A stretch of DNA of 64,000 nucleotides, taken from the NCBI GenBank assembly GCA_007859745.1, contig SMLU01000001.1, forward strand, positions 1,860,001-1,924,000. Direction: 5' to 3'. Shown piece by piece: positions 1 through 64,000 of this stretch (its first letter is position 1; each line of letters begins with the position of its first letter). Source of the DNA: Phycisphaerae bacterium RAS1. Lineage in GTDB: Bacteria > Planctomycetota > Phycisphaerae > UBA1845 > Fen-1342. The translations under genes were made by a program, and so were the position numbers. The notes below the pieces were generated by a model. That model did not search any database, was not told the origin of the DNA, and saw only the letters and a program-made list of their open reading frames with translations.

Positions 1-2
1 TT

Positions 3-236
3 GTCGGCGGAAGCAAGAATGCGCTGTCGGCGGCGGCGCAGGCAATTGCCGACGAGGCGGCCCAGTTCGGGTTCGACGCCATCGGCGCCGCGGCCCGCGC
101 GCTTTCCGACGCGATCGCCGCCGGCGCGACCGACCGCGCCGTGCGGCAGGCGCTGAACCGGCTCACACGCGCGTGCCTTGCTGCGCGCTCCATGTCGCTC
201 GCGCCCATCGGCGCCCGGCCGGCGCCTCCGGCCTGA
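3..236 (+). CDS. C-terminal fragment of a protein, Hpt-domain-like
   Basis: An open frame enters from the left edge and stops with TGA at 234-236, so only the last 77 residues are visible. They are Ala-rich and helical (GFDAIGAAARALSDAIAAGA, then LNRLTRACLAARS). This resembles the last two helices of histidine-phosphotransfer (Hpt) domains, where a Gly-Phe turn is followed by an AA..L..A...G helix and a final L...C helix. The phosphorylated His would lie upstream of the window and cannot be checked. The last 15 residues are Pro/Ala-rich and look like a disordered tail. The Hpt reading is a guess from pattern only; the open frame and stop are what is seen. Confidence 0.45.
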   Translation, partial: VGGSKNALSAAAQAIADEAAQFGFDAIGAAARALSDAIAAGATDRAVRQALNRLTRACLAARSMSLAPIGARPAPPA

Positions 237-249
237 GCGGGAGGCGCGT

Positions 250-1695
250 TCAACCGCCGGACAGCAACGCCACAAACGGGTTGATGTCGAGGATATCGAC
301 GTTTCCGTCGCCGTTCAGGTCGCCGGCAGTGATGTCACACTCTGGATAGGCGGCGGCATACGCGAGCGGATCGCTGACCGCCAGCGTGAAGGCATTGATA
401 TCCAGAATGTTCACCTGGCCGTCGCAATTCATGTCGCCCGGCAACGGCGGCGCCAGGTTGTAGAAGATCACCACGCACGGCTGCCCGCTGGTGCCGATGA
501 CCAGGTCGGGCCACTGATCGCCATTCACGTCGCCGAACGCGATGGCGTTGCCGACATTGGGTGAGTCGTACGTCCAGGAGGGCGTCGAGCTGAGCACGCC
601 GCCGTTATTCAGGTAGATGTGCGTCTGGCCGTTGCTGAAGTTGACCTCGGCGTAGTCCTGATCGCCGTCGCGATCGACGTCGCAGAAGGCGATCTCCTGC
701 TGACCGAAGAAAGTCGCGCCCGACGTCCACGTCACGCTCAGGGCGCCGTCGTCGTTGCTCCAGAGCGCCGTCGGACTGGACCCGATCATGAGATCGGGCG
801 AGCCGTTGTCATCCACGTCCGCCCAGGCGACGCCGCGCTTCGAGGCGGTGCTGCCGTCGGTCCAGATCGGCGTCGTCTGCAGCGTTCCGTTGACGTTGCG
901 GTAGATCGCGCTCTGGAAATTCACCCACTTGGCGACGGCCACGTCCAGCCATCCGTCGCCATCGTAATCCGCCGCCGCGGCGGTATTCTGAATCGACGAC
1001 TCGGCCGATTGCCAGCTTGGCGTGGTCTCCAGCGCGCCGGCGTTGTTTCGAAAGAAGTAGATCGGGCGGTAGGGATTGGGGTCCAGCCCCTGGTTGGTCG
1101 TCAGCAGATCCAAGTCATTGTCGTGATCGATGTCGAAGAGCAGGCCGGACGTCGCCCAGCCGGCGATCGGCGGCGTCGACTGCCAATCGGGAACCGTGTC
1201 GGGTCCCGCCGCCGCGCCGTAAAACATGATGACGGGCGAAAACGACGACCCGCCGTCCACTGAGACGATGTCCGGATAGGTGTCCAGATTCACGTCGCCT
1301 ACCTGGAGATCGCCGGTGTGCCGTTCGACCGACGACGTCCAGCTTGGATTCGCCTCGGGAGTTCCGCCGACGTTGTAGTAGATGTAATTCTCCCAGTCGG
1401 TATAAGGCGGAAAACTCTGGCTGATATAACAGCCCACCAGCACGTCCCCTGCCTGGTCGTTGTTCATGTCCGCCACGCGGACCGAACCCACCTGGCGACG
1501 GATCGAGTTCTGCCAGTCCGGCGTCGTACCGAACGGTACGCCGGCGCCGCGCGTGATAACCTGGCCGTCCGTCGCGGACGGCCGCAGCAGCACCGTCTCG
1601 CGGCCGTCCTTGGACGTTTCGATTCGTACAGCATCAGAAAGTGCGGCGGGTGCAACACAGATGAGCACCAGCGGAATCGTGGCAAAGCGAATCAT
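250..1695 (-). CDS. Secreted FG-GAP/VCBS repeat protein with C-terminal dockerin-like tag
   Basis: The product is 481 residues and probably secreted. The start at 1695 is chosen because AGGAGGT (complement of 1703-1709) lies 7 bases upstream; an ATG 24 bases further out has no such site. Residues 1-20 form a signal peptide (MIRFATIPLVLICVAPAALS). The body contains repeated FG-GAP/VCBS units with Asp-rich calcium-loop motifs (VADMNNDQAGD, VGDVNLDTYPD, AADYDGDGWLD, FCDVDRDGDQD, FGDVNGDQWPD), as in integrin-like beta-propellers. Each unit carries a PSW/TPSW sequence. The last 65 residues are a two-repeat dockerin-like domain (GDMNCDGQVNILDINAF ... GDLNGDGNVDILDINPF) ending in LLSGG. The ligand and cellular role are unknown. 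It is monocistronic and divergent from the kinase genes to the right. Confidence 0.85.
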   Translation of the reverse strand: MIRFATIPLVLICVAPAALSDAVRIETSKDGRETVLLRPSATDGQVITRGAGVPFGTTPDWQNSIRRQVGSVRVADMNNDQAGDVLVGCYISQSFPPYTDWENYIYYNVGGTPEANPSWTSSVERHTGDLQVGDVNLDTYPDIVSVDGGSSFSPVIMFYGAAAGPDTVPDWQSTPPIAGWATSGLLFDIDHDNDLDLLTTNQGLDPNPYRPIYFFRNNAGALETTPSWQSAESSIQNTAAAADYDGDGWLDVAVAKWVNFQSAIYRNVNGTLQTTPIWTDGSTASKRGVAWADVDDNGSPDLMIGSSPTALWSNDDGALSVTWTSGATFFGQQEIAFCDVDRDGDQDYAEVNFSNGQTHIYLNNGGVLSSTPSWTYDSPNVGNAIAFGDVNGDQWPDLVIGTSGQPCVVIFYNLAPPLPGDMNCDGQVNILDINAFTLAVSDPLAYAAAYPECDITAGDLNGDGNVDILDINPFVALLSGG

Positions 1696-1857
1696 GGCAG
1701 TTACCTCCTGTTGCGGCATACGAGCTCATCCCCCGCTCGCCCTGATGCAATCAGTATAACGCCCGCGGCCGCAATTTTGGGGGACCGGCCTCTGGCCGGT
1801 CTTTGCCTGGCTGTGGCCAGCGTTTCTGGCAGACACCGCCGACCAGGCCGCATTTCC

Positions 1858-1950
1858 GAACCCGCCGCGCCATGCGGCGGGGTGACCATCGTCCGTGAGC
1901 GGCGTCACACAGGCCGGGGACGTGACCCCGCCGCTTGGCGCGGCGGGTTC
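1858..1950. repeat. Inverted repeat, AACCCGCCGCGCC family (copy 1)
   Basis: The arms (about 1858-1886 and 1922-1950) pair over most of their length around a roughly 35-base centre. A second copy with the same arms lies at 54313-54402. A smaller perfect palindrome, GACCGGCCTCTGGCCGGTC, sits nearby at about 1784-1802. Together they occupy most of the 308-base gap between the divergent genes starting at 1695 and 2004. No gene is seen in the gap. Confidence 0.7.
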
Positions 1951-2003
1951 GGACAGATCAGTCCGCGTCCTCTCCGATCGCGACTTTCCGATATGCTGTA
2001 CGC

Positions 2004-2903
2004 ATGGCGTTTCGGGACCATCTGCGGATCGATCCGGCTTATCGGGAGTTGCTGCGGGCGGCGCGCTTGGACAGCGTGCAGGCCGTGCTGGAGCGCGTCG
2101 ATGGGCGCGTTGCGGCCTGGAGCCGAACCACCGATACGCTCTACGTCCCCGGGCCGACGGCCGGCCAGGGCTACTATGTCAAGCGTTACTTCTATCCCCG
2201 CTGGCGCAACCGAATCCGCGGAATGCTCCGCGGGACGTTTTTCGGCATGCACCGCGGGCAGGCCGAGTACACGTCCCTGCTGGCCATGCAGGCCCTGGGC
2301 GTTACGTCGGCTCGCCCGGTGGCCCACGGCTCGCGACGAATCGGCCACTTCCTGAGCGCATGCTTCCTGATCACCGAGGAGGTTCCCGAAGCGTGCAATC
2401 TCACGACATTCGCGCAGCGCGTCGCCGCAGGCGCTGAGACCCTCACGCCGCCACAGCGGCAGGGCATGACCCGCCGCCTGGCGGAGCTGGTGGCGACCAT
2501 GCACGAGGGCGGCTTCTCGCACGGACAGCTATTCTGGCGAAACGTGCTGGTCCGCCGTGGGCTGGACGGCATGTGCGAGTACTTCTTCCTCGACGCCGAG
2601 CCCATGCGCCGCTGGGAGCGCTGGGGCCGCGGACGCGACTGGTGGATCGAGGAGATCGCCCATCTGACGGCGTCGGCGACGTCCTTCACCACGCGAAGCG
2701 AGCGGCTGCGGTTCATGATGGCCTACCTGAGCGCCCGTCGCCTGACGCCGCAGGAGAAGCGCTACATCCAGGCGGTCGAGCGCCTGTCGCCGCCGCTGCA
2801 GCGCCACGAACAGCAGCGAATCAAGATGAACCGCCTGTTTGATGAGTGGAATCGCCAACTCGAGCGCGAGCAGCGCGCCGCCGCGGCGGGAGGGCCGGCG
2901 TGA
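2004..2903 (+). CDS. WaaP/Kdo-kinase-like lipopolysaccharide kinase, catalytic Asp replaced
   Basis: This 299-residue protein belongs to the lipopolysaccharide kinase (WaaP/InaA/Kdo kinase) family, whose members phosphorylate core sugars at the cytoplasmic face of the inner membrane. The ATG at 2004 gives a natural family N-terminus; a longer frame from 1935 translates repeat sequence. A Lys suited to ATP binding is seen in YYVKRY (Lys60). The catalytic loop reads SHGQLFWRNVLV (173-183), with Gln175 where the family has the catalytic Asp of HxD. The metal-binding Asp is kept in FFLDAEP (Asp197). It may be a pseudokinase or use an altered mechanism. It overlaps the next kinase by GTGA, so the two are translationally coupled. 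Confidence 0.75.
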   Translation: MAFRDHLRIDPAYRELLRAARLDSVQAVLERVDGRVAAWSRTTDTLYVPGPTAGQGYYVKRYFYPRWRNRIRGMLRGTFFGMHRGQAEYTSLLAMQALGVTSARPVAHGSRRIGHFLSACFLITEEVPEACNLTTFAQRVAAGAETLTPPQRQGMTRRLAELVATMHEGGFSHGQLFWRNVLVRRGLDGMCEYFFLDAEPMRRWERWGRGRDWWIEEIAHLTASATSFTTRSERLRFMMAYLSARRLTPQEKRYIQAVERLSPPLQRHEQQRIKMNRLFDEWNRQLEREQRAAAAGGPA

Positions 2904-3772
2904 CGCGCCGCAGCGAGGTGTCTTCGGCCGGTCGGGAACGGTTGGACGAAGCCGGGCTGGCCGGCGGCCGCGAGTTGATCGACGCCGCCCTGAGCGATGC
3001 GCGCACGGCGGGCGAGTGGGAATGCCTGTCGAAACCGGGACTCGGCAGTCGGCAGCGCTGGCGCTGGCGCGCCGCACAGGCGACGGCTAGGCCGGGGCTG
3101 TATCTCAAGCGCTATCTGGGCGCACCGCTGGCGGCGCAATGGGACCGGCTGGTCCGGCAGAGCCCGCTTCGCAGCCGGGCATGGTGGGAATACGCGCAGT
3201 GCAGCGGTCTGCTCGAGGCGCACATCGCCGCCCCGAGGCCTCTGGCCGTGTCAGAGGAGATGGTCGGCCCGTTCGAGCGGCGCAGTGCGGTGGCTCTGGA
3301 GCAGGTGGCGGGCGAGGCGTTCGATCGGCGTTGGAGCGAGGCCTGCCGCCTGGCAGCGCCGGTCACGCAGCCGACGCCGCGGCAGGATCTGGCCCGGCGG
3401 CTGGGGCGGTTTATTTCTGCGTTTCATCAAACCGGCCGCTGTCATCGTGATTTGTACCTGTGCCATGTGTTCGTTGAGCTGGATCTGGAGGCGCAACGGC
3501 CGCCGAACTTCGCCCTGATCGACCTGGCCCGCGTACACCATCCGCGCTGGCGGCGAATGCGCTGGTTGATCAAGGACCTCGCGCAGCTCGACGCCTCGGC
3601 GCGGCAGATCGGCGCGACGCGAACGGACCGGCTTCGGTTCCTGCTGGCGTACCTGGGCCTGCAGCCGGGGGCGGCGCGGCTGCGCTTTTATGCAGCCCGC
3701 ATTGCCTGCAAGAGCGGTGCCATTCTGCGCCGCGTTTCCCGCAAGAACGCCGTCCGGGCTGCGGAGACATGA
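2900..3772 (+). CDS. WaaP/Kdo-kinase-like lipopolysaccharide kinase (intact catalytic loop)
   Basis: This is the second kinase of the tandem pair, 290 residues. The GTG start at 2900 overlaps the previous stop (GTGA) and has GGGAGGG just upstream. Family features are the Lys of LYLKRYLG (Lys70), a canonical catalytic loop HRDLYLCHVFV (182-192) and a DFG-equivalent IDLARVHHP (Asp208). WaaP-type enzymes phosphorylate heptose or Kdo in the lipid A-core region; the actual acceptor is unknown. The WaaG-like glycosyltransferase directly downstream fits a core-assembly operon. The stop codon TGA (3770-3772) lies inside the terminal inverted repeat of a palindromic element (3768-3913). Confidence 0.8.
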   Translation: MTRRSEVSSAGRERLDEAGLAGGRELIDAALSDARTAGEWECLSKPGLGSRQRWRWRAAQATARPGLYLKRYLGAPLAAQWDRLVRQSPLRSRAWWEYAQCSGLLEAHIAAPRPLAVSEEMVGPFERRSAVALEQVAGEAFDRRWSEACRLAAPVTQPTPRQDLARRLGRFISAFHQTGRCHRDLYLCHVFVELDLEAQRPPNFALIDLARVHHPRWRRMRWLIKDLAQLDASARQIGATRTDRLRFLLAYLGLQPGAARLRFYAARIACKSGAILRRVSRKNAVRAAET

Positions 3773-3913
3773 GGCTGCTGCGAAACCGCCGTTTCAATCC
3801 GAGCCGTTTCGATCCGCGGTGTTTCGATCCGAGCCGCGCGCGTAAGCAAGCGGTTCTTACGCCTCCGCTCCCTCACGTTTGTCCATCGGAAAGTGCCCAG
3901 GGATAGCCTCATG
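3768..3913. repeat. Family A palindromic element between kinase and GT4 genes
   Basis: The outer ends are perfect 9-base inverted repeats, CATGAGGCT (3768-3776) and AGCCTCATG (3905-3913). The core at 3830-3877 holds the GAGCCGCGCGCGTAAGC / CTCCGCTCCCTCACG sequence found at 12804, 25680, 28745 and 32658. The left end carries the TGA stop of the upstream kinase, and the right end supplies the ATG of the downstream glycosyltransferase. Confidence 0.75.
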
Positions 3914-5086
3914 AACGTCGCCATCGCCAGCGAGACGGTCGATGTCCGCCGCGGCGGGGCGGAGACGTCGGTGGCTGAGATGGCGCGACTGCTGGCACAG
4001 CGCGGCCTTCGGGTGGTGGTGCTGCACCGGGGCGAGTCGCGGCTGTCCGCGGACGATCCGGCCGCCGCCGCCGGTCAGCCGGAATTCGTGCCGATTCACG
4101 TCGCCGCGGGCTCGAAGACGGCCCGCACGCTGGGCTATCTGCAGCGCGTCGAGCAGTGGCGCCGCGAGCACCCGGAATTTCTCCTGCACGCCGTCACGCC
4201 GTGCCTGTCGGCGGATGTCTATCAGCCGCGCGGTGGAACGTACGCCGAGACGATTCTCCGCAGTCACGCGATGGTGCGCTCTTCCCTGTCGCGCTGGATG
4301 AAGTCGCTTGGCCGGCGGCTGAATCGGCGCCAGCAACTGCTGTTGCGGGTGGAGGAGGCGCTTTTGCGCGGGCCGCGCCCGCCGCTCGTGGCGTGCGTCT
4401 CGGATTACGTGCGGCGGCAGGTGCTGGGCGGGTTTCCGGGCTTTCCGCCGGAGCGGGCGCGAGTCGTGTTCAACGGCGTCGATGTCGTTCCGCTCGACGG
4501 CGCGGCGGCGGCGCGGAAGCGCGTGGAGCTGCGGCAGGCATGGCGGCTGGGCGAGGGGCCGGTGCTGCTGTTCGTAGCTCACAATTTCAAGCTGAAGGGT
4601 CTGGCGGAGTTGCTGGAAGCGCTGCGGCGCCGTCCGCCGCGCGACGCGGCGTGGCGTCTGGTGATCGCGGGGCGTGACAACTCCCGGCCGTATCAGCGCC
4701 GGGCGGCCTCGGCGGGAATCGCCGAGCATTTGCGCTTCGTCGAGACGCACGTGCCGGTGGTCGAGTGGTACGCGGCGGCGGATGTTCTGGTGCATCCGAC
4801 GTGGTACGACCCGTGCAGCCGCGTGGTGCTGGAGGCGCTTTGCTGCGGCTTGCCGGTGGTGACGACGGAATTGAACGGGGCGGCGGAGATGATCGCGGCG
4901 GGGGTGCATGGGCAGGTCGTTTCGCGGCCGGCGGATTTCGCGGCGCTCGCGCAGGCGATCGAGGCGTGTCTCACGCCGGCGGTTCGCGCCTCGTGCCAGG
5001 CGGCGGCAGCGGCAGCGCGCGAGCGGCTGGCGATGGCGCGGCACGTGGGGGAACTGGTGGATTTGTACGACCAGACGAGCTTGTGA
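3911..5086 (+). CDS. Family 4 glycosyltransferase, WaaG-like
   Basis: This 391-residue GT-B fold retaining glycosyltransferase (GT4) is similar in layout to WaaG, the LPS core glucosyltransferase I. The N-terminal half has the acceptor-side loop VRRGGAETSVAEMA (residues 10-23). The C-terminal half has a donor-binding region with LLFVAHNFKLKGL, then VLVHPTWYDPCSRVVLEAL, which contains the GT4 E-x7-E-like helix, then GLPVVTTELNGAAEMI. It is a cytoplasmic or membrane-associated enzyme transferring a nucleotide sugar; donor and acceptor are not determinable. The start ATG at 3911 is the end of a repeat element, with AGGGAT 8-10 bases upstream. It sits downstream of two LPS kinases, supporting a role in glycolipid core assembly. 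Confidence 0.85.
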   Translation: MNVAIASETVDVRRGGAETSVAEMARLLAQRGLRVVVLHRGESRLSADDPAAAAGQPEFVPIHVAAGSKTARTLGYLQRVEQWRREHPEFLLHAVTPCLSADVYQPRGGTYAETILRSHAMVRSSLSRWMKSLGRRLNRRQQLLLRVEEALLRGPRPPLVACVSDYVRRQVLGGFPGFPPERARVVFNGVDVVPLDGAAAARKRVELRQAWRLGEGPVLLFVAHNFKLKGLAELLEALRRRPPRDAAWRLVIAGRDNSRPYQRRAASAGIAEHLRFVETHVPVVEWYAAADVLVHPTWYDPCSRVVLEALCCGLPVVTTELNGAAEMIAAGVHGQVVSRPADFAALAQAIEACLTPAVRASCQAAAAAARERLAMARHVGELVDLYDQTSL

Positions 5087-5128
5087 ACATTTGGGCGGGA
5101 CGGGGGTCTGAAGCTGTGAACATTTGGG

Positions 5129-5262
5129 TGGGACGGGCGTCTCGCCCGTCCCCGCGGTCTGACGCTGGGACATCTTGCCCGTTCCTGATGCGGCCGGGAC
5201 GGGCGAGACGCGCATCGTGCCCGTTCCAGAGACCGAAAGGACGGGCGAGACGCCCGTCCCAC
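5129..5262. repeat. Inverted repeat, GGGACGGGCGTCTCGCCC family
   Basis: A left arm at 5129-5151 and a right arm at 5239-5262 are near-complementary and each is itself palindromic. A related copy lies at 15178-15203. It occupies the gap after the GT4 gene, and no coding signal is seen in 5087-5359. Confidence 0.7.
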
Positions 5263-5359
5263 GCAAGAACGCGGTGTACTTCGGGCGGGCGAATCGATAG
5301 GCTGAATCGGTGCGGGTGGCGTCGGCGACGCGTGTGGCCGCGGAGTTTGGCACGCATGC

Positions 5360-5440
5360 GAGCCCCAAGCGCAAGCGCGCGGGTGTTTCTCGCGACCGGC
5401 TCGTTTCGCACGAATCCCCGCGCGCTTGCGCTTGGGGCTC
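5360..5440. repeat. Perfect 24-bp inverted repeat, AGCCCCAAGCGCAAGCGC family
   Basis: Arms 5360-5383 and 5417-5440 are perfectly complementary over 24 bases around a 33-base centre. No gene is supported in the surrounding gap, which is otherwise repeat sequence. Confidence 0.8.
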
Positions 5441-5567
5441 GGATTGGCGACCGTGCCTCTGCCTTGTCTCGTCGCGCGCGGCGTCGCTTGGCGGGGCTTG
5501 CCGGCGCGTCGGGCGGCGCGCCATTTCTCAGCCGGCGGCGGGAGCAGCCTGTCGCGGAGGTGCGAGG

Positions 5568-5771
5568 ATGAGAATCGCGGGCTGGACGGCAAATTGCGAC
5601 GGGCTGGCGAACGTGCTCGACATCAACCCGTTCAATCTCGCGCTGCAAGCGCGGACGCTGTACGAGGCCGCGTATCCGGATTGCGAGTACCTGCACGCGG
5701 ACGTGAACCGCGGCCGCGAGGCGGATGTTTCGGATATCATTCCGTTTGTGGGTCTCTTGGCGGGAGGATGA
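5568..5771 (+). pseudogene. Orphan, decayed dockerin-like domain fragment
   Basis: This 67-codon frame from ATG 5568 (GAGG upstream) is nothing but a dockerin-like domain. The first half is recognisable (NCDGLANVLDINPF, then YEAAYPDC). The second half has lost its calcium-loop residues: NRGREADVSDIIPF stands where intact copies have NGDGxVDxxDINPF. It ends in LLAGG like the others. There is no signal peptide and no partner domain, so it is most likely the tail of a deleted secreted protein. Its TGA overlaps the ATG of the next fragment (ATGA). Confidence 0.7.
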
Positions 5772-6037
5772 TTGTGCGAACATTTGGTATTGCGCGCGTC
5801 GTCGTTTGCGAATCGCTCTCACTCGTGATCGGCACAACAGCGCTGGCTGGCGGCGAGCAACTCGCCCGCTTGACCGCATTCGACGGATTGCCGGGCGATA
5901 GTTTCGGCATTGCTGTTGCGGTTAGCGGAAATACGGCTGTTGTTGGAACAGACTACGGCGACAGGGTGAGCGGCAGCGGCGACGATTCGGGCGCCGCGTA
6001 CGTTTATGTGCGATCTGGCGCAGCATGGACGCTGCGC
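5768..6037 (+). pseudogene. N-terminal fragment of a secreted FG-GAP protein
   Basis: From ATG 5768 (GGGAGG just upstream) the frame encodes a signal peptide (MIVRTFGIARVVVCESLSLV, ending near TTALAGG). The first FG-GAP unit follows (LPGDSFGIAVAVSGNTAVVG ... DSGAAYVYVRSGAAWTL). Intact family members continue with many such units. Here, after about 6037, the frame turns into Arg-rich shadow sequence up to a stop at 6272-6274, while a different frame carries wHTH/TIR sequence. The gene is therefore cut at a junction near 6030-6045. Confidence 0.7.
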
Positions 6038-7164
6038 GGGGGCTGGTCGTTGCGAAATGGGTCGATCGTGATTCAGACGAGGAGGCGTCGCTCGCGACGC
6101 ATTTTAGGATTACGCAGAAGGGCCGCGCCGCGCTCGACCGGGAACGTCGCAAGATCTCTCAGGTTTCGCCGCCGAGCGTATTCTCGAACCGTGTGGAGAC
6201 GATTCCTTTGGACACGCACGACGTTTTCATTTCGTACGCGTCCGAGGACAAGCCGTCCGTCGTGGAGCCACTGACGGCTGCGCTCACGCGGCGAGGACTA
6301 GACGTCTGGGTGGCCTATCGCGAGCTACGCCTCGGCGACAACCTACGACAGCGCATCGACGACGGCCTGCGGAGCTCTCGTTTTGGCATCGTCATTCTCA
6401 GCCCGCACTTCTTTTCCAAACAATGGCCGTCAGCCGAGCTCAACGGACTTGTTGCGCTCGAAATGTCCGACGGAAGAAAGCGAATACTGCCGGTCTGCCA
6501 CGAACTCGAGCATGCACAGGTCGCGCAATGGTCACCGATCCTCGCCGGTAAGTTTACGACGAATTGGGGAAAGGGCCTTGACGTTGTCGTTGAAGAGATC
6601 GTCGCTGCAGTGCGATCGCCCGTAGCTCAGGTGAAGCCGCTCGGTGACCGTTCAATCTCGCACGAACCGCCTCGCGGATTCACCTGCCACCCGGCCGCGC
6701 ACGGGGTGCGGTCGACGTCCGGTTGCGACCTGCCCTACGGCGCTGCAGCGGTTCGGCCCCGGAGGGGCCGCGGCATGTGGCCACGGGTGAAGGTCGCGCA
6801 GCGACCGAACCCGTGGTTCCGATGCGCACGCAGCCCGCCCCGGCAGGGGCGGAGGAAACGCGGCCGCACGCTCCGCGGATCACGACGACGGGGCGCCATC
6901 GAACCGCTCCGTCGCCCCTGCCGGGGCGAAAAACACGGGCAATCGGTGTCCACGGGTTCCGCGGCAGTCCGCTTCGCGGCCCGCCGCTTCACCCGTGGCT
7001 ACAGCCCGCCGCCCCTTCGGGGCGACAAGATGTGGGCAACAGCACGGTTGGAAACCGGCGCCACAGGGAACACCGGTTGGAATCCGGTGCCACATAAACC
7101 GGTGCCACAGGGAACACCGGTTGGAAACCGGTGCCACAGGTGCAAGTCCGCGGGGAATCCGTAG
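6025..7164 (+). CDS. TIR-domain protein, probably 5'-truncated and running into repeats
   Basis: The credible part is roughly 6040-6640. First comes a stretch like the end of a winged helix-turn-helix domain (ATHFRITQKGRAALDRERR, residues about 28-46). Then follows a TIR domain beginning DVFISYASEDKPSVVEPL (from about residue 65). TIR features seen are the GLDVWVAYRELRLGD segment, VILSPHFFSKQWPSAEL with the Glu placed like the NADase catalytic Glu, and a final VVVEEIVAAV helix. TIR domains cleave NAD or mediate signalling, often in phage defence. An in-frame TTG at 6208 could start a free-standing TIR protein. Beyond about residue 215 the frame translates repeat DNA. It may be a remnant. Confidence 0.55.
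   Translation: MDAARGLVVAKWVDRDSDEEASLATHFRITQKGRAALDRERRKISQVSPPSVFSNRVETIPLDTHDVFISYASEDKPSVVEPLTAALTRRGLDVWVAYRELRLGDNLRQRIDDGLRSSRFGIVILSPHFFSKQWPSAELNGLVALEMSDGRKRILPVCHELEHAQVAQWSPILAGKFTTNWGKGLDVVVEEIVAAVRSPVAQVKPLGDRSISHEPPRGFTCHPAAHGVRSTSGCDLPYGAAAVRPRRGRGMWPRVKVAQRPNPWFRCARSPPRQGRRKRGRTLRGSRRRGAIEPLRRPCRGEKHGQSVSTGSAAVRFAARRFTRGYSPPPLRGDKMWATARLETGATGNTGWNPVPHKPVPQGTPVGNRCHRCKSAGNP
6690..7141. repeat. Dense mosaic of short repeats upstream of cysS
   Basis: The region holds several units. Examples are the CCCCTGCCGGGGCG-type palindromes around 6838-6925, a GCCCCTTCGGGGC hairpin near 7012-7024, and at least four copies of an ACCGGTTGGAAACCGG/GTGCCACA unit between 7048 and 7141. No independent gene is supported here, although frames stay open because of GC bias. 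Confidence 0.6.
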
Positions 7165-7206
7165 AATCCGCGACGGTTGTTTGCCCGCTCGACGCTGGGA
7201 GTCGCG

Positions 7207-8724
7207 ATGCCGCTGAAGCTTTACAACACGCTCGGCCGAAAGATCGAGGAGTTCACGCCGCTCGCCCCGCCGCGGGTCGGCATGTACGTCTGCGGGCCGA
7301 CCGTTTACGGCCACGCGCACCTCGGCCACGCCAAGAGCTACGTCAGCTTCGACGCGATCGTCCGCTGGCTGCGCTTCAGCGGCTACGACGTGTATTACGT
7401 GCAGAACATCACCGACGTCGGCCACATGACCGACAACGACGAGGACGCCGGGGAGGACAAGCTCATCGCCGAGGCGCGGCGGCGCGGGCTGCATCCGATG
7501 GCGGTCGCGGAGACCTTCACGCGCAGCTACCTCGACGACATGGACGCGATGAATCTCGTCCGGCCCGACATCATGCCGCGCGCGACGGGGCATATTTCGG
7601 AGCAGATCGAGCTGACGCAGAGGCTGATCGACGCCGGCTTCGCGTATGTCGTGAACGGCTCGGTCTATTTCGACGTGGGCAAAGACGCGGACTACGGCAA
7701 GCTGTCGGGGCGAAAGACGGACGAGCTGGAGTCCGGCGGGCGCGTCGCGGCCAACGATGAGAAACGCAGCCCGCTCGATTTCGCCTTGTGGAAGCGGGCG
7801 GAGGCGGCCCACATCATGCGCTGGCCCAGCCCGTGGGGCGACGGATTTCCCGGCTGGCATCTCGAATGCTCCGCGATGAGCCAGAAGTATCTCGGCCTGA
7901 CGTTCGACATTCACGGCGGCGGGCTGGAGAACCAGTTTCCGCATCACGAGTGCGAAATCGCCCAGAGCGAGTGCGCCCACGACCGGCCCTTCGCCCGCTA
8001 CTGGCTGCACAACAACATGTGCACGCTCAACGGGCAGAAGATGAGCAAGAGCCTGGGCAACGGGATTCTGCTGAAGGACCTGTTCACGGCCGCCGGGCCG
8101 ATCCGCGACAAGGCGGGGAATGTGCTGGTCGAGCGGGCCTTCGAGCCGGCGGTGGTGAAGCACTTCATCCTGACGAGCCACTATCGGCAGACGCTGGATT
8201 TCTCGAACGACGCGCTGCTGGCGGCGGAGAGCGGGTCGTACAAGCTGCGCGACGCGATGCGGACGCTGGCGGAGATGGTGCAGAAGGCGCAAACTTCGAA
8301 AGGCGCGCCACCGCCGCGAAATCCGCAGATTGCGGGCTTCCTGGCGGATATCCTGTCGCGGTACAGCGCCGCGATGAATGAGGATTTCAACACGGCCGGT
8401 GCTATCGCGGTGCTGTTCGAGTTCGTGCGGCAGGTGAATGTGTGGGCCGGCGACGCGATGCGCGGCCAATCGCCGCCGCGCGACGACCTTGCCGACGCCG
8501 ATGCGCTGATAAAGCGCCTGGTGAATGACGCGCTGGGGTATCGCTGGCGCGACGACGCGGCGGCCCGCGGTGGATCGAAGCAGGACGAGCTGATCGGACT
8601 GCTGGCGGAGATTCGCAACGACGCGCGCAAGACGAAAAATTTCGCCCTGTCGGACGTGATCCGCAACCGGCTGGGGGCGATGGGGGTAGAACTGAAGGAT
8701 ACGCCGGAGGGCACAAAATGGTGA
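7207..8724 (+). CDS. cysS: Cysteinyl-tRNA synthetase
   Basis: CysS charges tRNA-Cys with cysteine in the cytoplasm. The product is 505 residues, close to the usual 460-500. The ATG at 7207 follows CTGGGAG and gives the standard N-terminus. Class I signatures are present: the HIGH motif within [16 protein letters not shown] and the KMSKS motif as KMSKSLGN. Zinc-site residues are Cys in YVCGPTVYG, Cys in WHLECSAM, and His/Glu in [10 protein letters not shown]. The C-terminal helical anticodon-binding domain follows, with [15 protein letters not shown]. The stop overlaps the start of the next lipoprotein gene. Confidence 0.95.
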
Positions 8725-9662
8725 AAAACGCAGCCGCGCTCGGATGTGTAGGGTGGGCATTGCCCACCGATTCAGCTTCGCCCGTCGCACCGCGTGCGAA
8801 TGGTGGGCGGTGCCCACCCTACGTACTCGCACCAGCGGCGAATGGTGGGCACGGCCCACCCTGCATTCTCGCAGGGCTGTTCACGACGCTCGCTGTGCTG
8901 GCGATGCTGGCCGGCTGCTCCTCCGGCCGTGTGGGCGGGATGTACGTGCTGGACGAGGCGGTCGCCGTGCGCGAGGCTCACTATGACCGCACCGCCGTCG
9001 TCGCCGGCGACGAGATGTTCTACGCCGCCGGCCGGCTGGTGCCGATGATCCGCTCCTCACGCTACATCGCCACTGACACGCCGATCAAGCAGATTCGCCT
9101 GGTCCGCCGCTCGCGCATCAATCCGGAGCGCATCCCGCAATTCGTCGTCGATCGCAAGTTCCGCGTTTACGACGTGCTCAACGGCGACTCCTACCTGGTG
9201 CCCGACATGCTCGACAACGACGACGACGAAGTGACGCAGGTCTGCAATGACGGCCAGCGGCTCGTCGCCAGCGTCATCCCGCGCTTCGTTCTCTCCAACG
9301 ACCAGCCGGAAGCCCGCTTCTACGCGCTCGAGCTGCCCGACGGCGTCTGGACCCAGACCAGCCGCAACAGCGCCTTCCCCGCGCTGCGCGCCGCGGCCGC
9401 CCCGCGCTTCGCCCTCGATTTGCGAAACGACCCGCGCACCGGCACGCCCGCCGACAGCGGCAGCGGATGGATCGACGTTCGCAGCTTCGGCGACATGGAG
9501 CAGCGCGGCCTGAACCGCGGCGAATGGGGCGAGATCATGGAGCGCGCCAAAGACGGCCGCTCCCAGACGCTCTTCACCAGCAACTCCGGCAAGCAGTTCC
9601 TGCTGTTCGATCAGAACGACGGCGGGGCGGCGGAGAGCACCCGGGCGCTGCGCGACGAGTAG
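8718..9662 (+). CDS. Lipoprotein of unknown function with repeat-interrupted signal peptide
   Basis: This 314-residue lipoprotein starts at ATG 8718, overlapping the cysS stop. A lipobox, LAMLAGC, follows a hydrophobic core, LAGLFTTLAVLAMLAG. Between the first few residues and that core lie about 40 residues (VGWALPTDSASPV..., NGGRCPPY, NGGHGPPC) encoded by three GGTGGGC..GCCCACC palindromes. This gives an abnormally long leader. The mature part has no family I recognise; it has an Asp-rich stretch (LDNDDDEVTQV) and a FTSNSGKQFLLFDQNDGG tail. It probably sits on a membrane as a lipid-anchored protein. An alternative non-ATG start after the repeats cannot be excluded. Confidence 0.7.
   Translation: MVKNAAALGCVGWALPTDSASPVAPRANGGRCPPYVLAPAANGGHGPPCILAGLFTTLAVLAMLAGCSSGRVGGMYVLDEAVAVREAHYDRTAVVAGDEMFYAAGRLVPMIRSSRYIATDTPIKQIRLVRRSRINPERIPQFVVDRKFRVYDVLNGDSYLVPDMLDNDDDEVTQVCNDGQRLVASVIPRFVLSNDQPEARFYALELPDGVWTQTSRNSAFPALRAAAAPRFALDLRNDPRTGTPADSGSGWIDVRSFGDMEQRGLNRGEWGEIMERAKDGRSQTLFTSNSGKQFLLFDQNDGGAAESTRALRDE
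8749..8868. repeat. Three GGTGGGC/GCCCACC palindromes inside a coding sequence
   Basis: Units at 8749-8768, 8802-8825 and 8844-8868 each fold as GGTGGGC-n-GCCCACC hairpins. The whole block lies in frame inside the 5' end of the lipoprotein gene, between its start and the hydrophobic core of its signal peptide. Confidence 0.75.
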
Positions 9663-9685
9663 CCGCGCTGCTACAATCGTCATCG

Positions 9686-10576
9686 ATGCTCGCGATCGAG
9701 ACGCGCGACCTGTGCAAACACTACGGCCGCCGACAGGTGCTCCGGGGCGTCCATCTGCGCGTCCCCAGCGGCTCGCTCTTCGGATTCCTCGGCCCCAACG
9801 GCGCCGGAAAAACCACGCTCATTCGCATCCTGCTCGGCCTGCTGCACCCCAGCTCCGGCGACGCGCTCTTGCTCGGAAAGGACGCACGGCGCTGCGGCCC
9901 GCAACTGCGCCGCGAAATCGGCTACCTGCCCGGCGACGTGCGCTTCTACGAGCAATTGACCGGCCGCGCAACGCTCGCGTTTTTGGACCAGGCCCGCGGC
10001 GGCGGGACCGCGGCCGAAATCCGGCGCCTCGCCGAGCGCTTCGAGCTCGACCTCGACCGGACCGTTCGCAAATACTCGCGCGGCATGAAGCAGAAACTGG
10101 GCCTGATCCAGGCCCTCATGCACCGGCCCCGGTTGCTCATCCTCGACGAGCCGACCACGGCGCTCGACCCGCTCGTGCAGCAGACGCTCTACGACGAGCT
10201 GCGGGCCGCGTCGGCGGAGGGGCGGACGGTGCTCTTCTCCAGCCACACGCTGGCCGAGGTTGAGGCGTTGTGCGATCAGGTCGCGATCGTCCGGGACGGC
10301 GTGCTGATCGAGCAGGACCGCATCGACGTACTCCGGGCGCGGGCCGTGCGGCACATTTCGGCCGCGCTGCGCAGCGACCTCAACGGCGCGGCCCCGCCCG
10401 ACGGACTGCATATCACCCTCCACGACGGGCGGCGGCTGAGCGGCACCTGGGCCGGAGAGGTCTCGCCCCTGATTCGATGGTTGGCGAGCCTGGACGTGGA
10501 CGACGTGTCGATCACGCCGCCCGATCTGGAGGACCTCTTTCTGGCCTACTACTCGGATCGCGGAGCGCCGCGATGA
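9686..10576 (+). CDS. ABC transporter ATP-binding protein (ABC-2 exporter type)
   Basis: This 296-residue ATPase energises an ABC-2 type exporter. Walker A is GPNGAGKTT (about residues 37-45). The Q-loop region is GYLPGDVRFYEQLTG, the signature loop is the variant YSRGMKQKL, and Walker B is LLILDEPTTALD. The H-loop His is in LFSSHTLAEV. The roughly 80 residues after the core are a C-terminal extension common in the CcmA/DrrA-like group. The frame continues upstream without a sensible start, and ATG 9686 gives the normal N-terminus (MLAIETRDLCKHYG). It overlaps the permease gene by ATGA, so the two form one unit. The substrate is unknown. Confidence 0.9.
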   Translation: MLAIETRDLCKHYGRRQVLRGVHLRVPSGSLFGFLGPNGAGKTTLIRILLGLLHPSSGDALLLGKDARRCGPQLRREIGYLPGDVRFYEQLTGRATLAFLDQARGGGTAAEIRRLAERFELDLDRTVRKYSRGMKQKLGLIQALMHRPRLLILDEPTTALDPLVQQTLYDELRAASAEGRTVLFSSHTLAEVEALCDQVAIVRDGVLIEQDRIDVLRARAVRHISAALRSDLNGAAPPDGLHITLHDGRRLSGTWAGEVSPLIRWLASLDVDDVSITPPDLEDLFLAYYSDRGAPR

Positions 10577-11388
10577 ACCGGGCCGTTGTGCTGAAAACCG
10601 CCCGCGACACGTTCTGGCTGGCGCTGGTCGCGACCGTGGGGATCATGCTCTTCGAAATGCTCTTCGTTCGCGCAATGCGCGAGGTGCCGGTCGAGATCGC
10701 CAACTACTGGCTGGGCCACAAGGTCTTCAGCCGGCTGATCGAGGCGCTGGTCGGCGCGCGGCTGGCGGAGAACCTCACGCCGACGACGCTGGTCACGATC
10801 GGATTTGCGCACCCGCTGGTCTTCGCGCTCACCTGGGCCCTGCTGCTGACGGTCTGCACGCGCGTCATCGTCGGTGAAATCGAGCGCGGCACGGCCGACC
10901 TGCTGCTCACGCTCCCGATTTCGCGCACGCGCATCTACCTGAGCACCAGCGTCGTCTGGATGCTGGCCGGAATCCCGGTCAGTCTCGCCCCGTGGCTGGG
11001 CATGTGCCTCGCGCAGCGCTTTGTGCCGCTGTGGGAGCCGATCGACCTGCAGCGACTGGCCATGTTGCCGGTCAATCTGTACCTGCTCTACCTCTCGATC
11101 GGCAGCTCCGCGACGCTGGTCTCGTCGCTCACTTCGCGCCGCGGGGCGGCCGTCGCGATCGTGCTCACCGCCTTGCTGGCCTCGTTCGTGCTCAATTTCC
11201 TCAGCGCGCTCTGGCCTGCGGCCAAACACGTCGCCTTCGTCGGCATCCTCAACTACTACCAGCCGCTGCCCATGGCCCGCGACGGCGTGTGGCCGATCGG
11301 ACATCTGGCCGCGCTGGCGGGGTTTGCGCTGGCCGCGTGGCTTGCGGGGTTGATCATCTTCCGGCGCCGCGACATCCCGGCGGCGTAG
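10573..11388 (+). CDS. ABC-2 type transporter permease
   Basis: This 271-residue integral membrane protein is translationally coupled to the ATPase (ATGA). About six hydrophobic segments are visible: FWLALVATVGIMLFEMLF, LVFALTWALLLTV, VVWMLAGIPVSLAPWLGM, LPVNLYLLYLSIGSSATLV, VAIVLTALLASFVLNFL and LAALAGFALAAWLAGLIIF. The cytoplasmic loop EIERGTADLLLTLPISRTRI is typical of ABC-2 permeases and contacts the ATPase. It probably forms a dimer with two ATPase subunits. Nothing in the sequence names the exported substrate. Confidence 0.85.
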   Translation: MNRAVVLKTARDTFWLALVATVGIMLFEMLFVRAMREVPVEIANYWLGHKVFSRLIEALVGARLAENLTPTTLVTIGFAHPLVFALTWALLLTVCTRVIVGEIERGTADLLLTLPISRTRIYLSTSVVWMLAGIPVSLAPWLGMCLAQRFVPLWEPIDLQRLAMLPVNLYLLYLSIGSSATLVSSLTSRRGAAVAIVLTALLASFVLNFLSALWPAAKHVAFVGILNYYQPLPMARDGVWPIGHLAALAGFALAAWLAGLIIFRRRDIPAA

Positions 11389-11419
11389 CAGACGCCGGGC
11401 GGCCGGGCGCAGCTCGGCG

Positions 11420-12790
11420 CTACCGGCCGAGTTCGAAGCGAAGCGCCGCTTCGAGCGTGGGAAACAGAAACGGAAATCCCGACTCTTCCAACACCGCCGG
11501 CCGGACGCGCGCGCCGGCCAGCAGCGTCTCACGGCCGAATTCGCCCAGCAGCAACCGCACGGCCGCGGCGGGCGCGGGGAGGATCGTCGGACGCCGCAGG
11601 ACGCGGCCGAGCGTTTTCGTGAAGTCGCGGTTGGTGACGGCCCGCGGGGCGACGGCGTTGAGCGGGCCGACGATACGATCGGTGAACATCAGCCAGTGAA
11701 TCACGCCGATCAAATCGTCGATCGCGATCCAGCTCATGAACTGCCGACCGTCGGAGATGACACCGCCCAGGCCGAGCGAGAAAGGCGTTTTCATTTTCGC
11801 TAGCGCCCCGCCGTCGCCGGCCAGCACAACGCCGATCCGGAGTTGAATGACGCGGATGCCGGCGTCGCGGGCCGGGACCGTCGCCGCTTCCCACTCGCGG
11901 GCCACGTCGGCGAGGAACCCCGTCCCTGGCGAGCTGTCCTCTGTCAGCTCCTCATCGCTGCGGTCGCCGTAATAGCCGATCGCCGAGGCCGAGATCAGCG
12001 TGTGCGGCTTGCGGGGCAGGCGGGCGAGCGCCCTGCACAGCAGCGTTGTGCCGTTCACGCGGCTTTCTCGAATGGCGCGCTTGCGCCTGGCCGTCCAGAG
12101 GCCGGCAACGCTCTGCCCGGCGAGATGGACCACGACGTCAGCTCCGTCGAGTTTCGCCGTCTCGATCTCGCCGCGGGCGGGATTCCAGCGGATGTCGCCG
12201 TCGCACGAGCTCCTGTCGCCGCGGCTCAGGCCCTCCACGCGGTGGCCGCCGGTGCGCAGAAACGCGGCCAGGTGCGACCCGACCAGTCCGGTCGCGCCGC
12301 TGATGATGACCCGCTGCCGCGGCCGGTCCGCGAACAGGGCGTGACGCTCGAGGTCGGCGCGCGTCCGCTGATGGCGAAATTCGAACATGCGCGTCAGTTG
12401 GCGATCCATCCAGCGACCAAGCAGCGCCGCGCCGAGCTTCCCGCCAGGCAGCCGATACTCGATTTCGTCTTCCAGCACGCTTCGCGCGGCGCCGTCGGGG
12501 ATGCAGCGGTGCGTGTGTTTCCACGCGGCCATCGGCCCGCGCGTTTGAACATCGGTGAACTGTCTGCCGGGAATGAAATCGCCGTGCTCCGCCACCCAGG
12601 TTCCGCGAAACGGCCCGATCGGCACGCTCAGAGTCACCCGACTGCCCGGCTCCAGTCTGTCGCGCCCATGAACGACGCGGCACGACCCGTCGGGCGGCAG
12701 AAGTCGCTGCAGCGCCCCCGGCCGCGCGTGCCAGGCGAACAGCTCGTCGGCTGAGACCGGCATGGGTGTCCGCCTGACAAACGTCGGCAT
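11420..12790 (-). CDS. SRPBCC domain fused to TIGR01777-family NAD-dependent epimerase-like protein
   Basis: This 456-residue two-domain protein has an SRPBCC/START-like ligand-binding domain at residues about 1-150 (FVRRTPMPVSADELFAWHAR; later FEFRHQRTRADLERH). Residues about 158-456 form an extended SDR of the TIGR01777 (YfcH/SulA-like) family. That part has the Rossmann glycine motif VIISGATGLVGSHLA, VVHLAGQSVAGLWTARRK, SASAIGYYGDR with the SDR-type Tyr, and MSWIAIDDLIGVIHWL. This fusion is a known architecture, but its substrate and pathway are not established. It is transcribed convergently with the ABC genes, and a repeat block lies just upstream of its start. Confidence 0.85.
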   Translation of the reverse strand: MPTFVRRTPMPVSADELFAWHARPGALQRLLPPDGSCRVVHGRDRLEPGSRVTLSVPIGPFRGTWVAEHGDFIPGRQFTDVQTRGPMAAWKHTHRCIPDGAARSVLEDEIEYRLPGGKLGAALLGRWMDRQLTRMFEFRHQRTRADLERHALFADRPRQRVIISGATGLVGSHLAAFLRTGGHRVEGLSRGDRSSCDGDIRWNPARGEIETAKLDGADVVVHLAGQSVAGLWTARRKRAIRESRVNGTTLLCRALARLPRKPHTLISASAIGYYGDRSDEELTEDSSPGTGFLADVAREWEAATVPARDAGIRVIQLRIGVVLAGDGGALAKMKTPFSLGLGGVISDGRQFMSWIAIDDLIGVIHWLMFTDRIVGPLNAVAPRAVTNRDFTKTLGRVLRRPTILPAPAAAVRLLLGEFGRETLLAGARVRPAVLEESGFPFLFPTLEAALRFELGR

Positions 12791-12803
12791 CTGCTCACAT
12801 GAT

Positions 12804-12970
12804 CCGAGCCGCGCGCGTCAGCAAGCGGTTTTCAAGTCTCCGCTCCCTCTCGGTCGCGGCTCGGACGAAAGAACCGCTCCCTCACGGTCGCGGCTCGGAC
12901 GAAAGAACCGCTCCCTCACGGTCGCGGCTCGGACGAAAGAACCGCTCCCTCTCGGTCGCGGCTCGGAAAG
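12804..12970. repeat. Family A element with right arm amplified as four 34-bp tandem units
   Basis: The element begins with GATCCGAGCCGCGCGCGT and the usual CAAGCGG centre. Then the right arm (CGCTCCCTCACGGTCGCG plus GCTCGGACGAAAGAAC) is repeated about four times from 12841 to 12967. Copies vary at single bases (CTCTCGG or CTCACGG). It fills most of the gap between the TIGR01777 and ACP genes. Confidence 0.8.
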
Positions 12971-13050
12971 CTCCCCTAATCGAAAGCGCCAACTCGGTCC
13001 GGCGCTGATCGCGGAGGGCGGCGGACGCCGAAGTCCGAGGCTCCGTCCTG

Positions 13051-13278
13051 TTACGCCCCGCGGCGAAGCAGCGCTTCCTTGATGGCGCGCACCGTGGTCA
13101 GCCGCGCGCCCTCCTCCGGATCAAACGTAACGCGGAAGGACTGCTCAAGCGACAGCAGCAGCGTCAGGTGCATGACGCTGTCCCACGCCTCGACATCGTC
13201 ATTCGACAGATCGTCGTTGAAATCCGCCGGCTGCAGACCGAACACGTCGCCGAAAATCCCGCGCAGCTTCTCATCCAT
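13051..13278 (-). CDS. Acyl carrier protein
   Basis: This 75-residue stand-alone carrier protein has the normal ACP length. The phosphopantetheine attachment site is Ser34 in AWDSVMHLTLL. The acidic helical surroundings (DDLSNDDVEAWDS) and the C-terminal VRAIKEALL helix fit the four-helix fold. Its start overlaps the end of the FkbH-like gene by 8 bases, so the two are co-translated. Because FkbH-type proteins load a glyceryl unit onto a carrier protein, this ACP is more likely a dedicated glyceryl carrier than the fatty-acid ACP. That role is inference from the pairing. Confidence 0.85.
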   Translation of the reverse strand: MDEKLRGIFGDVFGLQPADFNDDLSNDDVEAWDSVMHLTLLLSLEQSFRVTFDPEEGARLTTVRAIKEALLRRGA

Positions 13279-15112
13279 TCACGGCACCCTGATGCGTAAT
13301 CGTCAACCAGGCGGCCGGCCCCGGAATGGCGCCGGTCAGATCGTAAACATACTCGACCCGCCCGCCCGCCGCACCCGATTGCTCCGCCAGCCCGCTCGAC
13401 CCAAGAAACGCGGCACAAACGCTGTTCCTGGCGGTCGGGATGTACTCGGCGGTCAGGGTGCGTCCGCCGCGGCCGGCCGCCTCGCTCAGCACCAGCCGCA
13501 GGAACGACTCCTCCACCCCGCGGCCGATCGCCCGGCAGCTCATCAGGAACACGTCCAGCCGGCACGCGCCGGCGTCGTCGGGCGGCGAGATCATGCTCAT
13601 GACGATTCGGCCGTAGTCGCCGAAGCGGTCGCGCAGGCTGCCCAGGTGGATCAGCCAGCCGGCGGCGTGTCGCTGCATGAGGTCGGCTTCACTGTAGCGG
13701 CGGGTGGTGAGATTAAACTGGTTTGTTTTCTGCGTGAGCTGGGCGGCGCGGGTGACATGCTGAACCGGATCAAACGGCTCGATGTTCAACGTCATCTGCA
13801 GACCGTGCAGATAGTGCTCCAGGTCGCCGGCCTTCGCCGAGAACGCCCGGCGGGCGCGCTCCTGGGCGTACATCTGCGTCTTACCGCGGTCCTCCTCGCT
13901 CACGCGCAGCCGATCCACCAGCCGGGCCCGCGCGAGCAGACCCGGAAGCTCCCAGGTGTTCGGCGGCACGCGCAGGCAGCGCACCTGCGGCAGTTGCTCG
14001 CGGACGAAGTTCAGCTCAAAGTCGCTGTCGTCAATGAACACGAAGCTGTCCAGGCCGATGTTCAGCTCCTCGGCCAGCGAGCGCAGGTTGGCGACCTTGT
14101 CGCTCCAGTCGACGCGCATCGCCGCGATGTCGCTGAGCTTCAGCGCCATTCCGGCGTGTTGCTCGAAGACGGAGATCACATCCGCCGCGTTGTTCTTGCT
14201 GCACAGCACCAGGAGAAATCCGAGCGTCGAAAGCTGCGCCAATTGGTGTTGGAACTGCTGATAGCAGACGCCTGGATAGGTCTCGCCCAGCTTGAGACCG
14301 GCCAGGCCGTCTTCGCCGATGATGCCCCCCCAGAGCGTATTGTCACAGTCCAGCGCGATGCACTTGACCGGCGTGCTGAAAGCCAGGGCGCACAGGTCCG
14401 CCAGCAGCGCGCCCAGCGAGACAATCGCCTCGGTCGAGAATGGCTGCATCGCGGTGGCCATGTCGCGCGGCGACCAGAAGTGCGCCGCGCCGCTGCGGGC
14501 CGCCAGCGCCTCGGCATCCGCGATGAGCAGGTTCTTTTGCCGCCCCGCCAGTTCCGCCAGCCGGCGGTTGACCGCGGCGACCGCGTAGCGGCCGCTGCCG
14601 ACGCGCTGCGCCGCGTGCAGCGGGGCCGGCCCATCAGCCGGCGGCGCCAGGTTGAAGACGATGACCACTCGGCCAAAGCGCCGGCCGAGCGCCTCAATCT
14701 GGCTGATGTAAGCGTCGGTCGCGGACGCGTCACCGCTCCAGTTCGGATCGGCGACGCCCGGCAGCACGTGCTCTGCCAGCACGGCCACGACGCAGACGTC
14801 GAAATGCTCTCGATAGACAAAGGACTGCGGGTCGAGCGATTCCGCGGCGACGTTGCCAAGCAGGCCGAGCCGGATTTCCGCGGCGATTCCGTGCGCGGCC
14901 AGCGCCGTCACCAGCGACGAGACCGCCGGCTCGAACGTGAAGCTGCGCAGCAGCGCCACGCGCACCCGGCGCACGCCGGCCGGCAGCGCGCCGCCCTCCA
15001 GTAGCTCGGCGACCGCCCGGGCGGTGCGGCTGTGAACCGCGAGATTCGACGCGGAGCCTTCCGCGCGGGCGTCGGCGGCGATCTGGGACCAGCGTTTCTC
15101 AGCGTCGCTCAT
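13271..15112 (-). CDS. FkbH-like HAD-superfamily protein (glyceryl-ACP loading type)
   Basis: This 613-residue protein matches the FkbH layout. An N-terminal SGNH-like region spans about 45-240, including VNRRLAELAG and LLIADAEALA. The HAD domain begins at about 250 with LDCDNTLWGG (Asp255, Asp257). It continues with LLVLCSKNNAADV and FVFIDDSDFELNFV. A GNAT-like C-terminal region follows, with RRYSEADL and FLMSCRAIGRGVEE. Characterised FkbH proteins dephosphorylate 1,3-bisphosphoglycerate and load the glyceryl group on an ACP. No PKS or NRPS gene is nearby, so the glyceryl unit may decorate a polysaccharide or lipid here. Confidence 0.85.
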   Translation of the reverse strand: MSDAEKRWSQIAADARAEGSASNLAVHSRTARAVAELLEGGALPAGVRRVRVALLRSFTFEPAVSSLVTALAAHGIAAEIRLGLLGNVAAESLDPQSFVYREHFDVCVVAVLAEHVLPGVADPNWSGDASATDAYISQIEALGRRFGRVVIVFNLAPPADGPAPLHAAQRVGSGRYAVAAVNRRLAELAGRQKNLLIADAEALAARSGAAHFWSPRDMATAMQPFSTEAIVSLGALLADLCALAFSTPVKCIALDCDNTLWGGIIGEDGLAGLKLGETYPGVCYQQFQHQLAQLSTLGFLLVLCSKNNAADVISVFEQHAGMALKLSDIAAMRVDWSDKVANLRSLAEELNIGLDSFVFIDDSDFELNFVREQLPQVRCLRVPPNTWELPGLLARARLVDRLRVSEEDRGKTQMYAQERARRAFSAKAGDLEHYLHGLQMTLNIEPFDPVQHVTRAAQLTQKTNQFNLTTRRYSEADLMQRHAAGWLIHLGSLRDRFGDYGRIVMSMISPPDDAGACRLDVFLMSCRAIGRGVEESFLRLVLSEAAGRGGRTLTAEYIPTARNSVCAAFLGSSGLAEQSGAAGGRVEYVYDLTGAIPGPAAWLTITHQGAVNG

Positions 15113-15177
15113 GCCGCCAGTATATTCGCGGCGCCTGCGGGCGGCGCGTCCGGCGGGCTGCGCCGGGCCGCGCTTTG

Positions 15178-15260
15178 GGTGGGACGGGCGTCTCGCCCGT
15201 CCTGGTGAGCCGAAGAACGGGCAAGATGGAGCAAGATGCCCATTCCACTCCTAGACGTTC
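15178..15260. repeat. GGGACGGGCGTCTCGCCC family repeat (copy 2)
   Basis: The palindromic unit at 15178-15203 matches the repeat at 5129-5262. A partner-like ACGGGCAAGATGGAGC sequence follows. It lies in the 237-base gap between the FkbH gene and the dockerin gene; no coding signal is seen. Confidence 0.6.
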
Positions 15261-15349
15261 AGAGGCCCAGCCGCCCGGCGTGCCCAGTTTTTTCTCGACA
15301 CCGGTCGCCGCGCCGACGGGCGCGGCGGAGACCGGCCGCTACCTCAGCA

Positions 15350-17066
15350 TCAACATCCCGAAAGCAAGAGATCGACGAACGGGTTGATATCCAGCACCGT
15401 CGTGTGCCCGTCGCCATCGATGTCGCCATTCAGAATATTGCAATCCGGAAACATGGCGGCATAGCCGACCGGATCGATCAGCGCCAGCACGAACGGGTTG
15501 ATGTCGAGCACGTCGGCGGCGCCGTCGCAGTTCAGGTCGCCGAGAACTCGAGGACACCCCCCCCAGACGGCGATGCCCGATGAGAGCACACCGCCGGCGG
15601 TGGAAAAATTCCCGCCCGCGTAGAGCGCCGGGCCGCTGCCGTCACCGAAAACTGTCACGGCGAGGACCATAGAGACAAATGGGCCCGCGCTGATCCCGCT
15701 GCCCAGCGGCGACCAATTGCTGCCGCTCCACTTGCCGATGCGGCTGGCCGCCTCGCCGCCAGCGGTGGTGAAGAGGCCGCCCGCGAAGAGCGCCGCCCCG
15801 ACGCCGTCGTCAAACACGGTCAGGTCGAAGACTGTGTTGTTCATCCCAATGCCCAGCGCCGACCAACTGCTTCCGTTCCACTTGGCGATGGAGTTCGCCG
15901 GCACACCGCCAGCGGTGGTGAAGAAGCCGCCCGCGTAGAGCGCCGGGCCGCTGCCGTCGTCAAAGACGGTCAGCGCGCTGACCCAACCGTTGGACATCCC
16001 GATGTCGAGGGGCGACCAGCGGATGCCGTCGCACTTGGCGATCCGGCTCGCAGCCACCTTGCCGTTGGCAGCGTTGGTGAAATCGCCGCCCACGTAGAGC
16101 GCCGGGCCGCTGCCGTCGTCGAAGACGGTCATGGCGCGGACCGAGTCGTTTACACCGCCGCCCAGCGGGCACCAACTGTTGCCATCCCACTTCGCGATCC
16201 GGCTGGCCGTCACCCCGCCAGCGCTGCTGAAATCTCCGCCCGCGTACAGTGCTGGGCCGCTGTCGTCGTCGAAGACGGTCAGGGCGTAGACCGCCGTGAC
16301 GGTCGTTCCGTCGCTCACCCCGGCACCCAGCGGCGACCAACTGCTGCCGTTCCACTTAGCGATGCGGCTTGACTCCACATCGCCGGCAGTAGTGAAACCA
16401 CCGCCCGCAAACAGCGCCGGGCCACTGCCGTCGTCGAAGACGGTCAGTGCATAAACCGTGCTGCTCATCCCACTGCCAAGCGGCGACCAACTGGCGCCGT
16501 TCCATTTCGCGATCCGGCTAGCCGGCACGCCGCCGGCGCTCGTGAAGCTGCCGCCCGCATAGAGTGCCGGGCCGCTTCCGTCGTCGAACACGGTCAGGCA
16601 ATTGACCGGGAAGTTCATCCCGCTACCCAGAGGCGACCAACCGTCGCCGTTCCATTTGGCGATGTAGTTCGCCTCCACGCCGCCACGCGGTGGTGAAGTG
16701 GCCTCCCGCGTAGAGCGCCGGACCGCTGCCGTCATCGAAGACGGTCAGGGCCGTAACCGCACCGCCGAAGTTCATTCCGTTGCCGAGCGGCGACCAAGTG
16801 CTGCCGGTCCACTTGCCGATGTAGTTCACAGGCATGCCGCCGGCCGTTGCAAAAACGCCGCCCACGTAGAGCGCCGGACCGCTGCCGTCATCGAACACGG
16901 TCAGGGCATGCACCGAATCGCTCACTCCCGGCCGCGCGAAGCCCTCCCCCCACTGCCGCTCGCAAGGCGGATCGGCAGATGCCGGCCGAGTATGCGACAA
17001 CGCGATGATCAAAGCCGCCGTCGAAAAAACGGGAAACCGGCTCGTTACGCGCGGTCTTGAATTCAT
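15350..17066 (-). pseudogene. Secreted nine-repeat surface protein with dockerin tag, broken by one frameshift
   Basis: The start ATG at 17066 has GGAGGG 8 bases upstream and opens a signal peptide (FSTAALIIALSHTRPASA). Nine copies of a roughly 50-residue unit follow, built on LTVFDDGSGPALYAGG, FTTAGG and IAKWNGSSWSPLG. They suggest a beta-propeller-like fold. The C-terminus is a dockerin-like domain (GDLNCDGAADVLDINPF ... GDIDGDGHTTVLDINPF). The reading frame breaks in repeat 2 at about 16686: the DNA has GCCACGCGGTGG where sister repeats have GCCAGCGGTGG, one extra C. Removing it restores one frame of about 570 residues. It could be a real mutation, phase variation or a sequencing error. 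Confidence 0.8.
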
Positions 17067-17278
17067 CGCGATCGCCCTCCGCGGCAACTTGGCCATTCTA
17101 CCCAGTTCACAAAACCCACCCAGCGGGACCGCTCGTCCGCCGGGATACACCGCCGGAGGAACTCCGGACGGCCGGTCCCGGCACGATGCGTGTCACAAGG
17201 GCGTGTCGCGCGCCATTGTACACCGCCCGACCCCGCAAAAGCGTGCCCGCACCCGGCGCAGCGGTTACACTTCCGCCC

Positions 17279-17866
17279 ATGCACGGTCGGCCGATCGATG
17301 TGCCCGACGTGGGCGCCCGCGTCTTCAACCCCGCACGGTCCGACTGGGGGGACGGCATCGTCCTGCGCGTCACCGAAATCCGCGAGAACGGCGAGACCAG
17401 CCACCGCGTCTCGGTCCAGTTCAGCATCTCCGGACACAAAGTGCTGCGCATCCCACCCGCCCGGCTCACGTCGCCCCAGCCCGGCCCGAAGCGCGAGACC
17501 GGTTGGCTGGATTCGCTCGGAAAGAAAACGCTCGACGACAAGCTGCGGCAGTTGCCCGAGGAGGTCCTCTTTTTTCTCGGCACGCCGATCCAGAAGATTG
17601 TGGCCCTTGCGCCGCTGTTCGAGATCGAGCCGGAACCGCGCGAAATCGTAAAGTGGGCCAGAAGACAGACGGAAATCGGCGACCCGCTTGAACTCTGGTC
17701 GCGCGACGAGCTGCACCAGGCGTTTGAGGACTACTGCCGACGGCGGAATGACGCGCTGCGCGAAGCCGTCGGCCGGGCAAGGAAGAACGGCGGTGTGGAC
17801 GCGCTCGACACCGCGTTCGAGCAAATCGAAGCGCCGCTGCGCACAAAGATGATCCAGGCGCTGTAG
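17279..17866 (+). CDS. DUF3553-like N-terminal domain protein, unknown function
   Basis: This 195-residue soluble protein starts at ATG 17279. Residues 6-60 (VGARVFNPARSDWGDGIVLR ... KVLRIPPARL) resemble the small DUF3553 barrel found in some DNA-repair and helicase-associated proteins. The remaining two thirds are helical and charged (LDDKLRQLPEEVLFFLG, REIVKWARRQTEIGDPLEL, LEDYCRRRND-like segments). No catalytic motif is seen. It stands alone between the frameshifted surface gene (divergent) and the GH43-like gene, so context gives no function. Confidence 0.6.
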   Translation: MHGRPIDVPDVGARVFNPARSDWGDGIVLRVTEIRENGETSHRVSVQFSISGHKVLRIPPARLTSPQPGPKRETGWLDSLGKKTLDDKLRQLPEEVLFFLGTPIQKIVALAPLFEIEPEPREIVKWARRQTEIGDPLELWSRDELHQAFEDYCRRRNDALREAVGRARKNGGVDALDTAFEQIEAPLRTKMIQAL

Positions 17867-17958
17867 AGGCCTGCCCCCGTGCCGGCCGTAGTCCGCCGGC
17901 CCTCCGCGGCCGACGAGCCGTCGTCGGGAGCGCCAGCGTCGCATGACGCGCTTCATCT

Positions 17959-18013
17959 CGGGGAGCATCGGCGTCTCGCCGGTGCGCACCGGCGGGACGC
18001 CGATGCGCCCCGG
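17959..18013. repeat. GGGGAGCATCGGCGTC inverted repeat (copy 1)
   Basis: A short hairpin has arms GGGGAGCATCGGCGTC and GACGCCGATGC with a GCCGGTGCGCACCGGC centre. The same core forms the middle of the element at 21510-21618. It lies just upstream of the GH43-like gene. Confidence 0.7.
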
Positions 18014-18064
18014 CGTTTCGGGCGAGTGGTCATGCCCCGCACCCGGCGCGTTGGAGTGAATACG

Positions 18065-19870
18065 ATGGCCCTGTCCGTCCCGGTCTGGCTGTCGGTGCTC
18101 GCGGTCTCGATCTGCCTGGCCGGCTGTGCAACGACGCCGCACGCGACGACCTCGCACGATTCTCAAGCAGAATCGCCGGCGACCCTGATCCCGACGACCT
18201 ACTGCAACCCGCTCAACATCGATTACGCCTACAGCCCGATCCCCGAGGCCATCGCGCAGGCCCGCCATCGCGCGACCGCCGACCCGGTTATCGTGCCGTT
18301 TCGCGGCGACTATTACCTGTTCTCGACCAATCAATGGGGTTACTGGTGGAGCCACGATCTGATCCGCTGGACTTGCGTGCCGCGACGCTTTCTGAAGCCC
18401 GAACACGACGTGCACGACGACCTGTGCGCCCCCGCCGCGTGGGTGATGAACGACGCTCTTTACCTGATCGGGAGCACGGAGAAGCCGAACTTCCCGATCT
18501 ACGCGAGTCGCGACCCCAGGGCGGGCGTCTGGGATGAGGCGGTGGCGGCGTTCGAGCTGCCCGCCTGGGACCCGGCCTTCTTTCTTGACGACGATGGTCG
18601 CCTTTACCTGTACTACGGTTCGAGCAACGCCACGCCCATCTACGGCATCGAAGTTGATCGGCGCAGCCTGAAGCCGATCGGCGAGCGGCGCGAGCTGATC
18701 CGCCTCGACGACACGATTCACGGATGGGAGCGCTTCGGCGAAGCCCACGACAACACCTTTCTGCGCCCCTTCATTGAAGGGGCGTGGATGACCAAGCAAG
18801 GCGGGCGCTACTACCTGCAATATGGCGCACCCGGGACAGAGTTCAGCAGCTATGCCGACGGCGTGTACGTCGGCGATCATCCGCTCGGGCCATTCACCTA
18901 TCAGCCGCACAATCCGTTCTCGATGAAGGCCGGCGGATTCGCCCGCGGCGCGGGGCATGGCTCGACCTTTCCGGACCAGTACGGAAACTGGTGGCACACA
19001 GCCACCATCGCCATCAGCGTCAAGAACAACTTTGAGCGGCGGCTCGGACTCTGGCCGGCGGGGTTTGACGGCGACGGAGTGCTCTTCTGCAACACGGCGT
19101 ACGGCGACTTTCCGCAGCGGATTCCCGCGGGGCGCTTCGCCGCCGCCGCGGGCACGTCGACCGGGTGGATGTTGCTTAACTACGCCAAGCCGGTGCAGAC
19201 GTCGTCGACGCTTGGCGGCTTCGCGCCGAATTTCGCCGTCGATGAGGACATCAAGACACATTGGAGCGCGCAGACCGGCGGCCCCGGCGAATGGCTGCAG
19301 AGCGACCTGGGCGCCGTCTGCACGGTCCGCGCGATGCAGGTGAACTACGCCGACCAGGACGCCGAATTCACCAGCCGAACGCCCGGCCTCTACCATTGCT
19401 ACAAGCTGTTTGCGTCGGCGGACGGCGCCGCGTGGGAACTGATGGTCGACAAGAGCGCCAACCGCACCGATGTGCCGCACGATTACGTCGAGCTGCCCCG
19501 GCCCGTGGAGGCGCGCTACGTGCGGATCGAGAACATCCACGTTCCCACCGGCAAATTCGCCCTCAGCGGCCTGCGCATCTTCGGCCTGGGGCACGGCCGG
19601 AAGCCGGCGCCTGTTCGGCATTTCACCGTGCTCCGCGGCGAGTCTGAGCGGCGAAACGCCTGGCTGAAGTGGTTCGCGTCGGACGACGCGACCGGCTACG
19701 TCATTTACACCGGGACGTCGCCGGACAAGCTCTACACCAGCCTGATGGTCTTCGGAGCCAACGAAGTCTACTTTCGGGCGATGGACCGCGATCGGCCCTA
19801 TTACTTTCAGATCGAGGCGTTCAACGAAAACGGCAGCTCCTCGCGTACGTCGCTGGTAAAGGTCGACTAG
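18065..19870 (+). CDS. GH43-like glycosidase lipoprotein with F5/8C and FN3-like domains
   Basis: This 601-residue protein starts at ATG 18065 (TTGGAG upstream). It has a lipoprotein signal peptide with lipobox ICLAGC. Residues about 45-370 form a five-bladed beta-propeller of the GH43 type. The base Asp is in TADPVIVPFRGDYYLF, the second Asp in WDPAFFLDDDGRLYLYYG, and the acid Glu probably in FIEGAWMTKQGGRYYL. About 380-510 is a discoidin (F5/8 type C) carbohydrate-binding domain, and about 515-601 is FN3-like (WLKWFASDDATGYVIYTG). Such enzymes cut arabinan or xylan side chains; the substrate here is not determinable. It is a surface or periplasmic lipid-anchored protein, likely for polysaccharide use. 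Confidence 0.8.
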   Translation: MALSVPVWLSVLAVSICLAGCATTPHATTSHDSQAESPATLIPTTYCNPLNIDYAYSPIPEAIAQARHRATADPVIVPFRGDYYLFSTNQWGYWWSHDLIRWTCVPRRFLKPEHDVHDDLCAPAAWVMNDALYLIGSTEKPNFPIYASRDPRAGVWDEAVAAFELPAWDPAFFLDDDGRLYLYYGSSNATPIYGIEVDRRSLKPIGERRELIRLDDTIHGWERFGEAHDNTFLRPFIEGAWMTKQGGRYYLQYGAPGTEFSSYADGVYVGDHPLGPFTYQPHNPFSMKAGGFARGAGHGSTFPDQYGNWWHTATIAISVKNNFERRLGLWPAGFDGDGVLFCNTAYGDFPQRIPAGRFAAAAGTSTGWMLLNYAKPVQTSSTLGGFAPNFAVDEDIKTHWSAQTGGPGEWLQSDLGAVCTVRAMQVNYADQDAEFTSRTPGLYHCYKLFASADGAAWELMVDKSANRTDVPHDYVELPRPVEARYVRIENIHVPTGKFALSGLRIFGLGHGRKPAPVRHFTVLRGESERRNAWLKWFASDDATGYVIYTGTSPDKLYTSLMVFGANEVYFRAMDRDRPYYFQIEAFNENGSSSRTSLVKVD

Positions 19871-20073
19871 CCGCGCCGGAAGTCGTTGCGGAAGGTCGCA
19901 CGGTCGATGCACCTTGACAGACGCGCCCCGTGCCCGCGTCCCCACCTTCCCCCTCGCCCACGTCCATCGTCGCCCCCTTGAATGGCTCCCCGCTCCTCGC
20001 CGGCCGCTTGCGGTTGCGACGCGCCGGCCGATATCGTTCGGGTGGTCGCGCTCGAACGCGCTCTGGAGCACCC

Positions 20074-21471
20074 ATGCCGGAACTGATCTTTCACGGCGCC
20101 GCCGGCGAAGTCACCGGCTCGATGCATCTCATCAAGCTCGACGGCCAGCACGTCGCGCTCGACTGCGGCCTGTTCCAGGGCCGCCGGGCCGAGACCGACC
20201 AGAAGAACCGCACGATGCCGCTCCCGCCCGAGCAGCTTGCCGCGGTCATCCTGTCGCACGCGCACACGGATCACGCCGGGCGGCTGCCCTGCCTGACCCG
20301 GGCCGGCTTCGATGGCCCGATTTACTGCACGCCGGCGACGCGCGACCTGTGTGCGCTCATGCTGCCCGACTCGGCCCACATTCAGCAGGAAGACACGTTC
20401 TACATCAACAAGAAGCGCCGCCGGCAGAACCTGCCGCCGGTCGAGCCGCTCTATGACATTCGCGACGCGCACGCGACCGTGCGCCAAATGCAAACGGTAG
20501 CGTACGGCCGCTGGTTTTCGCCCTTGCCGGGGCTTCTGGCCTGCTACCAGGACGCCGGCCACATGCTCGGCTCGGCCGGCGTGCACCTGGCGTTCGGCAA
20601 GCGCAATGGCTCGGCGCCATCGCTGTATTTCACCGGCGACCTGGGCAGCCCCAACAAGCCGATCCTCCGCGACCCCGTCCCGCTCCCGCCGGCGGATGTG
20701 CTGATCTGCGAAAGCACGTACGGCGGGCGCGTGAATGAGTCGGTTGCGGACGCCAAGCAGATGATGCGCGACGCGATCAAGCGCACCTTCGATCGCGGCG
20801 GAAAGGTCATCATTCCGGCGTTTTCGGTGGGCCGGACGCAGACGATGGTCTATTTCCTCAACCAGCTCATGACCAGCGGCGACCTGCCGACATATGCGGT
20901 GTTCGTGGACAGTCCGCTCGCGGTCGGCGCAACCGACGTCTTCCGCATGCACCCGGACTGCTACGATGAAGAGGCGCTGAATTTCCAGAAGCAGTCGGGC
21001 GACATCCTCGGCGAAGGCCGCGTGAAGTACATCCGCGACGTCGAGGAAAGCATGAAGCTGCACCGCCGCCGCACGCCTTGCGCCATCATCTCCGCCAGCG
21101 GCATGTGCGAGACCGGCCGCATCCAGCACCATATCAAGAACAACATCAGCAATCCGAAGAACCTGCTGCTGATTCCCGGCTACCAGGCCGAACACACGCT
21201 GGGCCGGCGGCTGGCCGACGGCGCGAGAGAAATTCGGCTCTTCCATGAGAACTACCCGGTGCGCGCCGACGTGCTGCAGATCCACGGCTTCTCGGGCCAC
21301 GCGGATCAGAACGAAATCATGAACTATGTCGGCCCGCTCCGGGGCCAGACCGGGCGTGTCTTCCTGGTGCACGGCGAAGCCGCTCAGAGCGCCGCGCTGT
21401 GCGAGAAGCTGCGCGGGGCGGGATTCGACCAGGTGAACGTGGCCGAGCGCGGTGCGCGGGTGGAGTTCTGA
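20074..21471 (+). CDS. Beta-CASP metallo-beta-lactamase-fold nuclease (RNA-processing type)
   Basis: This 465-residue cytoplasmic zinc nuclease is of the beta-CASP group (CPSF/RNase J-like). The metal-binding motif is SHAHTDHAGR (His62, His64, Asp66, His67). Further ligands lie in DAGHMLGSAGVH and FTGDLG. Beta-CASP motifs are VFVDSPLA (A), ISASGMCETGRIQHH (B, with the PII-type Ser-Gly) and IHGFSGHADQNE (C). Family members cut or trim RNA; the precise substrate is unknown. ATG 20074 is preceded by TGGAG. It is a single gene ahead of a mobile-looking inverted repeat and rho. Confidence 0.9.
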   Translation: MPELIFHGAAGEVTGSMHLIKLDGQHVALDCGLFQGRRAETDQKNRTMPLPPEQLAAVILSHAHTDHAGRLPCLTRAGFDGPIYCTPATRDLCALMLPDSAHIQQEDTFYINKKRRRQNLPPVEPLYDIRDAHATVRQMQTVAYGRWFSPLPGLLACYQDAGHMLGSAGVHLAFGKRNGSAPSLYFTGDLGSPNKPILRDPVPLPPADVLICESTYGGRVNESVADAKQMMRDAIKRTFDRGGKVIIPAFSVGRTQTMVYFLNQLMTSGDLPTYAVFVDSPLAVGATDVFRMHPDCYDEEALNFQKQSGDILGEGRVKYIRDVEESMKLHRRRTPCAIISASGMCETGRIQHHIKNNISNPKNLLLIPGYQAEHTLGRRLADGAREIRLFHENYPVRADVLQIHGFSGHADQNEIMNYVGPLRGQTGRVFLVHGEAAQSAALCEKLRGAGFDQVNVAERGARVEF

Positions 21472-21509
21472 CAGCCCGTATCGACGGATTTCACGCGATC
21501 TCCCCATTG

Positions 21510-21618
21510 AGTACCGGTCAAGTTTGCGGGGAGCATCGGCGTCCCGCCGGTGCGAGTGCAGAATTGCACCGGCGGGACGCCGATGCTCCCCGCGCCGGGT
21601 TCAAACTTGACCAGTACC
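21510..21618. mobile_element. MITE-like element with 8-bp flanking direct repeats
   Basis: This roughly 109-bp element has terminal inverted repeats GTACCGGTCAAGTTT (21511-21525) and AAACTTGACCAGTAC (21603-21617), with one mismatch. An inner perfect hairpin is built from the GGGGAGCATCGGCGTC core also seen at 17959. It is flanked on both sides by CCCCATTG (21502-21509 and 21619-21626), which looks like a target-site duplication. It has no coding capacity. It lies in the 412-base gap before rho; apart from it, 21627-21883 holds only the rho upstream region. Confidence 0.7.
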
Positions 21619-21883
21619 CCCCATTGCGTCCCCCGCCCCCGGCGTGGTACAGTCCGGTCGCACTCAACAGCTCTATGAGCCGTTTCGGGTGGCGGCGGCA
21701 TGTGCTGCCGGCGGGGAGTGGTTCCGGGCGCAGTCGAGCAGGTTGCAGGGCCGTGTTCCCGCATGGGCGGGTTTCGCGGACGCCACGCCGCACAACCACT
21801 CGCTGTTGCCCGCGCCCGCTCAGCGTCCGTCCGCTGGGACGACACAACGCGAATCGACGGAGCGCACCAACCAAGGACCAGGG

Positions 21884-23041
21884 ATGGCCATTACAGTGAC
21901 ACCCGACGTGACCCCAACAACCAACGGCATCGGCGCCCCCGGCGCCTCCGGCATCCTCGAAATGGACCCGCAAGGATTCGGCTTCCTGCGCGATCCCAAG
22001 AAACACTACGTCGTCCGCCCCGACGACGCCTTCGTGTCGCTCGACGCGATCCGCAAGTTCGGTCTGCGCGGCGGCGAGCTCCTGACCGGGCCGACGCAGC
22101 GCGTCGACAAGGGCAATCGCAGCCTGAAGCTGGCCCGCATCGATTCGGTAGACGGCGTCGCCGCCGACAAGTGGCTGGCGCCGTCGCCGCTGGCCGACAC
22201 CACCGCCATTGACCCGACCGTGCCGATCCGCTTTGACACGCCCGGCGGGCCGCTCTCGATGCGAATCGTCAGCCTCTTCACGCCGATGGGATTCGGGCAG
22301 CGCGGCCTGATCGTGGCGGCGCCGCGCACCGGCAAGACGATTCTCCTGCAGCAGATGGCGCACGGCATCGCCACGAACCACCCGGACGTCTACATGATCG
22401 TTCTGCTGGTGGACGAGCGGCCCGAGGAAGTGACCGAGATGAGCCGCAATGTCCGTGGCGAAGTGATCGCCTCCAGCAACGATCAGGATGTGAACTCGCA
22501 CATTCGCGTGGCGCGGCTCGTGATTGAGCGCGCCCGCCGCCTGGCGGAAATGGGCCGGCACATCGTCGTGCTGCTCGATTCGATCACACGCCTGGCGCGC
22601 GCCTTCAACAGCTTCGTCGGCAGCAGCGGCCGCACCATGACCGGCGGCCTCGACATCAAGGCCCTGCAGGAGCCCAAGCAGGCCTTCGGCTCGGCCCGCA
22701 ACATCGAGAACGGCGGCTCGCTGACGATCATCGGTTCGGCCCTGGTGCAGACCGGCAGCCGCGCGGACGAGTTCATCTTTCAGGAATTCAAGGGCACCGG
22801 CAACATGGAGCTGGTGCTGGACCGCGAACTGGCCAACTTGCGCATCTGGCCGGCGATCGATCTGCGCCAATCGGGCACACGCAAAGAGGAAAAATTGCTT
22901 TCGCCAGACGCAATGCGGAAGCAGCACCTGCTGCGGCGGCACCTGGACGATCTTCCGCCGGCCAAGCAGATGAGCACGCTTCTGGAGCGGATGGAAAAAT
23001 ACCCCGACCTCGACAGCTTCCTGAAGAGCATGCAAGGCTGA
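21884..23041 (+). CDS. rho: Transcription termination factor Rho
   Basis: Rho is a hexameric RNA-dependent ATPase that ends transcription. ATG 21884 (AAGGACCAGGG upstream) gives 385 residues. That is shorter than the 419 of E. coli, because the N-terminal helical bundle is missing and the protein begins at the RNA-binding cold-shock-like domain (GILEMDPQGFGFLRD). Walker A is APRTGKT, Walker B VVLLDSITRLARAFN, and the R-loop/secondary RNA site is GSALVQTGSRADEF. The signature FKGTGNMEL and the SGTRKEEKLL stretch are present. The frame runs about 80 codons further upstream without a plausible start. It may be autoregulated, but no leader signal is visible. Confidence 0.95.
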   Translation: MAITVTPDVTPTTNGIGAPGASGILEMDPQGFGFLRDPKKHYVVRPDDAFVSLDAIRKFGLRGGELLTGPTQRVDKGNRSLKLARIDSVDGVAADKWLAPSPLADTTAIDPTVPIRFDTPGGPLSMRIVSLFTPMGFGQRGLIVAAPRTGKTILLQQMAHGIATNHPDVYMIVLLVDERPEEVTEMSRNVRGEVIASSNDQDVNSHIRVARLVIERARRLAEMGRHIVVLLDSITRLARAFNSFVGSSGRTMTGGLDIKALQEPKQAFGSARNIENGGSLTIIGSALVQTGSRADEFIFQEFKGTGNMELVLDRELANLRIWPAIDLRQSGTRKEEKLLSPDAMRKQHLLRRHLDDLPPAKQMSTLLERMEKYPDLDSFLKSMQG

Positions 23042-23061
23042 GCCGGTCATTGGAGACAGGT

Positions 23062-23526
23062 GTGCCTGGGAAAACCGCCGATTGCCGCCGCCTCATCGTC
23101 GTCGCATCCTGCTGCGTGCTCGCGCTGCTGGGCGGCTGCCCGATGGACGCCGGCGCCGGGAACGCCAATGACAACAACGCCAACGACAACGCGGCGGCCG
23201 GCGACGTCGCCATCGGGCAGACCGTCGAACTCACCACGCGCCTTCACAACGCCTCCGGAACGCTGCGCGTGGTCGACGCCCGGACGCTGCAAGTCGACAA
23301 CTTCACCTTCGACGGCGGCGGGATTGACGTGTTCGTCGTCGGGTCGGCCACCGGTGATTATGCCGGCGGCGTGAAGCTCAGCGCGGACCTGATTCGCGAC
23401 GGCGGATACAACAACGAAACACTCACGCTGCCGCTGCCGGACGGCGTCGAGCTGGCCGACGTGCGCCACGTGAGCATCTGGTGCCAGACCGCTGGCATCT
23501 CGTTCGCCGACGCCGCGCTCAACTAG
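23062..23526 (+). CDS. DM13-domain lipoprotein
   Basis: This 154-residue lipoprotein is best started at GTG 23062, which has TTGGAGAC 7 bases upstream; a TTG at 23050 is the alternative. The lipobox is LALLGGC. A short Asn/Asp-rich linker (AGNANDNNANDN) precedes a DM13 domain of about 95 residues. That domain has ASGTLRVVDARTLQVDNFTF, then LPLPDGVELADVRHVSIWC and a final ISFADAAL. DM13 domains are proposed to act in extracytoplasmic redox reactions, using a Cys near the end (VSIWCQ here). The protein is exposed outside the cytoplasmic membrane. It is likely co-transcribed with rho by proximity (20-base gap). Confidence 0.75.
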   Translation: MPGKTADCRRLIVVASCCVLALLGGCPMDAGAGNANDNNANDNAAAGDVAIGQTVELTTRLHNASGTLRVVDARTLQVDNFTFDGGGIDVFVVGSATGDYAGGVKLSADLIRDGGYNNETLTLPLPDGVELADVRHVSIWCQTAGISFADAALN

Positions 23527-23672
23527 GAAGCCTCAGCGCGGCAAGCTGACACGCCGCGGCGGCCGCGAAGCGGCGACGTCGAAACTTGACGTCTCCCGCC
23601 GTTGACTTAACATAACGGGTCCCGACGGGTGATCCGCTGTGAATTCACAGGATCGGCCCGCGGCCCAGACCT

Positions 23673-23756
23673 GCGGCTGTGGCGGAATTGGCAGACGCGC
23701 AAGGTTCAGGTCCTTGTGATCGCAAGGTCGTGGAGGTTCGACTCCTCTCAGCCGCA
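23673..23756 (+). tRNA. tRNA-Leu (anticodon CAG)
   Basis: The 84-base sequence folds as a class II tRNA. The acceptor stem pairs GCGGCTG (23673-23679) with CAGCCGC (23749-23755), followed by discriminator A. The D arm is GGCGGAATTGGCAGACG. The anticodon stem-loop is CAAGG-TTCAGGT-CCTTG with anticodon CAG, so it reads CUG. A long variable arm (TGATCGCAAGGTCG region) and a T arm with GGTTCGACTCC follow. The CCA end is not encoded. No integrase or duplicated 3' end is seen beside it, so there is no sign that it serves as an attachment site. Confidence 0.93.
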
Positions 23757-24023
23757 ATCGGTAGCAAGCACGGGCGGCCGGCGACACCCCGGCCGCCCGC
23801 CTGTTTTCGGGGGAAGGGTCGCAGGGCCGTCTGCAGGGCACGCAACGCGGCGCCCCCGATTCGAATCGTGCCGGTATCCTTCCTGTGCAGACCGGCGCCG
23901 TGCATCTGCCCGGAGGTTTACAGGTCGAGTATCATCACCCATCCCGCGGAGCGCCCGGCGCGGCGCTTCGCCGGGATGACTGATTGCGCCCGATCTTCAG
24001 TCTCGATTCGTTGGAGTACCCCC

Positions 24024-24971
24024 ATGTGCAACATCAGATCAGCGTGGTTCATCTTGTCCGCGGGCGTCGCGGGTTGCGCGCTGGTGTTCTCATCGGTCGG
24101 CTGCGCCAAGCCGCGTGTCGCCGGCGACGGGTTCGTCATGCAGCCGGAGCTCATCGATAGCGAGCTGGCGGCGGCCCAGGAGGAGGAGCTGTTGCCGATC
24201 ATCCTCGACGTTCGCCCGCAGGATCAGTATGAGACGTCACACCTCGCCGGGGCGCAGCAGATCGACGCGGCCGAATGGACCAGGCTCAGCCGCGAAGACG
24301 CCAACAGCCTGCGCGAAGTGGCGGCCTGGCAGGCGCGGGTCGGAGCGCTGGGAATCGGTCCCAAGGACGCAGTCTACATTTATGACGATGGGCACATGCT
24401 GGACGCCGCCCGCGTCTGGTTCATTCTTCAGCAGGCCGGAGTGCGAAACGCGGCCGTGATCGACGGCGGATTCCCGGCCATCTCGACGGCGGTGTCGGCC
24501 GCCCGTCTGACCAGCGCCGCCAGCCTCCCGCCCAGGCCGAAGAAGTTCGCCGTCTCCACGCGCGGCGGGCCGGTCGTGCCGCTGGCGGACGCGCAGCAGG
24601 TTCGGCGGCGCAGCGGGGACCGCACCGATCGCGTGCTCGATGTGCGCTCGCCCGGCGAGTTCAGCGGAAAAGACGCGCGAAAAAACCCGCGCGGCGGGCA
24701 CGTGCCCGATGCGCTCAACATCCCGCACTCGAAATTTGTGAATGAGAACGGCCGCCTGAAATCAAACGACGAGATCCGGCGGATCCTGGAGCAGGCCGGG
24801 CTGCGTCCGGGCGAGGCGATGACGGTGCACTGCCAGAGCGGCGGGCGCTCGTCGCTGGCGGCGCTGGCGATCGCGCGCAGCGGCTTCGGTCCCGTCTCGC
24901 ACTACTACATGAGCTTCGAGGAGCTCGCGCGGGATGAGAAATGCACGCTGATCGGGGCGGCGGAGAAGTAA
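24024..24971 (+). CDS. Double-rhodanese-domain sulfurtransferase, membrane-anchored or secreted
   Basis: ATG 24024 (TTGGAG upstream) gives 315 residues with a hydrophobic leader (FILSAGVAGCALVFSSVGC) that may be a lipoprotein signal (SSVGC). Two rhodanese domains follow. The first, about 40-160, has IILDVRPQDQYETSHLAGA but carries Asp at the active-site position (YIYDDGHMLDAARV), so it is non-catalytic as in thiosulfate sulfurtransferases. The second, about 195-310, has VLDVRSPGEFSG and a catalytic Cys loop HCQSGGRSSLAAL. It probably moves sulfane sulfur outside the cytoplasm. SulP and TSUP transporters lie 2-4 kb downstream, giving a loose sulfur theme. Confidence 0.85.
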   Translation: MCNIRSAWFILSAGVAGCALVFSSVGCAKPRVAGDGFVMQPELIDSELAAAQEEELLPIILDVRPQDQYETSHLAGAQQIDAAEWTRLSREDANSLREVAAWQARVGALGIGPKDAVYIYDDGHMLDAARVWFILQQAGVRNAAVIDGGFPAISTAVSAARLTSAASLPPRPKKFAVSTRGGPVVPLADAQQVRRRSGDRTDRVLDVRSPGEFSGKDARKNPRGGHVPDALNIPHSKFVNENGRLKSNDEIRRILEQAGLRPGEAMTVHCQSGGRSSLAALAIARSGFGPVSHYYMSFEELARDEKCTLIGAAEK

Positions 24972-24982
24972 TCGGGAGAACC

Positions 24983-25591
24983 ATGAACGCCAGGCTCGTG
25001 CTCACCCTCGTCGGCGCCGTCGCCGCTCTCCTCGCCGGTTGCCCCGGCGTCACGCCAACGCCCACGCCGGACGAGATCGATGCCATCCTGGCCGATCCGG
25101 CCCGCTTCACCCCCGCTTCTGACGACAGCCTGTCGAGTGTCGCCGCCGGGACGCTGCTCGAAGACATCACCGGCGCCGCCGGCTGCTGGGGCGTGTATTC
25201 GGCGACCGGGACGGCGGAGGACATCCGGCAAACGGAGCTGATCGAATACCTGGATATCGATTTCGACGCTGGCCGCGTGCGGCGCGTGGCGCACCAGCGC
25301 GCCGGCTCGCTGCTTCAGGATTCGCTCGTTCAGGAACTGGAGATCACGGGCATCGGCGCCGGCCGGATCGACGTCACGGCGACGTCGATCATGGCCAACA
25401 ACCCGCTCACCGGCGCGTTTGAGGATTTCACGGCGTCGTACGATCCGCCGCCCGTGTATGTCCTGCACCTGTCTCGCGAAGGCGACCGCATCAAGACGCG
25501 CTTCGAAACTCCGCCCGGCGATCCGTCTACGCCGGCCGGTTTCGTCGACGGCATTGAGCTGATTCACCAGCGAATGGACTGTGTTCAGTAA
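24983..25591 (+). CDS. Lipoprotein of unknown function
   Basis: The product is 202 residues, starting at ATG 24983 with GGGAG upstream and 11 bases after the rhodanese gene, so likely in the same operon. The signal peptide MNARLVLTLVGAVAALLAGC ends in a lipobox (LLAGC). A Thr-Pro linker (PGVTPTPTPDEID) follows. The mature domain has acidic and hydrophobic alternation suggesting a beta-rich fold (YLDIDFDAGRVRRVAHQ, YVLHLSREGDRIKTRFE). I do not recognise a family and no catalytic motif is evident. It is exported and lipid-anchored. Confidence 0.75.
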   Translation: MNARLVLTLVGAVAALLAGCPGVTPTPTPDEIDAILADPARFTPASDDSLSSVAAGTLLEDITGAAGCWGVYSATGTAEDIRQTELIEYLDIDFDAGRVRRVAHQRAGSLLQDSLVQELEITGIGAGRIDVTATSIMANNPLTGAFEDFTASYDPPPVYVLHLSREGDRIKTRFETPPGDPSTPAGFVDGIELIHQRMDCVQ

Positions 25592-25647
25592 TCCGCGCGT
25601 TCAGGCGAATGCCGGACAGGCTGCGACGGCGCCCGAAAGGACATGAA

Positions 25648-25762
25648 CATGAGGCTGTCCCGGAACCTGCCTGGAATCCGAGCCGCGCGCGTGAGCGAGC
25701 GGCGTTTCAAGTCTCGCTCCCTTGCGGTCGCGGCTCTGAACGGGTTCCGGGATGGCCTCATG
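25648..25762. repeat. Family A palindromic element at the start of the caspase-like gene
   Basis: The outer ends CATGAGGCT (25648-25656) and GGCCTCATG (25754-25762) are inverted repeats, extended inward by GTCCCGGAACC/GGGTTCCGGGA. The inner arms GAGCCGCG (25680-25687) and CGCGGCTC (25729-25736) flank the GTGAGCGAGCGG centre. The right terminus supplies the ATG of the next gene. Confidence 0.75.
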
Positions 25763-27022
25763 TCAACGCGAATGGCCGTACTGACGGTGCTGGCGTTCAG
25801 CGCGGCCGGCCTGACCGCCCGGGCGGAGGACAAACCGGCGTCCGCTCCGGCCGCGACGCAGCCCGCAGCCGACTTCTCCGGCGCGTGGGAAACGGCGCAG
25901 AGTCGTCTGTGGCTTTCGCAGCGCGGCGCCGCGGTCGTCGGGCATGACGATCAGAACAACCTGATCGAAGGCGCCGTCGAGGGGCGCAAGCTGCGCTTCA
26001 GCGTCGGCGGCGGGCTTCCGGTCGGAGGCATTATCACGCTGTCTGAGGACGGGCAGTCCTTCAGCGGAGAGCTCTCCTCGCCACTGAGCGACCTGCCGGC
26101 GCTCGCCTTGAGCGGCCGCCGCCCGCTCGCCGCCAGAGGCCCGATGACCTTCGACGGCCTGTGGCAGACGAAATACGGCCGCATGCGCCTGCGGACGGAC
26201 GGCCAGAAGATCACGGGAATCTACGAATACGCCGGAATCTCGAAGATCAACGGCACGCTGAGCGGCGAGCGCTTCGAATTCAAGTACGACCAGGCGGACG
26301 GTGAGAAGGGCGAGGGCGTCTTCGAGCTGACCACCGACGGCCGCGCGTTCACCGGAACCTGGAAGACGGAGACCGGCCGCGGCGGAGCGTGGGCCGGCGT
26401 GCGCGTCGAACCGGAGCCGGGCGTGAGCTGGCTCTTCGTGGTCGAGGCGCCCTGGGAAGAGTCGGTGCTGTCGCCGCCCTATTCGTACGGCGACATGCTG
26501 CGCAGCTTTTTCACGCGCGATCCGAAGGTGCGCGTGCGGCAGCGGTTCTTTCACGACGTGCCCGACCTGCGTCGCTGGTGCGCCGAAGTGCCCTTCTTCG
26601 CCGAGCCGGTCGTGCTCTACATTTCGTCGCACGGCACGGAGCAGGGGGTGATCGTCGGCAACCGCATGATCCCCACCAAGACCATCGCCGACTGTGTCAA
26701 AGAGGCCGACAACCTGGCGCTGCTGCACTTCGGGGCCTGCCAGGTGCTGGCCGGGGAGGACACGGCCAGGGTCTTTGCGGAGGTCATTCCGACCCGCCGC
26801 TTTCCCATCTCTGGCTTCGGCGTGCCGGTTGACTGGGCCGGAAGCGCCATCGTCGATTTCACCTATCTCGACCTGATGCTGTCACGTGGTTTGCCGGCGG
26901 CGGCGGCGGTCGAGCAGACCAAGCAGATGATCTCCTTCGCGCGCCCGGAGAGCGGCGGTGCGATTCCCGGCGCGGATTTGCGACTCCTGGACGCCGGGGC
27001 GAAATCCGGCGACGGAAAGTAA
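25760..27022 (+). CDS. Secreted caspase-fold (CHAT/caspase-like) protein with lipocalin-like N-terminal region
   Basis: This 420-residue protein starts at ATG 25760 and has a signal peptide (MAVLTVLAFSAAGLTARA). After a Pro/Ala linker, residues about 38-215 form two beta-rich repeats of a lipocalin-like type (FSGAWETAQSRLWLSQRG; FDGLWQTKYGRMRLRTDGQ, then FTGTWKTETGRGG). The C-terminal part has a caspase-like His-Cys pair: VVLYISSHGTEQG (His291) and LALLHFGACQVLAG (Cys327). The spacing and hydrophobic beta-strand contexts match clan CD peptidases. If correct, it is an exported protease or a dead homologue. The fold call is by motif only. The SulP gene follows after one base. Confidence 0.6.
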   Translation: MSTRMAVLTVLAFSAAGLTARAEDKPASAPAATQPAADFSGAWETAQSRLWLSQRGAAVVGHDDQNNLIEGAVEGRKLRFSVGGGLPVGGIITLSEDGQSFSGELSSPLSDLPALALSGRRPLAARGPMTFDGLWQTKYGRMRLRTDGQKITGIYEYAGISKINGTLSGERFEFKYDQADGEKGEGVFELTTDGRAFTGTWKTETGRGGAWAGVRVEPEPGVSWLFVVEAPWEESVLSPPYSYGDMLRSFFTRDPKVRVRQRFFHDVPDLRRWCAEVPFFAEPVVLYISSHGTEQGVIVGNRMIPTKTIADCVKEADNLALLHFGACQVLAGEDTARVFAEVIPTRRFPISGFGVPVDWAGSAIVDFTYLDLMLSRGLPAAAAVEQTKQMISFARPESGGAIPGADLRLLDAGAKSGDGK

Positions 27023-27023
27023 C

Positions 27024-28733
27024 ATGGCCCCGCCGCGCTGGAGCGCCACCCTGCCGGCCGACCTCTTCGCCGGGCTGACGGTCGCGCTGGTCGCCATTCC
27101 GCAGTGCATGGCGTTCGCCACGATCTGCGGTCTGCCGGCGGTGGCGGGTCTCTATTCCGCGGTGGTCATGGGGCTGGTCAGCGCCGCGATCTCAGAATCG
27201 CCGAAGCTTGTCGTCGGTCCCGCCATCACCGCCAGCACCATGCTGCTGGCGGTGCTTCGCACCGTCGAGCCGACCGACGCGCAGCGCTGGCCGGTCATCG
27301 CGGGGTTCACGGCCGTCCTGGTCGGCGTGATGACCATCGTCGCGGCCTGGTTGAACCTGGGGCGCTTCACGCGTTTCGTCTCGCGCGCCGTCATCCTCGG
27401 CCTCGTGGCCGGCTCCGCGGCCCTCACGCTCGGTTCGCAGCTCGCGCCGATGATGGGGCTAAGCGCCGGCCGGCAGTCCACGCTGCTCGGAATATTGTGG
27501 AACACGATCTCCCGGCTTGGCGGCGTGCACTGGCCGGCGGTCAGCGTGTCGATCGGGGCGATGGTCGTCACGCTCGTCGGCGCCCGGCTCGGGCCGCGCG
27601 TCCCGGCGGCGTTCATTGCGCTGGCGCTCAGCGGCGTGGCCGCGTGGCAACTGGAGCAGCGCGGGCTTGCGGGCGAGCTGCCGACGATCGGCGCGCTGCC
27701 CTGGAGCTGGCCGTCCTCGCTCACGCCGCGCTATGAGGGGCCGCTTTCGTCCGACCTGCTCGCCGGCGCGGCGGCCATCTGCGTGGTCGGCATCATTCAG
27801 AACCTGTCGATCGCCAAGGCGCTGGCGGACCGGGACGATCAGCGCTTCCGCCCGAAACGCGAGCTCTGGGCGCTGGGCGTGGCCAACATCGCCGCCGGCC
27901 TGCTGCACGGCTTCCCCGGCTCAGGCAGTTTCGCGCGCTCGGCCCTGAGCGATCTGGCCGGAGCGCGGACGCGCGTCTCGGGCATCGCCGCAGCCGTCGC
28001 CACCACGGTCATTGCGGCGCTGGCCGCGCCTTTGGCGCGCCACGTGACGCTGGCGGCTATTGCCGGCGTGCTGGTCGCGACCGCGATCACCATGGTGAGC
28101 TGGCGCGAGCTGACGCACGTTCTGCTGCGCGATCGCGACGACCGCGTCGTCCTGCTGACGACCGTGGCGGCCGTGTTCATTCTTCCGATCCACTGGGCGG
28201 TGTTGATCGGACTGGTGGTTTCGGTCGGCCTGCTCCTGGGCCGCGTGGGGCGACTGCACCTTTTCGAGATGGTGCGGAATCGCGAGGGGGCGTTCCGCGA
28301 GCATGCCATCGACAAAGCGACCGGCGCCAGCCGCGTCACGATGCTTCAGGTCGAGGGGCCGCTGTTCTTCGCCCACGCCGATGAGCTTGCTAGAAAGCTC
28401 CGAGCTGTCTTCCGCCGCCGGCCGGACGTCACCATCGTTCGCATGCGCCGCACGCAACAGATCGACTTTTCGGTGCTGGCGTCCATCGACGGACCGGTCC
28501 GCAGCTACCTCGCGGGCGGCGGCCATCTGCTGATGTGCGGCCTGACGCCCGCAATCCGCGAGACGCTGCGCAACAGTCCACTGGGAGCCGCCCTCGGCGC
28601 GGACAATCTCATGGCGGCCAACCGCGAGGTCTTCGGCTCGGCCCGCGCGGCGATCGAGCGGGCCCAGTCGCTGTGCCGCGACGCCGCGGACGCGCGTCCC
28701 ATGTTCCGAGAGGGCGAGTCGCCGGCGGAATGA
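27024..28733 (+). CDS. SulP-family inorganic anion transporter with STAS domain
   Basis: This 569-residue inner-membrane protein is a SulP-family (sulfate, bicarbonate or other anion) transporter or proton symporter. Ten or more hydrophobic segments occur from residue 10 to 420. The N-terminal family motif is DLFAGLTVALVAIPQCMAFA, followed by GLPAVAGLYSAVVMGLVSA. A soluble C-terminal STAS domain spans about 440-545 (VTMLQVEGPLFFAHADELA ... TQQIDFSVLASIDG). The ATG at 27024 lies one base after the caspase-like gene's stop, so the two are likely co-transcribed. The anion is not determinable. A TSUP transporter follows on the other strand. Confidence 0.9.
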   Translation: MAPPRWSATLPADLFAGLTVALVAIPQCMAFATICGLPAVAGLYSAVVMGLVSAAISESPKLVVGPAITASTMLLAVLRTVEPTDAQRWPVIAGFTAVLVGVMTIVAAWLNLGRFTRFVSRAVILGLVAGSAALTLGSQLAPMMGLSAGRQSTLLGILWNTISRLGGVHWPAVSVSIGAMVVTLVGARLGPRVPAAFIALALSGVAAWQLEQRGLAGELPTIGALPWSWPSSLTPRYEGPLSSDLLAGAAAICVVGIIQNLSIAKALADRDDQRFRPKRELWALGVANIAAGLLHGFPGSGSFARSALSDLAGARTRVSGIAAAVATTVIAALAAPLARHVTLAAIAGVLVATAITMVSWRELTHVLLRDRDDRVVLLTTVAAVFILPIHWAVLIGLVVSVGLLLGRVGRLHLFEMVRNREGAFREHAIDKATGASRVTMLQVEGPLFFAHADELARKLRAVFRRRPDVTIVRMRRTQQIDFSVLASIDGPVRSYLAGGGHLLMCGLTPAIRETLRNSPLGAALGADNLMAANREVFGSARAAIERAQSLCRDAADARPMFREGESPAE

Positions 28734-28744
28734 CGTCTTCCGAG

Positions 28745-28804
28745 GCGCGACCGTGAGGGAGCGGAGGGGTAAAGAACCGCTTGCTTACGCGCGCGGCTCG
28801 GATC
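28745..28804. repeat. Family A palindromic element, inverted orientation
   Basis: It reads GGCGCGACCGTGAGGGAG ... CTTGCTTACGCGCGCGG ... CTCGGATC, the reverse complement of the core at 3830-3877. It fills the gap between the convergent SulP and TSUP genes and may act as a bidirectional hairpin there. Confidence 0.7.
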
Positions 28805-28819
28805 GCAACTCGCTACTCT

Positions 28820-29557
28820 TCACACCGCCGCCCACACCATCTTCACCCCCGCAATCACCAGCACCACCGCCAGCATTCGCCGTAGCGTCTGGGGCGCCAT
28901 CCGCCGGCTGCCGATCCACGAGCCGCACAGCCCGCCCACGCCGGCCGCAGCCGCCCACAGGCCCGCAATCGGCGGCACCTGTTGCAGGCTGGCGACATGC
29001 CCGCCCAGCCCGGCGATTGAGTTCACCAGGATAAACGCGGCCGACACGCCGGCCGTGCTGCGCGTGTTCGCCCAGCCTGTGAGCAGCAGCAACGGACTCA
29101 GAAAGATCCCGCCTCCCACGCCCGCCACGCCCGCCAGAAACCCGACGCCGCCGCCGCTGAGCAGCGCCGCGGGCACATGAATCTCGCGCGCGGGGCGCTC
29201 GCGGAAGCTCCACGCCAATCGCACCGCCGCAACCAGCAGCGTCGCGCCGACAACCGCGCTGTAGACGCCGGCGGAGACCTTCAGCGATCCGCCCAGCCAC
29301 GCGCAGGGAACGGACGCGACGGCGAAAGGCCAGAACGTGCGCCACGAAAACGCCCCGGCGGCGGTGAACTGGGCGGTCGTGATGGATGCGACCAGGATAT
29401 TCAAGACCAGCGCCGTGGGTTTCATCACGGTCGCCGGCAGCCCCATAAGCGCCATCGCCGCCAGGTATCCCGACGCCCCGGCATGGCCGACGGAGGAATA
29501 GAGCAGGGCGGCGACGAGGATCATCCCGGTCAGCAAGGCGACGTCGAAATGTGACAA
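28820..29557 (-). CDS. TSUP (TauE/SafE) family membrane transporter
   Basis: This roughly 245-residue membrane protein of the TSUP family exports or imports sulfite, sulfoacetate or similar anions. A TTG start at 29557 is chosen because GAGGG lies about 8 bases upstream and it gives the normal length; ATG 29524 is the alternative. Longer frames translate repeat DNA. Seven or eight hydrophobic segments are visible. The family's paired Gly-rich halves are seen as YSSVGHAGASGYLAAMALMG and GGGVGFLAGVAGVGGGIFLS. It is convergent with SulP. Together with the rhodanese gene this suggests, but does not prove, sulfur-anion handling. Confidence 0.8.
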   Translation of the reverse strand: MSHFDVALLTGMILVAALLYSSVGHAGASGYLAAMALMGLPATVMKPTALVLNILVASITTAQFTAAGAFSWRTFWPFAVASVPCAWLGGSLKVSAGVYSAVVGATLLVAAVRLAWSFRERPAREIHVPAALLSGGGVGFLAGVAGVGGGIFLSPLLLLTGWANTRSTAGVSAAFILVNSIAGLGGHVASLQQVPPIAGLWAAAAGVGGLCGSWIGSRRMAPQTLRRMLAVVLVIAGVKMVWAAV

Positions 29558-29588
29558 GGAAAATGCCCTCGCGACGGCCCGATTGAGC

Positions 29589-29650
29589 GTAGCGTCGGAC
29601 CTCCGCGTCCGACGCTGAACTCGCCGTCGGACACGGAGGTCCGACGCTAC
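29589..29650. repeat. GTAGCGTCGGACCTCCG inverted repeat
   Basis: Arms GTAGCGTCGGACCTCCG (from 29589) and CGGAGGTCCGACGCTAC (to 29650) are perfectly complementary, enclosing a shorter CGTCCGACG/CGTCGGACA pair. It lies between the TSUP gene and sppA. No gene is seen. Confidence 0.75.
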
Positions 29651-29748
29651 GGGCTTGTTGAACGGCTCTAGAACGCGGCCCGCAGCGCCGTCGGGAGCAT
29701 GCCGACGCTGCGGGCCAGGAGGCGGAAACACCAACCGTCAGCCGGCGG

Positions 29749-31587
29749 CTATCTCGGCGAAAGCGTGAACGGCATGAAGCAGCCGACGCGCTCCTTGTCG
29801 ACGATCAACAGGTTCCGCAGCCCCTCCATCATCTCGCGCACTTTACCGGGCACGAACTCGTTCAGCAGCGGCAGCGCCGCGCGGACGACCGGATCAGCCG
29901 CATAGCGCCGCGGGGCGGCGGCGATTTCGAATTCGTCCTCGGTTTCTTCGCCCGAAAGCATCTTGAAAATGTCGCCGATGTCCCTGGGCTTGGGCAGCGC
30001 GTGCACCGGGCAGTCGGCGGGCAGGTCGGCCTTCGCGCGGGCAAATTTCAGCGCGTCGTGCAGGCTGCCGATCTTGTCCACCAGCCCGCGCTCCAGCGCC
30101 TGCTTGCCGGTGAAGACGCGGCCGGCGGCCATGTCGTCCAGGTTGCCCTTGATGCGGTCGCCGCGTGACGTCTTGATACGCCCCTTGAACTGGTCGTAGA
30201 CGTCGTTCATGTACTTTTCGATGACGCCGCGCTCCTCGGTGGTCCACTTGCGGTTGGCGCTCATCAGCGACGCGCGCTTGCCGCGGTTGAACTCGGTGGT
30301 CGTGATGCCCAGCTTGCCTTCGAACAGCCCGCTCCAGACCAGCTTTCCGCCCACCACGCCGATCGACGCGGTGATCGTGGTCTCATCCGCGAAAATCGTG
30401 TCAGCCGGGATCGAGACGTAGTAGCCGCCCGAGCCGGCGACCGAGCCCATGCTGACGATGACGGGCTTCTCCTTGGCGCAGCGCGTGGCCGCCTCCCAGA
30501 TAATGTCGCTGGCCAGGGCCGAGCCGCCGGGCGAGTTCACGCGCACCACCACCGCCTTGATGCCCTCATCCGTGCGGGCCTTCTCGAACGCCGCCCGCAG
30601 CGTGCTGCTCCCGGCTGACGAGCTGCCGCTCATGAAGTCCGGTTCGCTGCGGCCCATGACGATGCCGCCTTCGATGACGATCAGGCCCACGCCCGGCTTG
30701 GTGGGCTGCGAGGCCTTCTCCATCATCTCGCCGAACATCTGGAAGATGGCGAAGGGGTTTTCGAAGTCCAGCTTGATGCCGTCCTCGTCCTCGTACTTCT
30801 TCACCAGCTTCACGTCCTTGCCGAATTCCTTCTGGATCATGCGCTTGAACTCGGTGAAGGGCGCGACCGCGTCCACCAGTTTCTTCTTGAGCGCTTCCTG
30901 CGAGTCGATCGGGGCCGCGTCCACCGCCGCCTTGATCTCGTCGACTTTCAGATTGCGGCCCTCGGCCATCAAGTTGACCCAGCGGTCATAGATGCCGTCC
31001 AGCAGCCAGTTGATGTTCTCGGCGAAGGCCTTGCTCGGCTCGGTGCGCGTGTAGGGCTCCAGGGCCGCCTTGTAGTCGCCGCAATGCAGCATCTCCGCCT
31101 CGACGCCGATCTTGTCGAGCAGGCCTTTGTAAAAGCTGACTTCGGCGTGCAGGCCGGCGATCGCCAGCTCGCTGTATTCCGCCAGGGTGATGTGGTCCGC
31201 GGCGCACGCCAGCGCGTAAGAACCGTTGCCGGCGTAGTCGAGATAGCAGTAGATCTTCTTGCCCGACGCGCGGAAGGCCTTCAGCGCCGCCGAGACTTCC
31301 TCGATCTGTGCGAAGGACAGCATCGGCGATTCGACGATCATGACGATGGCGGCAATGTCCTTGTCGCCGGCGGCCTTGTGGATGTTTGAGACGCACTTGT
31401 GCAGCGTCTGGGCCTTCTCGCCGCCGAAGAGCACGGAGAAGTCCATCTCGCCGCGCGGGGCTTCGAGCAGCGGACCGTCGAAGCGCAGCCGCAGCACTTT
31501 CTTCTCGGCCAGTGCGAGCTGCGGCAAAGCGGCCAGCACGCCCGCGAACACGACCCAGCGGAAGGACCTGGAACGGCCGACTCTCAT
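29749..31587 (-). CDS. sppA: Signal peptide peptidase SppA, long (67K) type
   Basis: SppA digests cleaved signal peptides at the membrane. ATG 31587 is chosen because GGAGG lies 8 bases upstream; an in-frame ATG seven codons earlier lacks one. The product is 612 residues with an N-terminal signal or anchor (VVFAGVLAALPQLALA). Two tandem ClpP-like domains follow. The catalytic Lys173 is in GDYKAALEPYTR in the N-terminal half. The catalytic Ser386 is in SVAGSGGYYVS in the C-terminal half, as in the Ser-Lys dyad of E. coli SppA. Also typical are VRVNSPGGSALASD and TASIGVVGGKLV. The last roughly 90 residues are a charged tail. Confidence 0.9.
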   Translation of the reverse strand: MRVGRSRSFRWVVFAGVLAALPQLALAEKKVLRLRFDGPLLEAPRGEMDFSVLFGGEKAQTLHKCVSNIHKAAGDKDIAAIVMIVESPMLSFAQIEEVSAALKAFRASGKKIYCYLDYAGNGSYALACAADHITLAEYSELAIAGLHAEVSFYKGLLDKIGVEAEMLHCGDYKAALEPYTRTEPSKAFAENINWLLDGIYDRWVNLMAEGRNLKVDEIKAAVDAAPIDSQEALKKKLVDAVAPFTEFKRMIQKEFGKDVKLVKKYEDEDGIKLDFENPFAIFQMFGEMMEKASQPTKPGVGLIVIEGGIVMGRSEPDFMSGSSSAGSSTLRAAFEKARTDEGIKAVVVRVNSPGGSALASDIIWEAATRCAKEKPVIVSMGSVAGSGGYYVSIPADTIFADETTITASIGVVGGKLVWSGLFEGKLGITTTEFNRGKRASLMSANRKWTTEERGVIEKYMNDVYDQFKGRIKTSRGDRIKGNLDDMAAGRVFTGKQALERGLVDKIGSLHDALKFARAKADLPADCPVHALPKPRDIGDIFKMLSGEETEDEFEIAAAPRRYAADPVVRAALPLLNEFVPGKVREMMEGLRNLLIVDKERVGCFMPFTLSPR

Positions 31588-31798
31588 CACTACGTCCTCC
31601 AATCCCATTCAACTCCACCGTTCGCACGGAGCCGACCGGTCGGCCCTGCGGCGACGCGGGCGCCAGCGCCGCATCGCGTGGGCATTATAGATGGCGCGGT
31701 ATCCGTATCTGTCGGAAGGGTGTCGGAAATTGTGCTGGAGTCTGAGTGATGCGTGATGAACAATTAAGAAAGTCTGTCTCAGAATGGGCGCCACGTGG

Positions 31799-31873
31799 GG
31801 TGCCACGGGCAGCTCGCTGCCCGTGCAGCACTGGCGGACAAGCCGCCAGTGGCACCCGCCACTGGCACCCGCC
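31799..31873. repeat. Short inverted repeats (GCCACGGGCAGC / GGCGGACAAGCCGCC)
   Basis: Adjacent hairpins CACGGGCAGCTCGCTGCCCGTG and CTGGCGGACAAGCCGCCAG are followed by repeated GTGGCACCCGCCACTGGC. The same second unit occurs inside nrdJ near 49865 and 51060. The 314-base gap 31588-31901 holds no gene. Confidence 0.7.
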
Positions 31874-31901
31874 AGCGGTCGCGTCGGCGAGGTGTTGCGA
31901 G

Positions 31902-32618
31902 CTACAGCGTCGCCGGGAGCAGCATGGCGACAACATCCTCTGACGCGGCGCGGACCTTGACCGGTTTGGCCGGCACGCCCACGACCGTGGCCAGCGCCGG
32001 GACGTCTTCCACCACCACCGCGCCCGCGCCGATGATCGCCTCGCAGCCCACCGTGACCTTCGGCACGATCGTAGCCCCGATCCCGATGAACGCGCCCGGC
32101 TCGATCTTCACCCGGCCGGCAATCCGTACCCCAGGACAGATATGCGTTCCCTCGCCAATCATCGTCTGGTGATCGACGATGCAGCCCGTATTCAGAATCA
32201 CGGAGTCGCCGATCTGGCAGTTCGCACAGACAACGGCCCCCGCCGCCACCACCACGTTTCGCCCGACCGTCACGTTATGCGCGAGCGTTGCGAATGGATG
32301 CACCGCGTTGATCAGCTCCAGCCCGGTCACCGCAATGCGCCGCGCCAGGCCGCGCCGCGTGCCGTTGTCGCCGATCGCGATCAGTACGCCGTTGATCCCG
32401 TGCTTTCGCGCGACCGCTTCAGCGTCGTCGATTCCGCCCAGCACGGGCAGTCCGTCGACGCGCCGCCCGTGCAGATCGGCGTTGTTGTCGAGGAAGCCCA
32501 TGACGTCATGCTCGCCGGCCGCCAGCAATATGTCGTAAACCACGCGCCCGTGCCCGCCGCAGCCGAGAATGACCACTTGCTTGCGGCGCGAGCCGGCTCG
32601 CTTGTCGATCGTCGTCAT
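31902..32618 (-). CDS. PglD/NeuD-like sugar O-acyltransferase (left-handed beta-helix)
   Basis: This 238-residue protein starts at ATG 32618; the open frame upstream is repeat sequence. The N-terminal Rossmann-like half has VVILGCGGHGRVVYDILLAAG, as in PglD/NeuD. The C-terminal half is a left-handed parallel beta-helix of hexapeptide repeats (VTVGRNVVVAAGAVVCANCQ, IGDSVILNTGCIVDHQTMIG, IEPGAFIGIGATIVPKVTVG). The His of IVDHQTMIG is where PglD has its catalytic His. Such enzymes acetylate amino-sugar precursors of glycans. It is divergent from the EPS/exosortase operon, so a role in modifying that polysaccharide is plausible. Confidence 0.85.
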   Translation of the reverse strand: MTTIDKRAGSRRKQVVILGCGGHGRVVYDILLAAGEHDVMGFLDNNADLHGRRVDGLPVLGGIDDAEAVARKHGINGVLIAIGDNGTRRGLARRIAVTGLELINAVHPFATLAHNVTVGRNVVVAAGAVVCANCQIGDSVILNTGCIVDHQTMIGEGTHICPGVRIAGRVKIEPGAFIGIGATIVPKVTVGCEAIIGAGAVVVEDVPALATVVGVPAKPVKVRAASEDVVAMLLPATL

Positions 32619-32657
32619 AGCGTCACTATCGACGGGTGGCGCGCTCAAGCCGCTGCG

Positions 32658-32722
32658 ATCAGAGCCGCGCGCGTAAGCCAGCGGTATGCGGCGGTCCGCT
32701 CCTTGACGGTCGCGGCTCTGAT
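32658..32722. repeat. Family A palindromic element upstream of the EPS operon
   Basis: Perfect 12-base arms ATCAGAGCCGCG (32658-32669) and CGCGGCTCTGAT (32711-32722) enclose the CGCGTAAGCCAGCGG and CGGTCCGCTCCTTGACGG centre of the family. Confidence 0.8.
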
Positions 32723-32939
32723 ACACGCTTTCGGGGATCGGAACCGCGCACGCTCGATCGCGTCACAAGCACGTGGTGATTGGTTGCCGATAACTGTGGC
32801 TGTCGGTCGAAGATCAATGAAGGTTCGAACCCATGATCCGATACAACGTAAGTTCGGTAACGGGCGCACCATCGGCCGGGTCGAGGCGCGTCCCGTCCCG
32901 GTTTGACAGTCTTCGGCGTCGGTCGTTACATTCCGCAGT

Positions 32940-32955
32940 TGGCGCAATAGTCGCT
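32940..32955 (+). promoter_or_regulatory. Sigma-54-like promoter ahead of the exosortase/EPS operon
   Basis: TGGCGCAATAGTCGCT keeps the invariant GG and GC dinucleotides with 10 bases between them and matches TGGCAC-N5-TTGCW at most positions. It lies about 90 bases before the ATG at 33046. A sigma-70-like pair TTGACA (32903-32908), 17 bases, TTACAT (32926-32931) overlaps the region as an alternative. The rest of 32723-33045 holds no gene. Confidence 0.35.
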
Positions 32956-33045
32956 GCTGCGGGATGTTACGTTCGATTCCGCCGCGGCTGTCCGGTGGGT
33001 AGGACCGCGTTCCCAGCGCGGCCCGGAGTGCAGGAGTCAGAGGCC

Positions 33046-34605
33046 ATGCGCGAATGGCGGGCGCCGATCGGCGCGTGCAGCCGGCTGGTGTTGTGCGTTG
33101 CGGCGATGACGCTGGCGTCCTGCGCCGCGCTGCCGCCCAACAGCTTCCTCGATCCGACCGCGGTGGGGCAGTTTCCGCTGGAATACAAAGAGGCGGGAAT
33201 TCGCCGGATTCTCACGCCGCGCGACACGCCGCCGGGCGTCGAGGGGGCGACCGAGCCCACGCCGGAAGACCTGGTTCCGAGCGAAGAGGACTATCGCATC
33301 GGACCCAACGATGAAGTCGCCGTTCTCATTGACGATCTGATCGTCGAGCGCGAGCAGTTTCAGGCGCGGCTGGAAGTGAGCTCCAGCGGATACATCCGGC
33401 TGCCGACGGTGGGCTCAATCAAGGCCGCCGACCTGACGGAGCAGGAGCTGGAGCAGGAGATCAGCGCGCAGCTCAAGCAGGCGCAAGTGCTTCCCAACCC
33501 GGTCGTTCAGGTCAGCACGCTGACGCGCCGCGATCGCATTTTCTACATCATCGGATCCGTTTCGCAGGCCGGGCCCTACGCGATCACCGTTCCCGATCTG
33601 CGCTTGCTCGACGCGATCGGCCTGGCGCGCGACATCGGCCCGGAAGTGAAGAGGCTCTACGTCATTCGACAGCAGAACGGCGGCGCCAAGACCAACGGCG
33701 TGATGGACGAAATCGACGGCGAGGAGCCGGCCGAGAAGCGCGACGACATCGTCGTGCCGCCGCCGGGAGAGGAAGAGGCCAATCCGGGCAGCTTCTTCGC
33801 CACCGTGGGCGCGCCGCGCCAGGACAAGCCGAAGGCCGGACGCCCGCCGGATGAGGATCCGGAGCTCGAAGGCCTGCTCAACCCGCCGAAGCGCAAGCCG
33901 GCGGCTGAGCCGGAGCCGCGGCAGAAGAGCTTTGACCCGGTTACCTTCGAGTTCGATCCCAAGACCGGCCAGTTGGCCGAGAAGCGGCCCGAGCCGAAGC
34001 CGGCGCAGCCTGAGCCGGGCCGGCGGACCGGGAAGAACGGCGCGTTCGACTGGGGCGACGTGCCCGAGCTGGAGCTGACGCAGCGCGTCATCGAAATCGA
34101 CGCGCAGGCGCTCAAGACCGGGGACGCGCGCTATAACATCGTCATTCGCGACCGCGACATGATCCAGGTGCCGGTCGACACCGGCGTCTTCTATCTGGCC
34201 GGGCAGGTGAACCGCCCGGGCGTCTACGGCTTCAGCGGCCGCGACATCACCATCAAGCAGGCGGTGGCCATCGCCGGCGGCCTGGCGCAGCTCGCCTGGC
34301 CGCAGCGGACCGAGATCATCCGCAAGGAATCGGGCACCGACAAGCAGATCACCATTCCGATCAACCTGGACGCGATCTTCGCCGGGCTCGAAGAAGACCT
34401 CTATCTGCGCGACGACGACATCGTGAACGTGGGCACGCACATCGCCGCCCCGTTCCTCTTCATCATTCGCAACTCGTTCCGCTTCACCTACGGTTTCGGA
34501 TTCGTCTACGACCGCAACTTCGCGGACAAGGACGCCTTCGGCGGACGGCAGAATCCCGAGGTTATCGCCCTGCAGAGGCGACAGCAGCGCGGCTTGCCGT
34601 TCTAG
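33046..34605 (+). CDS. Wza-like polysaccharide export lipoprotein
   Basis: This 519-residue outer-membrane export protein is the first gene of the EPS/exosortase operon. ATG 33046 follows AGGAG; the frame extends upstream without a sensible start. The lipoprotein signal ends VAAMTLASC. The Poly_export domain is DYRIGPNDEVAVLIDDLI ... SSSGYIRLPTVGSIKAADLT. SLBB-like beta-grasp domains follow (IFYIIGSVSQAGPYAITV; VFYLAGQVNRPGVYGFSG). Between the SLBB domains lies an unusual Pro/Glu/Lys-rich insert of about 130 residues (roughly 235-360), probably disordered. The protein would form the channel through which the polysaccharide leaves. The exosortase follows after 17 bases. Confidence 0.85.
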   Translation: MREWRAPIGACSRLVLCVAAMTLASCAALPPNSFLDPTAVGQFPLEYKEAGIRRILTPRDTPPGVEGATEPTPEDLVPSEEDYRIGPNDEVAVLIDDLIVEREQFQARLEVSSSGYIRLPTVGSIKAADLTEQELEQEISAQLKQAQVLPNPVVQVSTLTRRDRIFYIIGSVSQAGPYAITVPDLRLLDAIGLARDIGPEVKRLYVIRQQNGGAKTNGVMDEIDGEEPAEKRDDIVVPPPGEEEANPGSFFATVGAPRQDKPKAGRPPDEDPELEGLLNPPKRKPAAEPEPRQKSFDPVTFEFDPKTGQLAEKRPEPKPAQPEPGRRTGKNGAFDWGDVPELELTQRVIEIDAQALKTGDARYNIVIRDRDMIQVPVDTGVFYLAGQVNRPGVYGFSGRDITIKQAVAIAGGLAQLAWPQRTEIIRKESGTDKQITIPINLDAIFAGLEEDLYLRDDDIVNVGTHIAAPFLFIIRNSFRFTYGFGFVYDRNFADKDAFGGRQNPEVIALQRRQQRGLPF

Positions 34606-34622
34606 GAGCTTGTTTCAGACGC

Positions 34623-35555
34623 ATGGCGGCCGCGGCGACGACACCCTGGCGAATCACGTTTGACCGCGCCGCGCAAATCAAGGCCGCGTTGGTGGGGGTG
34701 GCGTTCGTCGGCACGTTCTGGACGCAGCTCAACTTTTTGCCCGACCCGCACTACGGCGCCCTGGTCTACGCCTGGTTGCACGAGGCGGATTGGTCGCACG
34801 GCCCGATCATCCCGGTCTTCAGCGCGTACCTCGCCTATCTCTCGTGGGACAAGATCCGCCGCTGCCGCATCGAGCACACCTGGGTCGGCCTGGTGCTGAT
34901 GCTCGTGTCGCTGACGGTATACCTGTATTCGCTCTTCCCCGCCGGCCTGCGTTTCACCGCGCTGCAGCAATTGGCGATGATGGTCTGCCTGCTGGGCGTG
35001 ATCATCTATCTCTGCGGACTGCCGGTGATGCGCTACGCCTGGCTGCCCTGGCTCTACCTGTTCTTCGCCATCCCGCTGCCCAAAGAGATCTACGTGCGGC
35101 TCACCGATCCGCTGCGGCGGATGGCGGCGGTGGTGGCGACCTGGGTGCTCAGTCTGGATTCGGAGCTGCAGATCGCGCGGATCGGATCCATGCTCGAGTT
35201 TACCTATCGCGGCAAGCCGGGCACGATCGGCGTGGCCGATGCGTGCAGCGGGATGCGCAGCACGATCACGCTCTGCGCCCTGGGCGCCGCGGTTACGTTC
35301 ATGACCGAACGTCCCTGGTGGCAGCGGGCGGTGATGCTTCTGTCGTGCGTGCCGATTGCGACGTTCTGCAATTTCATCCGCGTCAGCACGACCTGCTGGC
35401 TGCATATTTACGTCGATCCGAAGTACGCCACGGGCACCTACCACATGACGCTCGGGCTGGTCGTGCTGGCGATCGCGACCGTGATTTTCATGGGTCTGGG
35501 CTGGGTGCTGGATAACCTCTTTATCGAGGCGTCTGAGTCCGAGCGGGCCGCCTGA
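34623..35555 (+). CDS. Exosortase (EpsH/Xrt family)
   Basis: This 310-residue membrane protein has about eight transmembrane segments. Exosortases are cysteine transpeptidase-like enzymes that process and sort proteins with C-terminal signals such as PEP-CTERM. The three diagnostic catalytic residues are visible: Cys208 in VADACSGMRS, Arg253 in CNFIRVSTT and His274 in TYHMTLGL. DWSHGPIIP and LFFAIPLP are typical family segments. The next gene encodes the usual EpsI-like partner. No PEP-CTERM-like substrate was recognised in this window, so its clients lie elsewhere or use another tag. Confidence 0.92.
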   Translation: MAAAATTPWRITFDRAAQIKAALVGVAFVGTFWTQLNFLPDPHYGALVYAWLHEADWSHGPIIPVFSAYLAYLSWDKIRRCRIEHTWVGLVLMLVSLTVYLYSLFPAGLRFTALQQLAMMVCLLGVIIYLCGLPVMRYAWLPWLYLFFAIPLPKEIYVRLTDPLRRMAAVVATWVLSLDSELQIARIGSMLEFTYRGKPGTIGVADACSGMRSTITLCALGAAVTFMTERPWWQRAVMLLSCVPIATFCNFIRVSTTCWLHIYVDPKYATGTYHMTLGLVVLAIATVIFMGLGWVLDNLFIEASESERAA

Positions 35556-35610
35556 CAGCGGCGAGTGAGCGGGCGCGTCGGCGCACGCGGCACAGGAGCA
35601 GGATCAGGGA

Positions 35611-36498
35611 ATGGAAAGTCCAACGGCGACACCGCGAAGCCCCGCCTCCTCCGCCACGATGGAGGCCGAGGCGGCCGCCGCGCGGCGCACGAGCGTCGCA
35701 CAGCGCCCGTTCAGCCTGCGCTATGCGATCTGCCTGGGCTTGCTGGCGACGTCGGCGGTGGGAATGCAATCCCTGGCACGCTTTCTCGGCTATCACCTGC
35801 AGAAGAAGGCGGTCCTCCTGAAGCGACCGCTGGCGACCGCGGACTTTGCCAAGCTCGCGCCGGAGTACGTGCTGCATCCGAACATGCCCGAGCCGACGCC
35901 CGAGGACGTCGTCGAATCGCTGGGAACGCGCGAATACCTGCAATGGCGGCTGGTCGACACCGGCAAATCCGTGAGCGATCCGACCGCGGTGGCGCACGTG
36001 TTCATTACGTACTACACCGGGAAGCCCGATCTCGTGCCGCACGTGCCGGACGAGTGCTATTTCGCGGCCGGATACGATCGCAAGGGTTCGCCGCACACCA
36101 CGCACGCGACGGTTCGCGGCGTGGGCGCCGCGGGCGACCGCGTGCCGGTGCGCGTGGTCGAGTTCATCAAGCCGCGCCAGGCCGATTCGCTGCTCGACGA
36201 CAAACAGAGCGCCGGCGTCGCCGTGCTGTATTTTTTTCACACGAACGGCGAATACTGCACGACGCGCAACGAGGTGCGGCTGAGGCAGGCAAACCCGCTC
36301 CAGAAGTATGCCTACTACGCTAAGTTCGAGGTTCGTTTCACCAGCTACCGCTTCGACAAGGCCGCTGACGTTCAGCAGTCGCTCGCCGCCTTGCCGCCGC
36401 TGCTTGAAAAGCTGGTGCCGGTGATCTTGCAGGACCATTTTTCGTGGGATGAGTTGAACGGCAAGGCGCCCAAGGCGCACGAGAGCGGCGCGAATTAG
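35611..36498 (+). CDS. EpsI-like exosortase-associated protein (DUF3485 type)
   Basis: This 295-residue protein has one N-terminal transmembrane segment (YAICLGLLATSAVGMQSLA, after about 37 cytoplasmic residues) and a large exported domain. The domain holds the EpsI/DUF3485 hallmark HVPDECYFAAGY (His-x-Pro-x-x-Cys), then VAVLYFFHTNGEYCTTRNEV. EpsI proteins, often fused to or beside exosortases, are needed for EPS production but have no defined reaction. ATG 35611 follows an AGGATCAGGGA stretch. It lies between the exosortase and the giant TPR gene and is probably co-transcribed with both. Confidence 0.75.
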   Translation: MESPTATPRSPASSATMEAEAAAARRTSVAQRPFSLRYAICLGLLATSAVGMQSLARFLGYHLQKKAVLLKRPLATADFAKLAPEYVLHPNMPEPTPEDVVESLGTREYLQWRLVDTGKSVSDPTAVAHVFITYYTGKPDLVPHVPDECYFAAGYDRKGSPHTTHATVRGVGAAGDRVPVRVVEFIKPRQADSLLDDKQSAGVAVLYFFHTNGEYCTTRNEVRLRQANPLQKYAYYAKFEVRFTSYRFDKAADVQQSLAALPPLLEKLVPVILQDHFSWDELNGKAPKAHESGAN

Positions 36499-36531
36499 CA
36501 TTGCCGCGACGTTTGTGAGGAAGGACGTACC

Positions 36532-39500
36532 ATGGCCCGACAGCGCGTCGTCAATAAGAACCTTGTCGCACTCCTGACCATTCTGGGGATCGTGTTTTCC
36601 GTCGGCGCGGTCGGTCTGGTCACCAAGGCCCTGGGCCAGCAGGACCCGGAGAAGTGGGCCGTCACCGCCCGCGAAAAGGAAAAGGCCGGCGACCTGGAGC
36701 AGGCCATCCTGCTTTTCCGCAAAGCCTACGAAGTCAGCCACGACCCCAGCGGCGGCGGAAAGAAAGACCCCAAGTACCTGGTCGAGGCGGCCCACTGCGC
36801 TCACCAGTTCGGCGAGGTCATGCAGGCGCTGCAGCTCCTGCGGCGCGTCAACGCCGAGCGCCCCGACAATCGCGAGGCGATTGAGTCCATTCTCGAACAC
36901 CTTTGGCAATTCAAGCGGTACAACGTCGGCGGAATCGAAAAGGACCTGCGTGATTTCGGCGACAAGCTGCTCAAGATCGATGAAAAGAGCCTCATCGGCC
37001 TCCTGTCGCGGGCCGCGGGCGGACTCGCCATGCGGGACGACCCGGATGCGCTGAAGACCGCCGACGAAGATTTGAAGCGCGCCATGGAGCGGGAGCCCAA
37101 CAATCCGCGCGCCGCGATTCTGCGCATTGAGCGCGTTTCAGCGGGCTACGGCGTAAAGCTGCGCGACCTCGCGGCCCAGCGCGCGGGCGAGGCCCAGGCG
37201 CGCGACGCCCGCAACGAGTATCTCCGGCAGGTGGAGGACGTGCTGAAGCCCGCCGTCGCCGCCAACCCCGGCGACCCGGCCATCGTCGATCTCTATTGCA
37301 GCGTGCTGACCGAGCAGAAGCGCCGCGACGAATGGGAAGCGGTTCTGCAAAAAGCGCTGGCCGCCAAACCCGACGAGTCCGACCTCCACCTTGCGACGGC
37401 CCGCGTCCTCCTTGAGGACGCCGTGGCAACCTACAAGACCGCGGAAAAACCGAAACTCGCCGCCCAGCTCGATCGGGTGATCGCCGAGGCCGCGCGGGCG
37501 GTCGAGCTGGAGCCGGCCAATTTCGACGCCCACGCCTATCGCGCCCGGGCCATGCTGATGCGCCCCGGCGTCGCCGGCGAAGACAGCGCCGCCGATCCCA
37601 AGAACTGGGAAGCGGCGCTCTCGCTCTTCGAAACCGCTACGAAATCGCACGCCGCCCGCAGCGCCCGCCGCCGCATCGCCGAGCTGCGCGGCGAGCCGCT
37701 GCTGATGTACGTGTCGGCCTTCCGCATGAGCCTGGCCTATCCCATTCAGGCCGGCGTCGCGGACGCCCAGCAGCCGCGCGTCCTCTGGGCCCGCAAATTC
37801 CTGGAGTCGTGCGAGGCGCGCTACCCGGAGGTGCCGCACACCAGCTTCATGCGCGGCGAGTTTCACATCGCCGAGCAGAACGTGCCGTCGGCGATTCGCG
37901 CGTTTGAGAAAGCGAATCGAGATGAGGCGGCCCAGCGTGAGCTGGCGGCCGTGTTCCTGAACGTATGGGGCGCCACCCCCGCGGAGCGGCTGGCCGTTCT
38001 GTATCGCGACCACCGCCAGCCGGGGCAGGCATTGCAGTTCACCGAGGCGGCCCTGCAGACCTATACCACGCGCCTGCGGCGCGATCCGCCGGCATACCTG
38101 GTGGTCAACCGGGCCGAGCTGCTGAACCAGCTCGACCGTGCGCAGGACGCGCTCGACTACATCACGCAGATGCGCGCCGTGTATCCGGATGAGACCCGCC
38201 TGGCGGCCGCCATGGCCGAGTCCTACCGGCAACTGAAACGCCCCGAAGATGCGCGGCGCGTGCTGGGTGGATCGGAGGCCGGCGGCGTCGCGGGGCTGGC
38301 CGAGGCGCGCATCCTGGCGCTGGAGGGCGACTTTCCGGCCGCGGAGAAGGTGCTCCGCAGCGTGCTCGAAAAGGAGCCGCAAAACCGCATGGCGCTCGAA
38401 GCGCTGGTGCGCGTCTTGATCCAGCAGGAGAAGCGGGCCGACGCCGGCGAGGTCATCCGCGGCATCATCGCCAAGGAGACCGATCCCGAGCAGATCCGCA
38501 TGCTCAAGTCGTTCGAGGTGGCCGCCACCGAACAGGACGCGGCGAAGCGCGATCAGCAGATTCTCGCCCTCATTCAGCAGCAGAAGGACCCGTTGCAGCG
38601 CGAAAAAGAGCTTTACAACTTCGAAGTGGGCCGAGGCGACATGGACGCCGCCCGCCAGCATCTCGACGCGGCGGAGAAGCTGGCGCCCGACGACCCGGTG
38701 GTCCAGGAGTTCCAGTACAACCTGGCGATCCGCCGCAAGGACTACGACACGGCCGGTCGATACGTGGCGAAGCTCTCGCAACTGAACTACGACCAGGCCG
38801 GCGGCGCCACCTACCGCGGTGAAATGGCCATCGCCCGCCAGGACGGCGCGGCGGCGCTGCGCGAGTTCCAGGAGGCCGAGCGGCGGCTGCCGGCGTCGGT
38901 GCAGATCAAGACCAAGATGGCCCGCGCCCTGGTGATGCTCAATCGCTACCCTGAGGCGCTGGAGTACCTGAAGCAGGGCGAGGCGCTCAATCCGCGCAAC
39001 TTCGCCGTGCAGAAACTGCTCTTCATCCTGGAGCGCGAGGAAGGCGACAACGACGAGGCCATCCGCCACCTCGAAGCCGCGCTGCGGATCAACGCAAACG
39101 ACCCCGACCTGGTGAAGGAGAAGGAGTTCGCCGACGAAGAGAAGGAGCCCGCCGCCGGCATCGCGCGGCGCGAGGCGCTGCGCAAGGAGAAACCTGACGA
39201 CGTGGACAACCTGGTGCGCATCGGCGAACTGGCGGGCAAGCTGGCCCGCAGCGAGGGCGCCGTCGCCAACACCGCCGCAGCCGACGCCGCCCGCCAGAAG
39301 GCTGACGAGGCGTTCCAGGCCGCGTCCGCGATCAATCCCACGCACGGCAAACTCGGCCGCTCCGCGGCCCGCTTCTACGGCCCGATGAAGATGCGCGAGC
39401 CGGGTGAGAAGGTGCTCACCGCGTTCCGCGAGAAGGCCGCGGGAGGCGAGCGCGTCACGGCCGAGTTCCTGCTCGGCATGTTCTTCGAGGAACTCGGCGA

Positions 39501-41298
39501 CGTGGCGAAAGCCGAGAGTCACTTCAAGGAGGCGGCCCGCATCGCGCCCGAGGCGCTGGAAGACGCCGACCAGAAGCGCAAGGCGAAGCTGCGCGGCCTG
39601 TTCGAGCTGGTCAACTTCTACACCCGCACGGGCCAGATCGCGCGCATGGTCGAAGCGTCGCGGGCCGTGCTTGACAATCTCGATTCCGAGAGCAAGGACG
39701 ACCGCCCGCTGGTGCAGGAAGCCCGGGTTGGCATCATCAACGGCCTGCTCGAATCGCGTCAGCTCGGCGACGCCGAAAAGGAAATCGACGCGTACCTCAA
39801 GCTCTTCCCGGACGAGCCGCGCGGGCTGGTCGCCCGGGCGCGCATGCAGGAGCGCCGCGGCGACCCGCGCGCGGCCTTCGACACCCTCGGCAAGGTGATC
39901 GTCATCCAGCCCGACAATCTCTGGGCCCGCTACTCGCGCGGCGGCCTGGCCATGCAGCTTTTCCGCTATGCCGAAGCGCGCGACGACCTGCTGAAGGCCA
40001 AGGAGCTGGCCGACCGCGCGGACGAAACCTCGACCCAGTTCCGCTTTCAGCGCCCGGTGCGGCTGCGCCTGGCGGCGCTCTACGCGGTCCAGCAGCGCTA
40101 CGAGCTGTCCGAAACGGAGCTGCGCGAGATCATCCCGCTGCTGCAAGGCGTGCCCGGGGCCGAGATGGACCTCCAGGACGTCGCCAGCCGGCTGATGAAG
40201 CTCTACGGCTCCATGCAGCGGCCGGAAAAGGCGGAGCAACTGGTGACGGAGTTTGCGGCCCGTTTCCCCAACGAGCCGTACTGGCCCTACCAACTCGGCC
40301 TCATGATGCTCGGGAAGAGCCAGCCGCTTCTGGCCATCGCGCACTTCGACAAGTCCGTCGCGCTTTCGCGCGGCAAGAACGCGCAGGCGTTTACGATCGC
40401 CCTGGGCGAAAAGATCCGGGCGCTGATCTCCGCCAAGCGGCCGTCCGACGCGGTGAAGGACTATGAGCAGGAAACCGCGCCGATCAAGGAAATGATTCCG
40501 GTCACGCTCAAGGCCCGCGCTTCCGCGGCCTACGCCGCCGCCGGCGACGCCGCCGCCTCGGCCAAGCTCTACGAGGAGGCGCTGACGCAGTCCGCAGGCC
40601 AGAGTCTCGACGTGCTGCGCCTGGTCGTCCGTGAGATGGGGTTCTTTGCCCCGCCCACCGAGGTTGAAGCGCAGATGCGCGCGCTCGCGGCGAAGCTGGG
40701 GGAAGATGCCGCGTCGCAACGGCTGCAGATCATGCTCTGCTGGCAGCTATTGGGGAACAACCGCGCCGAAGACGCCGGCAAGGTGATTGACGCAGTGCTG
40801 GAGCGCAAGGACCTGAAACAGGAAGACAAGCTGGGCGCGCTGATGGCCCGGGCCGCCTGTTTCGAGGCCCGGCAGCAGTGGGAGCCGGCCGAGAACGTCT
40901 ATCGCGAGGTGCTGCGTGAGCGGTCCGACGACCTCGGGGCGCTCAACAACCTGGCGTACCTCCTGCTGGAGCACTCGACGCAGTTCAAGGAAGCGCTCAA
41001 GTGCGCCGAGCGCGCCCGCGAGATTCTGGAGTTCTCGCCCTCGTCGGCCGTCCTGGATACGGTCGGCTGGGCCTATTTCAAGAACGGACAGATCGAACGG
41101 GCTGAAGCATCGCTGGGTGAAGCGCTGGCGGCCGATCCTGAGGATCTGGCGGCGCTCTACCACCTGGGCGTGCTCCTGAGCGAGACGAAGCGGAGCAACG
41201 AGGCGCGCGTCATGCTCGAGCGCCTGAAGGACCAGGCCGAGCGGCAGCGAAATCAGGAATACATGACCAAGGCGGACGAAGCGCTCAAGAAGCTCTGA
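36532..41298 (+). CDS. Giant TPR-repeat protein of the EPS/exosortase operon
   Basis: This 1588-residue protein has one N-terminal transmembrane anchor (LVALLTILGIVFSVGAVGLV, about 11-30). Beyond it the sequence is almost wholly alpha-helical tetratricopeptide repeats. Examples are WAVTAREKEKAGDLEQAILL, ALVMLNRYPEALEYLKQGEA, LEREEGDNDEAIRHLEAALR and, near the end, LDTVGWAYFKNGQIERAEAS. TPR proteins of the PrsT/PelB type scaffold polysaccharide synthesis and export complexes in the periplasm. The length is well above common TPR scaffolds. ATG 36532 follows GAGGAAGGACG. The long minus-strand frames opposite it are GC-bias shadows. Confidence 0.85.
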   Translation: MARQRVVNKNLVALLTILGIVFSVGAVGLVTKALGQQDPEKWAVTAREKEKAGDLEQAILLFRKAYEVSHDPSGGGKKDPKYLVEAAHCAHQFGEVMQALQLLRRVNAERPDNREAIESILEHLWQFKRYNVGGIEKDLRDFGDKLLKIDEKSLIGLLSRAAGGLAMRDDPDALKTADEDLKRAMEREPNNPRAAILRIERVSAGYGVKLRDLAAQRAGEAQARDARNEYLRQVEDVLKPAVAANPGDPAIVDLYCSVLTEQKRRDEWEAVLQKALAAKPDESDLHLATARVLLEDAVATYKTAEKPKLAAQLDRVIAEAARAVELEPANFDAHAYRARAMLMRPGVAGEDSAADPKNWEAALSLFETATKSHAARSARRRIAELRGEPLLMYVSAFRMSLAYPIQAGVADAQQPRVLWARKFLESCEARYPEVPHTSFMRGEFHIAEQNVPSAIRAFEKANRDEAAQRELAAVFLNVWGATPAERLAVLYRDHRQPGQALQFTEAALQTYTTRLRRDPPAYLVVNRAELLNQLDRAQDALDYITQMRAVYPDETRLAAAMAESYRQLKRPEDARRVLGGSEAGGVAGLAEARILALEGDFPAAEKVLRSVLEKEPQNRMALEALVRVLIQQEKRADAGEVIRGIIAKETDPEQIRMLKSFEVAATEQDAAKRDQQILALIQQQKDPLQREKELYNFEVGRGDMDAARQHLDAAEKLAPDDPVVQEFQYNLAIRRKDYDTAGRYVAKLSQLNYDQAGGATYRGEMAIARQDGAAALREFQEAERRLPASVQIKTKMARALVMLNRYPEALEYLKQGEALNPRNFAVQKLLFILEREEGDNDEAIRHLEAALRINANDPDLVKEKEFADEEKEPAAGIARREALRKEKPDDVDNLVRIGELAGKLARSEGAVANTAAADAARQKADEAFQAASAINPTHGKLGRSAARFYGPMKMREPGEKVLTAFREKAAGGERVTAEFLLGMFFEELGDVAKAESHFKEAARIAPEALEDADQKRKAKLRGLFELVNFYTRTGQIARMVEASRAVLDNLDSESKDDRPLVQEARVGIINGLLESRQLGDAEKEIDAYLKLFPDEPRGLVARARMQERRGDPRAAFDTLGKVIVIQPDNLWARYSRGGLAMQLFRYAEARDDLLKAKELADRADETSTQFRFQRPVRLRLAALYAVQQRYELSETELREIIPLLQGVPGAEMDLQDVASRLMKLYGSMQRPEKAEQLVTEFAARFPNEPYWPYQLGLMMLGKSQPLLAIAHFDKSVALSRGKNAQAFTIALGEKIRALISAKRPSDAVKDYEQETAPIKEMIPVTLKARASAAYAAAGDAAASAKLYEEALTQSAGQSLDVLRLVVREMGFFAPPTEVEAQMRALAAKLGEDAASQRLQIMLCWQLLGNNRAEDAGKVIDAVLERKDLKQEDKLGALMARAACFEARQQWEPAENVYREVLRERSDDLGALNNLAYLLLEHSTQFKEALKCAERAREILEFSPSSAVLDTVGWAYFKNGQIERAEASLGEALAADPEDLAALYHLGVLLSETKRSNEARVMLERLKDQAERQRNQEYMTKADEALKKL

Positions 41299-41367
41299 TG
41301 CCTGAGGCGGGTCGGTCGGGAGCCGGCGCGTGCCGCGCCGCTCCGGCCGGTCCAAGCGAGGTGTGCG

Positions 41368-43674
41368 ATGAGTACGGTTGGAGATGTCCGCGACATGGTG
41401 CGAATGGGTTCGCTCCCGTCGCCGCAGCCCGTCGGGTTCGAAACCGCGGCGGCGGCGGAGGCCGGGCCGTCCATCACCGCCGGCGACCTGTGGCGGATCG
41501 TCAAGCAGCGCAAAATGCTGGTGTTCATCACCGGGGCCGTGCTCTACACGCTGGTGGTCGGGGCGACCTTCATCACGTGGCGCTGGTACCCGGCTTATCC
41601 CAGCGAAGCCACGCTGGAGCTCAAGCCGCCGCAGCAGGATCCGATGTCGCCGGTTGAGAACACGGTTCCGCCTGAAGTCATGAAGCTGCAGCTCGAGACG
41701 GAAGCCCGCAAGATCAAGCAGTTGGACGTGCTGACCGACGTGCTGAAATTGGACGAAGTCAAGCAAACCAATTTCTACCAGTGGTATGACAGTTTTGAGG
41801 AAGCCCTCTACGAGCTGCGCGACGAACTGGTCGTCACCGCCATTCCGGATACGCAACTGATCCGCGTCCGCCTCGACTGCCGCGAAAAGAAAGAAGCCAA
41901 GCTGGTCGTCGACCGCGTGGTCGACGCATACATGAAGCGCTACCAGAGCTCGGCCCAGGACAACTACCGCAAATCCCTGCAGGAAATCGAGAACACGCGC
42001 AACAAGCTGCTCAGCGACCTGCGCAACCGCACGGCGGAAATTGAGAAATTCCGCAATACTTCGAACGTGCCGGCCATGGACGCCGAGCGCGACGTCACCG
42101 CCGCCCGCGTGGCCGAAATGTACTCGTCGCTGACCGCCATGCAGGCCACCCAGGCCACGCTTGAGGCCCGGCTGGAGACGCTCGAATTCAACCGCGGACG
42201 CGATGAGCCGCTCTCGGCCGAGCTGCGCGTGCTGGTCGAATCCGACCCGGTGCTGCGCTTCTGGCGCCAGCAGGTCGAGACGCTCGACGTCGAGATCGAG
42301 GCCCAGGTCCAGAAGCTCGGCCCCAATCACCGCGACATTCAGATTCTGAAGCGCCGCCGTGACGGCTACGCCCAGAAGGAAACCGCGCGGCGCGAGGAGC
42401 TGCTCGACGACCTGAAAGCCCGGCAGCTCGACGACGTCCGCACGCAACTGGCCGAGATACGCGGCATGGTCAACCAGGTCAATAACGAGCTCGGAGCGGT
42501 CGAAACGCGCCAGAACGACCTCGAGAAGTCGATCTTCACCTACCGCCAGCTCAACCAGGAAAAGGAACGCATCGAGAAAACGCTGGAAGAGGTGAACGAG
42601 GAAGCCGTCAAGGCGCAGCATGCCTCGGACGTCTCGGCCGGCAAGGAGCGCGGCCGCTTGCGCGTCGTCCAGAGCGCCGCCGAGGCCTTCGACCCCAGCC
42701 GCCCGAATTTCCCGCTCTATCTCGGCGGCGGCTTCGTGCTCTCCGTGCTCGGCGCCCTCGGCCTGGCCCTGCTGCGCGAATTCACCGACAAGGCGATCCG
42801 CACGCCGCTCGACGTCGCCCGTTACGGCCAGCTTTCCGTGCTCGGCTCGATCCCGCTGCTGGATGATGAAGAAGCCGACATCGAGGAAATCGAAAGCGCC
42901 ACCCGCAAAGCGCCGCAATCGCTCGTCTCCGAGGCCTTCCGCCAGGTGCGCGCCCACCTGCTCTTCAGCGGTCCGATCGAGTCCCAGCGCACCTTGCTGG
43001 TCACCAGTCCCGGCGCAGGCGACGGCAAGTCATCCGTGGCGATCAACCTCGCCGTCACACTTGCTCAGAGCAATCAGCGCGTCCTGCTGATCGACTGCAA
43101 TTTCCGCCGTCCCGCGATCCGCTCCGCCTTCCCCGGCACGCGGCCCGACGGAATGAGCAACGTCCTGATCGGCCAGGCCCGGCTGGAAGACCTGATCACC
43201 CGCACCGACCTGCCGAACCTCGACGTGCTCACGAGCGGCCCGCTGCCGCCCACGCCCGCCGAACTGCTCGGCTCAAAGTACATGCGGCAGCTCATCGAGG
43301 CCGCCTCGAAAATCTACGACCGCGTCATTTTCGACGGCCCGCCCGTGCTGCTCATCAGCGATGCACTGGTGGTGGCCACGCAGGTGGACGGCGTGATCAT
43401 CGTGGCCCGCGCCGTGTCCAACTCGAAGGGCCTGCTGAAGCGCGCCCGCGACCAGATGGACCGCATCGGCGCCCGCGTCATCGGCGCCGTGCTCAACGGC
43501 GTCCAGGCGCGCGCCGGCGGGTACTTCCGTCAGCAGTACCGCGACTTCTACGACTACACCGCGGACGAAACGGTCCCGCGCGACGTGCTCGCTGCGCCGG
43601 CCGAGCCCGAAGTGGTCGTCGAGGACCCCCTTCCGACCGAAGAACCGCCGCCGCCGCGCGACCAGAATGTGTAA
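41368..43674 (+). CDS. Wzc-like polysaccharide co-polymerase and bacterial tyrosine kinase
   Basis: This 768-residue fusion starts with a Wzz chain-length domain. A first transmembrane segment lies near 50-71 (LVFITGAVLYTLVVGATFIT). A long periplasmic coiled coil covers about 100-410, and a second transmembrane segment (LYLGGGFVLSVLGALGLALL) lies near 450-470. The cytoplasmic BY-kinase domain has Walker A SPGAGDGKSS (about 548-557), Walker A' VLLIDCNFRRP and Walker B VIFDGPPVLLI. A Tyr-rich C-terminus (YFRQQYRDFYDY) is the likely autophosphorylation cluster. It controls chain length and export with the Wza-like protein. GAGGTGTGCG precedes ATG 41368. It closes the operon. Confidence 0.9.
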   Translation: MSTVGDVRDMVRMGSLPSPQPVGFETAAAAEAGPSITAGDLWRIVKQRKMLVFITGAVLYTLVVGATFITWRWYPAYPSEATLELKPPQQDPMSPVENTVPPEVMKLQLETEARKIKQLDVLTDVLKLDEVKQTNFYQWYDSFEEALYELRDELVVTAIPDTQLIRVRLDCREKKEAKLVVDRVVDAYMKRYQSSAQDNYRKSLQEIENTRNKLLSDLRNRTAEIEKFRNTSNVPAMDAERDVTAARVAEMYSSLTAMQATQATLEARLETLEFNRGRDEPLSAELRVLVESDPVLRFWRQQVETLDVEIEAQVQKLGPNHRDIQILKRRRDGYAQKETARREELLDDLKARQLDDVRTQLAEIRGMVNQVNNELGAVETRQNDLEKSIFTYRQLNQEKERIEKTLEEVNEEAVKAQHASDVSAGKERGRLRVVQSAAEAFDPSRPNFPLYLGGGFVLSVLGALGLALLREFTDKAIRTPLDVARYGQLSVLGSIPLLDDEEADIEEIESATRKAPQSLVSEAFRQVRAHLLFSGPIESQRTLLVTSPGAGDGKSSVAINLAVTLAQSNQRVLLIDCNFRRPAIRSAFPGTRPDGMSNVLIGQARLEDLITRTDLPNLDVLTSGPLPPTPAELLGSKYMRQLIEAASKIYDRVIFDGPPVLLISDALVVATQVDGVIIVARAVSNSKGLLKRARDQMDRIGARVIGAVLNGVQARAGGYFRQQYRDFYDYTADETVPRDVLAAPAEPEVVVEDPLPTEEPPPPRDQNV

Positions 43675-43678
43675 CGGA

Positions 43679-43765
43679 AATGGCGAATGTTGAATGGCGA
43701 ATTTCGAATGCCGCGCACAGGTCGCGCCTATGGCATTCGAAATTCGCCATTCGACATTCGCCATT
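43679..43765. repeat. 34-bp inverted repeat of the AATGGCGAATTTCGAATG family
   Basis: Arms 43679-43712 and 43732-43765 are complementary at 33 of 34 positions around a 19-base loop. A tail of repeated CCTCTGACC/CCTCTGAACC motifs runs from 43781 up to the TTG start of truA. It could also act as the terminator of the EPS operon. Confidence 0.8.
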
Positions 43766-43805
43766 CAGCATTCATCATTCACCTCTGACCCCTGACCTCT
43801 GAACC

Positions 43806-44558
43806 TTGACCTCTCCCCGCACCCTCCGCCTCACGCTCGCCTACGACGGCACGCCCTACCACGGTTGGCAGCGGCAGGTGGTCGAGCCGACCGTCCAGCA
43901 GACGGTCGAGGACGTCCTTCGCCGGCTGCTGCGCCATCCGCTGGAGGTCGTCGGCGCCAGTCGCACCGACGCCGGCGTCCACGCCCGCGGCCAGGTGGCG
44001 CACGTCCGCACCCGCAGCGATATCCCGCTCAGCAATATCCGCCGCGCCCTTTCCGACCGCCTGCCCGAGACGATCGCGCTCGTACACGCCGAGGAAGCGC
44101 CGCCCGAGTTCGACGCCATCAGCGACGCGCGCGGCAAGCTCTATCGCTACACGATCCACAATGCCGACGCGCCGCCGGCGATGCACCAGCAGTTCGGCCG
44201 CACCTGGCACGTATGGTACAGACTGGACGTCGATCGCTTGCGTGACGCGGCCACCCGGCTGATCGGCACGCACGATTTCGCCGGCTTCGCCAGCCAGGGC
44301 GCGGCGCGAAAAACCACCATCCGCACCATCCGCCGCGCCCAGGTCGCCTGCCGCTATCATTCCATTCAGATCGATTTTGAGGGCGACGGATTCCTCTACA
44401 ACCAGGTGCGCAACATGATCGGCACACTGATCGAGATCGGCCGCGGGCATTGGCCGGTGCAGCGCATCGACCAGATCATCGCCGCCTGCGACCGGCGGCT
44501 GGCCGGCCCCACTGCGCCGGCGTGCGGCCTGTGCCTGCAGTGGGTCAGGTATCGCTGA
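43806..44558 (+). CDS. truA: tRNA pseudouridine synthase A
   Basis: TruA converts uridines 38-40 in tRNA anticodon stems to pseudouridine. The 250-residue product is of normal size. The catalytic Asp lies in GASRTDAGVHARGQ; LAYDGTPYHGWQRQ near the N-terminus, YRYTIHN and FLYNQVRNMIGTL are standard family motifs. The only available start is TTG 43806, three bases after an in-frame TGA. It has no clear ribosome-binding site and lies at the edge of repeat sequence. The end overlaps the SDR gene by one base (TGATG). Confidence 0.9.
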   Translation: MTSPRTLRLTLAYDGTPYHGWQRQVVEPTVQQTVEDVLRRLLRHPLEVVGASRTDAGVHARGQVAHVRTRSDIPLSNIRRALSDRLPETIALVHAEEAPPEFDAISDARGKLYRYTIHNADAPPAMHQQFGRTWHVWYRLDVDRLRDAATRLIGTHDFAGFASQGAARKTTIRTIRRAQVACRYHSIQIDFEGDGFLYNQVRNMIGTLIEIGRGHWPVQRIDQIIAACDRRLAGPTAPACGLCLQWVRYR

Positions 44559-45289
44559 TGGAGCTCAAGGGCAGAACAGCTCTCATCACCGGCGCCGCGC
44601 GGCGCATCGGCCGGGCCATCGCCGTCGAGCTGGCCGGCTGCGGCTGCGACGTCGCGATTCACTATCACAGCTCCGCCGGCGACGCCGAACGCACCGCCGA
44701 CGCCTGCCGAAAAGCCGGCGTGCGGGCCGAGCTGTTTTCCGCCGACCTGGCCGACGCCGGCGCGCCGCCCCGGCTCGTGCAGCAGGTGCTGGCGGCGTTC
44801 GGCCGGCTCGACGTGCTGATCAACAACGCCTCGCTCTTCGAGGTGCAGACGCTCGACGGCTGGACGGCGGCGGCCTGGGAGCGCGTGCTGCGCGTGAATC
44901 TCACGGCGCCCATCGCGCTCGCGTTCGAAGCGCGCGACGCACTGCGGACGGCCGGCGGGCGGATCATCAACCTGTGCGACGCGGCCGCGGCCCGTCCCTG
45001 GCCGGATCATCTGGCCTACTGCGTCTCCAAAGGCGCGCTGGAAACGCTGACGCGCGTGCTGGCGCGGGCGCTGGCCCCGCAGGTGAACGTGGTGGGCATC
45101 GCCCCGGGCGTCGCCGCCTGGCCCGAGGACTATGACGAAGCGACGCGCCGCCGCCTTACACAGCGCATCCCGCTGCAGCGCCCCGGCAGCCCGGAGGACA
45201 TCGCCCGCGCGGTGGCGTTCGTGCTGCGCGAGGGCGACTACATCAACGGAAGCATCATCCCGATCGACGGCGGGCGACACATCGTGTAG
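44558..45289 (+). CDS. Short-chain dehydrogenase/reductase, pteridine-reductase-like
   Basis: This 243-residue classical SDR starts at ATG 44558, overlapping the truA stop. The cofactor loop TGAARRIGRAIA, with two Arg after the first Gly-Ala-Ala, is characteristic of pteridine reductases and FolM-like enzymes that prefer NADPH. NNASLF matches the NNAG-type motif, and the active site YCVSKGALE has Tyr-x3-Lys. The C-terminal segment RPGSPEDIARAVAFVL and IIPIDGGRH complete the fold. A role in reducing dihydropteridines or folates is likely but not proven. It is probably co-translated with truA. Confidence 0.8.
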   Translation: MELKGRTALITGAARRIGRAIAVELAGCGCDVAIHYHSSAGDAERTADACRKAGVRAELFSADLADAGAPPRLVQQVLAAFGRLDVLINNASLFEVQTLDGWTAAAWERVLRVNLTAPIALAFEARDALRTAGGRIINLCDAAAARPWPDHLAYCVSKGALETLTRVLARALAPQVNVVGIAPGVAAWPEDYDEATRRRLTQRIPLQRPGSPEDIARAVAFVLREGDYINGSIIPIDGGRHIV

Positions 45290-45428
45290 CCGCCGCGAGC
45301 CGGCCTGTCGCGTCCGCCGACATGACGCTTCACTGAACACACAAAAACCGACGCGTCGCGCACGTGGGTTCAACGCCTGATTGTCGCTTCATAGTGGGTG
45401 CGCGCAAGACCGCGCGCGGAGGAACTCC

Positions 45429-46052
45429 ATGCGATTACGGCGATTTGTGGCGGTGTGCTTTGGGTGTGCCTTGGCGCTGGTGTCGGGCTGCCCGCTGGGC
45501 GGCGAGCTGCAGGCGGGCGGCGACCTCAATGCGGGCGCCGGCGACAAGGACAATCCGGGACAGAACAACGGACAAGACAACGGCGGCGCGCCGCTCCCCG
45601 GCGGGGGCGCCGCGGAGCCCATCCCCGCCGAGCTGGTCGGGCCGTGGCGGACGATCCTGACGTACGTTCCGGCGTACTACACATGGATCATCGACCCCGG
45701 CGATTTTCTCGGGTCGATCGGCGTGACGTACAACTTCACCGCCGACGGGCAGTATCGCTACGAGCTCGACACCGCGGCGACCTATTTCGGCGGGATGTGC
45801 TTTCGCTCGTCGTCGTGGACGGAGTGGGGCGCGATCGGCGTCGGCGGACCGGAAATCGCGTTTGATCCGACGCGGGCGACGAATGTGGGGACCGATTCCT
45901 GCGGCGATTACGTCTTCGACGACAACGCGCCGACGCAGAAGGCGACGCTGACGTATACGCTGGAACAGGACGCGGCGGGACAGACGTTGCTGCGGCTGCG
46001 GTTTCCGTCCGGCGAGGAAGTTGTGTTGGAGCGATGCGCGGATTGCCAGTAG
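45429..46052 (+). CDS. Lipoprotein of unknown function
   Basis: This 207-residue lipoprotein starts at ATG 45429 with GGAGGAACTCC upstream. The signal peptide MRLRRFVAVCFGCALALVSG ends in a Cys lipobox (VSGC). A low-complexity Gly/Asn/Asp/Pro linker (DLNAGAGDKDNPGQNNGQDN) of about 45 residues follows, as in other small lipoproteins here. The mature domain (LVGPWRTILTYVPAYYTW ... YNFTADGQYRYELD) ends in LERCADC. It resembles lipocalin-type beta-barrel fragments that measure a GxW start, but no function can be named. It is surface or periplasmic. Confidence 0.75.
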   Translation: MRLRRFVAVCFGCALALVSGCPLGGELQAGGDLNAGAGDKDNPGQNNGQDNGGAPLPGGGAAEPIPAELVGPWRTILTYVPAYYTWIIDPGDFLGSIGVTYNFTADGQYRYELDTAATYFGGMCFRSSSWTEWGAIGVGGPEIAFDPTRATNVGTDSCGDYVFDDNAPTQKATLTYTLEQDAAGQTLLRLRFPSGEEVVLERCADCQ

Positions 46053-46150
46053 CGGCGCTGGCGGGTTTGACCTTCGGCCACGCCGCTACTTGAGGAATCC
46101 TGCGCCTTCGCGCAGGCGAATGGGTGCGTCAGGGACGCACCGAACCACTG

Positions 46151-47077
46151 CTACGAACGTCCGAGCAGCAGGGCGACGAAGGGGTTGATGTCGATGACGT
46201 CGACATGTCCATCGCCGTTGATGTCGGCGTTGGCCAGCGGGCAGCAGGGATAGAGCAACGCGTATTGTGCCGGATCGATGATCGCGGCCACGAAGGCGTT
46301 GATGTCAAGAATGTCGGCGTGGCCGTCGCAGTTGGCGTCGCCGGGGACCGGCGCGGGCGGCGACGCGAACGCCAGGCCGGCGACCGTGTCGAATCCCACG
46401 GCGCCGACGACGGTCGCCGCGCCGCTGAGGCGATCGACGGTCACGAGCGTGCTGGGCGAGCCGCCGCCGCTGGTATGCGCCGTGGCATAGAGCACGCCGG
46501 ACGGCGATACCGCCAGCGCGTACAGGAAGTTCGGTTGCGGACCGAGGTTCACAGCGGCGCCAGTGACGGGGGAGATGCGCAGCCAGGCGCCGAGCGTCAG
46601 ATCCGATCCGTAGAGCATTCCGTCGTCGGGGAACCAGGCCATTGCATCGACGTCGTGGGCGACGCCGAAGAGTCCGACTGTCGCGGATTGGCCGGTGGAG
46701 GGGTCGATGGTGATGAGGCGCTCAGCTCCGACGTCGGCGTTGGCGCTTCCCGCGGCGAAGAGGATGCCCGCCGGGCTGAAGGCGAGCTCTTCGACGTATT
46801 CGACCTGCGAAACGTCGCCGATCAGCGCCGCACAGGCGCTCGACGCATCGATGCGATAGAGGTCATCGTTGGCGGAGACCGCGAACAAACGCCCGGACGG
46901 GTCGGCGGACATTGCGTCGCAGCTTGAGAGTCCGGTGTTGCCGACGAGCGTGCCTGCGCCGGTGGCGGTGTTGATCGTGATCAGCTTGCCGTCGAAGCTG
47001 AGGCCGTAAAGCGTGGGCTGGGCCTGGGCTATTTGGGCGAGCGCGGCCAGGAGTGCGGCAGACCGGATGGTTCTCAT
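46151..47077 (-). CDS. Secreted beta-propeller-like protein with dockerin-like tag
   Basis: The product is 308 residues, with a signal peptide MRTIRSAALLAALAQIAQAQ. The body consists of propeller-like strands with a repeated pattern (LYGLSFDGKLITINTATGAG, LFAVSANDDLYRIDASSA, AMAWFPDDGMLYGSDLTLGA, ALAVSPSGVLYATAHTSGGG). It resembles the DUF4394/NHL-type repeats of extracellular proteins. The last 65 residues are the dockerin-like domain (GDANCDGHADILDINAF ... ADINGDGHVDVIDINPF) ending LLLGRS. The binding partner is unknown. It stands alone with a long empty gap upstream. Confidence 0.8.
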   Translation of the reverse strand: MRTIRSAALLAALAQIAQAQPTLYGLSFDGKLITINTATGAGTLVGNTGLSSCDAMSADPSGRLFAVSANDDLYRIDASSACAALIGDVSQVEYVEELAFSPAGILFAAGSANADVGAERLITIDPSTGQSATVGLFGVAHDVDAMAWFPDDGMLYGSDLTLGAWLRISPVTGAAVNLGPQPNFLYALAVSPSGVLYATAHTSGGGSPSTLVTVDRLSGAATVVGAVGFDTVAGLAFASPPAPVPGDANCDGHADILDINAFVAAIIDPAQYALLYPCCPLANADINGDGHVDVIDINPFVALLLGRS

Positions 47078-47727
47078 GCTTCAAACCTCTCCGTGGACAT
47101 AGCGTACCGGCGCGATCGTGAAGCGCATAGCAAATTTTCGCGGTACGCCGCGTAAGCATGCTCATGCCGGGTGCCATGCCGACGGCCTTCGCGTCGGCAT
47201 GCGCCGGCGGTCCGGCGACGACGTAGGGTGCGTTCGGGCCGCGACGGTTGACACCAATCCGCCGCCGACCGCCAATCGCGCCCCGATCGCACCGTTCCCC
47301 GGTCGGGGCGATGGTGCGTTGGCGACAGGCCGTGTCGAACATCGACGCCGCGACGGCGCGACGGCGAGGCTACGCAGCTTTTCGCGTCGCCGTGATACCG
47401 AACCCATCGCCGTCAGCCGAAAACACTGCTCGCAGAGCAGTGGCACACGAATCGTCACTCGTTTCGGACGCTGTTCTGACAGTGCCACCCCGCCCCGGTT
47501 GCGTCAAATTGAGCTTTGGATGGTGACGTACCGCATTGATGTGATGTAACGATGATTCCCGGATGGTGCGTTCGCGGCGCGGCGGAGCGCATCGAGCACG
47601 CATGGCGCGGCGGCGCGACGGCGACGCATGCTACGCGGCCACCCAGCTCCGGGCGTTCGCAGCATTGACGCGCCGCTGCGGGCGGCGCAGAATCATGACC
47701 TCGAAACACTTCAAGTGAGGCGATGAC
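47078..47727. other. 650-base gap with repeat remnants
   Basis: No supported gene is seen. It contains a CATGCCGACGGCC/GCGTCGGCATG hairpin near 47174-47200, a CACTGCTCGCAGAGCAGTGG unit near 47426-47445 related to the units inside nrdJ, and scattered GCGACGGCG runs. Open frames here are short and lack start signals. Confidence 0.6.
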
Positions 47728-48075
47728 ATGTTGCGGCGGCGAACTTCAGCAGTAGCGTTGATCGCGCTGGCAGGGTGCGTGTCGGACGAGGCACACCGAT
47801 ACTATGCGACCGACCGTTTTCCCGAGCGCCCCGAGTCGGACGTAGAGGTCTTGTATGCGGCACCGTCCGAGCCGTACGAAGTCATCGCCGATTTTCAGGC
47901 GCGCCGCGCGGACGAGGCGTACATGCGAAAACAGGCAGCGAAAATCGGAGCGGACGCCGTGATCGTCGGGACGTACGGGGGGTACCGCTCCAAGGGTGAC
48001 GATTGGGCGTCGCAAGATAAGCACAATGACTCGTACACGCGCATCACGGGGACCGCGATCCGCTACAAAAGGTGA
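47728..48075 (+). CDS. Small lipoprotein, paralogue of its downstream neighbour
   Basis: The product is 115 residues. GTGAGG precedes ATG 47728. The signal peptide MLRRRTSAVALIALAGC has a clear lipobox (IALAGC). The mature part contains DVEVLYAAPSEPYEVIADF, then an Ala-rich helix and AAKIGADAVIVGTYGG. That layout (strand, P-x-x-P-Y, helix, GADAV strand) matches the small YbjQ-like or RcsF-like envelope proteins in style, but I do not assign a family. It is followed after three bases by a related gene. Confidence 0.65.
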   Translation: MLRRRTSAVALIALAGCVSDEAHRYYATDRFPERPESDVEVLYAAPSEPYEVIADFQARRADEAYMRKQAAKIGADAVIVGTYGGYRSKGDDWASQDKHNDSYTRITGTAIRYKR

Positions 48076-48078
48076 CAA

Positions 48079-48432
48079 ATGAAAAAGCTGATTGGCTGCA
48101 TTCTCCTGACAACACTCGCAGGCTGCGCAACTGTCGATGTGACCAAGACCGCAAAGGGGTTCTACTCGCCGACTCGGCCCGACGATGTCGAGATTCTCAT
48201 GTCGCGCCCAGATCGGCACTACACAGAGCTAGCGACCGTCTCGACGACAAACTGGGATCCAAGCGAAACCGCCAAAATGCACAACGCGATACGCGCCAAA
48301 TCCGCGCCGCTTGGGGCACATGCCGTCGTAATCACCGACTCAGGAGTCGTCGTCGTTCGCAACTCCCCAAAACTCTGGGCGACGGGCTTCGCGCTACGAT
48401 TTGGCGATGTCGGCGACGCATCGGGTAATTGA
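48079..48432 (+). CDS. Small lipoprotein, paralogue of its upstream neighbour
   Basis: The product is 117 residues, starting at ATG 48079 just after the previous stop, with AAAGGTG as the likely ribosome-binding site. The lipoprotein signal is MKKLIGCILLTTLAGC. The mature part repeats the plan of the upstream protein: PDDVEILMSRPDRHYTELAT, a helix, and APLGAHAVVITDSGVVVV. The two genes therefore look like an old tandem duplication. The function is unknown. Codon use is slightly less GC-rich than in neighbouring genes. Confidence 0.65.
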   Translation: MKKLIGCILLTTLAGCATVDVTKTAKGFYSPTRPDDVEILMSRPDRHYTELATVSTTNWDPSETAKMHNAIRAKSAPLGAHAVVITDSGVVVVRNSPKLWATGFALRFGDVGDASGN

Positions 48433-48558
48433 CGGACGGGGGGGGCATGCGGCCTTTGGCGAGCGTGCCCGCTTGCACCTGCAACGTCGATACCGGGACG
48501 AAGAGCACGACTGCCAGAGCTCGTAGCCATGCCACTCGGTGTGCCACCCGCCGATCGT

Positions 48559-49239
48559 TCAGGGGGCGGGTGGCTTGGTGGAGCGCCGTGGGGTGTTCTT
48601 GTGTAGCGTGCGGGCGGCGGTCTCCAACACGTACACTGTCTGAACGAGATTCTCGACAATGTCCATGACACGATTGACATCCGCATCATTCGAAGCATGC
48701 CCTCTGTGTGTAGCGGCATGTCCTGCCTCTATTGCCGCCGCCAAGAACTCACGACTTGCTCGACTGATGTAATCTGCTTTCTGCATCTCGGAGAGTTTTT
48801 CGGCAAATGTGCCTTGATCTCCGACCTTGTCGAGCAGCACCATATCGATGATCGCGCGTGCTCCCATCATGGCCAGACGGTTGCTTCCCGCATGGAGCGC
48901 TGCGTATACTTCGTGAAATAGGGAGACCAAGGCGCGGTTGATGGCCGGAGCGCTAAGACCAACTAGCCCTGACATCCATCTGGGCTTGGGGCGGGTGACT
49001 GCTGGCGGGAAATAGGTAGCCCTGCGTTCGGGATCACCGGCAACATGAAGTGTCGAGCGCAGCGTGATGTTCTCACACCCGCAGCATTTCAGCATCTCGT
49101 AATAGGTATGTTCCCAGTAACCGAGGCTGCCGTCCGGGTTTTCCTCGTTGTACTCTTGCTTTTCTACCGCGACGACGAAGTGCCGCGTTTCGCGGAGGCA
49201 TTGATTGCAGTGCGCTTTGACGATATTGGCGTCGGTCAT
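48559..49239 (-). CDS. DUF4145 domain protein with N-terminal zinc ribbon
   Basis: The product is 226 residues. ATG 49239 is chosen as the natural start of the zinc-ribbon; the frame is open further upstream. The zinc-ribbon pairs are CNQC (near residue 11) and CCGC (near 50). The C-terminal helical region has MMGARAIIDMVLLDKVGDQG, then LAAAIEAGHAATHRGHASND. This matches DUF4145, a helical domain common in proteins next to restriction or defence genes and in other accessory loci. The function is unknown. It lies alone between the small lipoproteins and nrdJ. Confidence 0.75.
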   Translation of the reverse strand: MTDANIVKAHCNQCLRETRHFVVAVEKQEYNEENPDGSLGYWEHTYYEMLKCCGCENITLRSTLHVAGDPERRATYFPPAVTRPKPRWMSGLVGLSAPAINRALVSLFHEVYAALHAGSNRLAMMGARAIIDMVLLDKVGDQGTFAEKLSEMQKADYISRASREFLAAAIEAGHAATHRGHASNDADVNRVMDIVENLVQTVYVLETAARTLHKNTPRRSTKPPAP

Positions 49240-49335
49240 GGGAGGCTTCAAGAAAAGTGTAGCCTCACAGAGTGGATCCGTGAAACGAATCTCAGCAACC
49301 GCTCGCGCCCACCGGAATACGTCCGCCAACGCCGC

Positions 49336-49385
49336 AACCCCCGGGCTTGCGCCCGGGGCTACATTCCGTCGCCCCTGCGGGGCTA
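49336..49385. repeat. Hairpins downstream of nrdJ (CCCCGGGCTTGCGCCCGGGG)
   Basis: The hairpin CCCCCGGGCTTGCGCCCGGGG is followed by CGCCCCTGCGGGGCT, in the gap between the DUF4145 and nrdJ genes. The first unit could terminate nrdJ, whose stop lies at 49442. Confidence 0.6.
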
Positions 49386-49441
49386 ATCGCGGTGGCGGCG
49401 GTGATGTTTGCTGTCGTCGTTGTCGTCATCGAGTGGCCGTC

Positions 49442-52400
49442 TCAGCACGCTCCCCACCCGCACGAATAGCACTTCCGACAGCCCTCCTGCAGCGCCAGCG
49501 GGCCGCTGCCGCATTCGGGGCATTTCAATTTGTAGTGCGGGGCGGCGTCGTGGGTGTGCTTGGCGGGGAGGGTGAAGACGCCGCTGGAGTCGTCGCGGAC
49601 GTCGAGAGCGAGCGCGTTTTCGAGCTGCTGGGCCTCGGCGATGAGCGCGTCGAGCGCGGCGGGGCTGGCGTCGGCGAGGTAATCGGCCGCGGGGTCGAAG
49701 AGGCGGACGCTGTCGAGCGTCAGGCGGTCGGCGGTGAGGATATCGGCGACAGCCGCGGCGGGCGTGTCGAGCAAGGCGGTGGCTTGGCCGTACGCCGCCA
49801 CTGCTGACACAGCAGTGGCACACGGATCGATCGCTGCTGAGACGGCGATGGCACAGGGGGCACTGGCGGGCAACCCGCCAGTGGCACCCAGGCTGCCAGT
49901 GGCACCCGACGAACGGCCGACTGGGACGTCGGCCGCTACGGGACGGCCGACTGGGACGTCGGCCGCTACGGGACGGCCGGCAGGGGCGCCGGCCGCTACC
50001 GTGTGTTTGCCGTTGCCGTTGCCGTTTCCATTGCCGTTCCCGTTTCCATTTCCGGTGCTTGAGAGCGGGGCGTCCAATCGCGATTGCACTGCTGGCACAG
50101 CAGTGGCACATGGTGATCGCACTGCTGAGACAGCAGTGGCACACGCCAGAACCGCTTCCTCACGGGCGCGGCTCGGAAGGTCGCGGCTCGGAAGGTCGCG
50201 GATCGGAAAAGCGGGTGCGGCGGGCGCCAAAGGCATGGCGTCGACGGTGTGATCGGCCGCCGTCGCCATGCGATCCGTCGGCGGATGCGGGTTCGTGTGC
50301 GGCGGGGCGGAGGGGTTGCTGAGTTCGGCGGGATCGACTTCGCCGAGCAGGATGGCGCGCAGACCGAAGCGCTCCTTGGCGCGCATGTACTTGCTGAGGG
50401 CGGCGGAGAGGCCGTCGGGCAGGGACATGATGCGGCCCAGGCGGGTCGGGATCTGGAGCGACGAGCCGATGCCTTCCCACTGCTTGATGAGATGTTTCAG
50501 GCTGCCGCCGGCGCGGAGCCAGAGGGAGCCGGCGCGGCACATGCCTTCGAGGTCGCCGTTGGCGACGTCGCCGCCCTTGCCGAGCTGGGCGAAGACCTCC
50601 AACTCGCGACCGCTGCGCGGGTCGACCGTCAGCTTGACGTGCATGTTGCCGAAGGGGGTCATCTGGCGGATGCGGATGCCAGAGACGATCTCGGGGAGGT
50701 CCATCGGCTCGATGTAGGGGGCGGTTCGGGGGGGGAGTGGAGCGGTCGCGGGGGCGCCCGGAAGGGTCTGCTTTTCGGCTGCACTGGCGGGCGAGCCGCC
50801 CGTGGCACCCGGCGGTGAAATCGCGGTCGCGGCGGCGACGGGCACTGCGGAGACAGCAGTAGCACACGTGCCGACAATTGGAGCGTCGCCGGCGGCTGCG
50901 CTCGCTTGCGCTTCGCGTTCTGACAGCGCAGCGCCGCTCGCGGGCTTCGTGCCGGAATTATGACCTGACCCGTTGCCGGCGGCCGGCACTGCTGACACAG
51001 CAGTGGCACACGGGGCCGGCGCGGCTGCGACAGCAGTGGCACACGCGACGGGGGCACTGGCGGACAAGCCGCCAGTGGCACCCGGCGCCCCGCGCCCCGC
51101 GCCCTGCGCCCCGTTTTCTGTTCCCTGTTCCCTGTTCCCTGTTCCCTCAGCGACTTTTCCCGTTCCCTCGTCCTTCTTCAGCGCCATCGGCTGGAAGCTG
51201 CGGCAGCCGTCGCGGTAGACCGTGACGCCCTTGCAGCGCAGGGCGTAGGCGAGCTTGTAGATTCTCTCGACGTCGTCGCGAACAGCGGCGTTGGGGAAGT
51301 TGATCGTCTTGCTGATCGACGAATCGCAGTGCCGCTGGAACGCCGCCTGCATCTGCATGTGCCAGTCGGGTGTGATGTCGTGGGCGCAGACGAAGACGTG
51401 GCGGATGTCGTCCGGAATCTCGGCGATGTCGTGCAGCGTGCCTTCGCGGGCGATGCGCTCGAGCAGGGCGTCGCTGAGAAATCCGCGCGCGGCGGCGACG
51501 GAGCGGAACGTGTCGTTCACCTCGACCAGCGGCTTTTCGCCCTGCTTCTGGCCGCGGAGAACGTTGCGGATGAAGGCCAGCGAGAACATCGGCTCGATGC
51601 CGCCGGAGCAATTCGCGATGATGCTGATGGTGCCGGTAGGCGCGACGGTGGTCACCGCGGAATTGCGCATCAGGCGGTTGTGCTTCAGGTGCCAGATGCT
51701 GCCCTTCCAGTTGGGGAAGCAACCGCGCGACTTGGCCAGCTCTTCGCTGTAGTTGTGGGCTTCGTCGTTGACGAACTTCATGAAGCGCTCGCCCCAGGCG
51801 ACGCCCTGGTCGCTGTTGTAGGCGACGTTCAGCTTGTACAGCGCGTCGGCGAAGCCCATGATCCCCAGGCCGATCTTGCGGTTGGCCTTGCAGATGCGGT
51901 CGATCTCTTCGAGCGGGTAGTTGTTGGCGTCGATCACGTTGTCGAGGAAACGCGTCGAGGCGTGCACCACCTCGCGCAGCCGGTCCCAATCGATGCTGGC
52001 CTCCGGCGTGCACGCCTTGCGGATGAAATTGCCGAGGTTCACGCTGCCGAGATTGCAGGCTTCGTAGGGCAGAAGCGGCTGCTCGCCGCAGGGGTTGGTG
52101 GCTTCGATGCGGCCGACGTGCGGCGTGGGGTTGTGTTCATTGATGCGGTCGATGAAGACGACGCCCGGCTCGCCGGTCGCCCAGGCGTTATCGACGATGA
52201 TGTTCCAGATTTCGCGCTTGGTGTAAACCTTGCCGCGCAGCTCGGCGGGCAGGTCGCCGGTAAGGCGCGGCGTGCCGTAATAGCGTTGCCCGGCGTCGGC
52301 GGGCGGCTCGACGCAGTCGATCTCGATCAGGCTCCGGATGTCATATTTCCAGATGTCGAGATCGCGCGGCATGACAAACGCCTTGCCGTTACGCGGGTTG

Positions 52401-53107
52401 CGGACGACGTGCGGTGCGTCGGCGTCGGAGATGTAGTCGTCCATCCACTGGTCGGTCACCTTGACCGAGATGTTGTAGTTCGTGAATTGCGAAAGGTCCT
52501 GCTTGGCGTGCAGAAACTTCAGGATGTCGGGGTGATGGATGTACATCATCCCCATGTTGGCGCCGCGGCGGAAGGCGCCCTGCTGGATGGCGTTGGTCGC
52601 CTCGCTGAAGGCCTTCCAGAAGGTGATCGGGCCGCTGGTGGTGCCGCCGCTGCTGGCGATGAAGTCGCCGGTGGGGCGCAGCTCGTCAAAGGCGAAACCG
52701 GTGCCGCCGCCGGCCTTCTGGATCAGGGCGGTGTGTTTGATCGAATCGAAGATCGCGCTGACGGAGTCGCGTACCGGCAGCACGAAGCAGGCGGACAGCA
52801 TGCCCATCTCGCGACCGGCATTCATGAGCGTCGGCGAGTTGGGCATGTAGTCGCCGCTGGTCATAAGGGCGTAGAAGCGATCTTCCCATTCCTGCCGTTC
52901 CGGCTCGGGCGCGCCGTAAGAGGATTCGACGGCAGCGATGGCCCTGGCGACGCGGCGAAAGAGGTCCGCCGGCACTTCGACGCATTCGCCGGCCTCGTTT
53001 TTCTTCAGGTAGCGGGCTTCGAGCACCTTGCGGGCGTTTTCGGTGAGCATCGGGATTTCGTCGATCGTGTTCATATTTTTGGGGGCGCGGCCACACGACG
53101 GTTCCAT
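49442..53107 (-). CDS. nrdJ: Adenosylcobalamin-dependent (class II) ribonucleotide reductase with repeat-derived inserts
   Basis: NrdJ makes deoxyribonucleotides using coenzyme B12, with or without oxygen. ATG 53107 has AAGGA 8 bases upstream. The 1221-residue product has the R1 barrel with NPCGEQPLLPYEACNLGS (338-355), including Cys340 and Glu342. Further motifs are GAFRRGANMGMMYIHHPD, NSAVTTVAPTGTIS and the C-terminal CPECGSG...CRKCYSCG zinc/redox tail (1196-1221). Two low-complexity inserts, about 646-797 and 931-1107, separate conserved segments. They are encoded by repeats also found between genes elsewhere. The enzyme core appears intact, so it is probably functional. Upstream NrdR-box-like sites suggest control by NrdR. 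Confidence 0.93.
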   Translation of the reverse strand: MEPSCGRAPKNMNTIDEIPMLTENARKVLEARYLKKNEAGECVEVPADLFRRVARAIAAVESSYGAPEPERQEWEDRFYALMTSGDYMPNSPTLMNAGREMGMLSACFVLPVRDSVSAIFDSIKHTALIQKAGGGTGFAFDELRPTGDFIASSGGTTSGPITFWKAFSEATNAIQQGAFRRGANMGMMYIHHPDILKFLHAKQDLSQFTNYNISVKVTDQWMDDYISDADAPHVVRNPRNGKAFVMPRDLDIWKYDIRSLIEIDCVEPPADAGQRYYGTPRLTGDLPAELRGKVYTKREIWNIIVDNAWATGEPGVVFIDRINEHNPTPHVGRIEATNPCGEQPLLPYEACNLGSVNLGNFIRKACTPEASIDWDRLREVVHASTRFLDNVIDANNYPLEEIDRICKANRKIGLGIMGFADALYKLNVAYNSDQGVAWGERFMKFVNDEAHNYSEELAKSRGCFPNWKGSIWHLKHNRLMRNSAVTTVAPTGTISIIANCSGGIEPMFSLAFIRNVLRGQKQGEKPLVEVNDTFRSVAAARGFLSDALLERIAREGTLHDIAEIPDDIRHVFVCAHDITPDWHMQMQAAFQRHCDSSISKTINFPNAAVRDDVERIYKLAYALRCKGVTVYRDGCRSFQPMALKKDEGTGKVAEGTGNREQGTENGAQGAGRGAPGATGGLSASAPVACATAVAAAPAPCATAVSAVPAAGNGSGHNSGTKPASGAALSEREAQASAAAGDAPIVGTCATAVSAVPVAAATAISPPGATGGSPASAAEKQTLPGAPATAPLPPRTAPYIEPMDLPEIVSGIRIRQMTPFGNMHVKLTVDPRSGRELEVFAQLGKGGDVANGDLEGMCRAGSLWLRAGGSLKHLIKQWEGIGSSLQIPTRLGRIMSLPDGLSAALSKYMRAKERFGLRAILLGEVDPAELSNPSAPPHTNPHPPTDRMATAADHTVDAMPLAPAAPAFPIRDLPSRDLPSRAREEAVLACATAVSAVRSPCATAVPAVQSRLDAPLSSTGNGNGNGNGNGNGNGKHTVAAGAPAGRPVAADVPVGRPVAADVPVGRSSGATGSLGATGGLPASAPCAIAVSAAIDPCATAVSAVAAYGQATALLDTPAAAVADILTADRLTLDSVRLFDPAADYLADASPAALDALIAEAQQLENALALDVRDDSSGVFTLPAKHTHDAAPHYKLKCPECGSGPLALQEGCRKCYSCGWGAC
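49789..50317. repeat. Repeat-derived insert 2 within nrdJ
   Basis: It encodes residues about 931-1107. It includes several GTGCCACTGCTGTGTCAG-type units (peptide CATAVSAV), a (Gly-Asn)n run near 50007-50050, three GGTCGCGGCTCGGAA copies (family A right arm, about 50160-50210) and two AGTCGGCCGTCCCGTAGC-like units. All remain in frame. Confidence 0.8.
50720..51172. repeat. Repeat-derived insert 1 within nrdJ
   Basis: It encodes residues about 646-797. It contains CATAVSAV-type units at about 50840-51040, a GGCGGACAAGCCGCCAG hairpin near 51060, and a TGTTCCC-type simple repeat at about 51119-51160. It lies between the catalytic barrel and the conserved C-terminal domain of the reductase. Confidence 0.8.
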
Positions 53108-53240
53108 CCGCGAATTCCTTTTCTTTGGATGTTGGACCAGGACTGGTTGAAACTAAGATGGGTGTCGGCGCGCGGCGTCGGCACTCATACGACGATGTCC
53201 CCGGCGATCCGGTATCCACCAGATTTTGGGGGCAACATCA

Positions 53241-53269
53241 AACATAGCCCAAGATATTGTAGTCGTCAA
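53241..53269 (-). promoter_or_regulatory. nrdJ promoter, sigma-70-like, with NrdR box in the spacer
   Basis: On the minus strand TTGACG (53264-53269) and TATGTT (53241-53246) are separated by 17 bases. The spacer is filled by a NrdR-box-like sequence (53247-53262). The transcript would start near 53233, about 125 bases before the nrdJ ATG. The region is clearly richer in A+T than its surroundings. The other part of the gap, to 53531, holds a second box and no gene. Confidence 0.5.
53247..53262. promoter_or_regulatory. NrdR-box-like site 1
   Basis: GCCCAAGATATTGTAG matches the known consensus ACACWATATATWGTGT at 11 of 16 positions, including the central ATATTGT. It overlaps the promoter spacer, where bound NrdR would block RNA polymerase. 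Confidence 0.5.
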
Positions 53270-53312
53270 ACGACCGATGTATACTTTATCGGATTTATCG
53301 TAATCCAATAAA

Positions 53313-53328
53313 ACACAATATGTTGCGC
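53313..53328. promoter_or_regulatory. NrdR-box-like site 2
   Basis: ACACAATATGTTGCGC matches the NrdR consensus at 13 of 16 positions. It lies 66 bases from site 1, close to a whole number of helical turns, though wider than the usual roughly 31-base spacing. Confidence 0.5.
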
Positions 53329-53531
53329 CACATGCGGGTGCCACTACAACCGGTCGAATTGTTAAGACGATTCCGCCGGTCGGCCAATCCGGAAATGCTA
53401 ACTTCTTCATAACTTGGCGGCGGAAACCGGCGGGATGGTCGCGGGGAAACATGCAGCTTGTTGCACGAAGCTGCCGAGCGAAGATAATGACGTAGGGCTG
53501 CTAATCCCAGGTGGACCGGAGTGCCACGACG

Positions 53532-54284
53532 ATGTGGGCGTTTAAGACGATGTGCGACGAGTTTTTCGTAACCTCGCGGCTGAATTTCAAGCTGGAGCTG
53601 AACCCGTCGCGCGAGACCCTCCTGCACTTCTGCGAGCAGATTCGCAAGGCCTTTCCGCGGATGTCGCGCCTTCGCCGGCGGCAATCCGGCGGCGTCGTGC
53701 TGGATGAGGAGGATGGCGCCGAAGACGCCGCCCGTCGCTATGTCCGCGTCGAGCCGATGTCGCTGCGATTCGGCATATTCGGCGCCGACGATCGGCTCTC
53801 GCTGGAGCGGCTGGCGGGCGTGGTGCTGACCCAGGCGCCGTTTCATCTGAGCCTGAGCGATCTGGACTACGACCAGTTCGAAGTGATTTTCGGATTTGAC
53901 CTTGAATATCGCGGAAATCACGACGAGCTGGTGGCTGAGACGCTGCTGTCGGATCATCCCCTCGTCGCCGGCGTGACGCCGCCCGGGGCGCGCACCATCG
54001 ATTGCCAGCCGTTCATGGGTTTTGCGCTCGATGAGGACTGCACGACGCAGGCGTTCATGGACGTGAAGAGCCGCACGTCGACCTTCGAGGTGCGCTCGAA
54101 CGAGTATGAGCCGAACATCATCACCATCTACGCGACGGTCCGGCGATACATGACGTCGCGCTTCGCCGGCGACTTGATCAAGCTGCATCATGAACTGCTC
54201 CTGGCCGCGGAGAAGTTCGCCGGCCAGCGCGTCCTGCCGCACGTCGTGCAGCCGCTGGCGGCGGCGATCGCCAGCCGGCGCTGA
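53532..54284 (+). CDS. Conserved protein of unknown function, divergent from nrdJ
   Basis: The product is 250 residues. ATG 53532 follows GGAG and gives the N-terminus MWAFKTMCDEFFVTSRLNFK; a GTG seven codons earlier is the alternative. No signal peptide or membrane segment is seen. The protein is mixed alpha/beta and acidic, with LRRRQSGGVVLDEEDGAEDA, FEVIFGFDLEYRGNHDEL and MDVKSRTSTFEVRSNEYEPN. The segments LSLERLAGVVLTQAPFHLSL and IITIYATVRRYM suggest a compact sensor-like or binding fold. I do not recognise the family. It shares its upstream region with nrdJ. Confidence 0.65.
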   Translation: MWAFKTMCDEFFVTSRLNFKLELNPSRETLLHFCEQIRKAFPRMSRLRRRQSGGVVLDEEDGAEDAARRYVRVEPMSLRFGIFGADDRLSLERLAGVVLTQAPFHLSLSDLDYDQFEVIFGFDLEYRGNHDELVAETLLSDHPLVAGVTPPGARTIDCQPFMGFALDEDCTTQAFMDVKSRTSTFEVRSNEYEPNIITIYATVRRYMTSRFAGDLIKLHHELLLAAEKFAGQRVLPHVVQPLAAAIASRR

Positions 54285-54312
54285 GCAGGCGTGAGCAGCC
54301 GCGATCCGTCCG

Positions 54313-54402
54313 GACCCGCCGCGCCAAGCGGCGCGGTGACGTCTGCGGCCTGCGGGGCGCCGATCGCTGACGACCGTCAACCCGCCGCTTGGCGCGGCGG
54401 GT
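54313..54402. repeat. Inverted repeat, AACCCGCCGCGCC family (copy 2)
   Basis: Arms at 54313-54332 and 54378-54402 match the repeat at 1858-1950. It lies in the 297-base gap before the PQQ-type gene; nothing else is seen there apart from the AT-poor leader. Confidence 0.7.
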
Positions 54403-54581
54403 TAGGAAAGATGCCGCCAATCGCAAGCTCTATCGGGGTGCGCCCGTCCGCCGCCGCGCCGCCCCGCCGCCGCACCGCCCGTCATTCATCGACTTCACAT
54501 TTCCGCCGGCGTATAATGCCAGGCGCTATTTCGAACTGCACAAATTCGCCGCCAGCCGCATCCGGAGTGAGGAGAAAGGGC

Positions 54582-56570
54582 ATGAAGCGCGCCGTGTGTC
54601 GCCAGGGGGGTCGATCTGGTTTCCTTGCCATGCTCGCGGTCGTGACCGCCACGATTCTGCTGGGCATGCGCCCGCCGCCGGCTCGGGCTCAGCTCCCGAC
54701 TGGATTCATCGAAGAAACGGTTATCGGCGGCTTCAACCAGGCCGCCGGATTATGCTTCGACGGTCAGACGCGGATGTTTGTGTGGGAAAAAGGCGGGGTC
54801 ATCTGGCTGGTTGAGAACGGCGTGCGGCGGCCGACGCCGGTGATTGATCTGAATCAGGAAGTGTACGCGTTCTGGGACCACGGTTTGATGGGTGTGGCGC
54901 TCGATCCGGACTTCGCCGCCAACCGCCGCATCTACCTGCTGTATCCGGTCGACTGGCAGTGGTATGTCACGGGTGGGAATCCGAATCCCAACCTGCTGGA
55001 CCTGGTGCACGACACGTTCGGCCGGCTGGTGCGATACACGCTGACGCCGCAGTACGTGGCCGACCCGGCCAGCCGCACGATTCTCATCGGCCAGACGCAC
55101 GCCGACGGCATCCCGCAGACCAGCGGCTCGCACTCGGTGGATACGCTGGCGTTTGCGGATGACGGAACGCTGCTGCTCAGTTGCGGTGACGGCGCGATGT
55201 GGTGGGGCGCCGACACGGGCGGCGCGCGACCGGCGCAGTTCAGCACGAACACGGCGGAGGCCGATGGCATTCTGAGCGCGGCGGAGCAGGTCGGCGCTTT
55301 CCGGGCACAACTGCTGGATTCACACAACGGGAAAATCCTCCGGCTTGACCCGCAGACCGGCGCCGGCGTTTCGAGCAATCCGTTCTACAACGCGGGCGAT
55401 CCTGATTCGCCGCGCTCGCGCGTCTGGTGTCTGGGCTTCCGCAATCCGTTTCGGTTCTGCATTCGCCCCGGCACCGGCAGCACGGATCCCGCGGACGCGG
55501 ATCCCGGCACGCTCGTGGTCGGCGACGTCGGGATGGATACCTGGGAGGAGCTCAGCGTCGCACGCAGCGCCGCGCGAAACTGCGGCTGGCCGCTCTTCGA
55601 AGGGTTGACCAATCACGCCACGTACGCAGCCACGAATGTCAATAACGTGAGCGCGATCAATCCGCTGTATTGCACCGGTGACAACCCTGACACGTGCGAC
55701 CCGGCCTGCATGCGCCCGTACTTCTATTTCCGCGAGCTGCTGGTGCAGGAAACGCAGCTCACGCCGAGCTGGCCTAATCCGTGCAATACCGGACAGCAGA
55801 TTCCGGCGAGTGTGTGCTTCATGCACACGCGGCCGGTGATCGAATGGCGGCATGGGACCGTTCAGACGCGCGTACCGATCTTTCTGAGCGGCTCGGCGGT
55901 CGCGATCGACATCGGCCATCCGCTGTCAAATGTCTCCGGCACGGCTTTCAAGGGCGCCACGGCGGTGGGCGGCGTGTTCTACTCCGGCAACAAGTGGCCG
56001 GTGGCTTATCAGGGCGGGTATTTCTTCGCCGATTCGGCCGAGGGATGGGTCCGTTCAGCGGTGCTGAACGCGGCGGACGTCCTGCTTTCGGTCAGCCCGT
56101 TCGCGCCGTCGGCCCCGGGAACGCGCGTGCCGGTGTGCCTGGCGGCCGATCCGCAGGGCTACGGGCTTTACTACGCCCATTTCGCGTACGTCGCCGGCTC
56201 GGGCCAGATTCGAAGGATCACTTTTGACTGCAACGGCAATGGCGTGGGCGACGACCGGGACATCGCGCTGGGCAGCAGCGACGACTGCAACGCGAACGGA
56301 ATTCCCGACGAGTGCGACATCGCCGGCGGCGGCAGCGCCGATGGCAACGGCAACGGTGTGCCGGACGAGTGTGAGCAAGTCCTGGGCGACCTGAACTGCG
56401 ACGGGGTCGTCAACGTGCTCGATATCAACCCGTTTGTCCTGGCGCTGTCCGATCCGGCGGCGTACGCGCTGCAGCACCCCGGCTGCAACATCCTGAACGG
56501 CGACATCGATGGCGACGGGATGCTGACCGTGCTGGACATCAACCCATTCGTGAAGCTGCTTGCCGGCTGA
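54582..56570 (+). CDS. Secreted PQQ-dependent sugar-dehydrogenase-like protein with dockerin-like tag
   Basis: The product is 662 residues. GTGAGGAGAAAGGG precedes ATG 54582. It has a signal peptide (FLAMLAVVTATILLGM ... PARA). Residues about 35-500 form a six-bladed propeller of the soluble glucose dehydrogenase (GSDH) group. Typical segments are GLMGVALDPDFAANRRIYLL, SVDTLAFADDGTLLLSCGDG, LLDSHNGKILRLDPQTG, VWCLGFRNPFRF and VVGDVGMDTWEEL. These enzymes oxidise sugars with PQQ and calcium. After a Cys-containing module and EF-hand-like DCNGNGVGDDRDIA repeats, the protein ends with GDLNCDGVVNVLDINPF ... GDIDGDGMLTVLDINPF. It is extracellular or surface-bound. Confidence 0.85.
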   Translation: MKRAVCRQGGRSGFLAMLAVVTATILLGMRPPPARAQLPTGFIEETVIGGFNQAAGLCFDGQTRMFVWEKGGVIWLVENGVRRPTPVIDLNQEVYAFWDHGLMGVALDPDFAANRRIYLLYPVDWQWYVTGGNPNPNLLDLVHDTFGRLVRYTLTPQYVADPASRTILIGQTHADGIPQTSGSHSVDTLAFADDGTLLLSCGDGAMWWGADTGGARPAQFSTNTAEADGILSAAEQVGAFRAQLLDSHNGKILRLDPQTGAGVSSNPFYNAGDPDSPRSRVWCLGFRNPFRFCIRPGTGSTDPADADPGTLVVGDVGMDTWEELSVARSAARNCGWPLFEGLTNHATYAATNVNNVSAINPLYCTGDNPDTCDPACMRPYFYFRELLVQETQLTPSWPNPCNTGQQIPASVCFMHTRPVIEWRHGTVQTRVPIFLSGSAVAIDIGHPLSNVSGTAFKGATAVGGVFYSGNKWPVAYQGGYFFADSAEGWVRSAVLNAADVLLSVSPFAPSAPGTRVPVCLAADPQGYGLYYAHFAYVAGSGQIRRITFDCNGNGVGDDRDIALGSSDDCNANGIPDECDIAGGGSADGNGNGVPDECEQVLGDLNCDGVVNVLDINPFVLALSDPAAYALQHPGCNILNGDIDGDGMLTVLDINPFVKLLAG

Positions 56571-56633
56571 GGCCCGCGCGGCCTGAACGTCGTTGCCGCA
56601 CATCCGAATGCTCCACCGCTCAAGTGTGGGAGT

Positions 56634-56660
56634 CATGCCCACGGCAATTGCGTGGGCATG
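56634..56660. repeat. CATGCCCACG hairpin
   Basis: CATGCCCACG, a short AATTG-centred loop and CGTGGGCATG form a perfect 10-bp stem after the PQQ-type gene. A variant of the same shape occurs near 47174. It may act as a terminator, but it lacks a T-run. Confidence 0.6.
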
Positions 56661-56781
56661 GCGCCCAACACCGACCAGTAGCGGCCGGCGCCGCCAGCGA
56701 CGCGGCGGTTCGTCGGGTGCCGCCGCGGCGGTATAGTACCGCTTTGCGTATGCCTGCTCGCGGAGCGGCGTGGAGAGTTGC

Positions 56782-57816
56782 ATGCCGACCGGTCGACCGA
56801 TGGTCTCCGTCATTGTCCCGGCTTTCCAGGAGGAGGAGAGCCTGCGCTGGGTCATTCCGTGGTTCATCGAGTCTCTTTCGACCCAGAGGCGGCCGTTTGA
56901 GCTGATCGTGGTCAACGACGGCAGCCGCGATCGCAGCGGGGAGCTCCTCGACGAGCTGGCCGCCGCCGAGCCGCGGCTGCGCGTGATTCACCTGGCCCGC
57001 AACTTCGGCCAGACCGCGGCGATGATGGCCGGCTTCTGGGCGGCGCGCGGCGACATCGTCGTGCCGCTCGACGCCGACGGCCAGAACGACCCCGGCGACG
57101 TGGAGATGCTGGTCGACAAGCTCGAAACCGGCGGTTACGACCTGGTCAGCGGCTGGCGAAAGGACCGCAAGGACCCGTGGCTCAGGTCGTTCGTGTCGCG
57201 CGTCGCCAACGGCATCATCAGCCGCATCACGGGCGTGAAGCTGCACGACTACGGCTGCACGCTGAAGGCGTATCGGGCGCACCAGATTCGCGACGCGCGG
57301 CTCTTCGGCGAGATGCACCGCTTCATCCCGGTGTATGCGTCGATGCACGGAGCGCGCATCTGCGAGGTTGTCACGCGGCACCACCCGCGAAAGGCGGGGC
57401 GGAGCAAGTATGGGTACGGGCGCATCATCCGCGTCACGCTGGACCTGATCCTGGTGCGGATGCTGCAGAAGTACCGCACCAAGCCGCTGCACTTTTTCGG
57501 CAAGATCACGCAATGGTCATGCGTGGCGGGGTTGGGCTGTTTCGGGTTTGCGGCGGCGCAGGCGCTGTGGTCGAGCGATCCGTGGAAGGCGTTCTGGGGC
57601 AAGGCGCCGCTGGTGGGCATCCTGTTTTTCATGCTGGGGTTCTTCGCCGTGATGCTCGGGCTGGTGGCGGAGCTGGCGATGCGCGCGTCATACGAATACA
57701 ACGCGGGGCGGTATTGGGATGAGCGGCGGCGGGTGAATTTCGGGGCGGAAGCGCCGCGCGGCCCGGCGGGCGTGGCGCAAGGGCGGATCGCGAAGGTGGA
57801 TGAGGTCGCGGGGTAG
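56782..57816 (+). CDS. Family 2 glycosyltransferase with C-terminal membrane segments (DPM1/GtrB-like)
   Basis: This 344-residue protein starts at ATG 56782 (GGAG 7 bases upstream). The GT-A domain has MVSVIVPAFQEEESLRW and LIVVNDGSRDRSGEL. The DxD-type metal site is in PLDADGQNDPGDV, followed by VSGWRKDRKDPWLR and GRSKYGYGRI. Two C-terminal transmembrane segments follow (WSCVAGLGCFGFAAAQAL; VGILFFMLGFFAVMLGLVAE). This layout matches polyprenyl-phosphate sugar transferases such as GtrB or DPM1, which make lipid-linked sugars for glycan transfer. Donor and acceptor are not determinable. It precedes the restriction-modification pair but is probably unrelated. Confidence 0.9.
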   Translation: MPTGRPMVSVIVPAFQEEESLRWVIPWFIESLSTQRRPFELIVVNDGSRDRSGELLDELAAAEPRLRVIHLARNFGQTAAMMAGFWAARGDIVVPLDADGQNDPGDVEMLVDKLETGGYDLVSGWRKDRKDPWLRSFVSRVANGIISRITGVKLHDYGCTLKAYRAHQIRDARLFGEMHRFIPVYASMHGARICEVVTRHHPRKAGRSKYGYGRIIRVTLDLILVRMLQKYRTKPLHFFGKITQWSCVAGLGCFGFAAAQALWSSDPWKAFWGKAPLVGILFFMLGFFAVMLGLVAELAMRASYEYNAGRYWDERRRVNFGAEAPRGPAGVAQGRIAKVDEVAG

Positions 57817-57964
57817 GCGGTCTCCGCCCGACAAGCGCGGGGATTACGGCGCGAGAAACGAAGGCGGCGGACGGGCTGCGATGGCCCCGTTGCAGGATAC
57901 GTTCGTTGTTCCTAACATACGCCGTACAAATCCGCGTGACACGCTGTTGCGCCGGAGAAAGCCC

Positions 57965-58924
57965 ATGCCGAGCGAGCGACTGAACGCAGACAAGCCGGAA
58001 CGGTGGAAGGCGGACATTGCCGCGTCGGTGGACCAATTCAACGCGTGGTTCATGCGATTCGCACCGCGGACGTTTCGCGAAAAAAGGGTTGAAACCACTC
58101 AGCAAGTCCGCGAAGCCCTTGCGGGCATGCGTGACTTGCGTGCAATTGACGCAGCGACGCTTCGCGCGAACCCGGCGGCGCTGCCGACGTTGCGAATGTG
58201 CACGGCGCCACCGCTTGCCGTGGATCGGTTGATTGGTCTGGCGAAGGTGAGGCGAAGTCTGGTTGGGCGGCTGGAAGCGGGGAAATTGCCCACCCGAACT
58301 TCGGGCGGCGCGCTTGAATCGGAACTCGAGAAGTTGTGCAAGGTGCTATCGCAGTTGTTGGACCGGGACATCTTCCCATGGCTCGCCGTGAGGGATGCGC
58401 CCACGGCCCGCGATTGGGATCGAGCCGCAACGATTGTGGCTGATCGGCTATGTGGCGCGACGGCAAATCCGATCATCCGGAACGCGCAGGAACAGCGGCA
58501 GCTTGAGTTGATCGGCCGATGGCTCAGGAGTCGCGGATATCGATTGAAGCCCCATCCGCCAAGGATGGCGATCACCGACATGGAGCCAGGCACGTACTCG
58601 ATTCGGACAAACCTGATCGTGGGCACGACGGTCAAAGTCAATATTCCAATTGACGTCGTCGTTCAGCCCAAGAAGCTGCTCGCCGATCGACTGCCGATCC
58701 TGCTCGAATGCAAGTCGGCGGGTGACTTCACGAACACGAACAAGCGCCGGAAGGAAGAAGCCGCCAAGGTCCACCAGCTTCGGGCGACGTTCGGGGGGAG
58801 CGTGTGCTTCGTATTGGTTCTCTGCGGCTACTTTGGAGCGGACTACCTGGGCTACGAGGCGGCTGAAGGCATCGATTGGGTATGGGAGCATCGCATCGAT
58901 GATCTTGCGAGGTTGAGCCTATGA
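57965..58924 (+). CDS. Type II restriction endonuclease, XamI-like
   Basis: This 319-residue enzyme starts at ATG 57965, with GGAG 7 bases upstream. The whole chain resembles the XamI restriction endonuclease family: [20 protein letters not shown] near the N-terminus and [20 protein letters not shown] at about 76-95. A PD-(D/E)xK-type site is seen as IPIDVVVQ (Asp230) and [11 protein letters not shown] (Glu248, Lys250). XamI cuts GTCGAC; whether this enzyme shares that site is inference. Its stop overlaps the methyltransferase start (ATGA), so nuclease and methylase are translated together. Confidence 0.8.
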
Positions 58925-60537
58925 CTCGCGGCAGCGCGAACCTTGTCGCCGACGCAGAATCAAGGCGAGAAGCCCTCCAGTCGGCGTTGGACGCGCTGAA
59001 GTCGGCGGCCGAGCGAAATCGGCTCGGCCAATTCGCGACTCCGAATCGTCTCGCCGTCGAAATCGCCCGATTTGTCGGCGGCGTCATCGGCGATCAAGCG
59101 GGCGGGCTGCGGTTTGCCGACCCGGCGATCGGTTCGGGTAGCTTCTTTTCAGCAGCACTACGCGTCTATGGCCAACGGAGAATCAAGAGCGCTATTGGGG
59201 TCGAACTCGACCGCGCGTTCGCTGACGCGGCTCGCGACCTGTGGGCCAGTCACGGACTCGAAGTGCACGAGGGCGATTTCACCCGCATGGTCGCGAATGG
59301 GCTGCGGCCGGCAACCCCGAATCTGATTCTGGCGAACCCGCCCTACGTGCGGCATCATCACATTCCGCGTGAGGACAAGGAACGGTTGCGGGCGCTCGTG
59401 CGCGGGCTCATCGGGATCGAAGTGAACGGGCTGGCCGGGCTTTATGTCTACTTTCTACTGCTGGCGACGGCCTGGATGGCGGATGGCGGCCATGCGGCGT
59501 GGTTGATCCCGTCGGAGTTCATGGACGTGAACTACGGGGCAGCGCTCAAGCGGTATCTCTGCGATCACGTGACCCTGATTCGCATCCATCGGTTCGATCC
59601 GAACGACGTGCAATTCGGCGATGCGCTGGTTTCGTCCGTTGTCGCGGTCTTCCGAAAGTCGCCGCCGCCTGCGGGCCACACGGTTGAATTCACGTTTGGC
59701 GGAACACTCGAAGCGCCCGCTGCATGCGATCGCATCTCGATCGAGCGGCTGCACACGTCGCGGAAGTGGACGGTTTATCCAGGTCATGCACGGAATGATC
59801 GCCTGACGCTTACTGACGAAAGCCTGCCGACGCTGGGCGACTTCTTCCGCATCCAGCGCGGCGTCGCGACAGGTGATAACAAGTTCTTCATTCTGGACCG
59901 CACCGATGCACGGCGCCGCAGCCTGCCGGCTGACATGCTCCGACCCATCCTTCCGAGTCCGCGATTCCTCAAAGAGACGGTCATCGAGGCCGAAGACGAC
60001 GGATATCCGGCGATCGAGCGGCAACTGTGCCTGATCGACTGCAATGAGCCGGAGCCGGTTCTTCGGCGGCGTCACAAAGCCCTGTGGGATTATCTGCAAA
60101 CGGCTGACGCCCGCGGCGTGAGGGATGGATACCTGGTGGGCAAACGAAACCCGTGGTATCGACAGGAGCGTCGGGAGCCGTGCGCGTTCCTGTGCACCTA
60201 CATGGGCCGCGGTTCCAACGAGAAGCAGCCGTTTCGCTTCATTCTCAATCGCTCGCAGGCGATCGCGACGAACCTGTATCTCATGCTTTACCCGCGCGGC
60301 GGACTTGCGACGATGCTGCGCGCTCATCCGCATCGTGCCAACGACGTGCATGAGCTGCTGACGCACATCACCGGGCACGAACTCAGGGGGGAAGGTCGTG
60401 TCTACGGCGGCGGATTGAACAAGATCGAGCCGCGCGAGCTGGGCCGCATTTCGGCGGTCTCGCTCGTTCAGCGATGGCCGGAACTGGGCGGGCAGTGCGG
60501 ATGTCTTGAAACGGGAAGCTTGTTTGCCGAAATGTGA
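58921..60537 (+). CDS. N6-adenine DNA methyltransferase, partner of the XamI-like nuclease
   Basis: This 538-residue gamma-class N6-adenine methyltransferase protects the site cut by the upstream nuclease. SAM-binding motif I is [16 protein letters not shown] (about 65-80) and catalytic motif IV is NPPY (139-142). [16 protein letters not shown] at the N-terminus is typical of M.TaqI-like enzymes. The C-terminal half (for example [18 protein letters not shown] and [19 protein letters not shown]) is the target recognition domain. It uses the ATGA overlap with the nuclease. The nuclease-first order with coupling suggests control at the shared promoter, possibly TTGCAG-17-TAACAT at 57890-57918. 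Confidence 0.88.
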
Positions 60538-60677
60538 GCCGGGCCGCGGACGCGCGTGATGCTGCCGGAGCGCGGGTGTCGTTACGTGAAGTTCTGCGAA
60601 GCCACGTCATCCTCGGTGGTTTTGCGCCTGCATGGTCCAAGTCGAGATTCCCCGAATCGCATCGTCGCCGGTGGAGA

Positions 60678-61850
60678 TTACTCTTCAACGAACAACGTTG
60701 CGAGCTGGCACTGCTCAACGTCGTTTAACTCGATCGACCGTTGCAGTTCAGCCTTGTTGGGCACGTGGGCGATCACGACATAGAGCGCGTGGTTGCCGGC
60801 AACCGCCTTGGCCGGGACCGTGATTCGCGCGCGTGCGCTCGCGCCGCGCGTCCGGGGATGCCGTCGTAGAACGTCGCGAGCAGTTGCTGCTTGGTGCGGA
60901 TGCCCGCGACCAGTTGATGGCCCTCGGCGCCGGCAATCGTGTAATCGAAACGCAGCTCGACCTGCCCGCCGGCGCGCGGCATGGCCGGCGTGTGAGCGAG
61001 ATTCCAGAATCGGAATCGCGTGTACACCTCGCCCGCACGGCCCACCGCTTCGATCTGCCACGCAGGCTCACGCGTCAAACACGCCGCGACCGATGGGCCG
61101 CCGACCAGAAGCGCCAGCACCGCGAGCAGAATTCGCCGGCGGCTTCGCCGGCGTCGTGCGGCCAGTCCGCGGATGTGGGCCAACGCGGGCAACAGCGCAT
61201 CGATTCCCTGCAGGCGCCGCGACGGATTGGGGTGGCAAACGCGGTTGCACAGCCGCAGCGACTCGGCCAACTCGGCCGTCGGGTGTTCCAGCAGCTCGAC
61301 GGGCAGTGACGGGAAATCCGCGGCGCCGCGGCCGCAAAGCAACTCATACAGCACTTTGCCCAGGGCGTAGACATCGTCGGCGGCGCCTTCGGGTGCGAGA
61401 TAGGCGGGCGTTCCGGCGCCGGGGCGCTCGTCCGATCGGCGATTGAGCAGGCTCACGTCCGAGAGCTTCGGTTCGCCGTTTACAAACAGCACGTTTTCCG
61501 GCTTGACATCATTGTGCGCCAGCCCGTGCGCGTGAAGATGGCGCACCGCCGCCGCGAGTTTCTCGACCAGCTCCGCCGCGGCGCGGGCGTTCATCCGCGC
61601 GTTGGGCCGAATCCGTCGCCGCAGCGTCGCCGGCTGGTAGCCGCTCTCGTCGCCGGCGTTGTCGGCGACCTCCATGGTGTAGTAGAAACACGCCTCGGTT
61701 TCACCGACGGACAGAATCTGGAGCAAATGAGGGTGGTTCAGGGCCGCTGTTTGGTAGCGGCGCACGCCGGCAATGTCGAGCGCCGCGCGCCGTCCGTCGG
61801 ATTTGAAGACGACCTTGACCGCGCGCAGGACCTGGGACGCTTCTGGCGTT
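60678..61850 (-). pseudogene. Serine/threonine protein kinase, 5'-truncated and frameshifted
   Basis: The kinase domain is recognisable. On the minus strand, upstream of the first ATG, sequence reads RAVKVVFKSDGRRAAL, the strand with the ATP-binding Lys. Then come HLLQILSVGETEACFYYTME, the catalytic loop HNDVKPENVLF and SDVSLLNRR in place of DFG. PAYLAPEGAADDVYALGKVL and a C-terminal transmembrane segment (ILLAVLALLVGGPSVAACL) follow. The glycine-rich loop and start codon are missing because the gene ends near 61850 against an orphan dockerin piece. A frameshift at about 60845-60862 splits the exported domain; its true tail (VAGNHALYVVIAHVPN) continues in another frame to 60678. Confidence 0.75.
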
Positions 61851-61851
61851 C

Positions 61852-62055
61852 GGCGTCCCGTGCAACGGCGACGCCGACTGTGACGGCCGTGTGAACGTGC
61901 TCGACATCAACGCGTTTGTGCTGGCGCTATCCGACCCCGCGGGCTACGCCGCGGCGTACCCCAACTGCAGCGTCCTGGTCTGCGACACAAACCTGGACGG
62001 CGCCGTCGACGTGCTTGACATCAATCCATTCGTCAGCCGCATCCTCGGCGGATAG
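61852..62055 (+). pseudogene. Orphan C-terminal dockerin-like fragment
   Basis: An open frame without start or signal peptide encodes an intact dockerin-like domain (GDADCDGRVNVLDINAF, PAGYAAAYPNC, TNLDGAVDVLDINPF) ending ILGG and TAG at 62053-62055. Upstream of about 61850 the sequence belongs to the kinase on the other strand. The rest of this secreted protein has therefore been lost at that junction. The 200-base stretch after it holds an imperfect GGCCGGGGAGTGCGA hairpin and no gene. Confidence 0.75.
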
Positions 62056-62255
62056 GTCGCCTGAATGAAGTTCGGGCCGGGGAGTGCGACGATCCAGCAG
62101 CGGCACGCCGCCGGCCGGATCGCACTCTCCGGCCGAGCCTGCCTGCATGCTCCGTCAGCATCCACTGGGACGGGTCATCCCGCGAGGATGGCGCGCCCAC
62201 CCGCCCGCGCCCCTTGACGCACTTTTACCGCGCTCGCTAGGATACTCGGCCCAAC

Positions 62256-62630
62256 GTGAATGGCCGGTCGTGCCTCTCACGGGCCGCGAAGTCTGCGGCC
62301 TCGGAGAGACTGTCCTCGCCCCGCGTTGCGGATGGACGCGTGCAGCCCGAACGTCCGACGGATCGGCTGGTTGAACAGCAACGGACCCTCCTCGTCCGCT
62401 ACGGCGGACTGGGAATGGAGCTGGCGGGCGGCATCCTGGGATTTGTGCTCATCGGCTGGTGGGTCGATCGGAGCCTGCGGTCTCATCCGATCGGCATCAT
62501 CGTCGGCTCGATCATCGGCTGCGCCGGCGGACTTTATCACACCGTCCGGCGGGCGATCGAGATGCAGCGCGAATTCGATTCGCTGAACAAGACGCCGCCA
62601 AGAAGCGATGATGACCAGCCTGCCGCATGA
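62256..62630 (+). CDS. AtpZ/AtpI-like ATP synthase accessory membrane protein
   Basis: Up to 124 residues from GTG 62256; a GTG at 62340 is an alternative start closer to the conserved part. Two transmembrane helices (LAGGILGFVLIGWWVDRSL and IGIIVGSIIGCAGGLYHTV) with the linker RSHPIG match the AtpZ/AtpI family. These small proteins sit at the head of F0F1 ATP synthase operons and help in assembly or Mg2+ uptake. The end overlaps the next gene, placing it in the atp operon. Confidence 0.7.
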   Translation: MNGRSCLSRAAKSAASERLSSPRVADGRVQPERPTDRLVEQQRTLLVRYGGLGMELAGGILGFVLIGWWVDRSLRSHPIGIIVGSIIGCAGGLYHTVRRAIEMQREFDSLNKTPPRSDDDQPAA

Positions 62631-63075
62631 CGACCACTTTTCGCAGGACGATCGCCCGACCGCCGGAGCCGCCTTCGCGCGCCTGCTCCTGTCGCCGGCG
62701 ATCACCGCGGGCGTCGCGGCGCTGGGCGTCGTATTATGCGGCGCGGTCATCGCGGCGCCGGTTCAGGCCGCCCTGCTGGCCGCCATCGCGGTCGGATTTC
62801 TGGGCAGCCTCGCCGCCGCGGCGATCGTCGCCTTCTGCATTCGCCGGCCGGCCGCGGAGCTGGCGGGCGCGGTGCTCGGCAGCCTCGGCGCGCGGTTCGT
62901 ACTCACGCTCGGCGCGGCCCTGCTGGTGCGATCGGCGGCCGGCGGCGCGATCCCCGGAGACGCGTTGCTGATCGCCGTCGGCGTGACTCAACTGATCTTC
63001 CTCGCGGTGGATACCGCGGCGCAGGTGCTCCTGATTCGCAGCCTGAACGGTCCGTCCCAGGCGGAGGCGCGATGA
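62608..63075 (+). CDS. ATP synthase subunit I-like membrane protein
   Basis: This 155-residue protein has four hydrophobic segments (AITAGVAALGVVLCGAVIAA, LLAAIAVGFLGSLAAAAIVA, LAGAVLGSLGARFVLTLGAA, LIAVGVTQLIFLAVDTAAQV). That is the layout of ATP synthase subunit I/AtpR proteins between atpZ and atpB. It overlaps both neighbours (ATG inside the previous gene; ATGA with atpB). It probably aids c-ring assembly. Family assignment rests on context and topology more than sequence. Confidence 0.65.
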   Translation: MMTSLPHDDHFSQDDRPTAGAAFARLLLSPAITAGVAALGVVLCGAVIAAPVQAALLAAIAVGFLGSLAAAAIVAFCIRRPAAELAGAVLGSLGARFVLTLGAALLVRSAAGGAIPGDALLIAVGVTQLIFLAVDTAAQVLLIRSLNGPSQAEAR

Positions 63076-63959
63076 GCTCGTTTCTGCTGGCATCCGGCGA
63101 TCCGACCAGCCACGTCGTGCAGCACACCGTGATTGACCTGAATCCCGGCGGCGGCTTCGGCATGTCGTTTCCGCTCATGTCGAACCATATCTTTATGGAG
63201 ATCGTCGCGGCGGCGCTGCTGATTTTGGTCCTGCCGCTGGCGGTGCGGATGCGGGCCGGGCGCGACGGCGTGAACCCGCTCGTGCCGCGCGGTTTCGGCA
63301 ACGCGATCGAGGCCATCTGCGTGACGCTCCGCTCGCAGATTTTCCAGCCCAATCTCGGCAAGTACACCGACGTGTTCTCGCCTTATCTGTGGTCGCTCTT
63401 CTTCTTCATCCTGGCGTGCAACGTTCTCGGCATGATCCCGCTGGCCGACTGGTTTTCGTGGGTGCCGGGGCACTGGGTCGGCGGCACGGCCACGGGCAAC
63501 CTCTTCACCACGGGGACGCTGGCGCTCTTTACGCTCGGCCTGGTTGTCTTCAATGGCGTGCGCTACAACGGCATGGACTACGTAAAGCACTTCTTCATGG
63601 GGCCGCCGGGGCTGAACGTCTTCATCGCGGTGCTTGAGATTGCCGGTCTGGGCTTCAAGACAATGGCCCTGTGCGTGCGTCTTTTCGCGAACATGCTCGC
63701 GGGGCACATGATCCTGGCCGTGCTGCTCTCGTTCATTCCGCCGCGGATCGACGCCTTCGGGATCGGCATCGCCATCCCGGTCATCCTGGCGAGCGTCGCT
63801 TTCAATTTCCTCGAAATCCTGGTCGCGTTCCTGCACGCGTTCATCTTTACCACGCTGACCGCCGTCTTTCTCGGCCAGGCCGTCAATATCCACCACGATC
63901 ACCACGAGGAGCACGATGCGCACCATGGCGAGCACGCGCCCGCCGCCGCGCATCACTAG
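63072..63959 (+). CDS. atpB: F0F1 ATP synthase subunit a
   Basis: Subunit a forms the proton half-channels beside the c-ring. ATG 63072 overlaps the preceding stop (ATGA). The product is 295 residues, with about six transmembrane segments. The essential Arg lies in LCVRLFANMLAGHMIL, the family signature. LWSLFFFILACNVLGMIPL and FLEILVAFLHAFIFTTLTAV are also typical. The C-terminus is an unusual His/Glu-rich tail (about 20 residues, HHDHHEEHDAHHGEH) that could bind metal ions. The window ends 41 bases later, where atpE would be expected. Confidence 0.95.
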   Translation: MSSFLLASGDPTSHVVQHTVIDLNPGGGFGMSFPLMSNHIFMEIVAAALLILVLPLAVRMRAGRDGVNPLVPRGFGNAIEAICVTLRSQIFQPNLGKYTDVFSPYLWSLFFFILACNVLGMIPLADWFSWVPGHWVGGTATGNLFTTGTLALFTLGLVVFNGVRYNGMDYVKHFFMGPPGLNVFIAVLEIAGLGFKTMALCVRLFANMLAGHMILAVLLSFIPPRIDAFGIGIAIPVILASVAFNFLEILVAFLHAFIFTTLTAVFLGQAVNIHHDHHEEHDAHHGEHAPAAAHH

Positions 63960-64000
63960 AAGCCAGTGATTCACGTCGGCCGCGGAGGCTCGACGCAAGA

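Follow-up and report, generated by a model that had tools for sequence, protein, structure and literature searches.

How did the gene of an essential enzyme come to carry a mosaic of short palindromic repeats and still be read through in one frame? The question is raised by nrdJ of Phycisphaerae bacterium RAS1, which lies in a window of 64,000 nucleotides (contig SMLU01000001.1, positions 1,860,001 to 1,924,000). A preliminary description had recognized two in-frame inserts in this gene, of about 150 and 177 extra residues, built from repeats that also occur between genes. It supposed that short palindromes had repeatedly entered at tolerant linkers.

The nrdJ Gene and Its Two Linkers

The nrdJ frame is uninterrupted, also across all palindromic units (Table 1), and translation may start at the in-frame ATG at codon 12 (MNTIDEIPML). 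The product reached 671.8 bits with the profile NrdJ_Z (TIGR02504; curated cut-off 399.95), which identifies it as a class II ribonucleotide reductase (RNR). Pfam matches place the RNR all-alpha domain at residues 21-102, the barrel from 105 and the TSCPD domain at 818-908, and six cysteines of the C-terminal tail are invariant in 26 sequences. In whole-genome profile searches nrdJ was the sole match to PF02867, and PF13597 (NrdD) had no match. The palindromic units (15 of 15) fall within two linkers and none lies in the core, the TSCPD domain or the tail. This bears out that the frame of 1,221 residues is open and that the conserved blocks beside the linkers are intact, and NrdJ is presumably expressed full-length.

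Both linkers were found in all 61 aligned relatives. For this alignment 61 of 80 loci were kept, leaving out six fragments (L017, L036, L053, L057, L068, L071) and 13 distant loci (L072-L075, L077-L085); among those kept, L037 is titled Alphaproteobacteria, and in L016 and L050 the tail is truncated or out of alignment. The idea that insertions created the linkers was rejected on this evidence. The linkers measure 167 and 283 residues, and the medians in the 16 closest relatives are 76.5 and 168.5. Since both linkers are ancestral, only the excess of about 90 and 115 residues counts as extra. The long stretches described earlier are thus real, but their extra length had been set too high. Their proposed borders (646-797 and 931-1107) lie near the main low-occupancy runs of the alignment with the 61 relatives, at 656-784 and 943-1098; further runs are at 1110-1144 and 1152-1177.

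In the relatives neither sequence nor length of the linkers is conserved, and no invariant column was found within their variable parts (26 sequences). The linkers of NrdJ are predicted to be disordered tethers. In linker 1, 306 of 501 nucleotides fall within 15-mers that recur elsewhere in our genome sample (1,264 kb), and only 15 of 501 within 15-mers found in G011, a genome of the same family represented by a smaller, 393-kb sample; this sample included the nrdJ of G011, which inflates sharing of the core and not of linker 1. By this comparison of sequences the repeats of the nrdJ linkers are species specific, and the same inserts were not shared by all close relatives.

What relatives carry in these linkers points in both directions. 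In one of them (L018) the corresponding linker contains dispersed repeats of another kind, which counts for an insertion of REPs. Recognizable REP-type peptides were found in only three of the 61 relatives, with a motif list drawn up after inspection of the linkers, and this counts against it. So does L006, in whose linkers no 15-mer had at least three copies in the L006 genome sample; its long linkers are therefore not explained by repeats seen there. Hairpins are only weakly in excess in the relatives' linkers (nine in 31.5 kb, versus 11 in 138.6 kb of core and TSCPD). The linkers are too variable among relatives for an empty insertion site to be visible in nrdJ itself.

Palindromic Units Within nrdJ

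Five families of palindromic units are represented in the gene, with 13 to 15 units in all: three of F1 (GGTGCCACTGGCGG..CCGCCAGTGCC), seven of F2 (TGTGCCACTGCTG..CAGCAGTG), of which two are degenerate, one of F3 (GCGCTCGCTTGCGCTTCGCGTTCTGA), one of F4 (TCCGAGCCGCG..AGCGG, in the DLPSRDLPSR region) with additional half units, and three of F6 (GTAGCGGCCGAC..GTCGGCCG). Units of F1, F2, F4 and F6 have the orientation of nrdJ, and F2 doublets with a spacing of 33 nucleotides occur in both linkers. The Gly-Asn run noted earlier is present, but it is a simple repeat common in the linkers of relatives and not a palindrome. By eye, the GTAG tetranucleotide was seen in F6 and F11, and no GTAG/CGTC tag was seen in F1 and F2.

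Table 1. Coordinates of nrdJ, its parts and the repeat units in and near it (positions within the window).
Feature	Position	Strand	Basis or remark
nrdJ, class II (B12-dependent) ribonucleotide reductase, 1,221 aa	49442..53107	minus	open frame, family matches
Linker 1, core to TSCPD, aa 635-801	50705..51205	minus	alignment with 61 relatives; mostly low pLDDT
TSCPD domain, unit-free	50384..50656	minus	Pfam match; high pLDDT
Linker 2, TSCPD to cysteine tail, aa 911-1193	49529..50377	minus	alignment with 61 relatives; low pLDDT
C-terminal tail, conserved cysteines (CPECG..CRKC..CGWGAC)	49445..49528	minus	26-sequence alignment
GTTCCC text repeat	51118..51148	plus	GNREQGTENG region
F1 REP unit	51053..51082	minus	0 mismatches (family consensus), GATGGLSASA
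F2 unit	51020..51043	minus	degenerate (4 mismatches), CATAVAAA
F2 unit	50987..51010	minus	exact, CATAVSAV
F3 unit	50898..50923	plus	exact, antisense to nrdJ, SEREAQAS
F2 unit	50843..50866	minus	3 mismatches, CATAVSAV
F1 REP unit	50780..50809	minus	GATGGSPASA
F4 REP unit	50152..50177	minus	PSRAREEA; half units then at 50179-50208
F2 unit	50120..50143	minus	CATAVSAV, doublet member 1
F2 unit	50087..50110	minus	CATAVPAV, doublet member 2
Gly-Asn run	50008..50055	minus	simple repeat, ancestral linker feature, not REP
F6 REP units, three in tandem	49913..50002	minus	30-nt period, VAADVPVG twice and VAAGAPAG, GTAG tetranucleotide present
F1 REP unit	49859..49888	minus	GATGGLPASA
F2 unit	49832..49855	minus	degenerate (5 mismatches), CAIAVSAA
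F2 unit	49799..49822	minus	exact, CATAVSAV
Intergenic F2 unit	47424..47447	minus	sister type
Intergenic F4 unit	32696..32721	minus	related unit just before
Intergenic F1 unit	31827..31856	minus	second inverted hairpin alongside

The units are not chance matches of composition. The F2 pattern (up to three mismatches) gave 12 strand matches at seven places in the window, six of them in nrdJ, and none in 100 shuffles; F1 gave seven strand matches at four places (three in nrdJ), with a shuffle mean of 0.03. An order-2 Markov control (one copy of 1.664 Mb) yielded zero for each of ten families. Apart from whole-genome searches, these statistics cover 1.664 of 5.498 Mb, that is 81 pieces (the window and 80 further stretches). 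Thresholds for the families vary between counts, and the ten-family figures for 1.664 Mb come from one count: 672 units, of which 578 are intergenic, 80 intragenic and 14 at gene edges. Genome-wide, F1 occurs at 36 places (up to two mismatches), three of them in nrdJ.

The related units between genes reported earlier (F1, F4 and F2) are real, and F1, F3, F4 and F6 are dispersed elsewhere in the genome. A derivation from intergenic repeats in the strict sense was rejected for F2, because a strict search of the 5.5-Mb genome finds the exact nrdJ type at four sites and each of them is in nrdJ. The intergenic F2 copies belong to a sister type (CACTGCTC/GAGCAGTG) with a compensatory change in the stem. 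Exact copies of the nrdJ type were found in 13 of the 60 further genomes that were searched (14 of 61 including our own). At 11 loci outside our genome, an inverted sister unit adjoins in seven, and in ten no convincing coding frame runs across the unit; the exception (L302) has a frame on the other strand.

Resident Transposases and Other Host Genes

RAYTs are REP-associated tyrosine transposases (TnpA-REP) of the Y1 HuH type. Neither the REP identity of the units nor their transposases had been named in the preliminary description. In the sample of our genome, 12 of 20 Y1_Tnp hits were flanked on each side by one and the same tested family within 700 bp, compared with 175 of 20,000 random anchors (0.9%; piece L172 excluded). 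Resident RAYT genes flanked by their own family were found for F1, F2, F4 and F6, and no RAYT partner of F3 was found among the 20 hits. REP transposition by RAYTs may be at work in this genome. The F2 and F6 RAYTs scored 101.3 and 90.0 bits with REP_Tyr_transpos (NF047646; cut-off 80 bits). Several observations count against REP insertion: eight of the 20 hits are not bracketed by any one tested family, the F2 RAYTs have the sister type beside them and not the nrdJ type, the F4 RAYT in valS reached only 24.7 bits against the same cut-off, and the F1 RAYT changes frame and looks broken.

By number of units nrdJ (13 units) ranks first among 1,159 genes called in 1.664 Mb, or 30% of the genome, by a simple codon-usage method of our own instead of a standard program. 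Such units were held by 34 of these genes. After nrdJ the richest is polA, and further in-frame hosts are leuS, argS, carB, an ftsY-like gene and a gene for inositol monophosphatase. A k-mer measure (1.264 Mb) found two repeat runs in nrdJ, fewer than in several other genes, and this too counts against REP insertion. A stretch of 43 residues with F4 units in leuS has no counterpart in 14 of the 15 relatives that are informative, and the remaining one (L263) has a shorter, unrelated stretch at the site; the sequences of L265 and L273 do not reach the site, and L268 and L275 are one gene. The reading phase was equal in 42 of 59 gene pairs, which was matched by seven of 100,000 simulations. At the level of sequence, this recurrence of frame within families shows selection on, or a bias of, the encoded peptide.

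Whole RAYTs lie in frame within ileS, valS, gcvP and purH. In IleS, one and the same site is occupied by a RAYT in three genera, each time with a different REP-type peptide (IleS was unrecognized in the stretches of three of 14 relatives: L319, L329 and L331). The sampled part of our genome showed no further copy of valS, ileS or gcvP. With Pfam and NCBIfam (E up to 0.001), three RAYT-host frames had no match to an intein family, and our literature search found no study on in-frame transposase genes of this kind.

Origin of the Units in nrdJ

We consider it very probable that the old, disordered linkers of NrdJ have served as a collecting place for REPs mobilized in trans by resident RAYTs, with in-frame copies kept and some duplicated within the gene. 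RAYTs encoded in the same genome would mobilize REPs of several families, which would insert into the DNA of the linkers; copies that keep the frame and give a small, flexible peptide would be retained, and some of them would then duplicate within nrdJ. NrdJ should stay functional despite its longer linkers, because the core, the TSCPD domain and the redox-active cysteine tail are untouched and the tether tolerates added length. At least five founding insertions, one per family, would be needed, and the units are probably neutral. Repeated entry at tolerant linkers, as proposed earlier, is supported by the presence of five unrelated families, four of which have family-flanked RAYTs, but some copies are better explained by duplication in nrdJ.

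How far such duplication reaches is the main matter to be weighed. Possibly, though we would not expect it, there were few founding insertions, and one or two captured units were then multiplied, mainly inside the gene, by slippage and recombination between and within the linkers. The F2 doublets, the triple tandem of F6, the confinement of nrdJ-type F2 to this gene and the common orientation of F1, F2, F4 and F6 all favor this. However, one or two captured units do not account for five unrelated families, four of them dispersed elsewhere, nor for an F1 unit that matches its family consensus exactly. Given the doublets and the tandem F6 units, part of the copy number is better explained by in-gene duplication than by separate insertions, and most likely insertion and in-gene expansion both acted.

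The units could also have been recruited, so that the peptides encoded by REPs adjust NrdJ in tail reach, assembly or stability, in line with speculation on replication and repair proteins in PMC3733652. We regard this as unlikely. It would fit that nrdJ and polA, which lead the sample in number of units, both act in DNA synthesis, that the available text of PMC3733652 reports REPs in the gene for DNA polymerase I and in genes of repair, and that the frame rule reflects either selection on the peptide or a bias in it. Yet the other hosts are unrelated, and the linkers are predicted to be disordered and conserved in neither sequence nor length. An artefact of sequencing or assembly is very improbable: repeats can mislead assembly, but nrdJ is located in a 3.42-Mb contig of a seven-contig genome with 99.18% completeness, its frame stays open through all units, and 34 of the 1,159 sampled genes carry such units. 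An ancient conserved extra domain can be dismissed with near certainty and was rejected: the occurrence of both linkers in all aligned relatives would agree with it, but the absence of invariant columns and the apparently species-specific repeats do not.

Comparison With Known Systems and Significance

Intragenic REPs as such are already published. According to the available text of PMC3733652, REPs are short palindromes that occur, mostly between genes, in genomes with RAYTs and some lie in frame in known genes, including those for DNA polymerase I and tRNA synthetases; linkers were proposed as tolerant sites, and REPs are known in Planctomycetes. The larger REP-coded regions of the GTAG/CGTC REPs given there span 43-82 residues, whereas nrdJ holds two clusters of five families in a single RNR gene, and most families here appear to be without the GTAG tag. 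The word 'ribonucleotide' is absent from the text of PMC3733652. Rickettsia palindromic elements likewise lie in frame in many unrelated genes (as far as described in the part of PMC10969869 available), but these are about 150 bp long and, by their description, set apart from the units of 17-30 bp found here in another phylum, in a free 5.5-Mb genome, with several families and RAYTs. In the accessible part of PMC6006769, REPs are in frame within coding sequence as here, but the host is the tnpA-REP transposase gene itself instead of a housekeeping gene; that study set aside proteins longer than expected, which it took for fused genes or mistakes in annotation. Occurrence inside genes is also described for the RU elements of enterobacteria, which are small, mobile and contain reading frames, but at 103-168 bp and MITE-like in nature (available text of PMC2759123) they differ from the units of 17-30 nucleotides found here, and no link to RAYTs appeared in that text. 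New, as far as our literature search reached, is the multi-family mosaic in one essential gene, together with in-frame transposase genes.

REPs are termed extragenic, and the available text of PMC3733652 leaves their presence in replication and repair genes as a puzzle. Since RAYTs, scattered copies and dozens of copies that lie in frame in housekeeping genes and follow a frame rule occur together in this one genome, insertion bias becomes separable from selection on the peptide. We tentatively propose, as a reading that may well prove wrong, that the REP/RAYT system is here partly protein-invading. REPs and complete RAYTs, mostly with flanking REPs, would insert in frame at the domain borders of essential genes (nrdJ, polA, leuS, argS and carB; ileS, valS, gcvP and purH) and be read as host protein, so that loss would be hard and purifying selection would keep the transposase sequence. 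Finding RAYTs in frame within aminoacyl-tRNA synthetases prompts one to ask whether the gene of a transposase could survive as a passenger in a protein that the cell cannot do without. If so, the host proteins would offer an intein-like refuge without splicing.

Palindromic Units in NrdJ

The ribonucleotide reductase gene nrdJ is the sole match to PF02867 in the 5.5-Mb genome and no NrdD was found in this genome; therefore, nrdJ is very likely essential. The NrdJ core, the TSCPD domain and the cysteine tail appear intact and are parted from one another by two long stretches, linker 1 (aa 635-801, core to TSCPD) and linker 2 (aa 911-1193, TSCPD to tail). A partial AlphaFold model (input aa 600-1221 with 25 relatives; mean pLDDT 56.7) gave pLDDT values below 50 across most of both linkers, mostly 75-95 in TSCPD and 80-91 at the end of the tail.

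The linkers hold 15 palindromic units that cover 388 of their 1,350 nt, and the rest of the gene holds none. By family these are three F1, seven F2 (two degenerate), one F3, one F4 accompanied by half units, and three F6. Family F1 occurs at 36 places in the genome at up to two mismatches, three of them in nrdJ. Family F2 comprises two sister types that differ by a compensatory stem change, an intergenic type (CACTGCTC/GAGCAGTG) and an nrdJ type (CACTGCTG/CAGCAGTG). All four strict sites of the nrdJ type in this genome lie in nrdJ, yet of 60 other genomes of the same order, 13 have exact copies; at seven of the 11 loci read outside this genome, it adjoins an inverted sister unit as a REPIN-like pair. 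Its restriction to nrdJ at home, together with the exact copies in other genomes, suggests that the founder came from a family formerly active in this genome or arrived via recombination. The F2 doublets would have been made by intragenic duplication within nrdJ.

Features in the window (nrdJ) and in further stretches (L-numbers; C1 and C4 are contigs of the same genome). Text repeats are not counted among the palindromic units.
Feature	Position	Strand	Length	Remarks
nrdJ, class II ribonucleotide reductase	53107-49442	-	1,221 aa	open frame
valS with in-frame RAYT	L306:1734-6425 (C4 about 135.7-140.4 kb)		1,563 aa	F4
ileS with in-frame RAYT	L308:2474-6733		1,419 aa	F7
gcvP with in-frame RAYT	L307:4412-8089		1,225 aa	F11 units on either side
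purH with in-frame RAYT	L122:16551-19139			
polA				units between two exonuclease domains (Pfam)
leuS				units ahead of anticodon domain (Pfam)
SRP54/FtsY-like GTPase gene				repeat host (Pfam)
Fused 2-oxoacid oxidoreductase gene				text repeat (Pfam)
Inositol monophosphatase gene				repeat host (Pfam)
Eco57I-type methylase gene				repeat host (Pfam)
carB				unit host (Pfam)
argS				unit host (Pfam)
Cluster of four RAYT genes	L172:14417-19485 (C1:2.615-2.619 Mb)			three in the same direction, one reversed
Array of GGCCCTGATGAATGGA	L133 from about 5358			period roughly 70 nt
Frame with F8 units	L342:4404-8159		1,251 aa	six units

Association With Transposases

The units in nrdJ are short palindromic units (REPs) with REP-associated tyrosine transposases (RAYTs). 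At 12 of the 20 Y1_Tnp (RAYT transposase domain) matches in the genome, one tested family flanks both sides within 700 bp; among random 250-bp anchors, 175 of 20,000 had one family on both sides. The sister type of F2 flanks six RAYT matches, four of which form the C1:2.615-2.619 Mb cluster, and F1, F4, F6, F7, F8 and F11 flank one each. None of the 20 matches was flanked on both sides by F3, F9 or F10, and eight had none of the tested families on both sides. For REP_Tyr_transpos, the RAYTs of F2 and F6 score above the curated cut-off. Judged from its sequence, the F1 RAYT looks broken, because it has frame changes and contains an F1 unit. The clustered RAYT genes of L172, each with an F2 unit at either side, are a recent local amplification. 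In the L133 array the repeated sequence is GGCCCTGATGAATGGA, with 40 copies in the genome sample.

Linkers Among Relatives

The linkers of NrdJ are ancestral. Sixty-one relatives, with titles nearly all planctomycete or Phycisphaerae, were aligned out of 80 loci, and both linkers are present in every one, at 32-166 aa (linker 1) and 42-305 aa (linker 2). The variable parts have no invariant columns, and Gly-Asn runs are frequent. The linkers studied here measure 167 and 283 aa. Medians are 76.5 and 168.5 aa for the 16 relatives whose cores are at least 74.5% identical, and 41 and 86 aa for the other 45. Linker 1 has 15 of 501 nt in common with the relative G011. Peptides of REP or text-repeat type are discernible in the linkers of three of the 61 relatives (L006, L018 and L067), so repeat-coded peptides in NrdJ linkers are recurrent, not general. 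Slightly more than half of linker 1 of L018 matches other sites in its own genome (53 reported matches, including itself), with families mostly different from those in our nrdJ.

Earlier work describes REPs within genes, DNA polymerase I and tRNA synthetases among them (PMC3733652), and RPEs are another precedent for intragenic palindromes (PMC10969869). Our search of open-licence papers found none on REPs in a ribonucleotide reductase gene; nrdJ is therefore taken to be a new case of a known phenomenon. The same search found no paper on RAYTs inside aminoacyl-tRNA synthetases. In PMC6006769, unexpectedly long proteins were thrown out as fusions or annotation errors.

Units and Complete RAYTs Inside Other Genes

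A 1.664-Mb sample (the window and 80 stretches; 1,159 genes from a simple codon-usage caller) contained 672 units of ten families, 578 intergenic, 80 intragenic and 14 at gene edges; one order-2 Markov copy of the sample contained none. Units occur in 34 genes, with nrdJ ranking first (13 units of five families) and polA second (seven of two). By an alternative k-mer measure (1.264 Mb, 868 genes), repeats make up 8.4% of spacer versus 0.22% of coding DNA, and 52 genes have interior runs, with two in nrdJ versus six in the top gene. The LeuS insert, a 43-aa run with F4 units, is missing from 14 of 15 informative relatives, and the fifteenth has a shorter, unrelated stretch at the site. PolA alignments to 17 of 18 relatives are interrupted at one common place. 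All six F8 units of the L342 frame read PLGAAGS, and this frame had no Pfam match at E 1e-5.

The genes valS, ileS and gcvP each contain a complete in-frame RAYT flanked on either side by one family, while none of the ten families was found near that in purH. Scores against NF047646 (cut-off 80) are 85.3 for gcvP, 66.5 for purH, 66.4 for ileS and 24.7 for valS. The valS frame has a RAYT-like Y1_Tnp domain (aa 845-901) together with 12 in-frame F4 units. Compared with solved homologues, the host sequence restarts almost at the break point: ValRS 472 to 474 (1gax, Thermus), IleRS 212 to 219 (8c8v) and GcvP 754 to 768 (4lgl). IleS was identified in 11 of 14 relatives' stretches, and in two of them, from other genera (G011, L318; G008, L320), a RAYT likewise occupies this IleS site, accompanied by repeat peptides unlike ours. 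Identity among these three RAYTs is 60-70%; our copy and that of G008 give a dN/dS of 0.11 with synonymous sites nearly saturated, and the other two pairs are saturated.

Reading Frame of the Units

Each family consensus has five or six stop-free readings, and one phase recurs within each family and orientation. The F4 phase (PSRDREGA type) is the same in all six genes, and the F7 phases GETPVP and GGTGVSPV are used in five of five and four of five genes; agreement is weaker for F3, F8, F9 and F11 (2/3 or 3/4). Taking all groups together, the phase agrees in 42 of 59 gene pairs, a figure reached by seven of 100,000 simulations. The frames in use give peptides mostly rich in Gly, Ala, Ser, Thr, Pro and Val, and those not in use often give Arg, Cys, Trp or Leu. 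Such a rule may come from a bias in the phase of the insertion target. The simplest reading is that it reflects selection, after insertion, on the encoded peptide.
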